Shown here piece by piece: positions 1 to 64,000 of a DNA stretch of 64,000 nucleotides. Position 1 is the stretch's first letter, and each line of letters begins with the position of its first letter. The notes beneath the pieces are model-generated. The model was given only the letters and a program-made list of their open reading frames with translations, was not told where the DNA came from and did no database searches. Position numbers and translations under genes: made by a program. The stretch comes from Roseiflexus sp. RS-1 (GTDB taxonomy: Bacteria; Chloroflexota; Chloroflexia; Chloroflexales; Roseiflexaceae): contig NC_009523.1 in the NCBI RefSeq assembly GCF_000016665.1, positions 3,533,501 through 3,597,500 on the forward strand, read 5' to 3'.

Positions 1-1
1 C

Positions 2-646
2 TGGATACCGCTCAATCTGTTACGGCTCGTGTGGGCCAACTGGAAGATCGAGGGTCGTGAGCATCTGCCGCCGCGCCCGCAGGGCATGATACTGGCAGTC
101 AATCACCTGCACTGGAGCGATATTCTGGTCGTTGGCGCCTCCCTCCCCCTCTCCCATCGTCCCTGGTGGGTCGCAAAGGTCGAATTGTTCAACAACCCGG
201 TTGCGGCATGGTGGTTCCGCACGATGCACGTCATCCCGATCAAACGTGGCAAGCGCGATCTGGCGGCGCTCGAAGCGGCGGAGGAAGCGCTCAAGCGGGG
301 CGCAGTGCTGATCATGTTCCCCGAAGGGCATCGCAGCGACACCGGGCAGTTGCAGCAAGGGCGCGGCGGCGCAGTGCGCCTGGCGATCCGCGCCCAATGC
401 CCGATCGTGCCGGTTGCGATCTGGGGCACCGAGGCGGGCATCGGCGCAATCCTGCGGCGGCGTCCAATTCGGGTGCGGTTTGGCAAACCATATCATCCGC
501 CTGTCGAAGGCGACAAAATCCCCTTCGATCGCATGAACGACCTGACCGATGACATGATGCTGCGGATCGCAGCGATGATGCCGGAGCGATACTGGGGCTA
601 CTACCGCGAACGGATGCTGGCAGAGACAGCGGAAAAATCGTCATGA
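2..646 (+). CDS. 1-acyl-sn-glycerol-3-phosphate acyltransferase (PlsC family), 5' partial
   Basis: The reading frame is open to the left edge, so the true start lies outside the window; the GTG at 29 is only internal. The protein should transfer an acyl chain to lysophosphatidic acid at the membrane during phospholipid synthesis. The catalytic NHxxxxD motif is seen as NHLHWSD at 101-121. The glycerol-phosphate binding motif FPEGHRS is at 316-336. A Pro-rich entry (HLPPRPQG) precedes the first motif, as in many PlsC proteins. It ends in TGA at 644-646 and is followed at once by a hairpin region shared with the convergent small gene. Family membership is well supported; the exact acyl acceptor is not. 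Confidence 0.88.
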   Translation, partial: WIPLNLLRLVWANWKIEGREHLPPRPQGMILAVNHLHWSDILVVGASLPLSHRPWWVAKVELFNNPVAAWWFRTMHVIPIKRGKRDLAALEAAEEALKRGAVLIMFPEGHRSDTGQLQQGRGGAVRLAIRAQCPIVPVAIWGTEAGIGAILRRRPIRVRFGKPYHPPVEGDKIPFDRMNDLTDDMMLRIAAMMPERYWGYYRERMLAETAEKSS

Positions 647-660
647 CCCCTGCCGTGTCT

Positions 661-695
661 CCCTCCCGCAGCGCCACCCTGCGGGAGGGTGGCGC
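661..695. terminator. Nested pair of mutually exclusive hairpins between convergent genes
   Basis: Two perfect 10-bp stems share bases. CCCTCCCGCA (661-670) pairs with TGCGGGAGGG (680-689). GCGCCACCCT (671-680) pairs with AGGGTGGCGC (686-695). Only one can form at a time. The block sits between the acyltransferase stop and the stop of the minus-strand small gene (TTA at 696-698), so it probably ends transcription from both sides. There is no clear T-tract. Confidence 0.6.
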
Positions 696-839
696 TTACG
701 CCTCCGCTTTCTCCTCTGGACCCAGGATCAGATCGGCGATATAGACCGCGAGACGCGCTGCCAGGGTGGTCAGCAGCAGACTGAGCAACCCGACCAGCAG
801 ACGGCGTTTCATCTCATCGTCGAACAGACTTGTGTTCAT
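696..839 (-). CDS. Small predicted membrane protein, 47 residues
   Basis: The ATG at 839-837 is chosen because an AGGAG ribosome-binding site lies about 11 nt upstream; a longer in-frame start at 905 has no such support. The product starts MNTSLFDDEMKRRLL. It has one hydrophobic segment of about 22 residues (roughly 14-38, LLVGLLSLLLTTLAARLAVY and following) and a charged tail ending in EEKAEA. I do not recognise the family. It is monocistronic as far as can be seen and converges on the acyltransferase gene. Function unknown; probably a single-pass membrane protein. Confidence 0.6.
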   Translation of the reverse strand: MNTSLFDDEMKRRLLVGLLSLLLTTLAARLAVYIADLILGPEEKAEA

Positions 840-910
840 AGGTATGGCATCTCCTTCTGTGTTCGTTGCCCAATGCAGTATATCACACTCAAATGGTGCG
901 CGCATTTGTA

Positions 911-960
911 TTCACAACTTCACTGCACAAACGCACCGCAGAGATGACGGGAATGCAGAG
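911..960 (-). repeat. Dispersed repeat member (CTCTGC...GCGGTGCGTTTGTGCAG type)
   Basis: Read on the minus strand, this stretch resembles 62110-62160 on the plus strand: a CTCTGC start, then GCGGTGCGTTT, TGCAG and GAAGT in the same order and spacing. It lies just left of the IS110 insertion, and the same GC-rich motif (CTCTGCG, CTCTGCGG) continues on both sides of the element. Non-coding. Confidence 0.5.
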
Positions 961-999
961 TCTTTCTTCAATCCCTCTCTGCGTCCTAGTATAATCTAA

Positions 1000-1135
1000 C
1001 GGGACACGGTATACCGTTCTGCGCCAGGTTCACGAGATCGCCGCGGAGTGTTGGGTAGCCGTGTCCTTCAACGCGACCAAGCCGAACAGTTATCTGGGCC
1101 CTCAAACCCGCATATGCTAGCAAGGCTGGCGCCGT
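1000..1135 (+). ncRNA. Candidate bridge RNA of IS110 copy 1
   Basis: Stem-loop 1 closes with GGACACGG (1002-1009) and CCGTGTCC (1059-1066) around a 49-nt loop. That loop contains CGCGGAG (1042-1048), the reverse complement of CTCCGCG found at the right of both insertion sites, and TCTGCGCC (1019-1026), close to the left target. Stem-loop 2 closes with 1073-1083 and 1124-1132 (bulged). It contains ACAGTTA (1086-1092), identical to the last bases of the element's right end before the CT, and TATGCTAG (1113-1120), which pairs with CTAGTATA at the left end with one G.U. This matches the target-binding and donor-binding loops known for IS110 bridge RNAs. The RNA ends are estimates. Confidence 0.75.
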
Positions 1136-1156
1136 TTTCCTCAGGAGGTTCTGTGT

Positions 1157-2119
1157 ATGGCTTCCCGTGAGTCGCTCTTTATCGGCATTGATGTCTCCAA
1201 ACAGACGCTGGATGTGGCGTTTGGCGCCGACCCGCACGCGCCACGCGAGACGATACCGTCTACCGACGAAGGTGTCCAGCTCCTGGTCACGCGACTCCAG
1301 CGCCTGCAGCCGACCCTGATTGTGCTGGAGGCGACCGGCGGGCTGGAGCGCATGGTGTTCGCCCAACTGCTCCAGGCTGGCGTGCCGACGGCGCGGGTGC
1401 AGCCACGCCGCGTGCGCGCCCTGGCGCACGCGGAAGGACGCCAGGCGAAGACCGACCGCCTGGATGCCCGGTTGCTCGCCCGCTTTGCCGAACGGGTGCG
1501 CCCGCCGCACCACCAAGCGACGGACGAGCAGCGCGCATCCTTGCGCGACCTGCTGGTCCGGCGGGAGCAGGTGATTCAGATGCGGACGGCTGAGATCAAT
1601 CGGTTGACGGCTGCCGCGCCGAACCTCCGCCCGGGCATCCAGCAGCATATTGATTGGCTGGATCAGGAGATCCGTGCGCTTGAGCAGGAACGCGACAACG
1701 AGGCGGAGCGCACCGACGAGGTGCGCCGGAAACGGGAGCTGCGCGACAGCGTGCCCGGCATCGGCGCGATCACCGCACTGAACCTGCTGCTCCGCCTGCC
1801 CGAACTGGGGACCATCAATCGCAAGGAAGCGGCGGCCGTTGTGGGCGTTGCGCCGTATGCCAATCAGAGCGGCGCACAGCACAAACCCCGGCATATCTCC
1901 GGCGGCAGGAGGGATGTGCGCAGCGTGTTGTACATGGCGACCCTGGCGGCCACGCGGCGCCGTCTGGTCAGGCGCGCCTTCGATCAGCGCCTGTGTCAAG
2001 CTGGCAAGCCGCGCAAGGTCGCCATCGTCGCTGCGATGCGCAAGCTGCTGACTATTCTCGGCGCAATATTGCGTCAGCAAAAGCCCTGGGATCCGGCTGT
2101 GCATACGAGCGCCCCTTGA
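1157..2119 (+). CDS. IS110-family transposase (DEDD recombinase), copy 1
   Basis: A 320-residue protein in the normal IS110 size range. The N-terminal RuvC-like DEDD domain shows FIGIDVSKQTLDVA (first Asp), LIVLEATGG (Glu) and KTDRLDARLLARFA (Asp cluster). The C-terminal Transposase_20 region has VPGIGAITALN and the serine-bearing stretch HISGGRRDVRSVLYM. The start ATG at 1157 follows AGGAGG at 1143-1148. Compared with copy 2 it has four amino-acid changes (Leu to Arg, Leu to Arg, Glu to Asp, Phe to Val), three of them in or beside the helix before PGIG. Copy 2 has the more family-like residues, so this copy may be less active. Antisense ORFs across it are shadows. Confidence 0.95.
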   Translation: MASRESLFIGIDVSKQTLDVAFGADPHAPRETIPSTDEGVQLLVTRLQRLQPTLIVLEATGGLERMVFAQLLQAGVPTARVQPRRVRALAHAEGRQAKTDRLDARLLARFAERVRPPHHQATDEQRASLRDLLVRREQVIQMRTAEINRLTAAAPNLRPGIQQHIDWLDQEIRALEQERDNEAERTDEVRRKRELRDSVPGIGAITALNLLLRLPELGTINRKEAAAVVGVAPYANQSGAQHKPRHISGGRRDVRSVLYMATLAATRRRLVRRAFDQRLCQAGKPRKVAIVAAMRKLLTILGAILRQQKPWDPAVHTSAP

Positions 2120-2136
2120 CAAGCAACACAGTTACT
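2116..2136 (+). promoter_or_regulatory. Right-end half of a circle-junction promoter (-35 TTGACA)
   Basis: TTGACA at 2116-2121 lies in the right end just after the transposase stop. TATAAT at 990-995 lies at the left end. If the element is excised as a circle by joining at the CT core, the two boxes become separated by exactly 17 bp (2122-2136 plus 988-989), a consensus sigma-70 promoter reading into the bridge RNA and transposase. In the integrated state the halves are apart and inactive. Confidence 0.75.
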
Positions 2137-2164
2137 CCGCGCCTCTGCGGTGAAATGACCCCAT

Positions 2165-2410
2165 TTATGTGTCTATCCGCGCCAGGTTGGGGAACGAGCT
2201 GCGCAGGCGGGCAACGATCGCTGCGGCTGCCGTGCGTGCCGCTTCCTGCGTGACGCTATCGGGCGGGGGCAGTTCCAGATACCGCTCATCGCTCCCTGGG
2301 CCTGCGGGAAAACGGCGCCGTAGCAGAACCACTGCGGCAGTCGCTCCCACCAGAGCGCCGGCAATTATCCCTGTCATGAAACCATCGTTCTGGTGAGGGT
2401 CGTTCATCAT
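2165..2410 (-). CDS. Small single-pass membrane protein, 81 residues
   Basis: The ATG at 2410 overlaps the stop of the upstream DUF2961 gene as ATGA, so the two are translationally coupled. A second ATG at 2407 is slightly better spaced from GAGGTGA and may be the real start. A glycine/alanine-rich transmembrane segment (GIIAGALVGATAAVVLL) is followed by RRR, then a polar tail with an Ala-rich helix and DSVTQEA. The layout resembles YtxH-like small membrane proteins, but no family-specific motif is visible. Function unknown. Confidence 0.65.
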   Translation of the reverse strand: MMNDPHQNDGFMTGIIAGALVGATAAVVLLRRRFPAGPGSDERYLELPPPDSVTQEAARTAAAAIVARLRSSFPNLARIDT

Positions 2411-3492
2411 ATCACCTCAAGGTAATCAGCGTCGGGAAGCGGCGGAAACGGCGCTGTGGGCAGTGTCTGATACCAGTACGCCACCGATGCGATATCGTCC
2501 TGCAACGGCAGATACCGTCCACCGCTGCGCCAGCCTAGCGCCTGAATGGTCACGCGCAGGTCGCGCTCAAAGCGGATGGGATCGGTAATATGCCAGCGGT
2601 ACATACCGAAACGCATCTGCGAGCGATAGAGACCGTCGGGGCGGATGACCTGCGCCAGACCAGAGTACGGCGTCGTGAATTCGCGATACCCTCCCTGATC
2701 TTTGCCCACATCAAAATTGTACGAACCGCAGAAATAGTCCTCTGTGCCGGTGCCGCAAATGGTAGGATACTCATCGTCGCCATCGATGTAGAACTTGATC
2801 TCCCCCTCGCCCCACCAGCCATTGTTGTTGACGCCCCATGCCATATAGGCGCCGACATACTGCCCCTGACCGCGCACACCGTCGAGGATCGTATAGACCT
2901 GTTTGTACGGCAGCGGGTTGACGCGCCGAAACTGGGCGTGGAAGTACGCCAGATCGTCGGGGACATCGGTCTCCGTGAAGGTAATCTGGTAATAGAGCGT
3001 CATCTCCTGCGCGGCGATATTCGTCATCGTCATGCGAAACCCACTCCGATAGGGCATTTCCCAGTAACAGTTGAACGCACTGCCGGGGTTGACACACACG
3101 GCAAGCGAACTGATCTGCGCGTACTGTCCCCACCCGCAGGCAAAGAAGTCGCCAGCCGGGCATTCGACCGACGGCGTCTCCTGGTTATCCCAGTAGATGC
3201 GCAGAATACTATGGCGCCAGTGACCGGTCAATGTCATCCAGATATGCTGAATGGCGCCTGAACCGCGCACATCGGCAAGTGTTCGCGTTTCGCCAGGAGC
3301 GATGCGGATGGACGGCGAGATCTTCCACCCGACCCCCAGGTCGCGGGCGCACGCCGCGCCAGTGCCGTCGGTCGCCATTCCCCCTTTACCCTTTTCGCCG
3401 GTGAAATTCTCCGGGCTGATCGAACGTGTGCGCGCCCGCGACAGGCGCGCCAGATTGCCCAGGTGCATGCCCAAACCGTTGAACGGCGTCAT
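2407..3492 (-). CDS. DUF2961 family protein (GH172-like glycoside hydrolase fold)
   Basis: A 361-residue protein without a signal peptide. Landmarks of DUF2961 are seen: an N-terminal SPENFTGEKGKGG segment, DVRGSGAIQHIW, the GEGEIKFYIDGD strand and the GTGTEDYF segment near residue 225. The two acidic clusters (GEGE and GTED) match the places where catalytic glutamates lie in the GH172 difructose-dianhydride/alpha-D-arabinofuranosidase enzymes. I therefore infer a fructoside- or arabinoside-cleaving enzyme, but the substrate cannot be read from the sequence. It is the first gene of a two-gene minus-strand unit with the small membrane protein. Members often form trimers or hexamers. Confidence 0.85.
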   Translation of the reverse strand: MTPFNGLGMHLGNLARLSRARTRSISPENFTGEKGKGGMATDGTGAACARDLGVGWKISPSIRIAPGETRTLADVRGSGAIQHIWMTLTGHWRHSILRIYWDNQETPSVECPAGDFFACGWGQYAQISSLAVCVNPGSAFNCYWEMPYRSGFRMTMTNIAAQEMTLYYQITFTETDVPDDLAYFHAQFRRVNPLPYKQVYTILDGVRGQGQYVGAYMAWGVNNNGWWGEGEIKFYIDGDDEYPTICGTGTEDYFCGSYNFDVGKDQGGYREFTTPYSGLAQVIRPDGLYRSQMRFGMYRWHITDPIRFERDLRVTIQALGWRSGGRYLPLQDDIASVAYWYQTLPTAPFPPLPDADYLEVI

Positions 3493-3727
3493 TCTCAGAA
3501 ATCCTTTGCGCGTGCGCGCAGAACGAGCAGATGCTGCGGGGATTATACCTCAAGGAGTGCTCGTCGTTGCTTAAGCCAGATTTTTACACAGGTTAGCGCG
3601 CACTTAACCAGGATACTGTCATGATTCGTTTGGCTGAAGCAACCCCCCTTTGTTCTGTCATAACAGCCGCAGGTTTGTTTCGCAGGCGCCCTGGTTTGGA
3701 TGGTGTCGTGAGAGATGAGGAGGGAAC

Positions 3728-6325
3728 ATGTACCGCAACATTATGATCGTTCTTTTGGCACTGTACATGCTGGCGCTGGCAATGACGCCTCAAGGTCTGG
3801 CTGCTCAAACGACAGGACCTCGCCTGCTGACCGATCCCTTCCTGCAGTTGCCGACAGCTACAACAGTGCGAGTGGTCTGGTTCACAGAGTTTGAAGGTCA
3901 GCGCCACTTCATCAGCTATGGCGAAGGACTGAGACACACGGCTGAAGCGACTACCATGCGTATGACGCGCATGTACGAAGATGCCAGTTCGCGCATTCTG
4001 GGTCGTCCATCGCCCTCGAGGGTGACCGAGCGCCCCATCTGGCGCCATGAGGCAATCGCTACTGGTTTGATCCCAAATGTGCGAGTTCCGTATACGGTCA
4101 CGAGCATCGATGATACAGGCAACAGCGTTACCAGCAGGCAGTTTACCCTTCAACCACTGCCGACCCCTGGAACACCGATGAAAATCCTGCTCACATCCGA
4201 TCAGCAGAATCGCCTGATGTCACCCGCCAACTTCCAGAAAGTGATCGAGACAGTCGGCAGAGTGGATGCGGTCTTCTTCGCAGGTGATTTCGTTGACGAG
4301 CCAAGCCGCGCCTCAGAGTGGTTTGATCGCTTCGATCCAAACTGGCGCAACGTCAATAACCCCGCCAATCCGGGCTATGATCCGAATCGTCCGGCGTTTT
4401 TCAATGCCCGACCAGCATTCTTCCCTTCACTCCAGGGTAAATATCGGGAAATCTTCCCAGAATTCCCCTACACTGGCGGTGAGATTCTCCAGCACGCACC
4501 ACTGTTTGGCGCGATCGGCAATCACGAAGCGCCTGGACGCTGGCGACCAAACGCCGAATTCACACTGAATGGACGCACACAGGTGGCAAACCTGAGTTTT
4601 ATGGACAACGACCCGCAACCGCGATGGTTCGCTGAGATCCGTTACGAACAGTTGAAGAGGAGCGACCCGAACTTCAATCCCACCAATGATCCCGTCTTCC
4701 GTGAGCAGTGGATCACCGACAATTCCTACAACTTTACGAGTTACTTCGAAGTGTGGACACTCCCGGATGACGGACCTGCTGGCGAGTCGTACTATGCCTA
4801 CAAGATCGGTGATGTCTTTGTAATCTCCATGAATGTCTCGCGCGTCTGGCGAACCTGGAATCTGCAGGAAGGACCAACGAGCGCACGCTTTAGCCCGCGT
4901 GGGAAGTATACCGAGTTCTCCAGCGAACTGAACAATCCTGGCGAGTGGGGTTTCGGCGATATGTGGTTCGAAACCTACGACTCGACCTCGGATCAGTATG
5001 CCTGGCTCGTGCGGCAGTTTGAGAGTCCAGCGTTCAAATCCTCAAAATACCGGATTGTTCTGGCACATCAGACCATGTTTGGTCTTGGCGACAACTCCGT
5101 TCCGGTGATGGCCAACCCCGAAACAACTATTATCTACAACGACGGCGGCGTTTCGGGGGAGAAGAAGTTTGTCTGGCCCGTCAGTTATGAGGTGTGGGAA
5201 AGCGAGATCCAACCGCTTGTCGATGCCCGCGCGATTACTGAGATACGCATCGAGTATCCGCTTGAGAAAGATATCTGGAGAAATCAGATCGAGCCGTTGT
5301 TACTCGAGCACGGCGTCCAGATGGTTCACAACGCCCACTCACATGTCTGGAACCGCACGATCGTCGAAGGCGCCGACGGACGGCAGGTTCACTACATCGA
5401 AACCTCGAATGTTGGCAACAGCTTCGGCGCTTATCTGCCGGGATGGAAAGATAGTCGCGTGCCTTGGGCGACATCGTTCTGGAACGAGGTGACCGGTCCG
5501 AACCCGCGCTGGAGTCCTGCTGACTATCCGCGCGCTGGCGACCCTCACAATCGCGCTCCGGTCATGCCGACCCTCTTCAACCCGATGCGTGAGATGGAAG
5601 GAACTGATCGCAACTGGCCCTTCGTTGACAGCAATAATGTGACCGTCTTCACCATCTTCGACACTGCCACCGGTGCAGTGAGCAGTTATGCATTCGACAC
5701 GCGCAAACCCGACAGCGCGGTAGTGAAGTTTGATGAGTTCTTCCTGAAGCCTGCTGCTGTCGATGTCTTCCCGGCGACTCCTCTTCGGGACGCTTTCGAC
5801 CGCGCCGATGGACGCCTGGGACGCGACTGGATCGGCGCGACACAACCCGACCAGTACCGCATCTCCGGCAACCAGGTCGATGTCGAGAAGGGCGGCGCTG
5901 TACTCTGGCGTCAGCAGTTCGGCGCCAACCAGGAAGCCTTCGTGACCTTGAGCACTATCGATCCGAACAGTCAGCATCACACGTTGCTGCTGAAAGGGCG
6001 TGGCGCGAATGCGACGCAAGGCACCATTCTGGTCTCCTACGATGCAGTGAAACGCCAGATCGTCGTCGAAGCGTTGCGGCCCGGTTGGGGCTGGTATCAG
6101 GTTCAAACATTCTCGAATATCACCCTTGAAGCGGGTGATGTGCTCGGTGCACGCGCGCTGGCAGACGGCTCGGTGCATGTGTATGTGAATTACGTACCGA
6201 TGGGGGTAGCTGATACAACCACCGTAGTCGGCGGATTGTACGTCAATCGCGGTGGTCGCATCGGGTTGTTCTTCCACGAAGCGAGTAACGCCGCCTTCGA
6301 TCATTTTGGCGGTGGTGATCGGTAA
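3728..6325 (+). CDS. Secreted calcineurin-like metallophosphoesterase (purple acid phosphatase-like)
   Basis: An 865-residue exported enzyme. It starts at the ATG after AGGAGGGAAC, with a signal peptide of about 26 residues (hydrophobic core IMIVLLALYMLALAM, then QGLAA). An Fn3-like N-terminal domain (TATTVRVVWFTE) follows. The metallophosphoesterase core shows ILLTSDQQN, VFFAGDFVDEP, AIGNHEAPG, IVLAHQTMFG and MVHNAHSHVWN, the usual Asp/Asn/His metal ligands; the first motif has D-Q in place of the common D-x-H. The last 180 residues or so (from FDRADGRLGRDW) look like a beta-sandwich LamG-type domain. It probably releases phosphate from organic phosphoesters outside the cell. Single gene, followed by a hairpin terminator. 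Confidence 0.85.
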   Translation: MYRNIMIVLLALYMLALAMTPQGLAAQTTGPRLLTDPFLQLPTATTVRVVWFTEFEGQRHFISYGEGLRHTAEATTMRMTRMYEDASSRILGRPSPSRVTERPIWRHEAIATGLIPNVRVPYTVTSIDDTGNSVTSRQFTLQPLPTPGTPMKILLTSDQQNRLMSPANFQKVIETVGRVDAVFFAGDFVDEPSRASEWFDRFDPNWRNVNNPANPGYDPNRPAFFNARPAFFPSLQGKYREIFPEFPYTGGEILQHAPLFGAIGNHEAPGRWRPNAEFTLNGRTQVANLSFMDNDPQPRWFAEIRYEQLKRSDPNFNPTNDPVFREQWITDNSYNFTSYFEVWTLPDDGPAGESYYAYKIGDVFVISMNVSRVWRTWNLQEGPTSARFSPRGKYTEFSSELNNPGEWGFGDMWFETYDSTSDQYAWLVRQFESPAFKSSKYRIVLAHQTMFGLGDNSVPVMANPETTIIYNDGGVSGEKKFVWPVSYEVWESEIQPLVDARAITEIRIEYPLEKDIWRNQIEPLLLEHGVQMVHNAHSHVWNRTIVEGADGRQVHYIETSNVGNSFGAYLPGWKDSRVPWATSFWNEVTGPNPRWSPADYPRAGDPHNRAPVMPTLFNPMREMEGTDRNWPFVDSNNVTVFTIFDTATGAVSSYAFDTRKPDSAVVKFDEFFLKPAAVDVFPATPLRDAFDRADGRLGRDWIGATQPDQYRISGNQVDVEKGGAVLWRQQFGANQEAFVTLSTIDPNSQHHTLLLKGRGANATQGTILVSYDAVKRQIVVEALRPGWGWYQVQTFSNITLEAGDVLGARALADGSVHVYVNYVPMGVADTTTVVGGLYVNRGGRIGLFFHEASNAAFDHFGGGDR

Positions 6326-6372
6326 GGCGATCACGCTTGAGGATGTGACGACGATGTAGGATGATATCTATC

Positions 6373-6410
6373 CAGCGTGCGGGAGACTGGCTTCCGCACG
6401 CTGTCTTATT
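6373..6410 (+). terminator. Rho-independent-type terminator after the phosphoesterase gene
   Basis: CAGCGTGCGG (6373-6382) pairs perfectly with CCGCACGCTG (6394-6403). The 11-nt loop is followed by a T-rich tail (TCTTATTATTTCTTCC). It lies about 50 bp after the stop of the metallophosphoesterase gene. Confidence 0.75.
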
Positions 6411-6472
6411 ATTTCTTCCTTCCCTTATCAAGTTGCGGTATCATCTGTTTCGTATGTCAGCCAGAATACATC

Positions 6473-6502
6473 TTGACGCACCTGTCCGGTACATGCTATG
6501 CT
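6473..6502 (+). promoter_or_regulatory. Sigma-70-like promoter for the DUF59/amidohydrolase operon
   Basis: TTGACG (6473-6478), 18 bp, TATGCT (6497-6502). Transcription would start near 6509 and leave a leader of about 150 nt before the DUF59 gene. Nothing else is visible in 6404-6657. Confidence 0.55.
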
Positions 6503-6657
6503 GGTCAGGCATATCTCCGCGCCGCAAGAGAAACGTTCGCCCTTGAGGCATACACAAACATGGCATCGGTCGCGTAGCGCACGTGTTGATCGCTGGCCAC
6601 CCTGTTCGTCAGGATGGTCGTGTGGTTCGTCTTGCCGTTTAGCACAAGGAGGTGTCC

Positions 6658-7077
6658 ATGGTCGAAGGTGTAACCGCTGATTCTCCAGGAACGCAAACCC
6701 CCGTGTCTGTGGAAGAGGTGATGACCGTCCTTCAGCGTTGCTATGACCCATGCTGCAAAGAGCGACAGGTCAGCGTCGTGGACATGGGACTGATCGAACA
6801 GGTGCGGGTTTCGGGTGGTCAGGTCGATATCGACATCATTCTGACGACGGGTTGGTGCCCCTTTTCGCTTCATCTGCTGCAAATGATGGAGGAGGAAGTC
6901 AGGGGCATTCAAGGTGTCGAGGGGGTCAACGTCCAGATCACCTGGAACACTCCCTGGTCACCAGATCGTCTGTCAGCAACAGCGCGTGAGCGGCTCCAAC
7001 TCCCGCTGGAACAACTCCTGCCGCTCCGTGAAGCGCGCCTGGCGCGCGATCAACGCCTTCATGAGTCGGACCGGTAG
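6658..7077 (+). CDS. MIP18/DUF59 family iron-sulfur assembly-type protein
   Basis: A 139-residue protein. The ATG at 6658 is chosen because AAGGAGG ends 5 nt before it; an in-frame GTG at 6652 is part of that ribosome-binding site. The DUF59 core is seen from about residue 20 to 100: EVMTVLQRCYDPC, VSVVDMGLIEQVRVSGG, and TTGWCPFSLHLLQMMEEEV with the cysteine typical of SufT/PaaD-like proteins. Such proteins help load or deliver Fe-S clusters. It has an extra CC pair (DPCCKE) near the N-terminus. The amidohydrolase gene follows after 28 bp, so the pair is probably one operon, perhaps with the DUF59 protein serving that enzyme. That partnership is inference. Confidence 0.8.
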   Translation: MVEGVTADSPGTQTPVSVEEVMTVLQRCYDPCCKERQVSVVDMGLIEQVRVSGGQVDIDIILTTGWCPFSLHLLQMMEEEVRGIQGVEGVNVQITWNTPWSPDRLSATARERLQLPLEQLLPLREARLARDQRLHESDR

Positions 7078-7105
7078 CGTATCGGCGATGTTGAGGAGGA
7101 TTGCC

Positions 7106-8110
7106 ATGATTGATGATGCGTTCGTGTTCGACGGTGTGTGCCACGTCTTCAACTTCGATAAGTCCAATGCGTTCGGCAAGCCGGGGGAGATGTTCATCGA
7201 GCATCTGTACGCCTTTCATCAGGTGCTCAACGCTCCCGGCGAGAAGACTCTCACCCGTGAAGAGTACATGCGCGAATGGACGGCGGATGAAATCGCGCGC
7301 ATGGTTTTCGACGAAAGCCCCACCGACATGATCATTGCGCAGCCGTTGCCGCTGACCGATCTGTTCAAGGACGGGCTTTCGAGTTGGGAAAAGTGCGCGG
7401 CGATGGCGCGCAAATATCCCGATCGGACGATCTTCTGGGGATCGATCAACCCGCTCGAAGGAAAGAAGGCGCTCGATCTGATGGAGATTCAGGTCAAGGA
7501 GTACGGCGCCCGTGGGTTCAAACTCTACAATGTGCGCTATGACTACGGTCAGCCGTTCCCGTGGCGCATGGACGATCCACGGGTGGCGTTTCCGGTCTTC
7601 GAGAAGGCGCTCGAACTGGGTGTCAACATCATTGGAGTCCACAAAGGCGTTCCGCTGGGACCGCAACCGGTTGAACACACCCAGGCGTGGGACATGGACG
7701 GCGCAGCTGCCAGGTTCCCGGAGATCAATTTCGTTATCTTCCACGTCGGATTACCGTTCATCGATGAGATCTGCTGGCAGTTGGTGCGCTATCCGAACCT
7801 CTACGCTTCGATTGCGGCGACAGTCAACTTTGTTGTGCGCTCACCGCGCGTCTTTGCCGAGACCATGGCAAAACTGCTCTTCTGGTGCGGCGAAGATAAA
7901 ATCATCTACGGCGGAGAGACGCCGATCTGGCATCCGCGCGGCGCGCTGAAAGCGTTCTGGGAGTTTGAACTGCCGGACGACATCGTGCAGGGGTATGGAT
8001 GCGGGCAGTTGACGAAGGAGGCGAAGAAGAAGATCCTCGGACTGAATCTGGCACGTCTCCACGGGATCGATGTCGAGGAGAAGAAACGCAGCCTGGGGCT
8101 GGCAGCGTAG
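7106..8110 (+). CDS. Amidohydrolase-2 family TIM-barrel hydrolase/decarboxylase
   Basis: A 334-residue protein. The start at 7106 is set by GAGGAGGA at 7093-7100; the open frame continues upstream into the DUF59 gene and is not used. Amidohydrolase-2 (ACMSD-like) features: N-terminal strand FVFDGVCHVFNF, barrel strand RGFKLYNVRYDY, IIGVHKG, FVIFHVGLP and a C-terminal YGGETPIWHP. The usual N-terminal HxH is HVF, with only one histidine, and the usual GSD near the C-terminus is GGET, so the metal site is changed. It may be metal-independent or use other ligands. The substrate is unknown. Confidence 0.8.
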   Translation: MIDDAFVFDGVCHVFNFDKSNAFGKPGEMFIEHLYAFHQVLNAPGEKTLTREEYMREWTADEIARMVFDESPTDMIIAQPLPLTDLFKDGLSSWEKCAAMARKYPDRTIFWGSINPLEGKKALDLMEIQVKEYGARGFKLYNVRYDYGQPFPWRMDDPRVAFPVFEKALELGVNIIGVHKGVPLGPQPVEHTQAWDMDGAAARFPEINFVIFHVGLPFIDEICWQLVRYPNLYASIAATVNFVVRSPRVFAETMAKLLFWCGEDKIIYGGETPIWHPRGALKAFWEFELPDDIVQGYGCGQLTKEAKKKILGLNLARLHGIDVEEKKRSLGLAA

Positions 8111-8153
8111 ATTTCGGTTGGGATGTGTGGTGGGATGAGGGTCATTTTCCCTC

Positions 8154-8181
8154 TTGACATCACGCCAGAATCCACTACAAT
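8154..8181 (+). promoter_or_regulatory. Strong sigma-70 promoter of a structured leader RNA
   Basis: TTGACA (8154-8159), 16-bp spacer, TACAAT (8176-8181). Start of transcription is expected near 8188, immediately before a perfect hairpin. One of the best promoters in the window. Confidence 0.8.
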
Positions 8182-8187
8182 ACGTTC

Positions 8188-8482
8188 CTGGCGCCTGTGC
8201 GCCATAGGTGTTCGTGCTCTCCGGCAAAAATCCGCGCAAGGATGCAGCGTGATTTTTGGAGCGCCATCAGAGAACGGTTCATCTTCGCATGAACGGATGG
8301 TCCCGGTAGAGCGTTCAGGAAGAGTGTATGGACGGTAAAGCCAACTTATCCTGCCGCGACCTGTCGCGCCCGGAGTCGATGCACTCCCCGGCGTGCGGGT
8401 GTGCGCCTGCCGTTCGAGATAGTCTCCTCTGACGAACCTCTGTTGCATGCGCCCCCGCACGTCGAATGTGCGGGGGTTTTTT
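8188..8482 (+). ncRNA. Structured non-coding RNA or riboswitch-like leader, class unknown
   Basis: About 295 nt between a strong promoter and a perfect terminator, with no plausible reading frame. Predicted stems: TGGCGC/GCGCCA (8189-8194/8199-8204, 4-nt loop); AAAAATC/GATTTTT (8226-8232/8251-8257); GTTCAT/ATGAAC (8279-8284/8291-8296, CTTCGC loop); GGAGT/ACTCC (8372-8376/8383-8387); GTTCG/CGAAC (8412-8416/8432-8436). CGTGCGGG at 8392-8399 is perfectly complementary to CCCGCACG in the left arm of the terminator, so an antiterminator is possible. The decarboxylase gene starts 98 nt after the terminator. It could be a riboswitch or attenuator for that gene, or an independent small RNA. I do not see T-box, cobalamin, TPP, SAM or glycine consensus. 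Confidence 0.6.
8452..8482 (+). terminator. Intrinsic terminator of the leader RNA
   Basis: CCCCCGCAC (8452-8460) pairs with GTGCGGGGG (8468-8476) around a 7-nt loop and is followed by TTTTTT (8477-8482). Textbook Rho-independent terminator placed before the decarboxylase gene. Confidence 0.9.
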
Positions 8483-8580
8483 GTGTCCCCTTGTCTGCCG
8501 GGTGAGTCTGGTCGCATGTTCTGGACTCGTTTTGCTGGCGCTTCTGCCAGCCTCGTGCAGATGAAGGAGGTTCACTCCAA

Positions 8581-10149
8581 TTGAATGGGCAGCCCTACGT
8601 CACCGCGTTCACCGACCGTTATGGCGTCGGCCCTGAAGGACAGATCAACGATTTCATCAGCCGTCGTGGCGACCGATTGCTTCTGGCGGATCAGATAGAC
8701 CTCAATGCGATGGTGGCGCGCTACGGCGCGCCGCTAGAGGTCGCGTATTGCCCGCAGATCACGCTTCAGATCGAGCGGATGCTGGCATGGGCGGACGACG
8801 CGCGCATGCGGAGCGGGTATGTCGGCGGTTTTATCTATGCGTATGCGACGAAAGCCAACTTTGCCGAAGAGGTTGTGCGCACTGCCATCGGCGCTGGCGC
8901 CCACTACGAAACCTCCGCAGCCGCCGATGTGACTATCGCGCATCGCCTGTGGCAGCAGGGAGTGTTGCCGTCGGATCGATACATCTTCTGCAACGGCTCG
9001 AAGGACGATGCCTACCTGGCTGCGATCAGTGCGTTGCGTCGTGCTGGCTTCGCGCGTGTTGTGCCGGTCATCGATGACCTGGACGAACTGGAGACACTGC
9101 TGGCGATGTGCCGCGAACCGTTGCTGCTCGGTGTACGGGAGCGCCACGCGCCTGCCGATGTCGATGCAGATCATCCCGGTGGTGAACGGTTTGGCTTGAC
9201 GCCGGACGAGATTGAGCAGGTTGTGGAACGACTGCGCCATACGCCGCACCGCCTGGTGATGTACCACGCAATGGTTGGGAGTCAGATCGAGGATGCCGAT
9301 CGCTGGAATATGCGGCTGGCGCGTTCGGCTGAGGCGTATGCTCGCCTGCGACAGCAGGCGCCATCGCTGATGCTGTTCAACTTTGGCGGCGGCATGCCGA
9401 CGTCCGCCTATTCGCTCGATTTTCGTTTTGACTACGTCGGTTTTCTCGAGCGCCTGATGCGCACGCTGGCGTCGACCTGCGCTGCCCATAATGTGCCGCA
9501 ACCAACCCTGGTTGGCGAGTTTGGTCGCTATACCGTTGCGTCGCACAATGTCTTCATCATGGAAGTCGGACGGGTCAAGCGTGGGCAGGGTGATGCGCCG
9601 GATTGGGTGTTAATCAACGGCAGCCTGATGGTGTCGCTGCCTGATAGCCTGATCGTGCCGGGTCAGGAGTTCATCATCCTGCCGCTGGATGGATGGGATC
9701 GTCCGGTGCGCCCGGTGCGCCTTGCCGGTCGCCTGACGTGCGACAGTGACGACTTTTTCCCGCGACCGGGAGCGCCGCCGCTGTTGCTGCCCGATCCCTA
9801 TCCTGGTCAAAAGATCGCATTCTTTGGCGTCGGCGCCTACCAGCAGATGATTGCCGGGCGGGGTGGGGCGCATCACTGCCTGACGCCGGAAATGCGACGC
9901 ATTATTATCGAACGCGACGAAGACGCACTGGTGGTGCGCGAGGTTGCGCCCCAGAACCTGGGACAGATTATGGCGCTGCTGGGGTATGCCTGTGAAACAC
10001 TGGAATTGCCGGTGCATCAACCGGTGCGTGCACCGGTGGAGCGACGGGTGGTGCGCGAGCCTTTGCGCCTGCTCCGTTCGGCGCGACGGCGGAACATGCC
10101 GCGTGGCGCGCCGCCGCCGCGTTACGGCAGTGCGGCACGGCATATGTGA
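8581..10149 (+). CDS. PLP-dependent fold-III decarboxylase (arginine/ornithine/DAP decarboxylase family)
   Basis: A 522-residue protein. No ATG or GTG suits the N-terminus; TTG at 8581 follows AAGGAGG with a 10-nt spacer. The Schiff-base lysine is Lys91 in YATKANF. Further fold-III alanine-racemase barrel features are HYETSAAADV, FCNGSKDD (as in biosynthetic arginine decarboxylase), FNFGGGMPTS (phosphate-binding glycines) and GEFGRYTVASHNV. The C-terminal beta domain carries the CDSDDFF substrate motif region. Length lies between DAP decarboxylase (about 420) and SpeA (about 630). The SpeA-like motifs make arginine decarboxylation, and so polyamine synthesis, the best guess. The structured leader just upstream may control it. 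Confidence 0.8.
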   Translation: MNGQPYVTAFTDRYGVGPEGQINDFISRRGDRLLLADQIDLNAMVARYGAPLEVAYCPQITLQIERMLAWADDARMRSGYVGGFIYAYATKANFAEEVVRTAIGAGAHYETSAAADVTIAHRLWQQGVLPSDRYIFCNGSKDDAYLAAISALRRAGFARVVPVIDDLDELETLLAMCREPLLLGVRERHAPADVDADHPGGERFGLTPDEIEQVVERLRHTPHRLVMYHAMVGSQIEDADRWNMRLARSAEAYARLRQQAPSLMLFNFGGGMPTSAYSLDFRFDYVGFLERLMRTLASTCAAHNVPQPTLVGEFGRYTVASHNVFIMEVGRVKRGQGDAPDWVLINGSLMVSLPDSLIVPGQEFIILPLDGWDRPVRPVRLAGRLTCDSDDFFPRPGAPPLLLPDPYPGQKIAFFGVGAYQQMIAGRGGAHHCLTPEMRRIIIERDEDALVVREVAPQNLGQIMALLGYACETLELPVHQPVRAPVERRVVREPLRLLRSARRRNMPRGAPPPRYGSAARHM

Positions 10150-10169
10150 ATGTCGTTACGGATAACCGG

Positions 10170-10191
10170 GCGCCGTTGCGTTCAACGGCGC
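10170..10191. terminator. Bidirectional hairpin between convergent genes
   Basis: GCGCCGTTG (10170-10178) pairs perfectly with CAACGGCGC (10183-10191) around CGTT. It lies between the decarboxylase stop and the glycosyltransferase stop (10191-10193). There is no T-tract, so its terminator role is inferred. Confidence 0.5.
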
Positions 10192-11402
10192 TACACTTCG
10201 TTGATACACACCCGATCGCGCGCCTGCGCCACCCGCTCGCACACGGCAATCAGGCGCGCTGCGCGCCATGTGTAGGTGTAGGGCGCCACGCGCTCACGCC
10301 CGCGTTGCGCCAGCGTCTGTCGCAGCGCAGAATCGTCGAGCAGGGTGCGCAGCGCAGCCGCCAGCGCCGCAACATCGCCGCGGGGAACGTGCAGTGCGCC
10401 GTCTCCTCCGGTAATCTCGCGCAGCGCCGGAAGATCGGGACACACCACTGCACGTTCCATCGCCATGTATTCGAACAATTTCAACGGCGACGCCGTTACG
10501 TCGGTGACCGTATCGGGAATGACCAGCACATCGGCGGCGGACAGGTAAAGCGGCACCCGATCCTGCGGTTGTGTGCCGATGAACGTCACCCGCTCGCCGA
10601 TCCCCAGACGCTGCGCCTGCCCGGCGAGCGCCGTGCGTTCGGCGTCGCGTCCGCCGACCAGGATCAGGCGCGCGCCTGGCGTGTCAACCAGGGCGTTGAG
10701 CAGCAGGTCAACCCCACGGTAAGCGAAGGTCAGCCCGGCATAGACTATCGTGGGTTCATCCGGCAGACCAAGCGCCCGTCGGGCGGCATTGCAGTCTTGC
10801 GGCGCGTAGCGTGTTTCATCGTAGGCGTCGGGGAGCACAGCAACTTCGCAAGGGTCACGCAATCCAGTCGATGCCAGCATATCACGGAACGTGGCGGTGA
10901 GTGACGTCAATGCCGCAGGGCGCGTCAGCGTCAGGCGGTCGATCAGGTGCAGCAGCGGTTGCGCCCAGCCTTCTTTCGCGCGCGATGGGTTGCGGCTTTC
11001 CAGATCGTGCACCTCATACACCACGCGCGCGCCGGTCAGACGCGGCGCCAGCAGCGCGAGCCACAGCGCACAGATCACTTCACGCACATAAATGACATCA
11101 AAGCGCTGGCGACGCGCCAGGCGCAGCCAGGTCAGCAGCGCCAGCACCATCCAGGCATAGGCGCTGCGCTCGGCATAGTACCAGAGGGTGGAACGATAGA
11201 CCCGTGACAGACGACCGATTCCGATGCGTGGCAGGTGGAGCGCCAACCCGTCGAACGCGCCTAGACCGGATTCGATGCGCGGTACAATCGCCAGTGTGTC
11301 CGGCGCTAGCGTTTTGAGCGCCCGCAGCGTGGCATACGTCTGCACGGCATTGGCAGAGCGCAGTTTGAGACTGTTGGGATAGGCGACGTAGCAGATGCGC
11401 AT
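10191..11402 (-). CDS. Glycosyltransferase, GT4-like (GT-B fold)
   Basis: A 403-residue protein. The start at 11402 (MRICYVAYPN) fits the first beta strand of GT-B enzymes and follows AAGGGG; an open frame continues upstream but overlaps the preceding gene. N-terminal acceptor domain; after it come ALTSLTATFRDMLAS and VLPDAYDETRY. The donor-binding domain has IVYAGLTFAYRGVDLLL, LILVGG, VTFIGTQPQDRVPLYL and the EX7E-type stretch SPLKLFEYMAMERAVVCPD. It starts 5 nt after the stop of the neighbouring GT4 gene, so the two are one operon, probably adding sugars to a lipid carrier or a surface glycan. Acceptor and sugar unknown. Confidence 0.88.
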   Translation of the reverse strand: MRICYVAYPNSLKLRSANAVQTYATLRALKTLAPDTLAIVPRIESGLGAFDGLALHLPRIGIGRLSRVYRSTLWYYAERSAYAWMVLALLTWLRLARRQRFDVIYVREVICALWLALLAPRLTGARVVYEVHDLESRNPSRAKEGWAQPLLHLIDRLTLTRPAALTSLTATFRDMLASTGLRDPCEVAVLPDAYDETRYAPQDCNAARRALGLPDEPTIVYAGLTFAYRGVDLLLNALVDTPGARLILVGGRDAERTALAGQAQRLGIGERVTFIGTQPQDRVPLYLSAADVLVIPDTVTDVTASPLKLFEYMAMERAVVCPDLPALREITGGDGALHVPRGDVAALAAALRTLLDDSALRQTLAQRGRERVAPYTYTWRAARLIAVCERVAQARDRVCINEV

Positions 11403-11407
11403 GGGGA

Positions 11408-12670
11408 TTACCCCTTGTGCGTGGAAGGAACGCTCTTGCCCGACAGGAACGGCTCGTAGAGACGCAACAATTGCCCGGCGATCGTCTGCGAATTGAACGC
11501 TGCCGCCATAACCGGTCCGCGCTGCGCATACCTCTCCCACAGCGACCGGTCACGAAGCAACCGCACCAACGCCTCACCAATGGCGGCGCCGCTGCGTGGC
11601 GCCACGACGATCCCGCAATCCGCTTCGGCGACATAATCACTGACGCCGGTAGTGCGGGTGACGATGGGTGGGGCGCCGACCGCTGCCGCTTCGACCACCA
11701 CCCGACTGAACGACTCGGCGACCGAGGGAACAACGACCGTATCGGCGGCTGCGAGATGCGCCATTGTCTGATCATGCGGAATGCCGCCGGTGAATGTGAT
11801 GAACGGCGCAACGCCCAGTTCCTGCGCGCGTTGCTTCAGGTATGCGCCATAGTCGCCAAATCGCTTCGTGCTGCGGTCTGGTCCCACAATCACGACCTGC
11901 AGATCGATCCCGCCCTCGCGCGCATATGGAATGGCTTCCACCAGATATTCGATCCCTTTGAAGGGATGGAGCCGGTTCAGGCTTACAACAATTGGACGTG
12001 CAGGGTCGAGACCGTAGCGCGCACAGATGTCGGCTCTGCACTGCTGACGCAATGCGTCGAGGTCTATGCCAGGAGGCGGATAACTATCGGCAGTAATATT
12101 ATAGGGAATAGCGGTCACTTTTGCGGGCTGAGCGCCCAGACGCACCGCCAGCGAACGGATCTGCGGCGAATCGGCGCGCAACACAGCAGCCTGGCGGAAG
12201 ACGAACGGCAGGATCATACGAACCGCAAGAAAGCGCCCATACCCGTAATCGAACTCCGGCACGCTCATAATATCGGCGCCGGGCAGTGTGATCGCTAATG
12301 GTGGGCAGTGACGACGCCGCGCCAGCGCTGCGATGAACCCAAGCGGGAATGCCGTTTCGATATGCACCAGGTCGTACCGTCGCGCGGCAATGAACCGTCG
12401 GAAATGCACCAGCGCCCCTGCCAGATACGGATACCCGGTCGGCAACGCCAGTGCATGGTTCATCACTTTTAAGGCGCGGGGCGAACTCACCGGCAGACGA
12501 TGAACGAGGATACCTTCTTGAACTTCGCTGATCAGACGGGAGATGCCAGCGGTGAGTGTGATCACCTCAGCATCGACCCCCTCTGCGCGCCAGGCAGCTA
12601 TGACCTCGGCATGGATGCGGTTCCCCATCAGCGCGGGATCGTAACGGGGAATGAAGTAGAGAATTGTCAT
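11408..12670 (-). CDS. Glycosyltransferase, GT4 family (GT-B fold)
   Basis: A 420-residue protein and the first gene of the two-gene glycosyltransferase operon. N-terminal domain: ILYFIPRYDPALMGNRIHAEV, LVHIETAFPLGFIAAL. Donor domain: IVVSLNRLHPFKGIEYLVEA, LQVVIVGPD, ITFTGGIPHDQTMAHLAAADTV and the E-x7-E motif SFSRVVVEAAAVGAPPIV. It probably uses a nucleotide-activated sugar with retention of configuration, as GT4 enzymes do. No signal peptide; a hydrophobic patch near residue 150 suggests loose membrane contact. A 153-bp divergent region separates it from the GGDEF gene. Confidence 0.9.
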   Translation of the reverse strand: MTILYFIPRYDPALMGNRIHAEVIAAWRAEGVDAEVITLTAGISRLISEVQEGILVHRLPVSSPRALKVMNHALALPTGYPYLAGALVHFRRFIAARRYDLVHIETAFPLGFIAALARRRHCPPLAITLPGADIMSVPEFDYGYGRFLAVRMILPFVFRQAAVLRADSPQIRSLAVRLGAQPAKVTAIPYNITADSYPPPGIDLDALRQQCRADICARYGLDPARPIVVSLNRLHPFKGIEYLVEAIPYAREGGIDLQVVIVGPDRSTKRFGDYGAYLKQRAQELGVAPFITFTGGIPHDQTMAHLAAADTVVVPSVAESFSRVVVEAAAVGAPPIVTRTTGVSDYVAEADCGIVVAPRSGAAIGEALVRLLRDRSLWERYAQRGPVMAAAFNSQTIAGQLLRLYEPFLSGKSVPSTHKG

Positions 12671-12823
12671 AGTGTGTTAATCTATCACAATGATCGCGTG
12701 ACAGAGATGAATGCTTTTGCATGCTTCAGGAGTGTACCACACTCTCGCATACAGTTTTCACAACGCACGTTGAAGAAGAGGTAATGGTCGTGTGATAAGC
12801 TTTTGTTACAATGAGAGTGCGGA

Positions 12824-15181
12824 ATGCGCACCTGTCCCTGTGTGAAGATGCTGGCGCACCTCGTATCCGTGCCGTCACCTGTAGAAACCACTATGGATCT
12901 CGAATCGCTCCGTGCTGAGAATAACGCCTTGCGTGCTCGTATGCGCGAACTTGAGGACGAACTTCAGCGTCTTCAGAGGACGGCGCACACCGACCATCTC
13001 TCTTCTGGCGAATCTCGCACAGATTCCCCTGACTATTTCGCGGTATTGCACGAAACGGCGCTGGCGATCATGAGTCGCCTCGACCTGAACGATGTGCTTG
13101 AAACCATCATGATGCATGCAGCGCGTCTGGCAGGAGCGAATGACGGGTTTATCGATCTGCTGTCGCCCGATGGCACGTTGCTGGAGATGAAGATCGGCAT
13201 CGGTAAACATGCCCGGAATCGCGGCAGCGTGATCGCAATCAGTGAAGGTATCAGCGGACGTGTCTGTCAAACCGGTGCGCCCATGATGGTTGAGGACTAC
13301 CGCAACTGGGAAGGACGGGTGCGCTCGATCGATACGTCTGATTTCGGGACGGTCATTGCCGTGCCGCTGCGATTGAGATCGGCGATCATTGGGGTGTTGG
13401 GCGTTTCCTACGATACGCCGACCCTGGAAGGGTTCGAGTCGATCGTGACACTGCTGATGCGCTTCGCCGAACTTGCAGCAATTGCCATCGATAACGCGCG
13501 TCTCTATACAATCGCGCAGGAGGAACTGGCAGAACGCCGGCGTATCGAGAACGAAGTGCGCGCGAATGAGCAACGGATGCGCGATCTCTATGCCGTCACG
13601 CGACGGCAGGCGCAGGAGTTGCACCTGATCGGGCAGGTGCGCGAAGCCATGGCACGTGAGATCGATCTGCCCGCCCTGTTTCGTACCGTCGTTGAGTCGA
13701 TTGCGGCAACATTTGGATACTCGCTCGTCTGTCTCTATCTGCGCGACGGCGACGAACTGGCGCTCCAGCATCAGGTAGGCTATGCTGTTCAACTGGATCG
13801 CATTCCCTTCGGTCGAGGCGTCATCAGTCGCACGATCCTCAGCGGTCGGGCGACACTGATCGCCGATGTGCGCAGCGACCCGGATTTCATCGGTGTGATG
13901 GACAACATCGTATCGGAGATTTGCGTACCGCTGCGCGACCAGGATCGGGTCATTGGCGCGCTCAATATCGAAAGCACCGATAGTGTAGTGTTGACCGACG
14001 ACGATCTGCGCGTGATGACCGAACTGGCGGAGCACATCAACGTCGCCATCGAGCGCGCCCGGCTCTATGAACAATTGTGGCGGCGAGTGCAGCAACTCGA
14101 TGTCTTGTACGACATCATGACCGATATTACCGGCAATCTGGATCGCGATACGGTGCTGAAGGCAATCGTTGAGCGGACAATAGCCCTGCTGCGCGTCACG
14201 CACGGAATGATCGCTTTGTATGATCCAGAACAGAACAATTTACGGATTCATTACAGCGTCGGTATGAACCGTGATTACGCCGGTATGCGGATTGCGCCCG
14301 GCGAAGGCGTCATCGGCAGAGTAGCGCAGACGCGCCAGCCGCTCGTGGTCTATGACTACAACCAATGGGAGGGGCGCACGCCGCTGTTTCAGGAAATGCC
14401 GTCGTCAAATGTCCTTGGTGTGCCGCTGCTGTCCGGTGATGAATTGATCGGCACGCTGAGCGCTGGCGATTTCAATCTCAAGCGGGTGTTCACCGACGAC
14501 GACATACGTCTGCTCAGCATATTTGCGCAGCAGGCGACGATTGCCATCAAGAATGCGCGTTTGTTCGCCGAAGTGCAGCATCTGGCAATCACCGATCCAC
14601 TGATGGGCATCTACAACCGGCGCTACTTTTTCAGCGCGGCGACACGTGAATATGAGCGCGCGCGGCGTCATCATCACGCTCTGTCGGTGCTCATTGCCGA
14701 TCTCGACAATTTCAAGCAGATTAATGATCGCTATGGTCATCCGATTGGTGATCAGGTGTTGCAGGCGGTCAGCAGCATCTTTCGCCGTGAACTGCGCTCG
14801 ATTGACCTGCTTGCTCGCTATGGCGGCGAGGAAATTGTTGTGCTGCTGCCCGAAACCGATTGCAGCGGAGTTGTGCGGGTCGTCGAACGCCTGCGGTCGC
14901 GTCTGATGAGCGCGATACCGACCGAGCGCGGCGACGTGCACATCACCGCGAGTTTTGGCGCAGCGGTGAGTCAGCGTATCAGGACGCCGGATGTCGAGAC
15001 GCTGATCGCCTGCGCCGATCAGTCGTTGCTCTACGCCAAACAGCAGGGAAAGGATCGTCTGGTCATCTGGTGTGACATGTGTGATGCGGCCGGTCATTGC
15101 CCCCATATTGCGCCGCATATGTCGCCGCCCCGGGTGAGTACTATCTTCCTCTCGCCCGGGAAGCCGGACGAATCAGTGTGA
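12824..15181 (+). CDS. Diguanylate cyclase with three GAF domains
   Basis: A 785-residue cytosolic sensor if it starts at 12824; the ATG at 12893 (MDLESLRAEN), which opens a coiled coil, is an equally good start and has no clear ribosome-binding site either. TACAAT at 12807-12812 would put the RNA start very near 12824. GAF 1 about 75-225 (GLSG-type ISGRVCQTGAPMMV), GAF 2 about 275-425, GAF 3 about 435-590 (GEGVIGRVAQTRQPLVV). The C-terminal GGDEF domain has DLDNFKQINDRYGH, the active-site GGEEI at about 667 and an intact inhibitory I-site RSID five residues before it. It should make cyclic di-GMP in response to a ligand or redox cue and be product-inhibited. Confidence 0.9.
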   Translation: MRTCPCVKMLAHLVSVPSPVETTMDLESLRAENNALRARMRELEDELQRLQRTAHTDHLSSGESRTDSPDYFAVLHETALAIMSRLDLNDVLETIMMHAARLAGANDGFIDLLSPDGTLLEMKIGIGKHARNRGSVIAISEGISGRVCQTGAPMMVEDYRNWEGRVRSIDTSDFGTVIAVPLRLRSAIIGVLGVSYDTPTLEGFESIVTLLMRFAELAAIAIDNARLYTIAQEELAERRRIENEVRANEQRMRDLYAVTRRQAQELHLIGQVREAMAREIDLPALFRTVVESIAATFGYSLVCLYLRDGDELALQHQVGYAVQLDRIPFGRGVISRTILSGRATLIADVRSDPDFIGVMDNIVSEICVPLRDQDRVIGALNIESTDSVVLTDDDLRVMTELAEHINVAIERARLYEQLWRRVQQLDVLYDIMTDITGNLDRDTVLKAIVERTIALLRVTHGMIALYDPEQNNLRIHYSVGMNRDYAGMRIAPGEGVIGRVAQTRQPLVVYDYNQWEGRTPLFQEMPSSNVLGVPLLSGDELIGTLSAGDFNLKRVFTDDDIRLLSIFAQQATIAIKNARLFAEVQHLAITDPLMGIYNRRYFFSAATREYERARRHHHALSVLIADLDNFKQINDRYGHPIGDQVLQAVSSIFRRELRSIDLLARYGGEEIVVLLPETDCSGVVRVVERLRSRLMSAIPTERGDVHITASFGAAVSQRIRTPDVETLIACADQSLLYAKQQGKDRLVIWCDMCDAAGHCPHIAPHMSPPRVSTIFLSPGKPDESV

Positions 15182-15405
15182 GTCGCAGGGCAATCGGCTG
15201 CGCTGGCTACCACGGAGCGAAGGTGGTCTGTCCTTGCTGCAGGGCTGATGAAGATTGAGCATGTATAGCAGTTCTCACAAAGATTGGTCTTGTTGAACAG
15301 GGTTGAACACGCCATCGAAAGCAGACGCCTCGTGCGACATCTCTCCGCGTGCTCCGCGTCTCTGTGTGCATCGGACCGGCTCACGCGGAGTAACTGTGTT
15401 GCTTG

Positions 15406-16368
15406 TCAAGGGGCGCTCGTATGCACAGCCGGATCCCAGGGCTTTTGCTGACGCAATATTGCGCCGAGAATAGTCAGCAGCTTGCGCATCGCAGCGACGA
15501 TGGCGACCTTGCGCGGCTTGCCAGCTTGACACAGGCGCTGATCGAAGGCGCGCCTGACCAGACGGCGCCGCGTGGCCGCCAGGGTCGCCATGTACAACAC
15601 GCTGCGCACATCCCTCCTGCCGCCGGAGATATGCCGGGGTTTGTGCTGTGCGCCGCTCTGATTGGCATACGGCGCAACGCCCACAAAGGCCGCCGCTTCC
15701 TTGCGATTGATGGTCCCCAGTTCGGGCAGGCGGAGCAGCAGGTTCAGTGCGGTGATCGCGCCGATGCCGGGCACGCTTTCGAGCAGCTCCCGTTTCCGGC
15801 GCACCTCGTCGGTGCGCTCCGCCTCGTTGTCGAGTTCCTGCTCAAGCGCACGGATCTCCTGATCCAGCCAATCAATATGCTGCTGGATGCCCGGACGGAG
15901 GTTCGGCGCGGCAGCCGTCAACCGATTGATCTCAGCCGTCCGCATCTGAATCACCTGCTCCCGCCGGACCAGCAGGTCGCGCAAGGATGCGCGCTGCTCG
16001 TCCGTCGCTTGGTGGTGCGGCGGGCGCACCCGTTCGGCAAAGCGGGCGAGCAACCGGGCATCCAGGCGGTCGGTCTTCGCCTGGCGTCCTTCCGCGTGCG
16101 CCAGGGCGCGCACGCGGCGTGGCTGCACCCGCGCCGTCGGCACGCCAGCCTGGAGCAGTTGGGCGAACACCATGCGCTCCAGCCCGCCGGTCGCCTCCAG
16201 CACAATCAGGGTCGGCTGCAGGCGCTGGAGTCGCGTGACCAGGAGCTGGACACCTTCGTCGGTAGACGGTATCGTCTCGCGTGGCGCGTGCGGGTCGGCG
16301 CCAAACGCCACATCCAGCGTCTGTTTGGAGACATCAATGCCGATAAAGAGCGACTCACGGGAAGCCAT
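15406..16368 (-). CDS. IS110-family transposase (DEDD recombinase), copy 2
   Basis: 320 residues, same start context (AGGAGG before ATG) as copy 1. It keeps the family-like sequences RELLESVPGIGA and EAAAFVGVAPYANQSG where copy 1 has Arg, Asp and Val replacements, so this is the likelier active copy. DEDD residues and the C-terminal serine region are intact. The copies are inverted about 13.2 kb apart, so homologous recombination between them could invert everything from the DUF2961 gene to the GGDEF gene. Confidence 0.95.
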   Translation of the reverse strand: MASRESLFIGIDVSKQTLDVAFGADPHAPRETIPSTDEGVQLLVTRLQRLQPTLIVLEATGGLERMVFAQLLQAGVPTARVQPRRVRALAHAEGRQAKTDRLDARLLARFAERVRPPHHQATDEQRASLRDLLVRREQVIQMRTAEINRLTAAAPNLRPGIQQHIDWLDQEIRALEQELDNEAERTDEVRRKRELLESVPGIGAITALNLLLRLPELGTINRKEAAAFVGVAPYANQSGAQHKPRHISGGRRDVRSVLYMATLAATRRRLVRRAFDQRLCQAGKPRKVAIVAAMRKLLTILGAILRQQKPWDPAVHTSAP

Positions 16369-16389
16369 ACACAGAACCTCCTGAGGAAA

Positions 16390-16525
16390 ACGGCGCCAGC
16401 CTTGCTAGCATATGCGGGTTTGAGGGCCCAGATAACTGTTCGGCTTGGTCGCGTTGAAGGACACGGCTACCCAACACTCCGCGGCGATCTCGTGAACCTG
16501 GCGCAGAACGGTATACCGTGTCCCG
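16390..16525 (-). ncRNA. Candidate bridge RNA of IS110 copy 2
   Basis: The left end of copy 2 carries the same two stem-loops as copy 1, e.g. the target-loop stem at 16516-16523 and 16459-16466. The CGCGGAG guide again matches the CTCCGCG right half of this copy's insertion site, and GCGCC of the left guide matches the left target in register. Ends are estimates. Confidence 0.72.
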
Positions 16526-16604
16526 TTAGATTATACTAGGCGCGAAGGCGCGGAGATAGGAGCGCAGCGCTCACACGGCCGGTTGGACTGGACTGCACCC
16601 GTCG

Positions 16605-16665
16605 CCGGAAGCGGGCGTCTCGCGCGACACGGCAGACCCGGACAAGGGTCAATATATCTGAGAAT
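16605..16665 (+). repeat. Dispersed repeat, inverted partner of 27125-27176
   Basis: The stretch from GCGTCTCGCGCGACACGG to ATCTGAGAATTG is nearly the reverse complement of 27125-27176 (shared CGCGCGACACGGCAGACCC and GACAAGGGTCA). It lies directly outside IS110 copy 2; its partner lies directly outside the IS1634 element. Non-coding. Confidence 0.7.
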
Positions 16666-16670
16666 TGCTA

Positions 16671-16879
16671 TAATCCGGTATGCGCCGCGTGCCGTCGGGC
16701 TGAATGAATAGCCGATAGGCGATAGCTGATAGCTGATAGCCGAGAGGAGCGCTGGCCGTCGGGCTGATGGAGATTGAGAATCTAATCCGGTATGCGCCGC
16801 GTGCCGTCGGGCTGAATGAATAGCCGATAGGCGATAGCTGATAGCTGATAGCCGAGAGGAGCGCTGGCCGTCGGGCTGA
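16671..16879 (+). repeat. 97-bp direct repeat, two copies, period 112 bp
   Basis: Units 16671-16767 and 16783-16879 appear identical, from TAATCCGGTATGCGCCGCG to GGCCGTCGGGCTGA. Each contains the internal iteration GATAGCTGATAGCTGATAGC. The sequence GCCGATAGGCGATAG is found again in reverse complement near 17086-17100, so the whole block to 17117 is flanked by inverted copies, like a degenerate MITE. Part of the 16541-17142 gene-free stretch. Confidence 0.8.
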
Positions 16880-16880
16880 A

Positions 16881-17058
16881 GCCCTCGGCTATCCAGGGCA
16901 AAGCCCGCCTACGCGGGCTATGGCGGATTATTTCTTCAAAGACCATAAGCCCTCGGCTATCCAGGGCAAAGCCCGCCTGCGCGGGCTATGGCGGATTATT
17001 TCCTCAAAGACCATAAGCCCTCGGTCAGGCAGGGCGAAGCCCGCCTGCGCGGAACGCG
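16881..17058 (+). repeat. 68-bp tandem repeat, about 2.6 copies
   Basis: Units begin at 16881, 16949 and 17017 with GCCCTCGG. Each full unit has AGCCCGCC-TGCG-CGGGCT, a hairpin, followed by ATGGCGGATTATTTC and CAAAGACCATAA. A related single unit is at 29174-29265. In-frame ATGs create small ORFs beginning MADYF, which I regard as repeat artefacts. Gene-free region. Confidence 0.8.
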
Positions 17059-17142
17059 AACTCCAAAGGCAACCCTATCGACCATCGCCTATCGGCTATC
17101 GGCTATCGCCTATTGGCAGGACAGTGTCGGAAAGGCAAGCGT

Positions 17143-19116
17143 GTGGCACAGCAGATCACATCCCGTCCAGGACTCTTTATCGCCGGTTATACGGCGTTGG
17201 CACTGGCGCTCGGTGCGCTGGTCATTGCGCTGCGTGGGTACGATTTCCTGCTCTTCATTCTAATCTGGCCCGTTATTCTAAGCGCCATGCTTGTTCCCTG
17301 GCGCATGTACCTGATCCTTATCGGCATTGGTGTCACAGTGACGGCGATAACTCTGCCGCTGGTTGTTCCAGACCTCAACCGATCAGCGACAACAGCGGCA
17401 GCTGCCACGACGGCAGCATTCCTGATCTGTGAAAGCGTCTATCGTGTCATGCGCCGTCAGCGCGCAATGGCGCGCGCATTGCAGGAGAGCGAAGAGCGAT
17501 TTCGCTGCACGTTCGAGCGCGCTCCTGCGCCGATGGCAATAACCGATGTTCACGGTCGTCTGAAGTGGTTCAATCAACGTCTCTGCGACGTGCTGGGGTA
17601 TGAGCGCGATGCGCTCAAGGGACGGATGATCAATGATTTCGCCCACCCCGAAGATCGGCACATTCGCCTGCACAGTGCGCTGATCGCAGCCATCGATGGC
17701 GAAGCGTCGGTCGAAAAGCGCTACGTCGCCAGGGATGGTCGAGAGATCCCTATGCAGGTCAAAGGAACGCTGATACGCGACGCGGCTGGCGAACCGCATG
17801 AGACTCTGGTGATTTTTTTCGATCTGACTGCACAACGTGAAGCCGAGGCGCAACGCCTGGCGGTGGAACGCGCTATGCAGGAAACGCAGCGTCTTGAGAG
17901 CATGGGTACACTGGCAGGCGGGTTGGCGCACGATTTCAATAACCTGTTGTCCGGCATTTTGGGGAATACAAACCTGGCGCTGCTCAATATTCCGGCAGAC
18001 GCGCCAGCGCGCGCGTATCTGGAGCAGGTTGAAATTGCCGCCCAGCGCGCAGCCGAGATAACGCGACAGATCCTGGCGTACACCGGGCGCGGTCAGGTAG
18101 CGCGCGAGGTGATCGATGTGCGTCATCTGCTCAACGATCTCAAGACACTGCTGGACACCGCTGCGCCTGCGACTATTACAATCAACTATCAGCTCGAACC
18201 AGGACCGCTCCCGGTCTGCTTCGACCGCACACAATTGCGACAGGTTATTGTCGCGCTGATCCACAATGCCGTCGATGCGATCAATGATGACGTGGGACAG
18301 ATCACGGTGACGATAGGTGAGCGCCTGTTCGATGCAGACCATCTGCCGCGCGACACTGTCGGCGCCGATCTGCGCGCCGGGCGCTACGCAGTCATCGAGG
18401 TGCGCGATACCGGTTGCGGAATTGACGAGGATGCGCGGGACCTTCTGTTTGTTCCGTTCTTCACAACCAAAAAAGAGAGGCGTGGTCTGGGACTCGCGGC
18501 AACACTGGGGATCGTGCGCAGTCACGGTGGCGCTATTCAGGTGGAAAGCGCTCCTGGACAGGGCAGCGTCTTTCGCGTGTTCATTCCGACTGCACAGGAG
18601 TATCCTGAGACGAAGACCGCTCCTGCGGTTACGATTGTTCAGTCGCTCGACGATCAGGCATCTCCGGTCCAATCTGCGTCTGCGGGTTTCGCCCCTGCTC
18701 CCCCGGTCGATCAACGATCAGCCGCGCATGCAATGCAGGACCTTGTGCTGATCGTCGATGATGAACCGACGGTGCGTTCGGTGGCGGCGCGCATGGTCGA
18801 ACATGTGGGTTTCACGACATTGCAGGCGTCTGATGGTGTTGCGGGTGTTGACCTGTTCCGCGCCAATGCCGACTCGATAGTCTGTGTCTTGCTCGATGTC
18901 TCCATGCCAGGCATAGGTGGAGCGCAGGCGCTTCAGATGATGCGCGCCATACGCCCTGATGCGCCGATTGTGTTGATGAGCGGGTACGCGGGTGAAGAAC
19001 TGGCGGAACGTTTTGCGCAACTGCGACCAGATGGCTTTCTGTACAAGCCATTCGATATCGCAGAACTTAAGGCATGCCTGGAGGGAGTGATCCGGAAAGG
19101 AGTGCGCGTGGGATGA
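17143..19116 (+). CDS. Hybrid sensor histidine kinase (TM-PAS-HisKA-HATPase-receiver)
   Basis: A 657-residue protein from GTG 17143, chosen because GGAAAGG ends 7 nt before it; the longer TTG start at 17113 lies in repeat DNA. Three hydrophobic segments span about residues 10-85. PAS follows at about 115-240 (APAPMAITDVHGRLKWFN). HisKA has GTLAGGLAHDFNNLLSG with His263. The HATPase shows the N box HNAVDAI, G1 VRDTGCGIDED and FVPFFTTKKERRGLGLAA, whose glycine-rich lid is shortened. The C-terminal receiver has VDDEP, phospho-acceptor Asp585 in LLDVSMPG, and Lys in YKPF. It is membrane-bound with no output domain, so a phosphorelay partner must lie elsewhere. Its stop overlaps the next start. 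Confidence 0.92.
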   Translation: MAQQITSRPGLFIAGYTALALALGALVIALRGYDFLLFILIWPVILSAMLVPWRMYLILIGIGVTVTAITLPLVVPDLNRSATTAAAATTAAFLICESVYRVMRRQRAMARALQESEERFRCTFERAPAPMAITDVHGRLKWFNQRLCDVLGYERDALKGRMINDFAHPEDRHIRLHSALIAAIDGEASVEKRYVARDGREIPMQVKGTLIRDAAGEPHETLVIFFDLTAQREAEAQRLAVERAMQETQRLESMGTLAGGLAHDFNNLLSGILGNTNLALLNIPADAPARAYLEQVEIAAQRAAEITRQILAYTGRGQVAREVIDVRHLLNDLKTLLDTAAPATITINYQLEPGPLPVCFDRTQLRQVIVALIHNAVDAINDDVGQITVTIGERLFDADHLPRDTVGADLRAGRYAVIEVRDTGCGIDEDARDLLFVPFFTTKKERRGLGLAATLGIVRSHGGAIQVESAPGQGSVFRVFIPTAQEYPETKTAPAVTIVQSLDDQASPVQSASAGFAPAPPVDQRSAAHAMQDLVLIVDDEPTVRSVAARMVEHVGFTTLQASDGVAGVDLFRANADSIVCVLLDVSMPGIGGAQALQMMRAIRPDAPIVLMSGYAGEELAERFAQLRPDGFLYKPFDIAELKACLEGVIRKGVRVG

Positions 19117-19337
19117 TGGAGCTGCACCGATACGCTGGACAACTGCTGAAGCGGATGCTCAACAATCCGGCTGCAACCTTTCGGGATGGTCAGTGGGAAG
19201 CAATAGCCGATCTCGTTGAGCGAAAGGCGCGCCTGCTCGTTGTGCAACGCACCGGTTGTTGCGGGAAGCCGGCAGTGGTCCGGTCTTTCCGCTGGCGCTG
19301 GCGCTGGTGCAGTCGAGATGAGAGGGGAGCGTTATGA
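19113..19337 (+). pseudogene. Remnant of a RecQ/DEAD-like helicase (N-terminus only)
   Basis: The frame starts in ATGATG overlapping the kinase stop and encodes about 70 residues. The beginning is helicase-like: LHRYAGQLLKRML, FRDGQWEAIADLV (Q-motif type) and LLVVQRTG, the start of a Walker A loop. The expected W/xGKS is lost: the frame runs into Cys-Cys-Gly-Lys-Pro and a Trp/Arg-rich tail, while another frame keeps a GPVFPLALALVQSR-like piece. This indicates an internal deletion plus frameshift. The stop overlaps the DprA-like start as ATGA, so the original operon joints survived. Not a functional helicase. Confidence 0.65.
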
Positions 19338-20698
19338 CCGGAGTTGAGCTTCGTCCCGACACACAGGCTATTCTGCTTCTCTGCGGGACGTTTGGCAGAC
19401 ACGAAACAGGAGCGGCGCCGCTCAGTCCGACAGAATATCATGCGCTGGCGCTCTGGTTGTATGCCCATCAGATGCGTCCGGGTGATCTGTTGCTGCCAGA
19501 CGGCGCCTCCGCTCTGCGAACATCGCCCGATGTACCGGTAAACCCGGAACGGTTGACGGCGCTGCTGGCACGTGGCGGTGCGCTTGCGCTCTCAGTTGAA
19601 AAATGGGTCAACAAAGGGCTATGGGTGATGAGCAGGAGCGATGCAGATTATCCACAGCGCCTCAAGACACGCCTGGGACGCACTGCGCCGCCGCTGTTGT
19701 ACGGCGCTGGAAATCGACAATTGCTCGGACAGGGCGGGCTGGCGATTCTCGGCTCACGCAACAGTGCTGCGCACGCACTTGCCTTTACACGTCGGATTGC
19801 CGGTATGTGCGCACGTCAGGGTATGCCTGTTCTCTCCGGTGCAGCGCGCGGGGTTGATAGCGAGGCGATGCAGGCGGCGCTCGATGCGAGAGGTGTTGTG
19901 ATCGGCGTTCTGGCAGACAGTCTCTTGAAGGCAGCGGTTGGCAGGAACTATCGTCAGGCTGTGCGGAACGGCAATCTCGTCCTGGTATCAGCCTGTGATC
20001 CCGAAGCAGGTTTTACTGTCGGGAATGCGATGGGACGAAACAAGTATATCTATGCGTTGAGCGACTATGCGCTGGTGGTCAGTGCAGCGCTGGGTGAGGG
20101 TGGCGCGTGGAGCGGCGCTGTTGAAAATCTGACAAAACGCTGGGTTCCGCTGTTTGTCTGGATCGATGATGAATCGTTGCCAGGCAACCAACGTCTGCGC
20201 GATATGGGTGCGTTGCCATTCAGTGAAAACCAATGTGCTGGCGAGTCAGTGCACGATCTTTTCAAACGCCTGGCAGATGAAACCACACCTCAACATGTGC
20301 TGTCAGGCAACGGCATGGTTGCATCTTCCAATGCTCGTGCGTCAGATGGCGGACATGCAGAAGAACAGACGGCGTCCGCTGGCGATCAAACCAAAACCAA
20401 TCTGTCGTCGGAACAGCAGGTGCTGGAATTGACAGCTGTCGAAGCCAACACCTCCGCGCCGACCGTCGATCTATTTCCGATTGTCTGGCCATATCTGGAG
20501 CAGGCGCTGTATGCGGCGCAGACCGAGCGCGAACTGCTGTATGCGGCGCAGACCGAGCGCGAACTGGCGCAGCGCTGCGGCATTGAGCTAACGCAGGCGC
20601 GCGCCTGGCTGCAACGCGCCGTGCAGAAAGGATTGGTTGCGCGCCTGACCCGCCCAACGCGGTACGTCATCGCTTCCCCGATCACCCGCCACGCCTGA
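19334..20698 (+). CDS. DprA/Smf-like Rossmann protein
   Basis: A 454-residue protein. The start overlaps the helicase remnant stop (ATGA). The central Rossmann domain carries the DprA signature: LAILGSRNSAAHAL, MPVLSGAARGVDSEAM, GVVIGVLADSLL and SDYALVVSAALGEGG. True DprA loads RecA on incoming single-stranded DNA, but this one has a long N-terminal region, lacks the usual helix-hairpin-helix start and ends in a winged-helix-like segment (LAQRCGIELTQARAWLQRAVQKGLVARL). The pairing with a helicase gene resembles DprA-helicase pairs of accessory regions more than competence operons; defence or recombination roles are possible, not shown. Its 3' end overlaps the convergent gene by 17 bp. Confidence 0.82.
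   Translation: MTGVELRPDTQAILLLCGTFGRHETGAAPLSPTEYHALALWLYAHQMRPGDLLLPDGASALRTSPDVPVNPERLTALLARGGALALSVEKWVNKGLWVMSRSDADYPQRLKTRLGRTAPPLLYGAGNRQLLGQGGLAILGSRNSAAHALAFTRRIAGMCARQGMPVLSGAARGVDSEAMQAALDARGVVIGVLADSLLKAAVGRNYRQAVRNGNLVLVSACDPEAGFTVGNAMGRNKYIYALSDYALVVSAALGEGGAWSGAVENLTKRWVPLFVWIDDESLPGNQRLRDMGALPFSENQCAGESVHDLFKRLADETTPQHVLSGNGMVASSNARASDGGHAEEQTASAGDQTKTNLSSEQQVLELTAVEANTSAPTVDLFPIVWPYLEQALYAAQTERELLYAAQTERELAQRCGIELTQARAWLQRAVQKGLVARLTRPTRYVIASPITRHA
20507..20566 (+). repeat. Perfect 30-bp tandem duplication inside the DprA-like gene
   Basis: Units 20507-20536 and 20537-20566 are identical and encode LYAAQTEREL twice. They sit in the linker before the C-terminal winged helix. 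The duplication is in frame. Confidence 0.95.
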
Positions 20699-23306
20699 TG
20701 TCGTCCGTGTGCTGTGTGGCGACTGCCTGGCGGATCCAGGCTTCCTGATCTTCACGTGTGGTGACGATACCGTCGAGATATGCAGCGCGCAACCCGGCAA
20801 GCAGTTCGCCAAAGCGGGGACCTGGTCGCAATCCGAGCGATTCGAGGAACTTTCCGTCAACTGCAAGCCTGACGCCGCGCAGATGGTCGATGTAGCGCTG
20901 AATGGCTTGCGCAGCGGTGTGCGGTTCCGCGATCTGCGCTGCCCGGAGTGCGGCAGTGCCAATGCCATGCAATGCTCGATCAATCGCGCTGTCAGCGATC
21001 CGCTGCTCAGGGTGTTCCGCTTCAGCGAGCAGGGTTTCCAGGCGTTCGCGCACCAGGGTGATGTCTGCCAGCAGGCGCGTTTCACTTGCCGGCAGGCGAT
21101 ACGTTGCAGCAAACGTCGCGCGCTCGTCGCCGGTCAGCGGATAGAGCAGGAGCGCCAGATACAGGTCGGGCAGCGCCGTGTCGGGAAAGGCTGCCTGTCG
21201 CGCGACGGCAAACCATTCGGCGATCGTGTCTGTCCATCGCAGTGCAGGATGCAACGCGCGCAGCACGCCCAGGTCGTCGAGGAGCGCCAGGGCTGGCTCA
21301 GGAGATTCTTCCGCCAGGATCAGCCGCAGTTCGTGCATGATCCGCTGCGGTGTAGCGCGACCGAGAACTCCCTGTTCGAGGGCGTCGCCGATCAGGGCGC
21401 GGGTACGCGGCTCGATGGTGAACCCTAAACGTGCGGCAAGGCGTGCCGCGCGCAAGATGCGCGTCGGGTCGTCGATGAAACTCAGATTGTGCAGGACGCG
21501 GATCAACTTGCGGGTGATGTCGCGCCGCCCGCCGTAAAAATCGTAGAGCCAGCCATAGCGCGTCGGGTTGAGACAGATCGCCAATGTGTTGATGGTAAAA
21601 TCGCGTCGGTGCAGATCGTGGCGCAACGACGCTGCTTCAACATCGGGCAGCGCCGAAGGGCGCTCGTAGAACTCGGTGCGCGCCATAACGAAATCGAGCG
21701 TCAGCGGGGCTTGTCCCTCTTCGCGGGCAAGGGTCAATGTCGCTGTGCCGAATGCTGCATGACTGCGCACCGTACCGTTCAATTCGGCAGCCAGCGCTTC
21801 CGCCAGACCGATTGCATCGCCCTCCACAACCAGATCGAGATCATCGGGGGTGCGTTGCAGGATCATATCGCGCACTGCGCCGCCGACGATGTACAACGCG
21901 GCGCCGCGCTGCTGCGCAATTGCACCAGCTCGACGGAGAATGGCGAGCAGGTCGCGGTCGAGAAATCGCTCCAGCGCCTCACCAACAAGATCGTGATCGC
22001 TTGTGCCTGCGACCTGCCCTGCTGCCCAGGCGCGCAGCAGGTCGCTGCGGGTGATGATCCCCAGCAGTCGTTTCTGAGAGTCAACCACCAGCAGACGCCC
22101 GGTGCGGTCGCCGTTATCGGCGGCGAGTGCGCTGCGCACCGTTGCAAGCGATGCATCCGGCGATAGCAGCGTCGGTCCATGCCACAGGTAACGCGCCAGC
22201 GGCGCGTCGCGCAGCCCGTGACGCAGCGCCCGGTCGAGATCGCGCCGTGAGATCAGACCCTGGACAACCCCATCGTGATTGACGACCGGCAATGCGCCAT
22301 GACCATAGCGCAACAGGAGTTCTTCCGCCTGCGCCACCGTTGCATCGAGCGGCGCCGTATGCACCGGACGGGTCATGATGTCGGCGGCGGTCAATGCCGG
22401 TCGCATCAGTTCGCGTACTGCCGCTTCCACCTGCTTCAGCAGCGAAACGGCATCAACACCGCGCACATACGCAGCGGCAGCATAGCGATGTCCTCCGCCG
22501 CCGAACCGCGCCGCCAGCGCGCCAGCATCGAGCGTATCGGCGCTGGCGCGCAGAATAAGTTGCGTGCCGGTATCACCGGTTGCTATCGCCAGCACGATGA
22601 CCGCCGGGGCGTACAGGTCGCGCAGGCGATGGGCAAGCGATGAGAGTTCGGGCACCGGTCCATCGACACGCGCCCAGGCGAACAGCACACTCCAGCCGCT
22701 GATCTCTTCCAGGCGCATGGTCTGTTCGAGGTGATGCAACACCTGCTCTTGACCTGCCGATAGGGGACGGCGGAGAAACTCGCCAACCGCCTCGATCCGT
22801 GCGCCGCGTTCGAGCAACCAGGCAGCGCAGGCTGCATCGATGGCGCGTGTGCCGGGCAGTGTCAGGTTGCCGGTGTCCTCATAAATGCCAAGAAGGAGCA
22901 GAGTCGCTTCGACAGAAGTCAACGGCAGGTGATGTTCCATCAGACGGCGGACGAGAATCGTCGTGGTGGCGCCGGTATCGGCGTAGATCAGTTCTTCGTT
23001 GGGAGCGAGATTGCGTTCAGGGCGATGGTGATCGATAATGATCGTTGGGATCGGTGTGTCACCCAGCAATGGCAGGCGCGGGACGGTAGACGTATCCACC
23101 AGGATCAGGCGGGTCACCGGTTCGCGCGGCAGATCGCTCATGCGGACGAACGGCAATTCCTCGCGATACAGCGCAGCAAACTCGCGCACATTCTCGTTCA
23201 ACTGCGGGTTGAGCGCCGCCAGTGCGCCGGGATAGAGGCGCGTCGCCGCCATTTGCGATGCCAGCGCATCGAAATCGGTATTGCTATGGGTGAGGATCAG
23301 TTCCAT
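20682..23306 (-). CDS. DHH phosphoesterase - CBS pair - tRNA nucleotidyltransferase/poly(A) polymerase fusion
   Basis: An 874-residue protein from ATG 23306, which overlaps the stop of the upstream gene by 10 bp. Domain order: DHH/DHHA1 exo-phosphoesterase, about 1-300 (THSNTDFDALASQMAA, VDTST, IIIDHHRPE, GGGGHRYAAA); two CBS domains, about 310-450 (IMTRPVHTAPLDATV; LLGIITRSDLLRAW); then class II nucleotidyltransferase, about 465 to the end (YIVGGAVRDMILQRTPDDLDLVVEGD, HDLHRRDFTINTLAI, DDPTRILRAARLAARLGF). The last part should add CCA or A tails to tRNA; the DHH part may degrade short RNA, and the CBS pair may sense adenylate ligands. This known multi-domain architecture is larger than a plain CCA enzyme. 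Confidence 0.92.
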   Translation of the reverse strand: MELILTHSNTDFDALASQMAATRLYPGALAALNPQLNENVREFAALYREELPFVRMSDLPREPVTRLILVDTSTVPRLPLLGDTPIPTIIIDHHRPERNLAPNEELIYADTGATTTILVRRLMEHHLPLTSVEATLLLLGIYEDTGNLTLPGTRAIDAACAAWLLERGARIEAVGEFLRRPLSAGQEQVLHHLEQTMRLEEISGWSVLFAWARVDGPVPELSSLAHRLRDLYAPAVIVLAIATGDTGTQLILRASADTLDAGALAARFGGGGHRYAAAAYVRGVDAVSLLKQVEAAVRELMRPALTAADIMTRPVHTAPLDATVAQAEELLLRYGHGALPVVNHDGVVQGLISRRDLDRALRHGLRDAPLARYLWHGPTLLSPDASLATVRSALAADNGDRTGRLLVVDSQKRLLGIITRSDLLRAWAAGQVAGTSDHDLVGEALERFLDRDLLAILRRAGAIAQQRGAALYIVGGAVRDMILQRTPDDLDLVVEGDAIGLAEALAAELNGTVRSHAAFGTATLTLAREEGQAPLTLDFVMARTEFYERPSALPDVEAASLRHDLHRRDFTINTLAICLNPTRYGWLYDFYGGRRDITRKLIRVLHNLSFIDDPTRILRAARLAARLGFTIEPRTRALIGDALEQGVLGRATPQRIMHELRLILAEESPEPALALLDDLGVLRALHPALRWTDTIAEWFAVARQAAFPDTALPDLYLALLLYPLTGDERATFAATYRLPASETRLLADITLVRERLETLLAEAEHPEQRIADSAIDRALHGIGTAALRAAQIAEPHTAAQAIQRYIDHLRGVRLAVDGKFLESLGLRPGPRFGELLAGLRAAYLDGIVTTREDQEAWIRQAVATQHTDDIRRGG

Positions 23307-23728
23307 AAATCGGCGACAGCGCGTTCGAACCATTCAATCCAGGGCCAGACACGCTGCTTGCTGAACTCAGGTAACGGCGCACGTCGCAGACCCAGGTCGA
23401 GCAGCGAAAGGGTGCAATTCTCCGCCATGCGGCGACACTCGACCCAGCCTGCCACTTCACGCCCGTCATTCAGTGTAACATAGACTGCGATGGTGATCGG
23501 TCCGACATAGTCGCCATACTGGCGATTGACCCGATCAGGGTGCATCTCGCCGAAGCGGATCTGCTGGTAGGGGATGCGCTGTGCGCGCAAAGCGTAGGCT
23601 ACCTGATCTTCATATGACCGGATGACCGGCGGGCGCAATGCGAGCAGCGCCCCGATGGCGGCAATGCACATCAGGGCGCAGACAGCAAGAACGAGGGCTG
23701 AACGCACGATAACAGCACGATTCACCAT
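23297..23728 (-). CDS. Hypothetical membrane-anchored protein, 143 residues
   Basis: The start ATG at 23728 overlaps the oxidoreductase stop by 7 bp, and the end overlaps the next start by 10 bp, so translation is coupled on both sides. One N-terminal transmembrane helix (ALVLAVCALMCIAAIGALLAL, about 11-31) is followed by a soluble domain of about 105 residues with YEDQVAYALRAQRIPYQQI, GPITIAVYVTLNDG and VECRRMAENCTLSLLDLG. Two cysteines lie in the last stretch. I recognise no family. Position between an oxidoreductase and the tRNA-nucleotidyltransferase fusion gives no clear role. Confidence 0.72.
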   Translation of the reverse strand: MVNRAVIVRSALVLAVCALMCIAAIGALLALRPPVIRSYEDQVAYALRAQRIPYQQIRFGEMHPDRVNRQYGDYVGPITIAVYVTLNDGREVAGWVECRRMAENCTLSLLDLGLRRAPLPEFSKQRVWPWIEWFERAVADLWN

Positions 23729-24771
23729 GACAGCGCAACTTCGCGTCCGGTCTCTGCACTCTCCAGAACAGCTTCCATCATTTCCTGCACGATCAACCCG
23801 TGGCGCAGCGGCGCCTGGCATGGCACACCGTCCAGGATGCATTCGACGAAGTGGGCAGCGATAGCATTCCATACTCCTTCCCAGTCTTTGGGAATGTGGA
23901 ACGTGCTGTCCACCGGCGTACCGGCGATGGTGCGATAGATGGTCAACGGATTATAGCAACGCACGCCTGCTTCGGTACCGAATAGCTCGATCTGGAAATC
24001 GTCGGGTTGATGCGCCGCCCAAAAACTTTCGACCTGAAGCCCGGCGCCATTGGCAAAGCGAATGAAACCGCCAGCGTAGTCATCGGCGGCATACTGTTGC
24101 GCCAGCGCCGGTTGTGGCTTATAATCGAAATAGCCAATGCCGCGCGGACCGAATTTTGCCCCCGCGACTGCGACCGCGCTCACCGGTTGCGGCATGCCCA
24201 TCATCCACCATGCGGCGTCGAGCACGTGCACCCCCATATCGCGGAAGGCGCCGCCGCCCTTTTGAACAAACCCCGGACTCCAGTGCGGAATGCCACTCCG
24301 GCGTACACTGCGCGCACGCGCATAGTACACTTCGCCGAGTTCGCCACGTGCTGCCATAGCGCCGACGATCTGCGTCTCGCGGGAAAACCGGGTCGAGAGC
24401 GACATCATATTGACTACCCCTGCTGCCTCGGCTGCCGCAACGAGATCGCGCGCCGGAGCGACGGCATCTGCGAGCGGCTTGGTGACCAGCACATGCTTGT
24501 CGTTGCGCACGGCTTCGAGCGCAACCGGGACGTGGAGTTGGTTGGGCGTGCCGACGAACACCGCGTCAATCGAGCGGTCACGGCACATCTCGCGGTAGTC
24601 GGTGTAGAAGGCGAGCGGTTCAGGAATCTTCAGTTCCGTCGCCAGTTTGTGCATCCGCTCTTCATCAATGTCGCAGAGTGCGACGATACGCGCGCGCGGC
24701 GTGTTCAGAAAGCCGCGCGCATTTGCTCTACCGATGCCCATGCCAACAATAGCGATGCGTACTTCTTCCAT
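23722..24771 (-). CDS. Gfo/Idh/MocA family oxidoreductase
   Basis: A 349-residue protein. The N-terminal Rossmann domain starts at once (EEVRIAIVGMGIGRANARGF) and holds the family motif HVLVTKPLADAV, with the usual Glu-Lys-Pro as T-K-P. The C-terminal alpha/beta domain has GVVNMMSLSTRF, GELGEVYYARA, GGGAFRDMGVHVLDAAWWMMG with the catalytic-type Asp and His, and GGFIRFANGAGLQVES. An NAD(P)-dependent sugar or inositol dehydrogenase is expected. It heads a three-gene overlapping unit with the small membrane protein and the DHH-CBS-nucleotidyltransferase; the functional link is unclear. Confidence 0.88.
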   Translation of the reverse strand: MEEVRIAIVGMGIGRANARGFLNTPRARIVALCDIDEERMHKLATELKIPEPLAFYTDYREMCRDRSIDAVFVGTPNQLHVPVALEAVRNDKHVLVTKPLADAVAPARDLVAAAEAAGVVNMMSLSTRFSRETQIVGAMAARGELGEVYYARARSVRRSGIPHWSPGFVQKGGGAFRDMGVHVLDAAWWMMGMPQPVSAVAVAGAKFGPRGIGYFDYKPQPALAQQYAADDYAGGFIRFANGAGLQVESFWAAHQPDDFQIELFGTEAGVRCYNPLTIYRTIAGTPVDSTFHIPKDWEGVWNAIAAHFVECILDGVPCQAPLRHGLIVQEMMEAVLESAETGREVALSW

Positions 24772-24853
24772 GGGGCGGCTTCTCCGTATGCAATGAAGCG
24801 TCTGTCACCATCGACGACAGAACCGGTGCTGGTTGCCAGACGCCGGTCCTTCC

Positions 24854-25999
24854 TCACTCCAGTTTAAGCGATCGTCCGATGATTTCCTTCATAATCTCGG
24901 TGGTTCCGCCATAGATCGTCTGGACGCGCGCATCCAGAAATGCGCGCGCAATCGGATATTCGCGCATATAGCCATAGCCGCCATGGAGTTGCAAACATGC
25001 ATGAACCACACGCTGCTGGAGTTCAGTCGTCCACCATTTTGCCATCGCTGCGGTCTCGGCGGTCAATTCGCCCCGGTTCAACGCCAGCACGCACTGATCG
25101 ACGAACACACGCCCGATCTGCACTTCGGTCACGAGTTCCGCCAGGGTGAAACGCACCGACTGGAGCGCACCTATCGGACGACCGAACGCCTCGCGTTCGC
25201 GGCAGTAGCGGATGGTCTGTTCGAGCGCCACTTCTGCGGCAGCCACGGCGCCAACCGCAATCGCAAGGCGTTCGCGCGGCAATTGTTCCATCAGATAACG
25301 AAAGCCCTGTCCTTCTTCGCCGAGGAGGTGATCACGCGGCACGCGCACATTGTGGAAGAACAGTTCAGCGGTATCCTGCGCGTGCAGTCCAATCTTTTCC
25401 AGGCGTCTGCCGCGCTCGTACCCCGGCATATCACGCTCGACGACCAGCAAACTGATCCCCTTATGCCCGGCTTCCGGGTTGGTCTTCGCCGCCACGATCA
25501 CCAGGTCGTTGAGGATGCCGTTGGAGATGAAGGTCTTCTGTCCGTTCAGGAGGTACACATCGCCATCGCGTAGCGCTGTTGTGCGAATCGCTGCGAGATC
25601 GCTGCCGGCGCCCGGTTCGGTCATCGCAATGGCGGTGATGCACTCGCCGCTGACGCAGCGCGGTAACCAGCGTCGGCGTTGATCCGGCGTGCCATAGTGC
25701 GTGATGTAGGGAACGACGATATCGGTATGCAACACGAAACCCGGACCGGTCGCGCCAGCGCGCCACAACTCTTCGCCAATAACAACGTTGAAGCGGTAAT
25801 CGCGCGCGCTGGCGCCGCCGTACTCCTCCGGTACATCCATGCAGAGAAATCCCTGGCGACCCGCCGCCTGCCAGAGGTCGCGCGGAACGGCGCCAACGCG
25901 CTCCCATTCGGCGTGGAAGGGCGCAATCTCGCGTTCGATGAATGCGCGAAACGCGGCGCGGAAAAGGTCATGTTCCGGATCAAACAGGGTGCGTTTCAT
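24854..25999 (-). CDS. Acyl-CoA dehydrogenase
   Basis: A 381-residue flavoprotein of normal family length. The N-terminal helical domain begins FDPEHDLFRAAFRAFIEREI. The middle FAD-binding part has ITAIAMTEPGAGSDLAAIRT and TFISNG. The C-terminal part has AEWK-type AMAKWWTTELQQRVVHACLQLHGGYGY and IYGGTTEIMKEIIGRSL. The region where the catalytic base usually lies reads RVVHACLQLHGGYGYMRE. It should oxidise acyl-CoA at the alpha-beta bond and pass electrons to ETF. The start ATG overlaps the stop of the PAS-STAS gene by 1 bp (TGATG), so the two are co-translated. Confidence 0.92.
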   Translation of the reverse strand: MKRTLFDPEHDLFRAAFRAFIEREIAPFHAEWERVGAVPRDLWQAAGRQGFLCMDVPEEYGGASARDYRFNVVIGEELWRAGATGPGFVLHTDIVVPYITHYGTPDQRRRWLPRCVSGECITAIAMTEPGAGSDLAAIRTTALRDGDVYLLNGQKTFISNGILNDLVIVAAKTNPEAGHKGISLLVVERDMPGYERGRRLEKIGLHAQDTAELFFHNVRVPRDHLLGEEGQGFRYLMEQLPRERLAIAVGAVAAAEVALEQTIRYCREREAFGRPIGALQSVRFTLAELVTEVQIGRVFVDQCVLALNRGELTAETAAMAKWWTTELQQRVVHACLQLHGGYGYMREYPIARAFLDARVQTIYGGTTEIMKEIIGRSLKLE

Positions 26000-26946
26000 C
26001 AGACCAGGGTATCCAGCGCTGGAGCGGGTGAGCGGGTCGTAATCTGTTTGCCCAGGCGATCAAGCGCATATTCAATCCCCGCTTGCAGGTTGCTGCGCGT
26101 CACGACGGTGCTCAGATCGATGCCCAGGTGCACCATCGCCTGCGCCACTTCCGCCGAGATGCCGACCAGCACGCAATGGGCGCCGAGGAGCGATGCCGCG
26201 CGGGTCGTCTGGATCAGGTGGTTGGCGACCGACGTATCCACAACCGACACTCCTGTGATATCGATGATGGCGATCTCGGCGGCATAGTGCTGAATGCCAC
26301 TGAGCAACGCCTCCATAATCTGCGCGCTGCGCCGGCTATCGATCGAACCGACAAGCGGGAGCACAATAATTTCGTCATAGATTGGCACAACCGGCGTCGA
26401 CATTTCGCGGATCGCCTCGATGAGACGTTCCTGTTCCTCAACGGTTGCGCGTAGTTGCTCACGGCTGCGCTCCAGTTCCATGCGCTCCAGCACGCGCTTC
26501 GTAATTACCTCGGTAAAGAAAACAATCCCCCCAATCGAGCCATCTCCTTTGAACCAGGGGTAACACTTCCAGTTCAACCATTCGGTTGAACCGTCATCAC
26601 GGGGCCATGGGTCCTCTTCCGCTTCCTCGAAGGCGCCAGCCAGCGCCCTGCGGTGCACCTCTTTCCAGCGTTCGGGAAGATCGGGAAAGATTTCGTAGTG
26701 GGAGCGACCGATGATTTCCTGCCCCTCCAGATGGTAATCACGAATCCAGCGCTGACTCGCCAGGATGTAACGCATGTCGGAGTCGAGCATGGCAACCGCA
26801 GCAGGGGTATTTTCGACGAAGAAGCGCAACCGTTCTTCGCTGGCGCGCAGTTCTTCCTCGATGGTCGCATAACGTTGCATCTGCTGCTCCAGTTCTGCGA
26901 TCCGCGAGCGGAGTCGCTCGATCTCGGTTTCGGGAGCGTCGGACAT
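25999..26946 (-). CDS. PAS-STAS protein (RsbR-like stressosome regulator)
   Basis: A 315-residue protein: short coiled coil (about 1-35), PAS domain (about 40-160; FFVENTPAAVAMLDSDMRYI, GRSHYEIFPDLPERW), linker helix (RMELERSREQLRATVEEQERL), then a STAS domain (about 200-300; YDEIIVLPLVGSIDSRRSAQIM, IIDITGVSVVDTSVANHL). The Asp-Thr-Ser in VVDTSVA is where RsbR/SpoIIAA proteins are phosphorylated. It should sense a small molecule or redox state and act by partner switching, but no RsbS/RsbT kinase lies nearby. TATAAT at 26990-26995 (minus strand) may be its -10 box. Confidence 0.88.
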   Translation of the reverse strand: MSDAPETEIERLRSRIAELEQQMQRYATIEEELRASEERLRFFVENTPAAVAMLDSDMRYILASQRWIRDYHLEGQEIIGRSHYEIFPDLPERWKEVHRRALAGAFEEAEEDPWPRDDGSTEWLNWKCYPWFKGDGSIGGIVFFTEVITKRVLERMELERSREQLRATVEEQERLIEAIREMSTPVVPIYDEIIVLPLVGSIDSRRSAQIMEALLSGIQHYAAEIAIIDITGVSVVDTSVANHLIQTTRAASLLGAHCVLVGISAEVAQAMVHLGIDLSTVVTRSNLQAGIEYALDRLGKQITTRSPAPALDTLV

Positions 26947-27098
26947 GTCTGCCTCGCAATGGTAGAAAAGATGTGTACGACCTGATGCTATTATAGTACA
27001 GAAGTCGCAGGCGCGGCGTGGAAGCGCACACGACCCCGTTCCGTAGTGTACGGTGTCTGCATTACGGGAACATACCGACCTGCAGGCGGCCGAGGGCA

Positions 27099-27176
27099 GA
27101 TGGAGATTGAGAATTTACAGCAGTTCTCAGATACACTGACCCTTGTCTGGGTCTGCCGTGTCGCGCGAGACGATCG
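27099..27176 (-). repeat. Dispersed repeat in the gap before the IS1634 element
   Basis: 27125-27176 is nearly the reverse complement of 16605-16665. The adjacent AGATGGAGATTGAGAAT (27098-27114) also occurs at 16766-16782, with variants at 15246 and 29128. Apart from this and a possible -10 box for the PAS-STAS gene, 26947-27253 shows no gene. Confidence 0.65.
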
Positions 27177-27253
27177 CTTCCAGCAGAGAGTAGACCGAAA
27201 TGTATTTCGGTCATCGCGTGGGGCGCGACTCTGGGAATGTTCAACCCCGTCCA

Positions 27254-29072
27254 ATTGGCCCTTCTTTCGTGCAATTGGAAGGGACCTATGATGAATTTTC
27301 TGCCAGGCGCTGGTAGAGCACTGCCGAGAGCCCCAGGTACGCCAGGATTCGTTCCAGCAAACCAGAGAGCGGCGTGATATGCCACATCACCTGAGGCTCC
27401 ATCTCAATCCGGGTCAGGGTAATCTCTGCCCGGGCAAACGCCTTCAGCAGGCGTACGCCCGTCGGCCGGTCGGTGGTCCGCCGAGGCTGACCTTCGTACA
27501 GCCCGCTCAAGACCTCACCCGCCTGGGCCAGCCCACGCCGTACCTGGCTTTCTATCAACGTCAACAGCCGCAACGCCAGCGTCAGCAGGCGGGTCAGACC
27601 GATAATCTGATCATCCCGCCGCACATACAACGGGCGGATGCCGATGGGACGATCCTTCACCAGGTGAAAATCTCTTTCCAGACACCACCCACCCCGGTAA
27701 TGGACAACCGTCTGGGCCAGCGACATCTGGGCCAACGGCAGGCTGGTCACCTGAATCCGCCATCCCAGACGATATTTCCGGCGCTGAATCGCCTCTTCGT
27801 CCCGCCGGACTTCGGCGATGACGCAACGCACGCGCACCTCCGTCCGGACGGGGCGCTTCGGGCGTCCCCGTCCGCGTCCCACGGAGCGCGTGACGGTCTC
27901 TTCCTCCCGTCGCCAGGTGACCTGCAGCAAGCCCGTCACATCATATCGCTCCAGCACCTGGGATACCGCTGTCTGCAAGGCCGCTTCGTCCCGATACGGT
28001 CGTCGGCCCCGACCGGGGGGCGGTGTCAGCGCCCGCAAAGCTGCCTCCGCGTTCGCCAGGCGCCGCTCCAACTGTTGGCTCTCCCGCTCCGCCAGCGCCA
28101 ACGAGCGGACCACCTGCACCCGCTCGGTCCACGTCACGGGCTTGCCATCCACCCGGGCGCTCATCGGCCGCTCAAACTCATACCCGCCGCCCAACAGACT
28201 CTGCTCATCCCAGATCAGGGTCACCGTCTGCTCCCCTTCCACCACGGCGTCAATCCACGCTTCCACCTGTTGGGCGGTCTCGCCGGTCAGGGGCAGGGGC
28301 ATCAGGTAGTAGTCCCCGTGGGCCACGATGTCCGCCCGAGTTGCCAGAGCAGCCATCTTGCTGTCGCCCACATACAGCAGCCCCGACCGGCCCAGCATCT
28401 GGCGCACCCGAGCGATGCGGGGGCGGTACAACGGGTCGTCGGCGGTCTGGCCGGGGTGGACATTGCAGGCCAGCAGGTGACCCCACGGCTCGGCTGCGGC
28501 GGCCATCAATTTCAACTGGGGCAAGTCGGGACGGCGGTCTTTACTATGCCCGTATTGCATCACCCCGTCTTCCGTCAGGGTATGGTAGCCATACGTGGTG
28601 GTGCTGTCCAGGCGAACGCTGGTCACGTCCAGGTCATCGACGTCTCCCGTTGCCTGCCACAGGTCGGCCTCCAGGGCTTCCCAGGCGGCCTGCTGGCTCA
28701 GGCGGCGCAGCACGATCTCCAGCCGGTCATCACTGAATTCGGTACGGCGAATGGGTTGCCCCAGCAACCGTTCCAGCGTCTGGCGATGCTGCCCGGCCCA
28801 CTCTTCTCCGCTGGACTTGCGATGGTCGCTTTCCGAGAGGATAGAGGCCAGCCAGACCGTTGCCAGCCAGCCGTTCCTCAGCCCCTGGTGGTTGCCGTGG
28901 TGGCCCAGGTGGCGGTCCAGAACTTCGGGAAGGTGCAATTTCTGCGCAAGCCCGATCAGCAGAGGGATGTCATCAACTCGCTCGTGGGTTAAGGTGAGTT
29001 TCTCGGCCATACGGCCGAGTATACTATAAATTCGGTTTTTGGCCTTTCGTTTTGCACGAAAGAAGGGATTGG
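27254..29072. mobile_element. IS1634-type (IS4 superfamily) insertion sequence with 5-bp target duplication
   Basis: Perfect 16-bp terminal inverted repeats: CCCTTCTTTCGTGCAA at 27259-27274 and its reverse complement at 29052-29067. Direct repeats ATTGG at 27254-27258 and 29068-29072 are the target duplication. The element proper is 1809 bp and carries one transposase on the minus strand. The uninterrupted site would read GTCCA-ATTGG-GTTCAAAC. Intact ends and a perfect duplication suggest a fairly recent insertion. Confidence 0.88.
27286..29010 (-). CDS. IS1634-family transposase
   Basis: A 574-residue protein, normal for the family. The start ATG at 29010 gives MAEKLTLTHERVDDIPLL; the frame stays open further upstream through non-coding repeat DNA but is not used. 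N-terminal part: GWLATVWLASILSESDHRK. DDE catalytic region: LDVTSVRLDSTTTYGYHT (first Asp), GLLYVGDSKMAALATR (second Asp) and a C-terminal RGGWCLERDFHLVKDRPIGIRPLYV with the YREK-like Glu. The start codon lies inside a perfect hairpin CTCGGCC-ATAC-GGCCGAG (29002-29019), which may limit translation. A -10-like TATACT/TATAGT lies just upstream. Confidence 0.92.
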   Translation of the reverse strand: MAEKLTLTHERVDDIPLLIGLAQKLHLPEVLDRHLGHHGNHQGLRNGWLATVWLASILSESDHRKSSGEEWAGQHRQTLERLLGQPIRRTEFSDDRLEIVLRRLSQQAAWEALEADLWQATGDVDDLDVTSVRLDSTTTYGYHTLTEDGVMQYGHSKDRRPDLPQLKLMAAAAEPWGHLLACNVHPGQTADDPLYRPRIARVRQMLGRSGLLYVGDSKMAALATRADIVAHGDYYLMPLPLTGETAQQVEAWIDAVVEGEQTVTLIWDEQSLLGGGYEFERPMSARVDGKPVTWTERVQVVRSLALAERESQQLERRLANAEAALRALTPPPGRGRRPYRDEAALQTAVSQVLERYDVTGLLQVTWRREEETVTRSVGRGRGRPKRPVRTEVRVRCVIAEVRRDEEAIQRRKYRLGWRIQVTSLPLAQMSLAQTVVHYRGGWCLERDFHLVKDRPIGIRPLYVRRDDQIIGLTRLLTLALRLLTLIESQVRRGLAQAGEVLSGLYEGQPRRTTDRPTGVRLLKAFARAEITLTRIEMEPQVMWHITPLSGLLERILAYLGLSAVLYQRLAENSS

Positions 29073-29097
29073 GTTCAAACTTTGCGAGAAATGCTAT

Positions 29098-29370
29098 CAT
29101 CCGGTATGCGCCTCTTGCCGTCGGGCTGATGACGATTGAGCATTTATTCCGCTCTACCGCGCCAGCCGTGGGGCTGAAGCCCTCAGCTATGGAATGCAAA
29201 GCCCGCCTGCGCGGGCTATGGCGGATTATGTACTCAAAGACCATACGCCCTCGGCCAGGCAAGGCGAAGCCCGCCCGCGCACCCAGGCATGCGGGCGGGA
29301 CGCCTGCACACTCAGGCATGCGGGTGCGACGCCCGCGCCCTCAGGCATGCGGGTGCGACGCCCGCGCCCC
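29098..29370 (+). repeat. Mosaic dispersed repeat plus 29-bp minisatellite
   Basis: 29098-29265 is a diverged fusion of the two repeat types at 16671-17058 (ATCCGGTATGCGCC, TGCCGTCGGGCTGATG, then AAAGCCCGCCTGCGCGGGCT and CAAAGACCATA). It is followed by three tandem 29-bp units at 29284, 29313 and 29342 (CAGGCATGCGGGTGCGACGC type) and a degenerate fourth at 29371. There are no spacers, so it is not a CRISPR array. No gene is seen in 29073-29453. Confidence 0.75.
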
Positions 29371-29453
29371 CAGACCTGCGCAGGCAGGAATAATGCCGGA
29401 ACGATCGTCGGTTGCCCTGGCGGGAAGGCGCCCTACCGAATCAAGATTTGGCA

Positions 29454-30278
29454 TCAGGTCGGGGCGACATGCGCCAGGTAGCGCTCGCACATCAGAGACA
29501 GGATGGCATCTCCAGGCATCTTCCAGATCGTTTCGTTGAAAATCTCGACTTCGATGAAACCGCGATAGCCAGCGGCATCGACCGCTTCGCGCAGCGAGCG
29601 CAGTTCGATCACGCCATCGCCCATCATGCCGCGCCCGTTGAGCACATCAGGCAGCGGCGTGATCCAGTCGGACACGTGATAACCGGCAATCCGCGCGCCA
29701 CACCGCCGGATGAGATGGTAGACCCCGGCATCCCACCAGACGTGGTATGCATCGATCACAACCTTGACGTGAGGTGAGTCGAAGCGTTCCGCCAGGACGA
29801 TCGCTTCGTGCAGACTGGTGATGACCGAACGGTCGGCGGCAAACATGGGGTGCAGCGGTTCAATGCCCAGGGTGACGCCGTGCTGAATCGCATCCGGCAG
29901 GACGGCAGCGATCCCTTCTTCGACCATCATTCGTGCTGCACGGATGTTGCGATCAGGCGCTGGACCGCACACCAGCACCAGAACATCGGCGTTCAGCGTC
30001 GCAGCTTCTTCGATGGCGCGCCGGTTGTCGTCAATGCGAGCGGCGCGTTCGGCGCGTGTGGCAGCGGGGAACCAACCGCCGCGGCAGAGACTGGAGCAGT
30101 GCAATCCGGCATCGCGCAGCAGGCGCGCGGCGGCGGCAACTCCCGTTTCGGCGAGACGGTCGCGCCAGACGCCAATCGCCGGGATTCCGGCGCGGACGCA
30201 CCCATCGACTGCTTCACGGAGCGACCAGTATTTTGTGGTTGCCTGATTCAAGCTCAGGCGTGAAAGATCACCCGCCAT
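29454..30278 (-). CDS. Sugar phosphate isomerase/epimerase-like TIM-barrel protein
   Basis: A 274-residue AP-endonuclease-2/xylose isomerase-like barrel. Metal-site landmarks are spaced as usual: VTLGIEPLHPMFAADRS (Glu), VKVVIDAYHVWWDAG (Asp, His), IAGYHVSDWITP (His, Asp) and GFIEVEIFNETIW (Glu). The ATG at 30278 follows GAGGAG 7 nt upstream, inside the end of the DUF993 gene. Last gene of the cluster LacI - Gfo/Idh - DUF993 - isomerase, all on the minus strand. It probably isomerises or epimerises a keto-sugar made by the neighbouring dehydrogenase; the substrate is unknown. Confidence 0.85.
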   Translation of the reverse strand: MAGDLSRLSLNQATTKYWSLREAVDGCVRAGIPAIGVWRDRLAETGVAAAARLLRDAGLHCSSLCRGGWFPAATRAERAARIDDNRRAIEEAATLNADVLVLVCGPAPDRNIRAARMMVEEGIAAVLPDAIQHGVTLGIEPLHPMFAADRSVITSLHEAIVLAERFDSPHVKVVIDAYHVWWDAGVYHLIRRCGARIAGYHVSDWITPLPDVLNGRGMMGDGVIELRSLREAVDAAGYRGFIEVEIFNETIWKMPGDAILSLMCERYLAHVAPT

Positions 30279-30281
30279 TGG

Positions 30282-31448
30282 TTACTCCTCAATACCTGCC
30301 AGCGCCAGAACGAGGCGCATACGTGCAACTGCGCGATCAGGATCGCAAAGCACGCCAGACTGATCGGCGAGGATGAACAGGCGCGCGAGATGCAGAACGG
30401 ACCGTGCGCTCTCCTGCCCGCCGACCATGCGAAAGTGGCGCTGATGCCCATTGAGATAGGCAAGGAAGACCACCCCCGTTTTGTAGAAGTAGGTTGGCGG
30501 TTGAAAGATATGCCGTGAGAGGGGTACAGTTGGTTCAAGGATCGCGCGGAAGCGCTCCGGATCGTCGGCGTCGAGCGCCTGGAGCGCCGCTGAAGCCGCC
30601 GGAGCAATCGCATCAAAGATTCCCAGCAGTGCGTCGCTGTATCCCTGGTCATCACCGAGGATCAACTCCGGGTAGTTGAAATCGTCGCCGGAGTACATAC
30701 GCACGCCGGGCGGGAGCCGTCGCCGCATCTGGATCTCGCGTTGCGCGTCGAGCAGCGAGATTTTGATGCCGTCGATCTTTGCCGCGTGCTCGTGAATAAT
30801 GGCAAGCGCCGTTTCCATGGCGGCATCGAGATCATGGCTGCCCCAGTACCCCGCCAGCGCCGGATCAAACATATCGCCGAGCCAGTGAAGAATGACCGGT
30901 TCGCGCACCTGTGAGAGTAGACGTCCGTAGACGCGCGCATAGTCATCGGGGCTGCGCGCGCAGGCGGCAAGCGCGCGGCTTGCCATCAGGATCACGCGCC
31001 CGCCGCACCGTTCGACCGCCTCGATCTGTTCGAGGTACGCCGCCTCGACCTGATCGAGAGAAAGATCGGGACGCGGCGGGAGATGGTCGGTTCCCGCGCC
31101 GCAGGCGATCATTCCGCCGACGGCGCGCGCTTCTGCGACCGAGCGTTCGATGAGTTCACGCGCGGTCGTCCAGTCGAGACCCATACCGCGCTGGGCAGTA
31201 TCCATCGCCTCGGCGACGCCCAGACCGAGCGACCAGAGATAGCGCCGGTATGCCAGAGTTGTGTCCCAGTCGAGCGCTGGCGGCGATACTGGCGTGGTAT
31301 CGGCGAGCGGATCGGCGACAACGTGGGCTGCGGCGAAGAAGACGCGGCTGCGCAGCGGCGCGCGCGGCGGTGCGAATCCGGCAGAAGCGCGCAATGCGTA
31401 GGGGCGCAGCGAGCGGTCGGGAAATGGGAGCATCAACGTTGGCGGCAT
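30282..31448 (-). CDS. DUF993 family protein (dihydrodipicolinate synthase-like barrel)
   Basis: A 388-residue protein. ATG 31448 follows AAGGTG; the GTG two codons earlier is less likely. Features: RVFFAAAHVVADPL near the N-terminus, ALDWDTTLAYRRYLWSLGLGVAEAMDTAQRGMGLDW, MIACGAGTDHLPPR, VILHWLGDMFDPALAGYWGS, and DGIKISLLDAQREI, where the Lys is in the place of the Schiff-base lysine of DapA-type aldolases, then RMYSGDDFNYPELILGD. The family is usually found in sugar-catabolism clusters beside Gfo/Idh dehydrogenases and isomerases, as here. I infer an aldolase or dehydratase acting on a keto-sugar; this is not proven. Confidence 0.82.
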   Translation of the reverse strand: MPPTLMLPFPDRSLRPYALRASAGFAPPRAPLRSRVFFAAAHVVADPLADTTPVSPPALDWDTTLAYRRYLWSLGLGVAEAMDTAQRGMGLDWTTARELIERSVAEARAVGGMIACGAGTDHLPPRPDLSLDQVEAAYLEQIEAVERCGGRVILMASRALAACARSPDDYARVYGRLLSQVREPVILHWLGDMFDPALAGYWGSHDLDAAMETALAIIHEHAAKIDGIKISLLDAQREIQMRRRLPPGVRMYSGDDFNYPELILGDDQGYSDALLGIFDAIAPAASAALQALDADDPERFRAILEPTVPLSRHIFQPPTYFYKTGVVFLAYLNGHQRHFRMVGGQESARSVLHLARLFILADQSGVLCDPDRAVARMRLVLALAGIEE

Positions 31449-31460
31449 ACACACCTTCTT

Positions 31461-32612
31461 TCATACCTCGAGCGGCGGAACATCGATCCAGCGGCGTTCG
31501 TGCCAGGAGCGCAACCCCAGTTCGGCAAGCTGCACCCCCTTTGCACCTTCCAGAAGATTCCACCGGAAGGACCCCTCACCGGCGACGTGTTTCAGGAACA
31601 GTTCCCACTGGACACGAAACGCATTATCGAACGTTTCATTGTCGGGAACCGGTTGCCAGCCAGCGCGGAAATCGATCGAGTTCGGCAGATCGGGATTCCA
31701 GAGCGGGCGAGGCGTCGTTACCCGCGGTTGGACGCGGCACTCGCGTAATCCGGCGACGGCGCTGCCGTGGGTACCGTCCACCTGCAACACGAACAGATCA
31801 TCACGGTAGACCCGCACGCACCACGATGAGTTGATCTGAGCGATGACGCCTCCTTCGAGTTCAAACGTCGCGTATGCCGAGTCATCGGCGGTCACCGCAT
31901 ACCGGCGCCCCTGTTCGTCCACCCGTTCGGGAACATGGATCGCACCCAGGCACATCACTGCACGCACCGGAGCGAACAGGTTATCGAGCACATAGCGCCA
32001 GTGGCAGAGCATATCGACAATAATGCCGCCGCCCTCTTCCTTGCGATAGTTCCAGGAAGGACGCTGCCCGGATTGCCAGTCCCCCTCGAAAACCCAGTAG
32101 CCGAACTCACCGCGCACCGAGAGGATTCTGCCGAAGAAACCGCTTTCAATCAGACGTTTGAGTTTGCGCAAACCGGGGAGAAAGAGTTTATCCTGCACGA
32201 CGCCATGCCTGATACCGGCAGCTTTCGCGCGGCGCGCCAGGTCGAGCGCATCGTCGAGGGTTGCCGCAGACGGTTTTTCGCAGTAGATATGTTTTCCGGC
32301 TGCAATCGCCGCGCGCACGCTTTCCGCGCGACGTTGGGTTGTCTGTGCATCGAAGTAGATCACATCGGCAGGATTGGCAAGGCATGCATCGAGATCGGTG
32401 CTCCAGCGGGAGATGCCGTACATATCTGCCAGTGTACGCACCTTCTGCTCGTTGCGCCCGACCAGGATCGGGTCAGGCATCACCACATCGCCGTTTGCGA
32501 GCGGCACGCCGCCAGCCTGACGAATAGCAACAATCGAGCGCACGAGATGTTGATTGGTTCCCATTCGTCCGGTGACGCCATTCATAATGATACCCAGCGA
32601 GAGTGTAGCCAT
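31461..32612 (-). CDS. Gfo/Idh/MocA family oxidoreductase in LacI-controlled cluster
   Basis: A 383-residue protein. Its N-terminus is unusual for the family, starting ATLSLGIIMNGVTGRMGTNQHL in place of a plain GxGxxG. It keeps the signature GKHIYCEKPSAATL with Glu-Lys-Pro. The C-terminal part has GIRHGVVQDKLFLPGLRKL, GGGIIVDMLCHWRYVLDNL (catalytic Asp and His) and SAYATFELEGGVIAQINSSW. First enzyme gene after the regulator, 92 bp downstream. It probably oxidises a sugar with NAD(P) to a keto-sugar for the DUF993 and isomerase steps. Confidence 0.88.
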   Translation of the reverse strand: MATLSLGIIMNGVTGRMGTNQHLVRSIVAIRQAGGVPLANGDVVMPDPILVGRNEQKVRTLADMYGISRWSTDLDACLANPADVIYFDAQTTQRRAESVRAAIAAGKHIYCEKPSAATLDDALDLARRAKAAGIRHGVVQDKLFLPGLRKLKRLIESGFFGRILSVRGEFGYWVFEGDWQSGQRPSWNYRKEEGGGIIVDMLCHWRYVLDNLFAPVRAVMCLGAIHVPERVDEQGRRYAVTADDSAYATFELEGGVIAQINSSWCVRVYRDDLFVLQVDGTHGSAVAGLRECRVQPRVTTPRPLWNPDLPNSIDFRAGWQPVPDNETFDNAFRVQWELFLKHVAGEGSFRWNLLEGAKGVQLAELGLRSWHERRWIDVPPLEV

Positions 32613-32704
32613 AGAACATCCTTTCTGCCGAAAAACGACAACAAAAAACGAACGCGCTCAGGCGGCGCGCCTGGACAGCGCATATCTCGAATGAGACGTG
32701 CCGG

Positions 32705-33724
32705 TTATGTTGCGGATGGCGGCGCCGTGCTCTGACGCACGATCATCTCGGTCGGCAGGTGAATGGTGCGCAGGGTATCTTCTGCCGAGAGCGCCAGTGC
32801 GAGCGCTTCTGATCCGAGTTGGCTCATCGGCACGCGCATGGTCGTCAACGCCGGTGTCACATCGGCGGCAATCGGGATGTCATCGAAACCGACAATCGAC
32901 ATCTGATCGGGCACTGTGATCCCGCGTTCCCGCAGCGCAGCGAGCGCGCCGATCGCCATCACATCGTTGAGTGCGAAGATCGCCGTGATCGATGGAAAGC
33001 GCTCCAGCAGGCGGATCGCCGCCTGTGCGCCGCCATCGCGCGTAAAATCGCCGGGAATGATGGCGTCGGGCGGCAGCGTGATCCCGCCTGCCTGAAGCGC
33101 CTGCACAAAGCCGCTGCGCCGATCACGGGAGGTGGTCAGCAGCGCAGGACCGTCGATTATGCCGAATGAGCGATGCCCCAGGTCGAGCAGATAGTGCGCC
33201 AGCGCCCGCGCACCGCCGACGTTATCGGGAACAACGGCATCGGCAGCGATATTGTGGCGACCGATGACCGCCACCCGTCCTCCCATTGAGGCAAACGAGT
33301 CGAGTCGCTCAGTCATAGATCGGCAGTAGGCGCGATCATCGAGACCGCTGCCTGCCAGAATGATCGCCTCGACGCGCTGCTTCTGCAGCAGATGCACATA
33401 CTCCAGTTCACGCTGCGGATCGCGGAAGGTATTGCACACGATCATCAACCGCCCGGCATCGGCGGCGCTGCGCTGAATGCCGCGCAGGATTTCTGCAAAG
33501 TATGGATCGCTGACGTCGTGGACGATCACCCCCACGGTCTGTGTAGCAGCGCGGGCAAGCGCTTGCGCGTGCGCATTAGGAACGTAGTGCAGTTCACGCG
33601 CGGCAGCGGTAACGCGTGCGCGCATCTCATCACTCACGGCGCGCGCGCTGCCGTTGAGCACACGTGATGCAGTAGCCAGCGAAACTCCGGCGCGACGAGC
33701 AACATCAGCAAGGGTGACAGCCAT
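32705..33724 (-). CDS. LacI-family transcriptional regulator
   Basis: A 339-residue protein. The N-terminal helix-turn-helix and hinge are textbook (MAVTLADVARRAGVSLATAS, RVLNGSARAVSDEMRARVTA). The periplasmic-binding-protein-like effector domain runs from about 60 (VGVIVHDVSDPYFAEILRGI) to the end (VGFDDIPIAADVTPALTTMR). It should bind a sugar released or used by the downstream cluster. A perfect LacI-type operator (GAAAGCGATTTC) lies 62 bp upstream of its start and over its own promoter, so autoregulation of the whole cluster is likely. Confidence 0.92.
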   Translation of the reverse strand: MAVTLADVARRAGVSLATASRVLNGSARAVSDEMRARVTAAARELHYVPNAHAQALARAATQTVGVIVHDVSDPYFAEILRGIQRSAADAGRLMIVCNTFRDPQRELEYVHLLQKQRVEAIILAGSGLDDRAYCRSMTERLDSFASMGGRVAVIGRHNIAADAVVPDNVGGARALAHYLLDLGHRSFGIIDGPALLTTSRDRRSGFVQALQAGGITLPPDAIIPGDFTRDGGAQAAIRLLERFPSITAIFALNDVMAIGALAALRERGITVPDQMSIVGFDDIPIAADVTPALTTMRVPMSQLGSEALALALSAEDTLRTIHLPTEMIVRQSTAPPSAT

Positions 33725-33758
33725 ACGCTTTTTGCTTCAACCTTCGTTTGACATCCCG

Positions 33759-33797
33759 ATTATACCATGCGATATGCCATTTACTGAAAGCGATTTC
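33759..33797 (-). promoter_or_regulatory. LacI-type operator overlapping the promoter of the regulator/catabolic cluster
   Basis: On the minus strand TATAAT (33764-33759) is the -10 box. The 12-bp palindrome GAAATCGCTTTC (33797-33786) matches the LacI-family consensus GAAAnCGnTTTC and covers the expected -35 position. Binding there would block RNA polymerase. Confidence 0.7.
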
Positions 33798-33978
33798 CGA
33801 AGAACGTTACTGCTGCGAGGGAGCGCCGTCCAGGTCGCGACAGGGTATAATACAAACCAGATCCGCGATCATCCCTCAACCGACGCGGCGCTGCTCAGGA
33901 TCGGTGTTTGCGCCAGATGCATTGCGGTGTAAACCTGCCAATCGGTCATGAGCGGCAGCGGGAGGAAGGCACACGACA

Positions 33979-34839
33979 GTGGATACGCCTGTCGAACATC
34001 ACTATCTCCGCATCAGCGGCATTCGCTTCCATGTCGTCCGCGCAGGGTGCGGTGATCGTCTCCTGCTGCTTTTGCACGGTTTTCCAGAGTTCTGGTGGTC
34101 ATGGCGTCATCAGATCAACGCATTCGCCGATCACTACACCGTCGTTGCGCCCGATCTGCGCGGCTACAATGAAACCGAGAAACCTGCCCGCGGCTACGAA
34201 CTGCCGGTGCTGGTGCAGGACATTGTGGAACTGATTCAGGCATCTGGCTTTCAGCGGGCATACGTCGCCGGGCACGACTGGGGCGGCATGATCGCCTGGT
34301 CGCTGGCGATTGCGCATCCGGAGCGCGTCGAGCGATTGATTGCGCTGAACATGCCGCATCCGGCGCGTTTCTTCCAGGAACTGCGGCAGAATCCGGAACA
34401 ACGTCGTCGCTCGCGGTATATCCTCTTCTTTCAGATCCCATGGCTGCCTGAACTTGTGCTGAGTGCGCGCAACGGTGCGGCGTTCGACCGCATTTTTCGT
34501 TCGACGCCGATTGATCGAGCGGTGTTCGATGACGAAACGATCCGCTGCTATAAACAGGCGATGGCGCGCCCCGGCGCTCTCACCGCTGCGCTTAACTACT
34601 ACCGCGCAATGGGACGGTATGGTGCAGGAGATCTGTTTCGCGGCGCCAGCATGCGGGTCACCGTACCGACGTTGCTGATCTGGGGTGAGCAGGATGTCGC
34701 ATTTGCGCCAGAGGTCGTCCAGAGGACGGAGCGTTTTGTTCCCGATCTGCGCATCTGCATGCTGCCGCACGCGTCGCACTGGGTGCAGCAGGTTGCGCCG
34801 CACGAAGTCAATGCCGCTATGCGCGCATTCCTGGAATGA
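33979..34839 (+). CDS. Alpha/beta hydrolase, epoxide hydrolase-like
   Basis: A 286-residue protein. GTG 33979 is chosen, preceded by GGAGGAAGG at about 10 nt. Epoxide-hydrolase/haloalkane-dehalogenase landmarks: oxyanion HGFPEFWWSW (HGxP), nucleophile Asp in AGHDWGGMIAW, cap region with Trp/Tyr residues, LLIWGEQDVAFAPE (acidic charge-relay region) and catalytic His in LPHASHWVQQ. Asp as nucleophile with HGxP favours epoxide hydrolase over a serine esterase. It lies 32-41 bp upstream of a GNAT gene on the same strand and may share its transcript. TATAAT at 33846-33851 may be the -10 box. Confidence 0.88.
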   Translation: MDTPVEHHYLRISGIRFHVVRAGCGDRLLLLLHGFPEFWWSWRHQINAFADHYTVVAPDLRGYNETEKPARGYELPVLVQDIVELIQASGFQRAYVAGHDWGGMIAWSLAIAHPERVERLIALNMPHPARFFQELRQNPEQRRRSRYILFFQIPWLPELVLSARNGAAFDRIFRSTPIDRAVFDDETIRCYKQAMARPGALTAALNYYRAMGRYGAGDLFRGASMRVTVPTLLIWGEQDVAFAPEVVQRTERFVPDLRICMLPHASHWVQQVAPHEVNAAMRAFLE

Positions 34840-34880
34840 CCGAAAGCGCCTGAGCGTGAGCGCGTTTACTGGTGAAACGT

Positions 34881-35732
34881 ATGGCAATCGTCTATCGCCG
34901 CATTGAAACCATCGACGAATACCGCGCCGTCGAAGACCTTCAGACGCAGGTGTGGGGCAGCGATGCGCGTGATATCGTTCCGCTCCATCTGCTGCTGACC
35001 GCCAATAAGAACGGCGGGCTGGCGCTCGGTGCGTTTGATGCTGACCTGACGCCGCCGGACGATCTGATCGGCTTTGTGTTCGGTTTCGTCGGTCTCACGG
35101 CAGCGGGACAGATCAAACACTGTTCGCACATGCTCGGCGTGCTGCCGCACTATCGTGATCGGAGGATCGGCGAGGAACTCAAGCGCCGTCAACGCGACTT
35201 TGTGCTTGCGCAGGGCATCACGTTGATGACCTGGACGTTCGACCCGCTCCAGAGTCGGAATGCGCGCCTGAACCTGCGTAAACTCGGCGCTATCTGTCGC
35301 ACGTATGCGCGTAATCTGTATGGCACGATGAGCGACCGGCTGAACGCCGGGGTTCCCAGTGATCGTTTCGAGGTGGAATGGCATCTGGCATCGCGGCATG
35401 TCGAAGCGCGTCTGGCGCGCGCCGAACCTGAGCCAGACCTTGCCACGCTGCTCGCTGAGGGCGGAGTGGTTCTGAACCCGGCGTCCCCCGGCGCCGCCGA
35501 CGATGCGCCCGCTCCGGTTTGCCGCAATCCGTCCGGCGCTCGCGTGCTCATCCGTTTCCCCACCGACATTCAGGCGATCAAGGCGACGCGACCCGCAGAG
35601 GCGCTGACCTGGCGTATGCAGGTGCGCGATCTGTGCGAACGGTCGTTTGCCGCCGGGTATACGATCACCGACGTTCTCACCGCAGGATCGTGCAGTTACT
35701 ACCTGCTGCACCAGCACTGGAGCATTGTATGA
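34881..35732 (+). CDS. GNAT-family acyltransferase (probable amino-acid N-succinyltransferase)
   Basis: A 283-residue protein from ATG 34881 (GGTGA ends 5 nt before); an in-frame GTG at 34872 is possible. GNAT acetyl-CoA-binding segment: HCSHMLGVLPHYRDRRIGEELKRRQRDF. Then MTWTFDPLQSRNARLNLRKL, typical of the COG3375 branch. The stop overlaps the next start as ATGA, so it is translationally coupled to an OSBS/N-succinylamino-acid racemase-type enolase-superfamily gene. In known NSAR operons the partner GNAT succinylates D-amino acids. I therefore infer succinyl-CoA:amino-acid N-succinyltransferase rather than acetyltransferase. Confidence 0.8.
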   Translation: MAIVYRRIETIDEYRAVEDLQTQVWGSDARDIVPLHLLLTANKNGGLALGAFDADLTPPDDLIGFVFGFVGLTAAGQIKHCSHMLGVLPHYRDRRIGEELKRRQRDFVLAQGITLMTWTFDPLQSRNARLNLRKLGAICRTYARNLYGTMSDRLNAGVPSDRFEVEWHLASRHVEARLARAEPEPDLATLLAEGGVVLNPASPGAADDAPAPVCRNPSGARVLIRFPTDIQAIKATRPAEALTWRMQVRDLCERSFAAGYTITDVLTAGSCSYYLLHQHWSIV

Positions 35733-36841
35733 AGATCGAATCAATCACCCTGCACCATATCGATATGCCGCTGGTGGCGCCGTTCGAGACCAGTTTCGGG
35801 CGTGAGACGCACCGCCCCTGCATTCTGGTCGAGATGCGTGCAGATGGACGAACCGGTTGGGGCGAATGCGTTGCCGGGGCAGGACCCTGGTATGCGTATG
35901 AAACCATTGGCACCGCCTGGCACATCATCGGTGAGTTTCTGGCTCCGATGTTGATCGATCAGGATATCGACTCGCCTGAAGCCATTGTTGAACGGTTTGC
36001 CCACGTGCGTGGTCATCCAATGGCGCGCGCCGCCGTCGAAGCCGCATTCTGGGACATTTTTGCTCAGGTGCACGGCGTATCGCTGGCGCGACTTATCGGC
36101 GCGACGCGGCAGCGGGTGTCGGTGGGGGTGAGCGTTGGAATCGAACCGACACTCGCCGCCCAACTCGAACGGATTGCGCAATTTGTTGAAGCCGGATATG
36201 CACGCATCAAACTGAAGATCAAACCAGGATGGGATGTGACGGTTGTGCGTGCAGTCCGTGATCGCTGGCCCGATATTGCGTTGCAGGTGGATGCCAACTC
36301 GGCGTATACCCTTGCTGATGCGCCGGTGTTTCGCGAACTGGACGAGATGAACCTGCTGCTGATCGAGCAACCGCTGCATCACGAAGACATTGTCGATCAT
36401 GCGCGTCTTCAGGCGCAACTGCGAACTCCGATCTGCCTGGATGAAAGCATTCACTCGCCGGAGCACGCCCGCTGGGCGCTCGATATCGACGCCTGCCGCG
36501 TGATCAACATCAAGATCGGGCGGGTTGGCGGACTGACCGCTGCGCGCCAGATCCACGATCTGTGCGCCGATCGCGGCGTACCGGTCTGGTGCGGCGGCAT
36601 GCTGGAGACGAATGTGGGGCGTGCAGTGAATCTGGCGCTGGCAGCGCTGCCCAACTTTACGCTGCCCGGTGATATTTCCGCCTCGGCGCGCTACTATCAC
36701 CACGACATTGCGACACCCGACTTTGTGTTGAACGATGACTCGACCATTACCGTTCCCGATATTCCCGGCACAGGCGTCGTCGTTCTGCCGGAGCGCCTGC
36801 GCGTCGTACAGGTGCGCGAGATGACGATTGGGAAAGGATGA
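35729..36841 (+). CDS. menC: o-Succinylbenzoate synthase / N-succinylamino-acid racemase (enolase superfamily)
   Basis: A 370-residue protein; the start overlaps the GNAT stop (ATGA). The enolase-superfamily barrel shows the catalytic Lys pair YARIKLKIKPG, metal ligands in LQVDANSAY (Asp), LLIEQPLHHED (Glu) and ICLDESIHS (Asp), and the second catalytic Lys in INIKIGRVGGL. The capping domain starts SITLHHIDMPLVAPFETSFG. The OSBS/NSAR subfamily makes either o-succinylbenzoate for menaquinone or racemises N-succinyl-amino acids. Coupling to a GNAT gene and absence of other men genes here favour the racemase role in D-amino-acid conversion, so the symbol menC is the family name only. Confidence 0.85.
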   Translation: MKIESITLHHIDMPLVAPFETSFGRETHRPCILVEMRADGRTGWGECVAGAGPWYAYETIGTAWHIIGEFLAPMLIDQDIDSPEAIVERFAHVRGHPMARAAVEAAFWDIFAQVHGVSLARLIGATRQRVSVGVSVGIEPTLAAQLERIAQFVEAGYARIKLKIKPGWDVTVVRAVRDRWPDIALQVDANSAYTLADAPVFRELDEMNLLLIEQPLHHEDIVDHARLQAQLRTPICLDESIHSPEHARWALDIDACRVINIKIGRVGGLTAARQIHDLCADRGVPVWCGGMLETNVGRAVNLALAALPNFTLPGDISASARYYHHDIATPDFVLNDDSTITVPDIPGTGVVVLPERLRVVQVREMTIGKG

Positions 36842-36877
36842 GACTATTCCCCTGCCATTTCCCGGCAATGGCTGCGT

Positions 36878-37963
36878 TTATGCTGCGACCATCACTCCGA
36901 CCGCTTCTTCCAGTGATGTGAATCCGTCGCGGCGCAACCGGCGCGCAAGCCCCTGCTTGATGTCGCGCGCGATTGCAGGTCCTGCGTACACCATGCCGGT
37001 ATAGATCTGGATTAACCGTGCACCTGCACGAATGTGCTGATAGGCATCCTCCGCCGTGGCGATGCCGCCGACGCCGATCACCGGCGGCGCCCCGTGCGTC
37101 AGGCGGTAGATCGCGCCGATGACCTGACGCGCGCGCTGCGTCAGTGGACGACCGCTCAATCCGCCGGTTTCGATTGCCAGCCGGCTGTGCAGATCATCAC
37201 GCGCCAGGGTGGTGTTGGTGGCAATGAAGGCTGCAATGCCAGCATCGCAACCGGCGCGCACGACTGCTTCGAGTTGATCCGGGGTCTCATCGGGCGACAC
37301 CTTCAGCGCAATCGGGCGCGGATGCGGCAGAGCGCGATTGAGTCGCGTCAGTTCGTGCAGGAGCGTCTCGAGCGCCGCGCGTTCGTGCAGGCGACGCAAG
37401 CCTGGCGTGTTCGGCGATGAGATGTTGACCGCCACATAGTCGGCGATCGGCGCCAGTGCAACGAAGGTTGCGACATAATCTTCAACGGCGCGTTCCAGTG
37501 GCGTGTCGCGGTTCTTGCCGATATTGACGCCAACGATAACATCGCGTGAGCGACGCGCGCGCAATGCACGCGCCACCGCAACCATGCCCGGACTGTTGAA
37601 GCCGAGGCGATTGATCAGCGCAGTGTCTTCCGGCAGACGAAAGAGGCGTGGACGCGGGTTTCCAGGTTGCGGGCGCGGTGTGACTGTGCCGACTTCGATA
37701 TGCCCGAAACCGAGGAGCGCCAGCCCATCGACCAGATCGGCGCGTTTGTCGAACCCGGCGGCGACGCCGACAGGATTGGCGAAGTGCAGCCCCGACCAAT
37801 CGACCGCCAGGAGCGGATCCTCCCAGGCATACAGCGCACGGATCAGACGCGGCAGCAACGGCGCACGACTCGTCACCCGCAGCGCCTTCGCTGTCAGATC
37901 ATGGGCACGCTCGGCGTCGAGCCGGAAGAGAAGCGGTCGGATCAATGCATAGAGAGAAGTCAT
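36878..37963 (-). CDS. pyrD: Dihydroorotate dehydrogenase, class 2 (quinone-type)
   Basis: A 361-residue protein from ATG 37963 (MTSLYALIRPLLFRLDAERA); the longer frame upstream has no support. The N-terminal helices for membrane quinone access are typical of class 2. FMN barrel: NPVGVAAGFDKRADLVDG, EVGTVTPRPQPGNPRPR, INRLGFNS, VGVNIGKNRDTP, and NISSPNTPGLR with catalytic Ser (class 1 has Cys). Near the C-terminus are GGLSGRPLTQRARQVI and IGVGGIATAEDAYQHIRAGA. It oxidises dihydroorotate to orotate. Last gene of the pyr operon, 90 bp after a pyrK-like gene, a combination usually linked to class 1B enzymes. Confidence 0.95.
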   Translation of the reverse strand: MTSLYALIRPLLFRLDAERAHDLTAKALRVTSRAPLLPRLIRALYAWEDPLLAVDWSGLHFANPVGVAAGFDKRADLVDGLALLGFGHIEVGTVTPRPQPGNPRPRLFRLPEDTALINRLGFNSPGMVAVARALRARRSRDVIVGVNIGKNRDTPLERAVEDYVATFVALAPIADYVAVNISSPNTPGLRRLHERAALETLLHELTRLNRALPHPRPIALKVSPDETPDQLEAVVRAGCDAGIAAFIATNTTLARDDLHSRLAIETGGLSGRPLTQRARQVIGAIYRLTHGAPPVIGVGGIATAEDAYQHIRAGARLIQIYTGMVYAGPAIARDIKQGLARRLRRDGFTSLEEAVGVMVAA

Positions 37964-38053
37964 TTCAACCCTGTCCAATCTGCCCAACCTCTGTGAGAAC
38001 CGCTCTGGCGCTCGCATCGGCGTACTCTCATGGTTCATCTCTCCCTGCGATTC

Positions 38054-38839
38054 TCATGCTACGTCGCGGAGGTCGAACCACGGTCCCTCGACGCACGGCA
38101 GGCGCACTCTGCCTCGCAGTTCGACAGCACATGTTCCACACGCACCGAACCCGCAGCCAGGCGGCGATTCGATGAGCATCTCCGCAAACCCGCGTGCCCA
38201 GCGCAGGCGCACCATTCGCACGATCCGCCCAAGCTCCGCAAGCGCCTCGCGCGGCAATGCCGCCACGACCGCGTCCGCCCACGCCAGCATTGACGGTTTG
38301 TCCGTCGGTTGCAGCGCTGCCGCAACGGATGCTGCAACATCCATGTCCACCATAGTGACATACTCGACGGCGGAGGGGAGCAGAAAGGGTGGCGGCAGGC
38401 GTTCCTGGTCATCGGCGAAGGCGAGCAGAGTCACAGCAGCGTAGGGGGCGGTAAAGCGTGCCATGAAGATCAGCGCGGCAAGCCCCGCGCTGGCGCCAAC
38501 CAGCAACAGATTGCGCTGACGATCATTCAGGGGAAAGGGACGTCCAGACAACCCCACGACATCGAGGGTTTCACCCGGCAAGCGGCGCGCCAGCCATGCC
38601 AGCCCCGGCTCGTGCGGTTCATAGAGCAGCGCCAGCTGTCCAATTTCCGGCATCGTTGCAGCCAGAAAGAGCGGACGACGCAGCAACCGATACCGGTCAT
38701 CGGAGTCGTTGCAGTGCACCAGCAGTGCATGACCGGGACGCGCATCACGCGCCAGATCGGGCGCATGCAGCGCAAGCCAGCGGAGGTGCGCCGTCACCTG
38801 GCGATGGTCGGCGATCGCAAGTGTGTGCTGGCGTGCCAT
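38054..38839 (-). CDS. PyrK-like dihydroorotate dehydrogenase electron-transfer subunit
   Basis: A 261-residue ferredoxin-reductase-like protein. A flavin-binding RRPLFLAA replaces the usual RRPLS. The NAD domain begins LLLVGASAGLAALIFMA. The C-terminus carries the [2Fe-2S] cysteines of PyrK: CGFGACGTC, then a fourth Cys in RLPCVEGPWFDL. In class 1B systems PyrK passes electrons from PyrD to NAD+, but the adjacent PyrD here is class 2. It may serve another redox partner or an alternative acceptor route. The start overlaps the dihydroorotase stop by 1 bp (TAATG). Confidence 0.82.
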   Translation of the reverse strand: MARQHTLAIADHRQVTAHLRWLALHAPDLARDARPGHALLVHCNDSDDRYRLLRRPLFLAATMPEIGQLALLYEPHEPGLAWLARRLPGETLDVVGLSGRPFPLNDRQRNLLLVGASAGLAALIFMARFTAPYAAVTLLAFADDQERLPPPFLLPSAVEYVTMVDMDVAASVAAALQPTDKPSMLAWADAVVAALPREALAELGRIVRMVRLRWARGFAEMLIESPPGCGFGACGTCAVELRGRVRLPCVEGPWFDLRDVA

Positions 38840-40332
38840 TATTCGCCATTCTCGTTGCCGAGGATGCCTTCGAGCCGCGACGCCTGCTGCAACGCGCCGG
38901 TGCCGATGCCAAAATTGCCGCGGCGGAACACGATCTGCCCGCGGTACATGGTCAGCATCACCTGCCCTTTGAGGCGTTGACCGGCGAGCGGCGTGTTACG
39001 CCCTTTTGAGAAAAACCTCGCAGGATCGACGATCCACGGCGAGTCCGGGTCAAAAATAACGATGTCCGCTGGCGAACCGGGGCGCAGGGTTGCTGGCGCA
39101 CGTCCAAGCACCGTCGCCGGACCCTCGGTAAATTTGGCGACCAGGTCGACCAGGTCGAGTTTCCCGCGGTGCACCAGGGTCAACGCCAGCCCCAGCGCCG
39201 TTTCGAGACTGCTGATGCCCGACGCGGCCAGGCGGTACTCACACTCTTTATCAACCGCGCTCTGCGGTTCATGATCCGACGCGATGGCATCGATCGTCCC
39301 GTCGCGCAATCCTTCGATCAACGCCTCCACATCCTGTTCGGTGCGCAGCGGCGGTCTCACGCGCGTCGATGTGTGGTAGGGCGGCAACAGGGTTGATTTG
39401 AGACGTGACGGAAGATCGAGACCATCCTCATTCGCATCGACACGCTCACGCCCCGCGCGATGTCCTGATTTCCCTTCGCCGTGCGGTACATCGAGATTGC
39501 CCAGAACCCAGCGATCGGTCAGTGTCAGGTGATGCGGCGTCACCTCGGCGGTTACACGCACGCCGCGCGCTTTCGCAGCGCGGATAAGCGCGACGCTTCC
39601 GGCAGTGCTGACGTGGCAGATATGCAGATGCGCGCCGGTCATTTCCGCCAGCGCAATATCGCGCGCAACCATGGCTTCTTCGGCAGCAGCCGGGTACCCT
39701 GGCAGACCGAGGCGAATACCGACAGCGCCGTCGTGCATGCCCCATCCACGGGTCAGGCGCACATCTTCGCAATGCGCCATGATCGGCGTGTCGAGCATCG
39801 CCGCATATGCCAGCGCGTTCCGCATCACTGTGGCGTCCATCACGGTGTTTCCCTCATCAGAAAAGCCGACACATCCGGCTTCGACAAGTTCTGCCATCTC
39901 GGTAAGGGTCTGCCCGGCGCGTCCAACGGTGATCGCACCGATCGGCTCGATACGCACCACGCCGCGTCGCCGCGCAATGTCACGGATCTGACGCGCCACC
40001 GCAGCGCAGTCGATAGGCGGGCGCGTATCCGGCATCACGCACAGCGTGGTAAATCCGCCAGCAGCTGCCGCTTTCGTCGCAGTTTCGATAGTTTCCTTGT
40101 GCTCCTCGCCCGGTTCGCGCACGTGGGCATGCAGGTCGAGGAAGCCAGGGGCAATCACCGCACCGCGCGCATTGATTACCTCGGTGTGGTCATCGAGTGG
40201 CTCCGGCGCGATGGTCAGATCGGCAAGATCGATCACCTGAACGACCTTGCCGTTTTCGACCAGCACGTTGCCGATGGTGGCAACACGCCGTGCCGGATCG
40301 ATAATCGAACCATTCTTGATCAGATACCGCAT
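38839..40332 (-). CDS. pyrC: Dihydroorotase with an unusual insertion
   Basis: A 497-residue protein; ATG 40332 is preceded by AAAGAG, while GTG 40347 would overlap the pyrB stop. Class I amidohydrolase motifs: LDLHAHVREPGEEHKE (HxH; usual form HVHLREPG), MAHCEDVRL, HICHVSTAGS, EVTPHHLTLTD and AIASDHEPQS (catalytic Asp). It closes carbamoyl-aspartate to dihydroorotate. Between HHLTLTD and TRVRPPLR there is a segment of about 45 residues, rich in Gly, Arg and Asp (VPHGEGKSGHRAGRERVDAN and following), where most PyrC proteins have about 10. It adds length over the usual 430 residues or so and may be a species-specific loop near the active site. Confidence 0.94.
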   Translation of the reverse strand: MRYLIKNGSIIDPARRVATIGNVLVENGKVVQVIDLADLTIAPEPLDDHTEVINARGAVIAPGFLDLHAHVREPGEEHKETIETATKAAAAGGFTTLCVMPDTRPPIDCAAVARQIRDIARRRGVVRIEPIGAITVGRAGQTLTEMAELVEAGCVGFSDEGNTVMDATVMRNALAYAAMLDTPIMAHCEDVRLTRGWGMHDGAVGIRLGLPGYPAAAEEAMVARDIALAEMTGAHLHICHVSTAGSVALIRAAKARGVRVTAEVTPHHLTLTDRWVLGNLDVPHGEGKSGHRAGRERVDANEDGLDLPSRLKSTLLPPYHTSTRVRPPLRTEQDVEALIEGLRDGTIDAIASDHEPQSAVDKECEYRLAASGISSLETALGLALTLVHRGKLDLVDLVAKFTEGPATVLGRAPATLRPGSPADIVIFDPDSPWIVDPARFFSKGRNTPLAGQRLKGQVMLTMYRGQIVFRRGNFGIGTGALQQASRLEGILGNENGE

Positions 40333-40343
40333 AGGAACTCTTT

Positions 40344-41300
40344 TCACTCGCCAGAGAGACGGTAGAGCAACGCCATCCGCACTGCCACGCCATTCGCGAC
40401 CTGCTCTTCGATCACGGATTGGGCTGATGTGGCGACATCGGGCATGATCTCGACGCCTTCGTTCATCGGACCGGGGTGCATCACCAGGCAGTGCGGCGCA
40501 GCGCGCGCCACGCGCTCAGCAGTGATGGCAAAAAAGCGACTGTACTCTCGCAGGGAAGGGAGCAACCCTGCTTCCATTCGCTCCTTCTGCAAGCGCAGGG
40601 TCATAATCACATCGGCATCTTTGATACACTCGTCCAGGTTGCTGGTGATCGTCAGGTCGGGCCAGGTCGCTTTCCAGAACGACTCCGGACCGATCAACGT
40701 CTGCGGCGCACAGAGTGTCACCGAAGCGCCCATACGGGTAAAGCCCCACAGATTAGACCGCGCAACCCGGCTATGCAGAATGTCGCCGACGATCACCACC
40801 TTGAGACCCTCGATACGCCCCAGTCGCTGCCGCACTGTAAAGAGATCGAGGAGCGCCTGGGTCGGGTGCGCATGGCGCCCGTCGCCAGCGTTGATCACCG
40901 AACCGTGGAAATACTGCGCTGCCAGGTACGGCGCTCCTGACTCACTGTGGCGCATGACCAGCATATCGGCGCCAAGCGCCTGCAATGTTCGCACGGTGTC
41001 GATCAGCGATTCACCCTTCTCGACGCTGCTGCCGCGCGCCGTGAAGTTGACGACATTGGCGGAGAGCGCTTTCCCGGCGAGTTCAAACGAAATCCGGGTG
41101 CGGGTGCTCTCTTCAAAGAACATGTTGACGATCGTTTTACCGCGCAGGGTCGGCACCTGCTTGATTGCCCGCCCCAGCACCTCTTTCATGCTGACGGCGG
41201 TTTCGAGAATCTCTTCGATCTCCTGAGTTGAGAAATCGTCGAGATCGAGCACGTGCCGGCGACGATCCCGTCGTTTTCCCGCCTCCGCAGGTACGCTCAT
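40344..41300 (-). CDS. pyrB: Aspartate carbamoyltransferase catalytic subunit
   Basis: A 318-residue protein of normal length. Carbamoyl-phosphate loop FFEESTRTRISFE, ARGSSVEKGESLIDT with the Ser/Lys of the 80s loop, MRHSESGAPYLAA, GDGRHAHPTQALLDL, VVIVGDILHSRVARSNLWG and VMHPGPMNEGVEI. It condenses carbamoyl phosphate with aspartate as the committed step of pyrimidine synthesis. Second enzyme-level gene of the pyr operon, 13 bp after pyrR; no pyrI regulatory subunit is present, so control is likely through PyrR. Confidence 0.97.
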   Translation of the reverse strand: MSVPAEAGKRRDRRRHVLDLDDFSTQEIEEILETAVSMKEVLGRAIKQVPTLRGKTIVNMFFEESTRTRISFELAGKALSANVVNFTARGSSVEKGESLIDTVRTLQALGADMLVMRHSESGAPYLAAQYFHGSVINAGDGRHAHPTQALLDLFTVRQRLGRIEGLKVVIVGDILHSRVARSNLWGFTRMGASVTLCAPQTLIGPESFWKATWPDLTITSNLDECIKDADVIMTLRLQKERMEAGLLPSLREYSRFFAITAERVARAAPHCLVMHPGPMNEGVEIMPDVATSAQSVIEEQVANGVAVRMALLYRLSGE

Positions 41301-41313
41301 AACTCAGAACTCC

Positions 41314-42308
<995 letters not shown>

Positions 42309-42392
42309 TGTCCTGCTCCTTTCCCAACTGCATGATCGAAACGTTGCGGACGGCTCCGTGCTACGGAACAGCGCAGCGCGCGATTCGGTCGT

Positions 42393-42421
42393 ATAATACG
42401 GGAGAACAGACAGATTGACAA
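42393..42421 (-). promoter_or_regulatory. Promoter of the SRPBCC-pyr operon, back to back with folK
   Basis: On the minus strand TTGTCA (42421-42416), 17 bp, TATTAT (42398-42393). Transcription should begin near 42386, giving a leader of about 78 nt. The plus strand has TATAAT at 42392-42397 for folK, so both -10 boxes share the same bases and the two transcripts probably compete. Confidence 0.7.
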
Positions 42422-42450
42422 TCGAGAAACGCTTTCTGGATCCACCATCA

Positions 42451-42951
42451 ATGGCGCAGCATGAAACAACCGTCTATATCGGGCTTGGCAGCAACATTGG
42501 TGACCGCGTTGCCCGGCTACGGGAATCGGTCGTGCGTTTGAGCCAGGTCATCAAGGTTACGCGCGCCTCACGCCTGTATGTGCAGGCGCCGCTGGGCTAT
42601 GTCAGCCAGCATGCGTTCATCAATGCAGTGGTTGAAGGTCGCACGACGCTCAAGCCGTTCGATCTGCTGGTTGAACTGCAAAAGATCGAACGTGCTATGG
42701 GGCGGCGCCGGGGGATTCAGTACGGTCCGCGCCCTATCGATCTTGACATTCTCTTTTACGGTACGGCGCAGATGGAGTCGTTTGAATTGACCATCCCCCA
42801 CCCCCGTCTGGCTCAGCGCGCATTCGTCCTGAAGCCGCTTGCCGAACTTGCGCCCGATCTGATGCACCCGGTGTTGTACTATACCGTCACCCAGTTACTT
42901 GCCGATGTCGATGATGCCGACCAGGTGAAACTGTACGATCCAGGCGTCTGA
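42451..42951 (+). CDS. folK: 2-amino-4-hydroxy-6-hydroxymethyldihydropteridine diphosphokinase
   Basis: A 166-residue protein. ATG 42451 fits the family N-terminus (ETTVYIGLGSNIGDRVARL); a TTG at 42415 would add 12 unsupported residues. HPPK signature: GPRPIDLDILFYG, preceded by LLVELQKIERAMGRRR and followed by LTIPHPRLAQRAFVLKPL. It transfers pyrophosphate from ATP to the pterin in folate synthesis. It stands alone, divergent from the pyr operon and convergent with adenosine deaminase. Confidence 0.95.
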   Translation: MAQHETTVYIGLGSNIGDRVARLRESVVRLSQVIKVTRASRLYVQAPLGYVSQHAFINAVVEGRTTLKPFDLLVELQKIERAMGRRRGIQYGPRPIDLDILFYGTAQMESFELTIPHPRLAQRAFVLKPLAELAPDLMHPVLYYTVTQLLADVDDADQVKLYDPGV

Positions 42952-42953
42952 TG

Positions 42954-42973
42954 CTGATGCCGCCAGGCATCAT
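42954..42973. terminator. Short bidirectional hairpin between folK and adenosine deaminase
   Basis: TGATGCC (42955-42961) pairs with GGCATCA (42966-42972) around GCCA, just after the folK stop and over the end of the convergent gene. No T-tract. Confidence 0.4.
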
Positions 42974-44031
42974 ATCCCCAGTTCTGTGCGCAGACCGGCT
43001 ATCTCTTCCTCAAGTTCATGCGCCAGTGCAAGGCTGTCCGTTTCGGGCAGGAACGCCGCGTGCGCGCCGGTCAACGCTATCCGCGTCAGGTCATCGGCGG
43101 TAAAGCCGAAAAGCCGGGTTGCCATGCGATATTCATTGCACAGGGTTGTGTTGAAGAAGACCGGATCGTCGGTGTTGATCGTCAGTGGTACGCCAGCATC
43201 AAAGAGGCGACGCAGCGGATGCGCATCGAGACCAGAGACGGCGCCGGTGCGCACATTGCTGGTCGGGCAGACATCGAGCACGATATTGCGCATTCGGAGG
43301 GCAGTGATCAGTTCTGGATCGTCGATGCTGCGAATGCCATGCCCCACGCGGCGGACACCCAGCGCATCGATCGCGCCCCAGACACTTGCAGGACCGACCA
43401 CTTCGCCAGCGTGCGCCATCACCTGCAACCCCGCGCGCCGGGCCGCAGCAAAAACTCCGGCAAACGGCTCCGGCGGATGGTTAATCTCATCGCCGCCGAT
43501 CGACCAGCCAACCACACCATAGGGCATATTGCGGATAGCGTGCTCCAGCAGTTGCCAGGCCAGTTCCACCCCGAACTGGCGCCCATAATCGAAGACCAGC
43601 CCGAACCGCACGCCATACTCACGGGTTGCGCGTGCAAAACCGGATGCTGCACCCTGCACCACTTCATCGAGATCGAGAGCGCGGCGATGATACTGAACCG
43701 GCGAAATCATCACTTCAGCATAGCGAACGCGCTGTTTCGCCAGATCCTCGCCAAGTTCATACGCCACCTGCTCAAAATCGCGCCCGGTTGTCAGGGATCG
43801 CGCCAGAACCATGAAGATGGTCAGGAATTCGTGGAAGTTGTGATAGTTGAAGAGTTGCGCCACCCCCGCTTCATCGCGCGCTGGCAGATCGACGTCGTTG
43901 CGTTCGGCAAGCGCCAGCAGGGTAGAGGGACGAATAGCGCCTTCCAGGTGAAGGTGCAGTTCAACCTTCGGCATGCGGGTGACGAACTCATCGATCTCGG
44001 GGAGCAGTTGCTGCTGGGTGCTCACAGCCAC
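42970..44031 (-). CDS. add: Adenosine deaminase
   Basis: A 353-residue protein. The start is GTG at 44031; a second GTG two codons later is equally possible. Zinc and catalytic motifs: PKVELHLHLEGAIRP (HxH), MAHAGEVVGPASVWGAID (His, Glu), RVGHGIRSIDDP (His) and LTINTDDPVFFNT (Asp-Asp). It deaminates adenosine, or in related members adenine, for purine salvage. It is not in an operon with prfA, which ends 115 bp upstream. Confidence 0.93.
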   Translation of the reverse strand: MAVSTQQQLLPEIDEFVTRMPKVELHLHLEGAIRPSTLLALAERNDVDLPARDEAGVAQLFNYHNFHEFLTIFMVLARSLTTGRDFEQVAYELGEDLAKQRVRYAEVMISPVQYHRRALDLDEVVQGAASGFARATREYGVRFGLVFDYGRQFGVELAWQLLEHAIRNMPYGVVGWSIGGDEINHPPEPFAGVFAAARRAGLQVMAHAGEVVGPASVWGAIDALGVRRVGHGIRSIDDPELITALRMRNIVLDVCPTSNVRTGAVSGLDAHPLRRLFDAGVPLTINTDDPVFFNTTLCNEYRMATRLFGFTADDLTRIALTGAHAAFLPETDSLALAHELEEEIAGLRTELGI

Positions 44032-44145
44032 CTCGATTCCTCAACAGACGCACCGTATCTGGTCACCAGGCGCAGGTCTACGGCGTCGATCCGTGTACGT
44101 CGGAGCGGGGCGTCGTTGCTATGAACCGGGGCGGATCAGGCGCGA

Positions 44146-45240
44146 TCAGCGAGTTGCCACAGCCTCAAGGCGTTCGGCGTTGTCAGCAATGATCAGCGCA
44201 TCGATCAGACGGTCAAGATCGCCATCGAGGATACCTGGAAGATTCGAGAAGTTTTGCCCGATCCGATGATCCGTCACCCGGTCTTGCGGAAAGTTATAGG
44301 TGCGAATCTTCTCGGCGCGTTCGCCGGCGCCGACCTGCGCCAGACGCGACTCTCCCAGTTCTTTGCGGCGCTTCTCTTCTTCGCGAGCATAGAGACGGGC
44401 GCGCAAGACGGCGAGCGCCGATGCCTTGTTCTTCAGTTGCGAACGACTATCCTGACAGGTCACAACGATTTCTTCCGGCGTTCCCGGCTTGTACACAATC
44501 CGCACCGCCGAGTCGGTGGTGTTGACCCCCTGACCGCCATGCCCGCTCGAACGAAAGACATCGACCCGATAATCGGACGGGTTCAGTTCGATCTCGGTCT
44601 CTTCAATTTCCGGCAGGACGGCGACGGTGGCAGTAGAGGTGTGAATCCGCCCGCGCGCTTCGGTGGCCGGCACCCGCTGCACGCGATGAACGCCGCCTTC
44701 GTACTTGAGGCGGCTATACGCCCCTTCGCCCTTGATCTCGAACACAATCTCTTTATAGCCGCCGGGACCGTTCTCCGTTGCGCTGATGACGTCCACATCC
44801 CACCCGCGCTGTTCGGCGTAGCGCGTATACATGCGGAACAGGTCTGCGGCGAAGAGCGCCGCCTCGTCGCCGCCTTCGCCCTGTCGCAGCTCCATGATGA
44901 CATTCTTCGAGTCATTCGGGTCGCGCGGCAGCAGCAAGACCTTGATATCCGTCTCGAGTCGGGCGCGGCGCTCGATGAGATGGTCCAGTTCCTCCTGGGC
45001 GAGTTGACGCACCTCCGGATCGGTCTCGTTCGCCAGCAAGAAGCGGGTATCCTCGATCTGGCGTTCCACATCGCGGTACGCCTGATACGCCTCGACGAGC
45101 GGTTCAAGGTCGCGCTGCTCACGCACATACTGCTGCAACCGAACGGGATCGGTGGCGATCTCGGGTTGCGCCATCAGATCGAGCAGTTCGTTGTAGCGTG
45201 CAGCGACGTTGGCAAGTTTATCGATCAGAGCAAGAGCCAT
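44146..45240 (-). CDS. prfA: Peptide chain release factor 1
   Basis: A 364-residue protein. It carries the GGQ loop in SSGHGGQGVNTTDSAVRI for peptidyl-tRNA hydrolysis and VQRVPATEARGRIHTSTATV, with Pro-Ala-Thr, the RF1-type codon-recognition tripeptide for UAA/UAG. N-terminal helices ALALIDKLANVAARYNELLD. ATG 45240 follows AGGTG. TATAAT on the minus strand at 45266-45261 suggests its own promoter with a very short leader. Confidence 0.97.
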   Translation of the reverse strand: MALALIDKLANVAARYNELLDLMAQPEIATDPVRLQQYVREQRDLEPLVEAYQAYRDVERQIEDTRFLLANETDPEVRQLAQEELDHLIERRARLETDIKVLLLPRDPNDSKNVIMELRQGEGGDEAALFAADLFRMYTRYAEQRGWDVDVISATENGPGGYKEIVFEIKGEGAYSRLKYEGGVHRVQRVPATEARGRIHTSTATVAVLPEIEETEIELNPSDYRVDVFRSSGHGGQGVNTTDSAVRIVYKPGTPEEIVVTCQDSRSQLKNKASALAVLRARLYAREEEKRRKELGESRLAQVGAGERAEKIRTYNFPQDRVTDHRIGQNFSNLPGILDGDLDRLIDALIIADNAERLEAVATR

Positions 45241-45285
45241 AGTTGTAACACCTGAAGCATTATACCATGCGCATCGGGCATGACA

Positions 45286-45316
45286 GAGCGCCGGGTGCCA
45301 TGCCCGGCGCTCTGCG
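45286..45316. terminator. Strong hairpin between rpsU and prfA
   Basis: A perfect 12-bp stem: CAGAGCGCCGGG (45286-45297) and CCCGGCGCTCTG (45305-45316) around a 7-nt loop. It lies between the rpsU stop and the prfA promoter. No U-tract follows on the minus strand, so it may be a terminator of the assisted type or an mRNA 3' end stabiliser. Confidence 0.6.
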
Positions 45317-45332
45317 ACGGTTGAGAAGCGGG

Positions 45333-45533
45333 TTAACCCTGCTGAGCCTGCTGCAATGCCTTCTTGCGGCGATTGCGCTCAGCACGGCGACGCTTTTCTT
45401 TGCGCTTTTCGCTTTCAGAAATAAAATGCATCTTCTCGCGGAAGGTCTTGGTGATGCGCTCGGCAACAACAACCTTGTTGAATCGACGAAGCAATTGATC
45501 AACGGTCTCGCCGTCGCGTCGTTCTACTCGCAT
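45333..45533 (-). CDS. rpsU: 30S ribosomal protein bS21
   Basis: A 66-residue, highly basic protein. N-terminus MRVERRDGETVDQLLRRFNK matches bS21; then TFREKMHFISESEKRKEKRRR and an Arg/Lys-rich tail ending QQAQQG. It helps initiation on the small subunit. Start codon at 45533 without a strong ribosome-binding site. A promoter is visible about 120 bp upstream. Confidence 0.95.
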   Translation of the reverse strand: MRVERRDGETVDQLLRRFNKVVVAERITKTFREKMHFISESEKRKEKRRRAERNRRKKALQQAQQG

Positions 45534-45650
45534 ATTTCTGGCTTATCCACACACGCTGGTGATTCACCCGGCGCGGAAGAACAACCTGTTCACCTCCCCC
45601 CGGCGCAGCATTACGGTGCGATCTGCGCCTGCACCGCTTGCACATCCTTT

Positions 45651-45679
45651 AGTATACACGCTCGATCTGGATCGCGCAA
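45651..45679 (-). promoter_or_regulatory. Promoter of rpsU
   Basis: On the minus strand TTGCGC (45679-45674), 17 bp, TATACT (45656-45651). Start near 45644, leader about 110 nt, long enough for translational control, though no conserved element is recognised. Confidence 0.6.
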
Positions 45680-45724
45680 CCTGGATGCAAAACCGCGAAA
45701 CCGGCACATGCCCTGTCCGTTTGC

Positions 45725-45934
45725 TTATTCCCAACTCCCCGCTTCCCAGCCATATTCAATGCCGTGTTGCTGCAGGAGCGCCTGGAGGCGTGCGTCGGCT
45801 TCGATCAGTTCGGTGATCCGGCTGACTGCTGCGTTCAATACGTCCTTCGTGATTGCCCGATCTGCTGCCAGATCGGCGGGAACGTCAAACAGAATGGCGA
45901 AGGTATGACGGATGTACTCGTCGCCAGTTGTCAT
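45725..45934 (-). CDS. Small conserved-looking hypothetical protein, 69 residues
   Basis: ATG 45934 follows GGAG at 6 nt; the frame is open upstream but overlaps the macroglobulin gene. The product starts MTTGDEYIRHTFAILFDVPAD and is mostly helical and acidic, with AVSRITELIEADARLQALLQQ. No membrane segment or cysteine. It starts 20 bp after the stop of the alpha-2-macroglobulin gene and is probably the last gene of that operon. Family not recognised. Confidence 0.7.
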   Translation of the reverse strand: MTTGDEYIRHTFAILFDVPADLAADRAITKDVLNAAVSRITELIEADARLQALLQQHGIEYGWEAGSWE

Positions 45935-45954
45935 AGGTTGCTCCGTGATTTCAG

Positions 45955-48900
45955 TTACGGCGTAACAATCGTAAACGACGCTCCCGTGCTCCTGCCGAAC
46001 ACATCCGGCGCATATGTTCGATACGCAGTTGCCGGCAGCGCGACGTATGTCCCTGGAACGGTCGCCCGCGCCAGATAGGTGTAGGTGTAGACCCCTTTCG
46101 GCAGGTCGGTGGCAAAGAGCGCCACCCGCCCATCGCGCACTTCGGTGTGCGTAAAGTACCACCAGTAGGGCATCGCGTCACCGCCTTCGATCCGCGGCGC
46201 CAGCGTCGCTTCCCGCGCTGCTGCAGTGGTTGTCTTCAGGCTGGCATCCAGCGCTTCCAACCCACCGGGAAGGAAGTCCTCCACGGTCAGGTAGCGCACA
46301 TCGGTTGGGACGCGCAGGGTGATGCGGACCTGCACCAGGTCGCCCTGGCGCGCCTGAGTGATCAGTTGCCCGGTTGGAGTGAGCGTGTCGCTGGCGACGG
46401 CGATATACTCGCGCTGCACGATGAATCCCCGATCAAGCGCCTGAGCAGTGGCGACATCCTCAGCGTAGCGCAGGCGCACGGTGTAGTAGAGCCGCCCTTT
46501 GCTGCTCTGTCCGGGTCTTGCCTGCCGTTGCAGCGCCACCTGATTGCCTTCGGGTTTCAGTTCGGATGCTGCAATGATCACCCGATCAGTCTCGCGCAGG
46601 GTGTCACGCGTGACGGTCGCTTCGCGGAGGGTGCGCCCGTCGAGTGTTGCGCGATAGCGGTAGTCGGCTTGCAGGTCATCGGTCTGGCTCGCGTATTCGG
46701 CAAGCGCAAGCACGGCGCCCGCCGAATCGTAGGTCGTGCGCCAGACATCACGCTCCCGCTCGCCCATCAACCAGCGCGCTGCGTTAGGAATTAAGAAGTT
46801 CTGCGGATCGGCGCGCAACAGCGCACGCAACGCCAGACCGGTGGTAGTCACGTCGCTGTCAAGTCCCCAGAACCACATGTCCCCTGCATCCCAGTGCGCA
46901 TCGGATGCCGTCAGCACGGCCCGCCCCATCAGTTCGGCAAGGAGCGTCTTGATGCGACTCTCCTCGCTCCCAGCCGTCTGGAGCGCCATAAGCAGGTAGG
47001 CTTTTCCGGCAGGTGTGAGATTGTTCCGTTCGTTGTACAGGTTCACCAACCGTCCACGATCCGGCTTCCCTGCTTCACCAAGGACAAAGAGCACATAGAC
47101 GCGGTCATTGGGGTCGTTCAGGCGCCGGGAGTCATTGAGCGCTTCGGTCAGGAAGGTCAGCGCCTGATCCAGCATCGACTGATCCACGGCAAACCCGGCG
47201 CGTTGCGCCTCCACCAGACCCTGAACGGCATACGCCGTAAGATAGGGATCGCTCCGGTCGCCGCTCCACCATCCCCAACCGCCATCGAGTTGTTGCAGCG
47301 CAGAAAGACGCTGCACGCCATTCGTTACGCTGCGCTCCAGCGTTGCGCGCAACTGCGGGTCGTCGAAGCCCGCCTGCTGGATCAGACGGTAGGACGCGAC
47401 TGCTGGCAGAAAACTGCTGACAGTTGCTTCGCTGCTGAAGTACGGCGCGCTCGCCAGTTTCTCGACACCTTTGACAATGCCAGCGACCAGCGACGGTGTG
47501 AGATCCAGTTCGACCCGCGCACTGGCGATTTTCTCCGGCGGCAGTTTGATCGTTTCGACCACCTGATCGATCACCTGACCGGCGCTGGCGGTCGCTTCGG
47601 CAGTAGTAAGCCGACGCAGCGGCGCCCGCGTCTCGATGGCATCCTGGTACCCTCCACCGACGGCGCGTACCGTCAGCAACGCTTCATCGCTTTCACCGGG
47701 CGGCTCATTGACCGTCGCCTGCCAGCGCACCAGCACGGTTCCGTTTGCCGGAACATTAACCTGCTGCTCGGTCGGTCCGTCAATGGTCAGCGCAGGGTTG
47801 GGCGCGATCCGCACTGTCGCGTCGATGGCGGCGCTCGTGGTGTTCTGCACCACCACCTGCAACACCGGGCGGTCGCCGACGGTGAGCGCACGCGGCAGGG
47901 TTGGACGCAGGAGCAATGGTTTGCTGGAAACAATGTCGATCGTTGCTTCACCAACCAGGGTATCGGCGGTGATGGCGCGCGCCGTCAGGCGCCAGGTCGT
48001 CAGGTTGTCCGGCAGGGTCACGCTGAACTGCGCCATGCCGTTATCATCGGTGACCAGCGCCGGGTTCCAGAAGGCGGTATCGAGAAAATCGCGTCGGACG
48101 AGGGTTCCTGCTTCCAGACCGCCGCCACCGCCTTTGTCGCCCGGTTGTAGCCGCAACGTCACCCGATCAACCAGCGCCGTCAGCGGGTTGGAGGTGAATA
48201 CGCCAAGCGCGCGCTGATTGTAGAACGCCTGGAGCAGTGACGGATTGGGATCATCAAACAGCGTCAGCACCGCCTTATCGACCAGCGCCAGCGCCACCTC
48301 GGCACGCACCCCCTTGCCGGTGTAGTCGGTCGCTTTCACCGTGTAAGTGACCGTATCGCGCGGACCGACCTGTGTTTTATCAGGGGTGAGCGTCAGGGTC
48401 AGTTCCTGACGTTCAGTTGAGACCGGCAGTTTCACGATACCCACCCGCAGATCGGGCGCGGCGGGCGCATCGACGCTGCTGCCGTCACCCGGCGCTTTGA
48501 TCAGCGTCAGCGAAACGTACACGTTTGGCGCATACTCCTCACGGATGGGAACCTGCAACACACCGGTCGAACCCTGGATCGTCAGAACGCGATGTTCGAT
48601 AACATTGCCGCGTTCGATGGTGAGTAGCGCGGTCGTGTCCGGGTAGGGCGCCGTCACCAGGATCGTTGCAGTGTCGCCGGGCTTATAGCGGCGTTTGTCG
48701 GCGATCAGATCGACGCGGTTGCTGTCATCGACTCCCCAGAAGACAATGCCGCCGGAAGCCCACGTATAGGCGCTCGTCTGCACAACCCGTCCCGCGTCAT
48801 CCTTCCCTTTTGCCACAATCCGGTAGAGACCGCCCTGCGGCGGCGTGAATTGCACCTGCCCGCGCCCCTGCCCGTCGGTGACGGCGGAGAGCGTCTCGAT

Positions 48901-51900
48901 CAGCGTATCGGTGTAGGCGGATGTCCAGTAGAAACGCCCATCGGCGCCCTGTTCGCGCACACTGTACCACTCGCGCTCATAGACCTCCACATCCAGCGAA
49001 CGGTTCGGCGCCGGATTGCCTTGAGGCGTCAGGGTGATGATTGAGATTTGCTGCGGTTGCCCGGCGCTGGCAACATATCCTTCAGGGCGCAGACCGACGT
49101 AGAACGCGCCAGCGTGAACCGTTACCACCCCCTGGGCGGCGATCACCTGACCATCAACATCGGTCACCTCGACATCGATGGTCAGCGTCTGGCTGCCGGT
49201 GCGCACTCCGCTGTCCAGAGGACGGCGTTCATAGATCGACGCGGGAAGCGTCAGGGCGAACCGTCCCTGTGCATCAGTCGCCCCCTCACCTTCAGCAATC
49301 AGTTCGCCAAAAAGGAACGATGGTTCACCGGCGGCATACCAGGCATACGCATTATCGAAATCGGCGAAACTGAAGTTTGGCGCCGCGTCGCTGAAGAACC
49401 AGAAGGGTTGCGCAAGGACGCGCCAGCGCACCGGCGCTCTGGCAGGCGCGCCGCCCGCAAAGTAGGCAGCCTGGACATTGACATTCAACGGATCGCCGCG
49501 CAGCAGATCGGTGGCAGCCGGCGTGACAGTGACTTCAAAGGCGGGCACGCGATACTCGGCAACCAGAAAACTGCCGAATACGGCGGGATCGGTTTCATCG
49601 ACTCCCTGCACACCACCGAGCCGCGCTACCATCGAGTAGGACCCCAGCGGCGCTCCCTGCGCCAGCGGCAGGTCGACGTTGAATGTTCCGAAGGCGCTGA
49701 AGGTGAGGGTTGTCGAAAAAACGGTGTTTCCCTCCGGATCACTCACGTACAGATACGCGCGGTCACCGGCGCCGGGAAGGACATACCGCTCCGCCTGACC
49801 CTGCCCCGCACTAACGGCAATGCCGCGCAATGCGCCACGCAATCGCACCGTCTGACCCGGACGATAGATCGGTTTGTCGGTCAGCAGACTCCCGGCAAAT
49901 TTCTGCGGCTGGTAGTCGGCTGGCACACCGAAACTCCAGGGATCGATCCCGGAAGACCACTCGGTGGTGGTGAATGTCTGCACCCTGTCGCCATCCGACG
50001 ACCAGACGAACAGGGACCACACATCACGCGCATCGAACGGCGCTTCCAACACACCGTCCGCATTGGTGCGCCCCAGATCGACGGGTGTACTGAGACCGGT
50101 CTCATACCGGTAGGCGGCAGCACGCACCGGTAGTCCCGCAACCGGCTTGCCGGTGGACAGATCAACCGCCCAGACGAACAGGCGATCCGTGCCACGCTTC
50201 ACCGTCAGCGCATATGGGCTGACCGCCATCACCTGACGATCAACCAGATCGCCCGACGCGCGCAACTCCAGATAGTAGAGACCTGCCTCCAGCGCGCCGA
50301 CCTCGATGATTCCGACCCTCCCCTTGTTGCGTTCGCCGCCGAGCGATTGCGTTCCCCCGGTCACAATATCGTTCGCTGCTGGCGAAAAATCCCTCCAGTA
50401 CTCATAACTCAGCATCAGTTTCGCCGCCTGTTCCGGCGACAGCCGCGAAATTCGCCACTCGACGTCTGGCACGTTGATCCATTGGATCGGAACTCGTACC
50501 GTGCCAGCAGCGCGATAAAAACCGGCGCGGTAGGAACCGATCAGACTGAGTGACGGCTCACGCGGACCGACGCGGAAGGTCGCTGTCACATCGCGCCCCA
50601 GTGCGACGCCGAAGGGATCGCGCGCTGCCGCCCCGACGGTGACACGATATTCCGTATCAGGCTCGAACTGCCCGTAGATAGTGAACCCGGTTTCGTATCC
50701 CGACGTATAGACATCGGTCAGCGCCGGTTCGATGACCAGATTCTGGCTGACTGTTGTCCAGTCCATCGGTGTGCTGAAGATCAGGGTCAGGCTCCCATAA
50801 TCAGGCGATACCACATCGCCCGGCGCCGGTCTGGTCGTGACGAGCGCTGGCAACGGCGCGACGCGGAACGAACTGCTGAACGCCTGCGCCAGCGCCCCGT
50901 TGCCGCGCGCCGAACGTGCACCGGCATCGACGATGATGGTATAGGAAGCGCCGCGATCCAGTAGCGCGTCAGGACGAAAGATCACGCTTGTTCCGCTGAT
51001 CGCTAGTGTGCCAGCGATCAGGGCGCCATCGCTCCGCACGACGCGCAGGGCGCTGCGGAGCGACATCAGATCCATCGGCTGGTTGAAGGTGATCGTGATC
51101 GGTTCGGTTGGCGACGCAAAATCGGTTTGCGGGAGCGCCAGCTCCACCGCCGGATCGATGGTGCGAAACGACCAGACATACTCATTGCGCAGCACGCCGC
51201 CGGTCTGATCGGTCAATCCGGCGGCAACCCGCACCCGGTAATCGGTCGATGGATCGAGCGGTGCCGTCAGCGAAATGACAAACGTGGACGTGTCGATCCA
51301 GCGCGCCACGCCCCGCACCGGCGGGTCAACGGTTGCCGCCACGGGCAATCCGCCGGTTGATGCCACATCCACCAGCGGCACGACCGGATGGTTGAAGCGC
51401 ACACTGATCCGCGGTATGTCGGTCGGTACATCGCGCGTATCGCCAGCAGGCTCGACCTGCCGCACCTCAAGATCGCCGATGACGATGAATGACCACTCGA
51501 ACGGTTTGGTGTTGAGCATTGCGCCGGAGATTGTGCTGACTCCCGGTTCAATCACGGCGCGATACCGTACCCCGCGCTGCAGCGGCGCAGCCGGCTTGAA
51601 GCGAATACCGTCATCGAACGTCTCGACCGTACCCGCGACCGCCACCCCGCCCGCGTCGAACAAACGAAAACTGGCGCCCGCCGACGAGCGATCCACGTCA
51701 CGATGGAGCCGGATTTCGATTGGTCGGTCTGCTGCAACATCGAACTCGCCATCAAACGGGCGGGTATCGACCAGCAACGGTGCTGCGGTGGTAAAACTCC
51801 AGCTGAACGGGCGCTCCATCCGCGCCGCGCCATCGGGTGTCAGGTCAGGGCGCACCGTCACCTGATAGGTTGTCGCAGCACGCAATCCGCCTTCAGGGAA

Positions 51901-52530
51901 GAACCCGAAACGGGTCGGCGAGAGCCAGCGCCCAATGCCGCTCACTGCCGTCGAATCACTGCCGATGGTCAGTGTCAGCGGTTGGGGCAGATCGGCGGCG
52001 CGGCGTGGATCGTCGGCGGACGCGGCGACGGTCTCTGCGCTCACCACCGGGGCGCTGAACTCAACGGTGATCAGTGTTTCGAGGGGAATATCGGCGGTGC
52101 CATCGGCAGGCGCGACATCGCGCACTGCCACATACGGCGCAGTGCGGAAACGCACCGTCTGGGCGCCTTCGGAGGCGCGACCAAGCGCGTTCCGCACACC
52201 CGCGCCAATCGTCAGGGCATACTCCGCGCCGTACTGCAACCCGCCGACGGGTTGCACCAGCGCAACATTGCCCTGGACATCGATCTGCACATCGACCGGC
52301 GGTTCGAGGCGCACAACGGCAACCAGCGAGTCGCGCTGCACCGGTTGACTGAACTCGATCCGCAGCGGCGCCTGCGGATTGACCGCCTCTGCGCCATCAG
52401 GCGGCTCGATCCGGACGATCTGCGGCGCGCTCAGGATCAACGGGCCGGCGAACACACCGGCGATGATCAGGATCAGTCCGATGCCAGCGGCAATGATTGC
52501 ACGAAGCGGGAAGCGTGGCGACGGTTTCAT
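45955..52530 (-). CDS. Giant alpha-2-macroglobulin-like protein without thioester
   Basis: A 2191-residue envelope protein. An N-terminal membrane anchor (about 10-33, IIAAGIGLILIIAGVFAG) is followed by five to six Big_5/Ig-like repeats to about residue 640, each with the pattern PxDGxxDVP...IxVxFxxPV. The macroglobulin MG2 module starts near 880 (LLTDKPIYRPGQTVRLRG). The A2M core is near 1480 (RRDFLDTAFWNPALVTDDNG). The thioester-domain helices are near 1690-1900 (QQLDGGWGWWSGDRSDPYLT). Where trapping A2Ms have a CxEQ thioester this one reads APYFSSEATVSSFLP, so no covalent trapping is expected. It is downstream of pbpC, the same pairing as E. coli PBP1C/YfhM, and probably guards peptidoglycan synthesis against proteases or has a structural role. 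Confidence 0.9.
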   Translation of the reverse strand: MKPSPRFPLRAIIAAGIGLILIIAGVFAGPLILSAPQIVRIEPPDGAEAVNPQAPLRIEFSQPVQRDSLVAVVRLEPPVDVQIDVQGNVALVQPVGGLQYGAEYALTIGAGVRNALGRASEGAQTVRFRTAPYVAVRDVAPADGTADIPLETLITVEFSAPVVSAETVAASADDPRRAADLPQPLTLTIGSDSTAVSGIGRWLSPTRFGFFPEGGLRAATTYQVTVRPDLTPDGAARMERPFSWSFTTAAPLLVDTRPFDGEFDVAADRPIEIRLHRDVDRSSAGASFRLFDAGGVAVAGTVETFDDGIRFKPAAPLQRGVRYRAVIEPGVSTISGAMLNTKPFEWSFIVIGDLEVRQVEPAGDTRDVPTDIPRISVRFNHPVVPLVDVASTGGLPVAATVDPPVRGVARWIDTSTFVISLTAPLDPSTDYRVRVAAGLTDQTGGVLRNEYVWSFRTIDPAVELALPQTDFASPTEPITITFNQPMDLMSLRSALRVVRSDGALIAGTLAISGTSVIFRPDALLDRGASYTIIVDAGARSARGNGALAQAFSSSFRVAPLPALVTTRPAPGDVVSPDYGSLTLIFSTPMDWTTVSQNLVIEPALTDVYTSGYETGFTIYGQFEPDTEYRVTVGAAARDPFGVALGRDVTATFRVGPREPSLSLIGSYRAGFYRAAGTVRVPIQWINVPDVEWRISRLSPEQAAKLMLSYEYWRDFSPAANDIVTGGTQSLGGERNKGRVGIIEVGALEAGLYYLELRASGDLVDRQVMAVSPYALTVKRGTDRLFVWAVDLSTGKPVAGLPVRAAAYRYETGLSTPVDLGRTNADGVLEAPFDARDVWSLFVWSSDGDRVQTFTTTEWSSGIDPWSFGVPADYQPQKFAGSLLTDKPIYRPGQTVRLRGALRGIAVSAGQGQAERYVLPGAGDRAYLYVSDPEGNTVFSTTLTFSAFGTFNVDLPLAQGAPLGSYSMVARLGGVQGVDETDPAVFGSFLVAEYRVPAFEVTVTPAATDLLRGDPLNVNVQAAYFAGGAPARAPVRWRVLAQPFWFFSDAAPNFSFADFDNAYAWYAAGEPSFLFGELIAEGEGATDAQGRFALTLPASIYERRPLDSGVRTGSQTLTIDVEVTDVDGQVIAAQGVVTVHAGAFYVGLRPEGYVASAGQPQQISIITLTPQGNPAPNRSLDVEVYEREWYSVREQGADGRFYWTSAYTDTLIETLSAVTDGQGRGQVQFTPPQGGLYRIVAKGKDDAGRVVQTSAYTWASGGIVFWGVDDSNRVDLIADKRRYKPGDTATILVTAPYPDTTALLTIERGNVIEHRVLTIQGSTGVLQVPIREEYAPNVYVSLTLIKAPGDGSSVDAPAAPDLRVGIVKLPVSTERQELTLTLTPDKTQVGPRDTVTYTVKATDYTGKGVRAEVALALVDKAVLTLFDDPNPSLLQAFYNQRALGVFTSNPLTALVDRVTLRLQPGDKGGGGGLEAGTLVRRDFLDTAFWNPALVTDDNGMAQFSVTLPDNLTTWRLTARAITADTLVGEATIDIVSSKPLLLRPTLPRALTVGDRPVLQVVVQNTTSAAIDATVRIAPNPALTIDGPTEQQVNVPANGTVLVRWQATVNEPPGESDEALLTVRAVGGGYQDAIETRAPLRRLTTAEATASAGQVIDQVVETIKLPPEKIASARVELDLTPSLVAGIVKGVEKLASAPYFSSEATVSSFLPAVASYRLIQQAGFDDPQLRATLERSVTNGVQRLSALQQLDGGWGWWSGDRSDPYLTAYAVQGLVEAQRAGFAVDQSMLDQALTFLTEALNDSRRLNDPNDRVYVLFVLGEAGKPDRGRLVNLYNERNNLTPAGKAYLLMALQTAGSEESRIKTLLAELMGRAVLTASDAHWDAGDMWFWGLDSDVTTTGLALRALLRADPQNFLIPNAARWLMGERERDVWRTTYDSAGAVLALAEYASQTDDLQADYRYRATLDGRTLREATVTRDTLRETDRVIIAASELKPEGNQVALQRQARPGQSSKGRLYYTVRLRYAEDVATAQALDRGFIVQREYIAVASDTLTPTGQLITQARQGDLVQVRITLRVPTDVRYLTVEDFLPGGLEALDASLKTTTAAAREATLAPRIEGGDAMPYWWYFTHTEVRDGRVALFATDLPKGVYTYTYLARATVPGTYVALPATAYRTYAPDVFGRSTGASFTIVTP

Positions 52531-52562
52531 TGTGTTTCCCCTCCTCAGAATCTGTGAGACGC

Positions 52563-55145
52563 TCAGTTTGCCTGTGACGCCTGACGCACTTCAAACTCGA
52601 CGATCGGACTGCGCACGATGTGCCCATCCACGTTGTGTCCCTCTGCCCACACCCGATGCCTCCCCGGTTGCAGTTGCCAGAATACCCGTGACGCCGACGT
52701 TGTAACCAGCGGCGCACCATTAATGTAGATCGTCACACGGTCGATCTCTGGCGCCGCCCCCACGGTCAGCGCAATCTGCTGTCGCTCCGCCGGTACGCCT
52801 GGACTCAATGCAAACACCGCACCGTGGGCAGGAGCGGTGATCAGCAATGGCAGCGTGTTGCGCGATATGAGACGGGGTTCGCGTTCGCCAGCGTCCCCGC
52901 CTGAACCAGACGCAGGCGCATTGTTGCCCGGCGGATCGCCAGTATTCGCCGTGATCGGCGGGCAGACCTGGCGTGGTGGACGGGGAATGCCAGCGCTCTC
53001 CGCCCACGGTTGCGCTTCCGGCGGCAACACCCGATAGATGCGCACCACGGTACGCGCCGACGGATACCGATCCGGCGCCCGACAGTCACGCACCGGATCG
53101 ACGCGCACCAGAATGTGCGTATCGTCCGGTCGCTGCGGCGTATGCTCTGCCAGAAACCGTTCGAGTCGCGTCGCCGGGCAGACCGGCGACGGCAGCAGAC
53201 CGCCCTCAGCGCAGATCGTCAGTTCGACGATCCCCGGCGGACGGGGAAACGGACGCGGCGGCAATCCGCGGTGCGCCGCCAGCATCACCTGGCGCCAGAC
53301 CGGAGCGGCGCCGGTGACGCCGCTCACCGCCTCCATCGCCCGACCGTCAGCATTCCCGATCCACACCCCAACCACCCGGTCTGGTGTATATCCAACCGTC
53401 CAGTTGTCGCGCCAGTCGGTTGTGGTACCGGTTTTGACCGCTGCGGGGCGATCCATGTCGAGCGCGCCGCCAAATGCGCGCATACGGGCATACCGATCAC
53501 TCAGGATGTCGCTGATCAGATACGCAATGCGCGGATCGAGCGCCGGGGATGGCGGATCGACCGCTTCCGGCCCAGACGCACGCGAAACCGGATCGCCGCC
53601 GATCTTCAGGATAGCATACGGCGTTACCCGCATGCCGCCATTTGCAAATGCCGCGTATGCGCCGGTCAACTCCAGGAGCGACACCTCGCCGCCGCCGAGG
53701 GTCAGCGCCAGACCGAAGCGCCCCGGCTGATTGCCGAGTGATGTGATGCCAAGACGCGCCGCCATATCGAGCAACGCTGGAATGCCGACAAAATCGAGGG
53801 TGCGAACGGCGGCGACATTCGAGGAGGTGGCAAGCGCCTCGCGCAGCGACAGAGGACCGTGAAACGCGCGGTCGTAGTTCAGAGGGGCGTAGACCTGTCC
53901 GCTGGAGTCGACGAACGACACCGGTACGTCAAGGATCGTGGTCGCCGGTGTCCATCCACGTTCAAGCGCTGCCGCATAGGTGAGCGGCTTGATCGCCGAA
54001 CCGGGCTGGCGGAGCGCAAGTGCGGCGTTGACCTGCCCCTGAATCGTGTTGTCGGTGAAATCCGGACTGCCGACCATCGCCAGAATGGCGCCGTCGCGCG
54101 GGTCGATCACCACCACTGCGCCATTGCGGGCACGCCGATCCGGGCTGCCATCATACGGGTTGGCAAGCGCAGCGATCTGACGACGCAACGCGCGTTCTGC
54201 GGCTTCCTGCAACCCCAGATCAAGCGTTGTCGTGATCGTCAGACCGCCACGCGCCACAATGTCGGGACCCAGTTCGGCAGCCAGGCGTTCCAGAACGAAG
54301 AAGACGAAATGCGGCGCGCGCGGCAGGCATCCGGGAGTATCGCATCCGGCGCTGAAGCGTAATGGTTCATTGGCGGCAATCTCCGCCTCTGCTGGCGTGA
54401 TGAAACCGACGCGCACCATCGCCACCAGCACATCGCGTTGACGGGCGCGCGCTGCGTCTGGGTTGATCAACGGATTATAGCGCGACGGCGCCTGCGGCAA
54501 ACCGGCGATCAAGGCTGCTTCGGCGAGATCGAGGTCGCGCGCAGGTTTGCCGAAGAACCGCTGTGATGCCGCCTCGACGCCGTAACTCATCGCGCCATAA
54601 TAGGTCTGATTGAGGTACATTTCCAGGATGTCGTCCTTGGGAAGCGTCGCGGTCAGTTTGAGCGCCAGTATCATCTCGCGCGCCTTGCGCTCCAGTGTCT
54701 GCTCCTGCGCCAGCGACGGATCGAGCAGAAACGAACGCGCCAGTTGCTGTGTGATCGTGGAGCCGCCAGCGACAATCCGACCCTGCTGCAGATTGAGCCA
54801 GATTGCGCGTGCGATGCCCCGCAGGTCGATCCCCGGATTGGCGTAGAAACCAGCGTCTTCGACCGCAATCGTCGCCTGAATCAGCGCTGGCGAAATGTCG
54901 CCAAGCGACACGTGAGAACGTTGCGCACCCAGCGGATCAGGCACGGCGTAGAGCAGACGACCGTTGCGGTCCAGCACCCGTGTCGCATCGAGGGCGGCAC
55001 GTTCACGCAACCGCTCACGGGAAGGCAGATCGGTCGACATCCACAACCAGGCGACGAGGAGCGCCAGCGCGAGGACGCAGATGCCGGTGCAACGCGCGAC
55101 AATTGCAGCCACGCTGCGCAACCGTTTTGAGCCGAACCGCAGCAA
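52563..55145 (-). CDS. pbpC: Penicillin-binding protein 1C (bifunctional)
   Basis: An 860-residue protein. TTG 55145 is the best start, with GGAG 8 nt upstream. N-terminal membrane helix (ICVLALALLVAWLWM). GT51 glycosyltransferase with the catalytic Glu in VEDAGFYANPGID (about 94) and GGSTITQQLARSF. Transpeptidase with SxxK in GSAIKPLTY (about 382), SSN in ATSSNVAAV and KTGT in AVKTGTTTDW (about 569). Then the PBP1C-specific C-terminal BiPBP domain (NTLPLLITAPAHGAVFALSP, VTIYINGAPL). It polymerises and crosslinks peptidoglycan. Heads an operon with the macroglobulin gene 32 bp downstream. Confidence 0.94.
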   Translation of the reverse strand: MLRFGSKRLRSVAAIVARCTGICVLALALLVAWLWMSTDLPSRERLRERAALDATRVLDRNGRLLYAVPDPLGAQRSHVSLGDISPALIQATIAVEDAGFYANPGIDLRGIARAIWLNLQQGRIVAGGSTITQQLARSFLLDPSLAQEQTLERKAREMILALKLTATLPKDDILEMYLNQTYYGAMSYGVEAASQRFFGKPARDLDLAEAALIAGLPQAPSRYNPLINPDAARARQRDVLVAMVRVGFITPAEAEIAANEPLRFSAGCDTPGCLPRAPHFVFFVLERLAAELGPDIVARGGLTITTTLDLGLQEAAERALRRQIAALANPYDGSPDRRARNGAVVVIDPRDGAILAMVGSPDFTDNTIQGQVNAALALRQPGSAIKPLTYAAALERGWTPATTILDVPVSFVDSSGQVYAPLNYDRAFHGPLSLREALATSSNVAAVRTLDFVGIPALLDMAARLGITSLGNQPGRFGLALTLGGGEVSLLELTGAYAAFANGGMRVTPYAILKIGGDPVSRASGPEAVDPPSPALDPRIAYLISDILSDRYARMRAFGGALDMDRPAAVKTGTTTDWRDNWTVGYTPDRVVGVWIGNADGRAMEAVSGVTGAAPVWRQVMLAAHRGLPPRPFPRPPGIVELTICAEGGLLPSPVCPATRLERFLAEHTPQRPDDTHILVRVDPVRDCRAPDRYPSARTVVRIYRVLPPEAQPWAESAGIPRPPRQVCPPITANTGDPPGNNAPASGSGGDAGEREPRLISRNTLPLLITAPAHGAVFALSPGVPAERQQIALTVGAAPEIDRVTIYINGAPLVTTSASRVFWQLQPGRHRVWAEGHNVDGHIVRSPIVEFEVRQASQAN

Positions 55146-55341
55146 CGTGCATTCTCCATTGCCGAGCGTCTGTAGATAGATACGTCACGATTACATCATA
55201 GCACATGAGCCGCGCGAAGGGAATGAATAACGGATGACATGACGGCATGACTGTAACGCAGTGCATCAGAAGGGTCTTGCCATCCCGCAACGAACACGGT
55301 ATCATACAGGTGCACGGCATCGTAGAACGTGTATTCTGGCG

Positions 55342-56139
55342 ATGCGTATCATTGTGACAGCCGATCTCCACTATCGACCGGCGAAGCGCGATGCTTATCT
55401 GGCGTTCGCCGAATGGGTGCGGCAGCGTAACCCCGACTGTTTCATTATTGCAGGAGATATCGGGCATCCGCTGCGCCTGTTTCAGCGCGGTCTGCAACTC
55501 TTCCGCGATCTGACGTGTCCCCGTGCTGTCATTGCCGGTAACCACGATGTCTATCGCAGCGATTACGACAGTCGCACGCTGTGGGAGGCATGGCTGCCGC
55601 GCATTGCCCGCGACGAAGGGTTTATCTGGCTCGAAGATGATGTGCTGACCCTGGGGAATGTCGGTGTTTGCGGCACCATGGCGTGGTACGACTATTCATC
55701 GCGCGCGCCGCACCTGACGCTCGGCGATCACGAGTATCGCGTGCTGAAGGGGAGTGTCAACCACGACGCCGATTATGTCGATTGGCCCTGGAGCGACCGG
55801 GCAATGGCGCGCTATCTGGCAAAGGGTTTTGCCGGGCGCCTGGGGAACCTGGTCAACAATCCGCTGGTTTCGCGGATCCTGGTTGTCACCCACGTGCCGA
55901 TCATCGAGATCGCTGTGCCACGCTACCCTGAGAGCGATTTCTGGAGCCTGATGCGCGCTTATATGGGCAACTTTACACTGGGGAAACTGGTACTCGATCA
56001 GCCGAAGGTGAGCCATATCGTCAGCGGGCATCTCCACCGCGCCGGGCGCTGGACGATTGCGGGGCGGTATGGTCCCGTTGAATGCCATATCGTCGGCAGC
56101 GCTCCCGGCGAACCGACAGCGGTCGAGTTGACGTTGTAG
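55342..56139 (+). CDS. Metallophosphoesterase (calcineurin-like)
   Basis: A 265-residue cytosolic protein. The start at 55342 fits the family N-terminus MRIIVTADLHYRP; the upstream extension of the frame is not used. The five metal motifs are complete: TADLHY, CFIIAGDIGHP, AVIAGNHDVYRS, LVVTHVPIIE and HIVSGHLHRAG. Substrate unknown. It is divergent from pbpC and ends 1 bp before the convergent DUF4058 gene. Confidence 0.9.
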   Translation: MRIIVTADLHYRPAKRDAYLAFAEWVRQRNPDCFIIAGDIGHPLRLFQRGLQLFRDLTCPRAVIAGNHDVYRSDYDSRTLWEAWLPRIARDEGFIWLEDDVLTLGNVGVCGTMAWYDYSSRAPHLTLGDHEYRVLKGSVNHDADYVDWPWSDRAMARYLAKGFAGRLGNLVNNPLVSRILVVTHVPIIEIAVPRYPESDFWSLMRAYMGNFTLGKLVLDQPKVSHIVSGHLHRAGRWTIAGRYGPVECHIVGSAPGEPTAVELTL

Positions 56140-56140
56140 C

Positions 56141-56938
56141 CTACCCTTCCGCCGATTGCGCCGCTTTCGCTGCCAGCCAGCGCTGCACCTGATCCCGCAC
56201 CCAGGCGGCGTCCGCTGGCGGCAGCGGCGGCGGCGGCACGGGCGCACTGTAATCCACCCAATCGCCGTACCGCGCGCGTCCATACGCCGTCTCGAACACC
56301 TGTTGCAGGTTCAGCGTCACCACGCCGAACTCGACGGTCGTCGGCACAAGAATCGTCGGCAACGGGTCGCGCAGGTCGATGAACCACACTTCGTAGCGGT
56401 AGTCGGTCGCGCGCTTCAGCAGCACGCAGTAGTCGCTCTTGCCCGCCGTCGCCGTGAAGCGCGCCCCGGCGCGCAGCAGGTCGATTTCGATCCAGTTGGT
56501 GCGCGACTCGAACACCACGGCGCGTTTGCGTTCAAAGGCGGTCGCGCTGGGGGCGCCGGGGGTCTTGTTGGCTGGCGACAGGAGCTCGATAATCGTCACC
56601 ACGCGGCGCGTGCGCGCGTCGCGGATTTCGATGAAGCGCTCGCGCACCTCCGGTTCCGGCAGCGGTTCAATCAGGGTCGGGGCGGTATATCCGGCGTCGA
56701 GCGGCGCCGTCACGCCTGGACGCGCCGGAGTGACGACCGCCAGATCGGGAATGATGGCGCCGACCGGCGGCGTCTCCTCTTCGCTGACGATCAGGCGCTG
56801 CTCGACCGCAACAATAAAGTGGGGACTCAACTTTTCCGCCAGCACATCGCTCATACCGACGATCAATCGGGTATGCACATCGGGCCAGATGTCGGGCGCT
56901 TCGAGGAAGGGGTCCATGCCGGGAAATGGCGAGCGCAT
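56141..56938 (-). CDS. DUF4058 family protein, copy A
   Basis: A 265-residue protein. ATG 56938 (MRSPFPGMDPFLEAPDIWPD) is preceded by AAGGAA; an ATG five codons earlier lies within that site. Family landmarks: SPFPGMDPFLE start, RRVVTIIELLSPANKTPG, ERKRAVVFESRTNWIEIDLLRAG and YCVLLKRATDYRYEVWFIDLRDPLPTI, ending in a proline stretch and DAAWVRDQVQRWL. The E...IELLSP.NK and E.D.LR pattern resembles a PD-(D/E)XK-like fold, but this is only a visual impression. Function of the family is unknown. Near-identical to copy B apart from residues about 23-45. Confidence 0.85.
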   Translation of the reverse strand: MRSPFPGMDPFLEAPDIWPDVHTRLIVGMSDVLAEKLSPHFIVAVEQRLIVSEEETPPVGAIIPDLAVVTPARPGVTAPLDAGYTAPTLIEPLPEPEVRERFIEIRDARTRRVVTIIELLSPANKTPGAPSATAFERKRAVVFESRTNWIEIDLLRAGARFTATAGKSDYCVLLKRATDYRYEVWFIDLRDPLPTILVPTTVEFGVVTLNLQQVFETAYGRARYGDWVDYSAPVPPPPLPPADAAWVRDQVQRWLAAKAAQSAEG

Positions 56939-56973
56939 AGGAAGTTCCTTCATTTGTGCGGGATGTTGTAACC

Positions 56974-57771
56974 CTACCCTTCCGCTGATTGCGTCGCTTT
57001 CGCCGCCAGCCAGCGTTGCACCCGCTCCCGCACCCAGGCGGCGTCTGCTGGCGGCAGCGGCGGCGGCGGCACGGGCGCACTGTAATCCACCCAATCGCCG
57101 TACCGCGCGCGCGCATACGCCGTCTCGAACACCTGTTGCAGGTTCAGCGTCACCACGCCGAACTCGACGGTCGTCGGCACAAGAATCGTCGGCAACGGGT
57201 CGCGCAGGTCGATGAACCACACTTCGTAGCGATAATCGGTCGCGCGCTTCAGCAGCACGCAGTAGTCGCTCTTGCCCGCCGTCGCCGTGAAGCGCGCCCC
57301 GGCGCGCAGCAGGTCGATTTCGATCCAGTTGGTGCGCGACTCGAACACCACGGCGCGTTTGCGTTCAAAGGCGGTCGCGCTGGGGGCGCCGGGGGTCTTG
57401 TTGGCTGGCGACAGGAGCTCGATAATCGTCACCACGCGGCGCGTGCGCGCGTCGCGGATTTCGATGAAGCGCTCGCGCACCTCCGGTTCCGGCAGCGGTT
57501 CAATCAGGGTCGGGGCGGTATACCCGGCGTCGAGCGGCGCCGTCACGCCTGGACGCGCCGGAGTGACGACCGCCAGATCGGGAATGATGGCGCCGACCGG
57601 CGGCGTCTCCTCTTCGCTGACGATCAGGCGCTGTTCAATAGTGACAATAAAGTGCGGACTTAAGATACTCGTCAGCTCACTGCGCATACTGCTGATCAGT
57701 TCAGTATGCACATCGGGCCAGATGTCGGGCGCTTCGAGGAAGGGGTCCATGCCGGGAAATGGCGAGCGCAT
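56974..57771 (-). CDS. DUF4058 family protein, copy B
   Basis: A 265-residue tandem paralogue of copy A with the same start context and landmarks. From EQRLIVSEEETPP to FETAY the two proteins are identical. Copy B differs in residues about 23-45 (ELISSMRSELTSILSPHFIV against RLIVGMSDVLAEKLSPHFIV) and in a few C-terminal residues (AYARARYGDW; VRERVQRWLAAKATQ). This pattern suggests a recent duplication or gene conversion with retention of different N-terminal segments. Function unknown. Confidence 0.85.
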   Translation of the reverse strand: MRSPFPGMDPFLEAPDIWPDVHTELISSMRSELTSILSPHFIVTIEQRLIVSEEETPPVGAIIPDLAVVTPARPGVTAPLDAGYTAPTLIEPLPEPEVRERFIEIRDARTRRVVTIIELLSPANKTPGAPSATAFERKRAVVFESRTNWIEIDLLRAGARFTATAGKSDYCVLLKRATDYRYEVWFIDLRDPLPTILVPTTVEFGVVTLNLQQVFETAYARARYGDWVDYSAPVPPPPLPPADAAWVRERVQRWLAAKATQSAEG

Positions 57772-57786
57772 AGGAAGTTCCTTCAT

Positions 57787-57816
57787 TTGGCAGCCGCCAT
57801 CATTCTGCGCTAGAAT
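57787..57816 (+). promoter_or_regulatory. Promoter of the YkgJ-TPR-MFS gene run
   Basis: TTGGCA (57787-57792), 18 bp, TAGAAT (57811-57816), followed by a short leader to the ATG at 57863. It is divergent from the DUF4058 pair. Confidence 0.5.
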
Positions 57817-57862
57817 ACCGCAAACTGACGGTTGTGTTCAGTGTACCATACGGGTATCTGCG

Positions 57863-58129
57863 ATGCAACGGTTCGACTGTCGAGCGGGATGTGGCGCGTG
57901 CTGTATTGCTCCTTCGATCTCATCGCCGATCCCCGGTATGCCGGACGGCAAACCGGCAGGTGTGCGCTGCGTGCAGTTAAGCGCCGATAATCGCTGCATG
58001 CTGTTTGGGCGTCCTGAACGACCAGCGGTATGTGTTTCGCTGCGACCAACAGCGGAGATGTGTGGAACGACGAACGAGGAAGCGTTCATATTCCTGACAA
58101 CACTGGAACATGCAACACAGCCAGGATGA
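57863..58129 (+). CDS. YkgJ-family cysteine-cluster protein
   Basis: An 88-residue protein. ATG 57863 is chosen because the family motif follows at once: QRFDCRAGCGACCIAPSI, the CxxxCxxCC cluster that binds zinc or an Fe-S centre. Two more cysteines follow in GVRCVQLSADNRCMLF and others in PAVCVSLRPTAEMCG, as in typical members. Known only as a conserved metal-binding family. It begins a three-gene run with a TPR protein 15 bp downstream. Confidence 0.85.
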   Translation: MQRFDCRAGCGACCIAPSISSPIPGMPDGKPAGVRCVQLSADNRCMLFGRPERPAVCVSLRPTAEMCGTTNEEAFIFLTTLEHATQPG

Positions 58130-58144
58130 CGGAGAGAACCATCT

Positions 58145-58576
58145 ATGCACGACAATGCCGAACCGAAGGTTGCTGCGTGGCGTCGCTGGCTCGCACATCT
58201 CTGGTACATGTGGGGCGGGAGCCTGACGTATTGGGGTTTGCGAACGGCGGATGTCAGTTTCTTCCATGCAGCGGATGGCGCGTACAGTCGCGCGATTGCG
58301 ATCTGGTCCGACTTCAGCGGCGCCTACTTCCAGCGCGGCATTATCCGCGAACGCGAGCTTGGTCAACGCATCGCCGGCATCCGCGACCTGAGCCGCGCAA
58401 TAGAGTTATCGCCGGAATGGCCCGAACCATACCTTCGCCGTGGACTGATCCTCCGTTTCCACGGCAACCCTCACGAAGCTATTGCCGACCTCGAGCGCTA
58501 TCTGGAACTGAGTGGCGACTCGTCCTGGCGCGATGAGGCGGAGCGACAGATTGCTGCGCTGCGAGCGGAATGCTGA
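58145..58576 (+). CDS. TPR-repeat protein
   Basis: A 143-residue protein. ATG 58145 is preceded by GGAGAG. Two to three TPR motifs: ADGAYSRAIAIWSDFSGAYF, IAGIRDLSRAIELSPEWPEP and HEAIADLERYLELS. The N-terminus is Trp-rich (WRRWLAHLWYMWGGSLTYWG) and may touch the membrane. It serves protein-protein contact; partner unknown. The MFS gene starts 1 bp after its stop (TGAGATG). Confidence 0.85.
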   Translation: MHDNAEPKVAAWRRWLAHLWYMWGGSLTYWGLRTADVSFFHAADGAYSRAIAIWSDFSGAYFQRGIIRERELGQRIAGIRDLSRAIELSPEWPEPYLRRGLILRFHGNPHEAIADLERYLELSGDSSWRDEAERQIAALRAEC

Positions 58577-58577
58577 G

Positions 58578-59771
58578 ATGCCGGAAGAAGCGCAGAGCCG
58601 CGTCGCTCCAGCGAGCCGGGACGCCAATCTGACAACGACCCAATTGATCATTGTCACCGGCGGTCGTCTGGCGCTGGTTGCCGCATTTCGCATCATTTAT
58701 CCGTTACAGCCGTTCCTCACCGGCGAACTGGGCATCGATCTGCGCACCGTCAGCGCGTTGATCACCGTGCAACTGGCGGCATCGATGCTGAGTCCGATCG
58801 GCGGGGCGCTGGCGGATACCAGGGGTGAGCGCACAACGATGAGCGGCGGACTGGCGCTCTTCGCGTCTGGCACGCTGCTGTGCGCCCTTTCACCATCATT
58901 TCTTGCCTTTCTGATCGGCTACATTCTTGTTGGTCTGGCGGTCGCGCTCTACCAGCCGGCAGCGCAGGCATATCTGGCGGCACGCACGCCCTATACGCGC
59001 CGTGGATGGGCGTTGGGCATGTTCGAGACATCCTGGGCGCTGGGGGCGCTGCTTGGTGTGGCGCCGTTGATGCAGGTCGTCCAGGAGACACAGCAGTCGG
59101 CGCCGGTCTTCTGGATCCTGCTTGTCGCCGGTCTGGCATCGCTGGCGCTGGTGCACACGTTGCTGCCGGATGGACAGCGGCATGCGCCGAATGAAACGCA
59201 GCGGGTCGAGTGGCGGGAACTGCGCACGCCAGGAGCGCTGCTGGCGCTGCTGTTCATGGCGTTGACCCTCTGCGCGTATGACCTGATCCAGATTGTGCAG
59301 GCGCCCTGGTTGCGTGAGGCGCTCGCGGCGAATGAGGCGCAATTGGGACAACTGCTCGCGCTGGCGGGCATCGGCGAACTGGTCGGTTCGCTGGGAGTCG
59401 CGCTCCTGGGGGATCGGCTGGGGATTCGGCGCTCGACTGCCGCCGGATTTCTTTTGGCGGCGATGTGTGTTACGGCGTTGCCATTCGCAGGGCAGGCGTG
59501 GACCTGGCTGCTGCCGGTGTATCTGCTGCTCTACGTGTCGTTCGAGTACGCGATTGTTGCGTCCTTCCCGCTGGTCTCGGCAGTGGCGCCGGCGGCGCGC
59601 GGAACCATGCTCGCGCTCAGCTCAGCCGCCATCGGCGCCGGGCGCGTCGTCGCGTCGCTGGTCGCCACATCGCTCTGGCTCACGTTCGGCATCGGCTGGA
59701 CGGCGACGATCACTGCGGCGATCCTTTGTATGTCGCTCCTCTGCTTGCTGGTGGTCCGACCGCAGGAGTAG
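58578..59771 (+). CDS. Major facilitator superfamily transporter
   Basis: A 397-residue protein with about 12 hydrophobic segments. ATG 58578 lies directly after the TPR stop. MFS motif A is between helices 2 and 3 (GGALADTRGERTTM), with a related loop after helix 8 (ALLGDRLGIRRST). An N-terminal hydrophilic tail of about 18 residues precedes helix 1 (IIVTGGRLALVAAFRIIYPL). The general build is that of drug or metabolite exporters. Substrate unknown. Last gene of the YkgJ-TPR-MFS run. Confidence 0.88.
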   Translation: MPEEAQSRVAPASRDANLTTTQLIIVTGGRLALVAAFRIIYPLQPFLTGELGIDLRTVSALITVQLAASMLSPIGGALADTRGERTTMSGGLALFASGTLLCALSPSFLAFLIGYILVGLAVALYQPAAQAYLAARTPYTRRGWALGMFETSWALGALLGVAPLMQVVQETQQSAPVFWILLVAGLASLALVHTLLPDGQRHAPNETQRVEWRELRTPGALLALLFMALTLCAYDLIQIVQAPWLREALAANEAQLGQLLALAGIGELVGSLGVALLGDRLGIRRSTAAGFLLAAMCVTALPFAGQAWTWLLPVYLLLYVSFEYAIVASFPLVSAVAPAARGTMLALSSAAIGAGRVVASLVATSLWLTFGIGWTATITAAILCMSLLCLLVVRPQE

Positions 59772-59910
59772 GGGCTGCGAGAACCGGGAACCAGGAGCGA
59801 GGGGGAGGGTTACCTGCACTATTCAGCATTCAACTGGCAACCTTCAAACAGGCAATGTGCGAGGCGCAATCCTCCTGTACGCCTGGAAGTCAACCGGAAA
59901 TGTGAACCAT

Positions 59911-60204
59911 TCACGGAAAGAACGCATCGGGCGGCAGCGGCGCCACATCGGTCAGGGTCACGTGCAACGCCTGCGCTTCACGCCGCACAGCGATCACACG
60001 TCCCTGAAACAGACGCCCTCCCTCACGCCAGCGCACAATGTCGTCCAGACGCACATCGATATGTTCAGGACGAATGTATGCCCCTTCGAATCTGATACTG
60101 AACCCATCACGACGGATCTCATCCACCGGCAGGCTGGTGTAGCGCCGACCATACCCGCGCCGGTCAACGTCAACCGTCAGCAGACGACGCTCGGTCCGAC
60201 TCAC
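59911..60204 (-). CDS. Hypothetical protein, 97 residues
   Basis: GTG 60204 follows GAGGAAG at 7 nt. A basic, beta-rich small protein: RLLTVDVDRRGYGRRYTSLP, then FSIRFEGAYIRPEHIDVRLD and GRLFQGRVIAVRREAQALHV. No membrane segment. TATAAT on the minus strand at 60246-60241 is a likely -10 box. Family not recognised; the strand pattern could be a small barrel. Confidence 0.65.
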   Translation of the reverse strand: MSRTERRLLTVDVDRRGYGRRYTSLPVDEIRRDGFSIRFEGAYIRPEHIDVRLDDIVRWREGGRLFQGRVIAVRREAQALHVTLTDVAPLPPDAFFP

Positions 60205-60462
60205 ACGTATCTTCCTCGAAAGTGTATCAACATTCGCGCTATTATAGCATCACCTTGACGCTGTTCCGGTGCTGCGGTATACTCCACGCCGACACCCGCA
60301 GCACATATCGCCTGGTCAGCGGCGCCGATGCCTGATCAATGGTTCTGTGAACGACAGTGCGGTCGCGCAGTTCCCCGCCTCCGCTCAAGAACTGAACGCA
60401 CCGCATTGTATTCCAGCCATCGCCTGACAGCCGCTGTTCCATCGGTGATCAGGAGATTTCCC

Positions 60463-60849
60463 ATGAAACGGCCACGAGTGCAGCATGTAAGCCTGCCGCG
60501 TCCACCTCGCAGTGATGAAGCCACCCGCGCTTTCTATGGGACGTTGCTCGGTTTTGAAGAGATTCCCGCCCCTGCATCGCTTGCCGATCTCGATGTCATC
60601 TGGTATCGCCTCGGTGATGCCGAACTCCATCTCTTTGCCGAAGAACCATACCCTGATCGCTCCGGGAGGCATGTGTGCATCGAGGTGGAAGACCTCGACG
60701 AGGTGCGCGCGCGACTGATTGCAGCCGGTTACACTCCCGAAGACACCATCGCCATTCCGGGACGACCGCGGTTCTTCTGCCGCGACCCGTTCGGCAACCG
60801 GATCGAGTTCACCACCATCATCGATGACTATCTGAAATATCAGAAGTAG
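60463..60849 (+). CDS. VOC-superfamily (glyoxalase-like) protein
   Basis: A 128-residue protein. ATG 60463 follows AGGAG at 7 nt; the frame upstream is not used. One complete VOC module pair: [66 protein letters not shown] and [15 protein letters not shown]. The His/Glu ligand places (QHVSL, AELHLF, HVCIE, RIEF) suggest a metal site. Lyase, dioxygenase or resistance roles are all possible. It lies 39 bp upstream of the dehydrogenase gene and may be co-transcribed. Confidence 0.85.
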
Positions 60850-60887
60850 TGCACACCGACTGTGCTGAAGCAAAGGAGCAGAAACGT

Positions 60888-62051
60888 ATGTCGAACACCA
60901 TTGGCGTCGGCCTGGTCGGCTACAAGTTCATGGGCAAAGCGCACTCCAACGGATACCGGCAGGTTGCCGCGTTCTTCCCGGATGTCGCGCTACGCCCGGT
61001 GATGAAAGCGATCTGCGGGCGCGACGAGGCAGCGGTGCGCGCCGCAGCCGCACAGTTTGGCTGGGAAGGATACGAAACCGACTGGAAGAAACTGGTATCG
61101 CGCGACGATATCGGTCTGATCGATGTCTCGACCCCCGGCGATACCCACGCCGCGATCAGCATTGCAGCCGCCGAGAACGGCAAGCATGTCTTCTGCGAAA
61201 AACCGCTGGCAAACACCCTCGCCGAAGCGCGTCAGATGCTCGACGCAGTACAGCGCAACAAGGTCGTCGGCATGGTCAACTTCAACTATCGCCGCGTTCC
61301 GGCGGTGCAACTCGCCAAAACGCTGATCGACTCCGGTCGCCTGGGGAGGATCTATCACTGGCGCGCCGTCTATTTGCAGGACTGGATCATGGACCCCAAC
61401 TTCCCGCTGGTCTGGCGGTTGCAGAAGGATGTCGCCGGTGCGGGAACGCTGGGCGATCTTGGCGCTCATATCATCGATCTGGCGCGCATGCTGGTCGGTG
61501 AAATCACCGAGGTGACAGGGTTGACCGAGACATTCATCAAGCGCCGACCGGTGCTGGCGGCGACGACCGGCGGATTGGGCGCGGCTGCGGGTGCGGAAAT
61601 GGGTGAGGTAACGGTCGATGATGCAGCGCTGTTCCTGGCGCGATTCGCCAACGGCGCCGTTGGTACGTTTGAAGTCACGCGCTTCGCCAAAGGACGCGCA
61701 AACTACAACAGTTTCGAAATCAACGGCAGCAAGGGCAGCATTCGCTTCAATCTCGAACGCATGAATGAACTGGAAGTGCTGCTCGATGACGATATGCCCG
61801 ACGTTGCCGGATTCCGCACCGTGCTGGTCACCAATGGCAATGCGCACAAATATCTGAGCGCCTGGTGGCCCGCCGGTCATATCATCGGATGGGAGCACAC
61901 GTTCACCCACGGCATCTACGACCTGCTGAACGGTATTGCCGCTGGCACGTCGCCCGCCCCGACGTTCGAGGACGGTCTGCGCTGCCAGGCGATCCTCGAT
62001 GCGGTTGAACGTTCAGCCGGAAGCAGGCAGTGGGTGGAGCCGGAGTATTAG
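60888..62051 (+). CDS. Gfo/Idh/MocA family oxidoreductase
   Basis: A 387-residue protein. ATG 60888 follows AAGGAG. The N-terminal Rossmann domain begins [20 protein letters not shown] and holds [21 protein letters not shown]-terminal domain: [38 protein letters not shown] (Asp, His) and [20 protein letters not shown]. An NAD(P)-dependent sugar or inositol dehydrogenase. First of three genes dehydrogenase - isomerase - SDR on the plus strand, a layout like the 29-33 kb cluster, so it probably starts another sugar pathway. Confidence 0.9.
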
Positions 62052-62109
62052 AGGCGACGTAGGGGCGCGCGGGTTGAAGGTTGCAGGTGGGAAGTTCGTC
62101 TTTGAACTT

Positions 62110-62160
62110 CTCTGCGCGCCCGGCGTCTCGGCGGTGCGTTTTTGCAGCGAAGTCTTCAAT
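62110..62160 (+). repeat. Dispersed repeat member
   Basis: Matches the minus strand of 911-960 in order and spacing (CTCTGC, GCGGTGCGTTT, TGCAG, GAAGT). It lies in the 129-bp gap between the dehydrogenase and isomerase genes, so an intergenic repeat sits inside an apparent operon. Confidence 0.5.
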
Positions 62161-62180
62161 AGAATACAGGAGAAGCATCT

Positions 62181-63179
62181 ATGCCACGTCCGGTCACTCT
62201 ATTCACGGGCCAGTGGGCGGACCTGCCGCTGGCGACGCTGGCTGCGAAAGCGAAGAGTTTCGGATACGACGGGTTGGAACTCGCCTGCTGGGGCGATCAT
62301 TTCGAGGTCGATAAGGCGCTCGAGTCTGACCGCTACATCCGCGAGAAGCGCGAACTGCTCGAACAGCACGGATTGCAGTGCTTTGCCATCAGCAACCACC
62401 TGGTCGGGCAATGCGTATGCGACCGTATCGATGAGCGTCACAAGGCGATCATTCCGGCACGCATCTGGGGGGATGGCGATCCGGAGGGGGTGCGACAGCG
62501 CGCTGCCGAGGAGATGAAGAACACGGCGCGCGCCGCCGCCGCCTTCGGCGTCAAACAGGTGAACGGCTTCACCGGTTCGTCGATCTGGCATCTGATCTAC
62601 TCCTTCCCGCCCAACATTCCGGAGCAGATCGAAGCAGGATACGCCGATTTCGCCGCGCGCTGGAACCCAATTATGGATGTGTTCGATGAAGTCGGAGTGC
62701 GCTTCGGTCTTGAGGTGCATCCGACCGAGATCGCTTATGATATTGTGACCACCGAGAAAACCCTGGCCGCCATCGGGCGCCGCCCGGCGTTCGGCATTAA
62801 TTTCGACCCCAGCCACCTGATCCATCAGTTCGTCGATCCGGTGCTGTTTATCGAAACGTTTGCCGACCGGATCTATCACGTGCACGTGAAGGAGAGTCGG
62901 CGTAACCTGAACGGACGCACCAGCATTCTGGCATCGCATCTCAACTTCGGCGATCCACGCCGGGGATGGGATTTCGTATCACCTGGACACGGTGATATTC
63001 AGTGGGATCCGATCTTCCGCGCGCTGACCCGCATCGGTTACACCGGTCCGCTCTCGGTGGAATGGGAAGACAGCGGGATGGACCGCGAGTTTGGCGCAGC
63101 AGAAGCCTGTGCGCTGGTCAAGAAGAGCGACTTCCCGCCCAGCGCCGTCGCCTTCGACGCGGCATTCCAGAAGTCGTGA
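62181..63179 (+). CDS. Sugar phosphate isomerase/epimerase
   Basis: A 332-residue xylose-isomerase-like barrel. ATG 62181 follows ACAGGAG. Start: [20 protein letters not shown]. Metal ligands: [13 protein letters not shown] (Glu), [11 protein letters not shown] (Asp, His), YHVHVKESR (His) and [11 protein letters not shown] (Glu). The extended [20 protein letters not shown] loop is typical of the larger members acting on keto-sugars or inosose. It follows the Gfo/Idh gene and precedes the SDR gene, consistent with oxidation then isomerisation of a sugar. Confidence 0.9.
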
Positions 63180-63281
63180 GGCGCCGGGAGGCATCCCTGA
63201 GCCACTTACATCGTCATCTTCCGCGCCGACGGAGTCTCCGTCGGCGCATCACAAGGTCAGTCGCCAGACAGCAAAGCGCAT

Positions 63282-64000
63282 ATGAGCAGGTTACTTGACG
63301 GAAAAGTCGCTATTGTGACCGGCGCCAGTCGGGAGATCGGCGCTACGATGGCTGAATTGCTGGCGGCGCATGGGTGCGCAGTGCTGGCGGCGCACTTCGG
63401 TGAGGCGGAGCGTGCGGAGGCGCTGGCGGAACGCATTCGTGCAAACGGCGGGCGCATCCTGATCCACGACGCCGATCTATCGCGGGTTGCGGCGAACCAG
63501 GCATTGATCGCACGCGCCGTGGATGCCTTTGGGCGCGTCGATATTCTGGCGGCGAACGCCGGACTGACCATCAGCGCGCCCTTTCTCGCCACAACCGAAG
63601 AACAGTGGGACACCCTGTTCGATCTGAACGTCAAAGGATCGTTCTTCGCCGCGCAGGCCGCCGCACGCCAGATGATCGCGCAGCAAAGCGGCGGGCGCAT
63701 CATCTTCTCCGCTTCGGTGACCGGCGTGCAGGCAATTCCCGGCTTGAGCGCCTATGGGATCACCAAGGCGGCGCTGCGTCATATGGCAAAAACGCTGGCG
63801 TGCGAACTCGGTCTGTATGGCATTACGGTCAATGCGCTGGGCATCGGGGCCATTGTGAATGAACGCAACCGCAACGACGACCCGGAGTACGAAGCGCACT
63901 GGGGACGCGTCACACCCACCGGGCGCGTCGGACTGCCGACCGATGTGGCGCAGGCGCTCCTGTTCCTGGCATCGCCAGAAGCGGCGCACATCACCGGTCA
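63282..64000 (+). CDS. Short-chain dehydrogenase/reductase, 3' partial
   Basis: The frame from ATG 63282 stays open to the right edge (239 codons seen). Classical SDR: cofactor loop KVAIVTGASREIGATMAELL, ILAANAGLTIS (NAG motif), catalytic Ser in IIFSASVTG, YGITK with Tyr and Lys, and ALGIGAIVNERN. The cofactor motif TGxxxGxG reads TGASREIG: the middle glycine is replaced by glutamate, which is unusual. Third gene of the sugar cluster; probably oxidises or reduces a keto-sugar. Confidence 0.92.
   Translation, partial: MSRLLDGKVAIVTGASREIGATMAELLAAHGCAVLAAHFGEAERAEALAERIRANGGRILIHDADLSRVAANQALIARAVDAFGRVDILAANAGLTISAPFLATTEEQWDTLFDLNVKGSFFAAQAAARQMIAQQSGGRIIFSASVTGVQAIPGLSAYGITKAALRHMAKTLACELGLYGITVNALGIGAIVNERNRNDDPEYEAHWGRVTPTGRVGLPTDVAQALLFLASPEAAHITG

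Follow-up and report, generated by a model that had tools for sequence, protein, structure and literature searches.

What kind of RNA does Roseiflexus transcribe ahead of one of its decarboxylase genes, and does that RNA control the gene? The stretch that raises this question, positions 8154-8482 of the window (the whole 64-kb stretch of DNA that was analysed; all features below are on the + strand), lies between an amidohydrolase gene that ends at 8110 and a 522-codon PLP decarboxylase gene that starts at 8581, in a complete genome of 5.80 Mb. The initial annotation described a consensus promoter, about 295 nt of stem-rich non-coding sequence and a perfect intrinsic terminator 98 nt from the decarboxylase, and most of this was borne out. 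The promoter is of the sigma-70 type (TTGACA-16-TACAAT, 8154..8181), with 11 of 12 consensus bases in the window and 10-12 of 12 in the tested relatives. From the predicted transcription start at ~8188 we obtain a 296-nt transcript that folds better than all 200 of its dinucleotide shuffles (z -3.67). The intrinsic terminator (8451..8482) consists of a 12-pair stem at 8451-8477 and a T tract to 8482, and the distance from the end of this tract to the TTG start at 8581 measures 98 nt. Comparing this locus with its relatives, we propose that the decarboxylase mRNA probably carries this element as its 5' leader, with the leader working as a transcription attenuator coupled to translation.

The presumed controlled gene (8581..10149, with a TTG start) encodes a protein with an Orn/Arg/DAP decarboxylase domain, whose nearest solved structures are arginine decarboxylases (SpeA, E 5e-23). 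In the alignment to these structures, the N-terminal part and the SLPD...TCDSD part match, and ~95 residues between them are missing. Since the protein scores 107 bits against TIGR01273 (biosynthetic SpeA), far below the curated cut-off of 624 bits, we call the gene SpeA-like; no protein in the rest of the genome exceeds this cut-off. Among named records, Roseiflexus MAGs come closest, with at most 96% identity in the decarboxylase. In nearly all orthologues the start codon is TTG (rarely GTG) and follows a strong GGAGG site; in the window, TTGAATGG at this start shares letters with a TGA and with an out-of-frame ATG. A small hairpin (GCTGGC-GCTTCT-GCCAGC, 8534..8551) with one compensatory change precedes the decarboxylase RBS.

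The initial annotation had named two outcomes that would count against a regulatory RNA, a housekeeping RNA in Rfam and a lack of conservation in relatives, and neither came up. No Rfam 15 family, housekeeping RNAs included, reached its gathering score at 8154-8482, nor did any among 20 related loci, and at permissive thresholds the sub-threshold matches fell on the terminator hairpin region only. 6S RNA was rejected as the identity of the element since it is encoded elsewhere in the genome, at 3863934. We found no tRNA or tmRNA within the 64-kb window. The papers searched contained nothing relevant on this RNA from Roseiflexus or Chloroflexus, nor, for the phylum, on RNAs of this kind ahead of the decarboxylase gene. 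The Rfam CRISPR direct-repeat family DR28 gave three matches in the window, at 16897-16988 and 29195-29218, two places ~12 kb apart.

Comparison with relatives revealed conservation across the order Chloroflexales. Within the genus, DNA similarity extends over the whole element, and elsewhere in the family it is limited to parts; the decarboxylase lies 3' of the element in every such case examined, while the upstream amidohydrolase was not found adjoining it in any other genus. Of 158 class genomes, 81 encode an orthologous decarboxylase, and 61 of the 68 upstream regions that we fetched carry the same cassette, representing 31 genera in four families throughout Chloroflexales. The cassette runs from a TTGACA-16/17-TATAAT-like promoter through an early hairpin (P1) and the motif AUUCG to a long-range helix (P2), whose two strands enclose a variable interior, and on to GAGGnnnUAUGGACG, followed by more hairpins and usually the terminator. 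The seven regions without it comprise two truncated contigs, four members from other families of the class, and one region with a variant motif, ATGGACAG, which was recovered by a covariance model. This model, built from 22 sequences, matched 69 of the 158 class genomes, all in Chloroflexales; a first model, R1, from which the P2 interior had been removed, broke long members into pieces and was discarded. Matches normally occur once per genome, and each adjoins the decarboxylase or is cut by a contig end. Two genomes had two matches, on two contigs in one (G001) and split at contig ends in the other (G029); the leader copies on the separate contigs of the G001 bin share 99% and 95% identity with the window and probably represent two strains in one bin. 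Across 400 genomes spread over the phylum Chloroflexota, 38 had a match, only in Chloroflexales, under strict filters that could miss very divergent relatives. The genes downstream of the decarboxylase vary between families, as do the genes flanking the element and decarboxylase on both sides, and since a single copy per genome sits at the same gene despite these differing neighbours, the RNA travels with the decarboxylase gene.

The conserved structure comprises P1, P2 and the terminator, all of which covary. P1 (TGGCGC-CTGT-GCGCCA, 8189..8204) was identified from the fold and shows compensatory changes in relatives. P2 pairs GCTCTCCGG (8216..8224), which a conserved TTCG precedes, with CCGGTAGAGC (8303..8312), leaving one bulged T, and RNAalifold recovered its outer pairs, with compensatory changes, when no structure was supplied. 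In P1 and P2 together, 83.5% of cells are paired compared to 77.4% in shuffled alignments, and the covariation score is 0.278 compared to 0.164 for shuffles (0 of 500 as high) and at most 0.147 for slid versions, where the sequences are related and the shuffle counts are not probabilities. In the alignment, one family has its P1 out of register by a single pair, so that support for P1 is understated. In the terminator stem, four pairs are kept through changes on both sides, and a terminator-like hairpin is found in 57 of 61 regions compared to 5 of 61 after shuffling; a clear terminator is missing in the members of one genus (g3), one genome of a second (g18) and a third genus (g31). At loci of family f4, a common insertion, ACGTTTnnGGTnACGGGTTTCGCG...ACACGCAACACCGAACACGA, with ACAC/AACACG repeat-like runs, lies inside P2 and is absent from other families.

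Downstream of P2 lies a short reading frame, and here the description of the stretch as purely non-coding fails. A leader ORF of 34 codons plus TGA, MDGKANLSCRDLSRPESMHSPACGCAPAVRDSLL (8328..8432), starts in the most conserved motif, TATGGACGG, and has a Shine-Dalgarno-like AGGA at 8317..8320. The motif has the form UAUG(G/A)ACG, of which positions 1-7 were partly used in finding it (one member breaks position 7), and GAGG stands 4 nt 5' of the AUG in 23 of 31 genera. From the conserved AUG, the frame closes after 22-42 codons and before the terminator in 61 of 61 regions and 31 of 31 genera, while 2000 shuffles after codon 8 gave this closure in a mean of 8.8 and a maximum of 17 of 31, and the other two frames reach it in 5 and 7 of 31 genera. 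Six additional members found by the covariance model have leader frames of 28-34 codons. Gaps are absent from the alignment of the window's family as far as the leader stop codon and appear directly after it, and the median distance from leader stop to terminator is 29.5 nt.

The peptide itself is far less constrained. Its dN is ~0.1-0.4 compared to a dS of 0.1-0.55, the dN/dS of the decarboxylase being near 0.1, and after codon 8 the differences in the leader ORF are not concentrated at third positions. Pfam, including the SpeFL family, gave no match up to E 10 among eight leader peptides. Arg codons are not enriched in the leader, at 12.6% in frame compared to 12.8 and 10.0% in the other frames, and we rejected an amino-acid-codon attenuator, there being no such enrichment of regulatory codons. 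Since the leader peptide evolves almost freely, no amino-acid-specific stalling signal is visible. The frame is kept while the peptide is barely conserved, and therefore selection appears, from this pattern of substitution, to act on translation over that length and not on its product.

How such a leader might reach the terminator is less uniform across the order. The initial annotation proposed that CGTGCGGG (8392..8399) can pair with the left arm of the terminator as a possible on/off switch. The two are complementary, and in the window's closest relatives the pairing beats shuffles, with 8392-8399 being the best upstream partner of the terminator arm in a close relative (z -1.87). Partners at the same place in two neighbouring genera are no better than chance, and an order-wide competitor of the left arm was not found (mean z +0.19 across 26 genera), so that the candidate is limited to its genus and is not supported as a general switch. 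Within the window's family, RNAalifold instead proposes that GGACGG at the start codon (8330..8335) pairs with CCGTTC, close to where the leader ORF ends (8410..8415). This helix, P7, has 93% of cells paired in that family, far above slid versions, and shows modest covariation, its 5' side being nearly invariant. The duplex energies of P7 support it in the window's family and two other genera and not in the large family f4; over all genera tested its mean z is -0.67, with own pairs barely better than swapped ones. A further hairpin, P4 (8356..8369), lies inside the leader ORF.

These findings bear on whether the RNA senses a ligand directly. One tentative possibility, which we rate as rather unlikely, is a riboswitch class confined to Chloroflexales in which a ligand (arginine, agmatine or polyamine) would gate translation of the leader, which in turn would gate the intrinsic terminator; the aptamer core would hold the RBS and AUG, and of the leader ORF just its length, not the peptide, would matter. 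A rival reading, also unlikely in our view, is a metabolite riboswitch that senses one of these same compounds through an aptamer made of P1/P2 and the AUUCG...GAGGnnnUAUGGACG core and acts directly on the terminator, with an incidental leader frame. The element does combine a covarying aptamer-like domain (P1/P2) with a gene-control platform, the downstream terminator, its strongly conserved nucleotides adjoin the covarying long-range helix, and it is tied to one enzyme gene. However, direct control would leave unexplained both the constant closure after 22-42 codons and the alignment that stays gap-free to the stop, and no conserved competitor linking aptamer and terminator was found. If ligand binding were shown, the element would rank as a new riboswitch class.

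A different question is whether the RNA belongs to the decarboxylase mRNA at all. It could be a stand-alone sRNA, possibly with a dual function, that has its own promoter and terminator and is merely upstream of the gene. Its complete transcription unit, with a strong promoter and terminator, is consistent with this, as is the spacing of terminator and gene, which measures ~100 to 500 nt in most relatives. On the other hand, the element is present in a single copy, always directly upstream of the same gene while the neighbours change, and the gap between terminator and gene contains no promoter signal, with a mean best score of 6.4 of 12 compared to 6.6 in shuffled gaps and 10-12 for the leader promoter. 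In genus g8 (three loci), a frame of 37-39 codons with an RBS, such as MLKRWLATVTKRTVRAQTSCWLTSRHASMLVVRVRQRGV, starts ~20 nt after the T tract of the terminator, so that a transcript carrying it would need to run through the terminator. Together, the promoterless gap and this frame favor read-through and hence a leader. A stand-alone sRNA is thus less likely than a cis-acting attenuator, and we consider it improbable. Least probable of the rival readings, and very unlikely in our view, is a regulatory protein that binds the leader and controls its termination or translation, a reading in line with the conserved motifs beside a helix.

The region after the terminator has features of its own. 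As a gene shared between genera, a second post-terminator ORF is a candidate in g8 and breaks by eye in the window's genus and one other genus (g5), and we rejected it. At six loci, three of them in family f3, a stem such as CCCAGUGC/GCAUUGGG stands just after the terminator, and its 3' base runs into a GGGAGG RBS-like site; this stem is possibly a second control element.

Of the alternatives offered by the initial annotation, the cis-acting attenuator has good support from the conserved and covarying structure, the kept terminator, the single copy at the same gene and the promoterless gap. The locus holds the parts of a leader-ORF attenuator, namely a promoter, a short ORF with a start site and an intrinsic terminator before the gene. 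In the translation-coupled attenuator that we favor, transcription would start at ~8188, and the 5' domain, with P1 and the long-range P2, would present the RBS and AUG of the leader ORF. Ribosomes would translate this ORF or not, with translation ending ~20-60 nt before the terminator, and the state of translation would change how the RNA ahead of the terminator folds. This fold would decide between a stop of the polymerase at 8477-8482 and read-through into the decarboxylase. Where 8330-8335 pairs with 8410-8415, as it can in the Roseiflexus family, initiation and the folding further downstream would each depend on the other. The sequence comparison shows conservation, covariation of P1, P2 and the terminator, the kept frame and the tie to one gene; leader translation, its control over termination and the direction of that control are putative steps of the model, and the signal would be arginine, agmatine or polyamine, as deduced from the gene alone.

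The Chloroflexales element is a previously undescribed RNA family that is absent from Rfam. It adds an order-wide regulatory RNA, one member per genome, upstream of a SpeA-like gene, points to control of a SpeA-like decarboxylase of putative substrate in Chloroflexales, and provides a test case for attenuation in which the length of the leader frame, not the peptide, appears to be under selection. In attenuators of the trp/his type, a leader ORF is likewise followed by an intrinsic terminator; unlike these, the Chloroflexales leader lacks a run of regulatory codons, and no order-wide antiterminator was found. The spermidine riboswitch, a SAM-I variant, is a terminator-controlling leader RNA of polyamine genes that binds its ligand directly and, in the part of its description considered here, appears without a leader ORF (PMC10853860), whereas the Chloroflexales element has one. 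Neither the window nor the related loci gave a SAM-I-like match to Rfam.

Closer parallels come from enterobacteria. In E. coli, yqgB-speA (arginine decarboxylase) and mdtU-mdtJI (spermidine exporter, with mdtU of 34 codons) have small leader ORFs and premature 3' ends, and mdtJI termination uses Rho (PMC7815308). The Chloroflexales leader similarly joins a small ORF to a premature termination signal, but it does so in another phylum, with peptides that have no Pfam match and with an intrinsic terminator in place of the Rho of mdtJI. In Salmonella and E. coli, the orf34/SpeFL leader of speF (ornithine decarboxylase) has a 34-codon ORF whose translation controls premature termination, which is Rho-dependent, and encodes a conserved peptide (DUF2618, with an HIRR motif and two Arg codons) (PMC6386406). 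Both are long structured leaders of a polyamine-pathway-type decarboxylase with a leader ORF; in Chloroflexales, however, the terminator is intrinsic, the peptide is unconserved, and the start-codon motif beside P2 is the most conserved part. Since the SpeFL/orf34 (DUF2618) domain is absent from the eight leader peptides compared with Pfam and the terminator is intrinsic, we rejected membership in the SpeFL family. Altogether, on the best reading of these comparisons, the Chloroflexales leader would work most like the orf34/SpeFL, yqgB-speA and mdtU leaders while being unrelated in sequence to speFL/orf34-speF.
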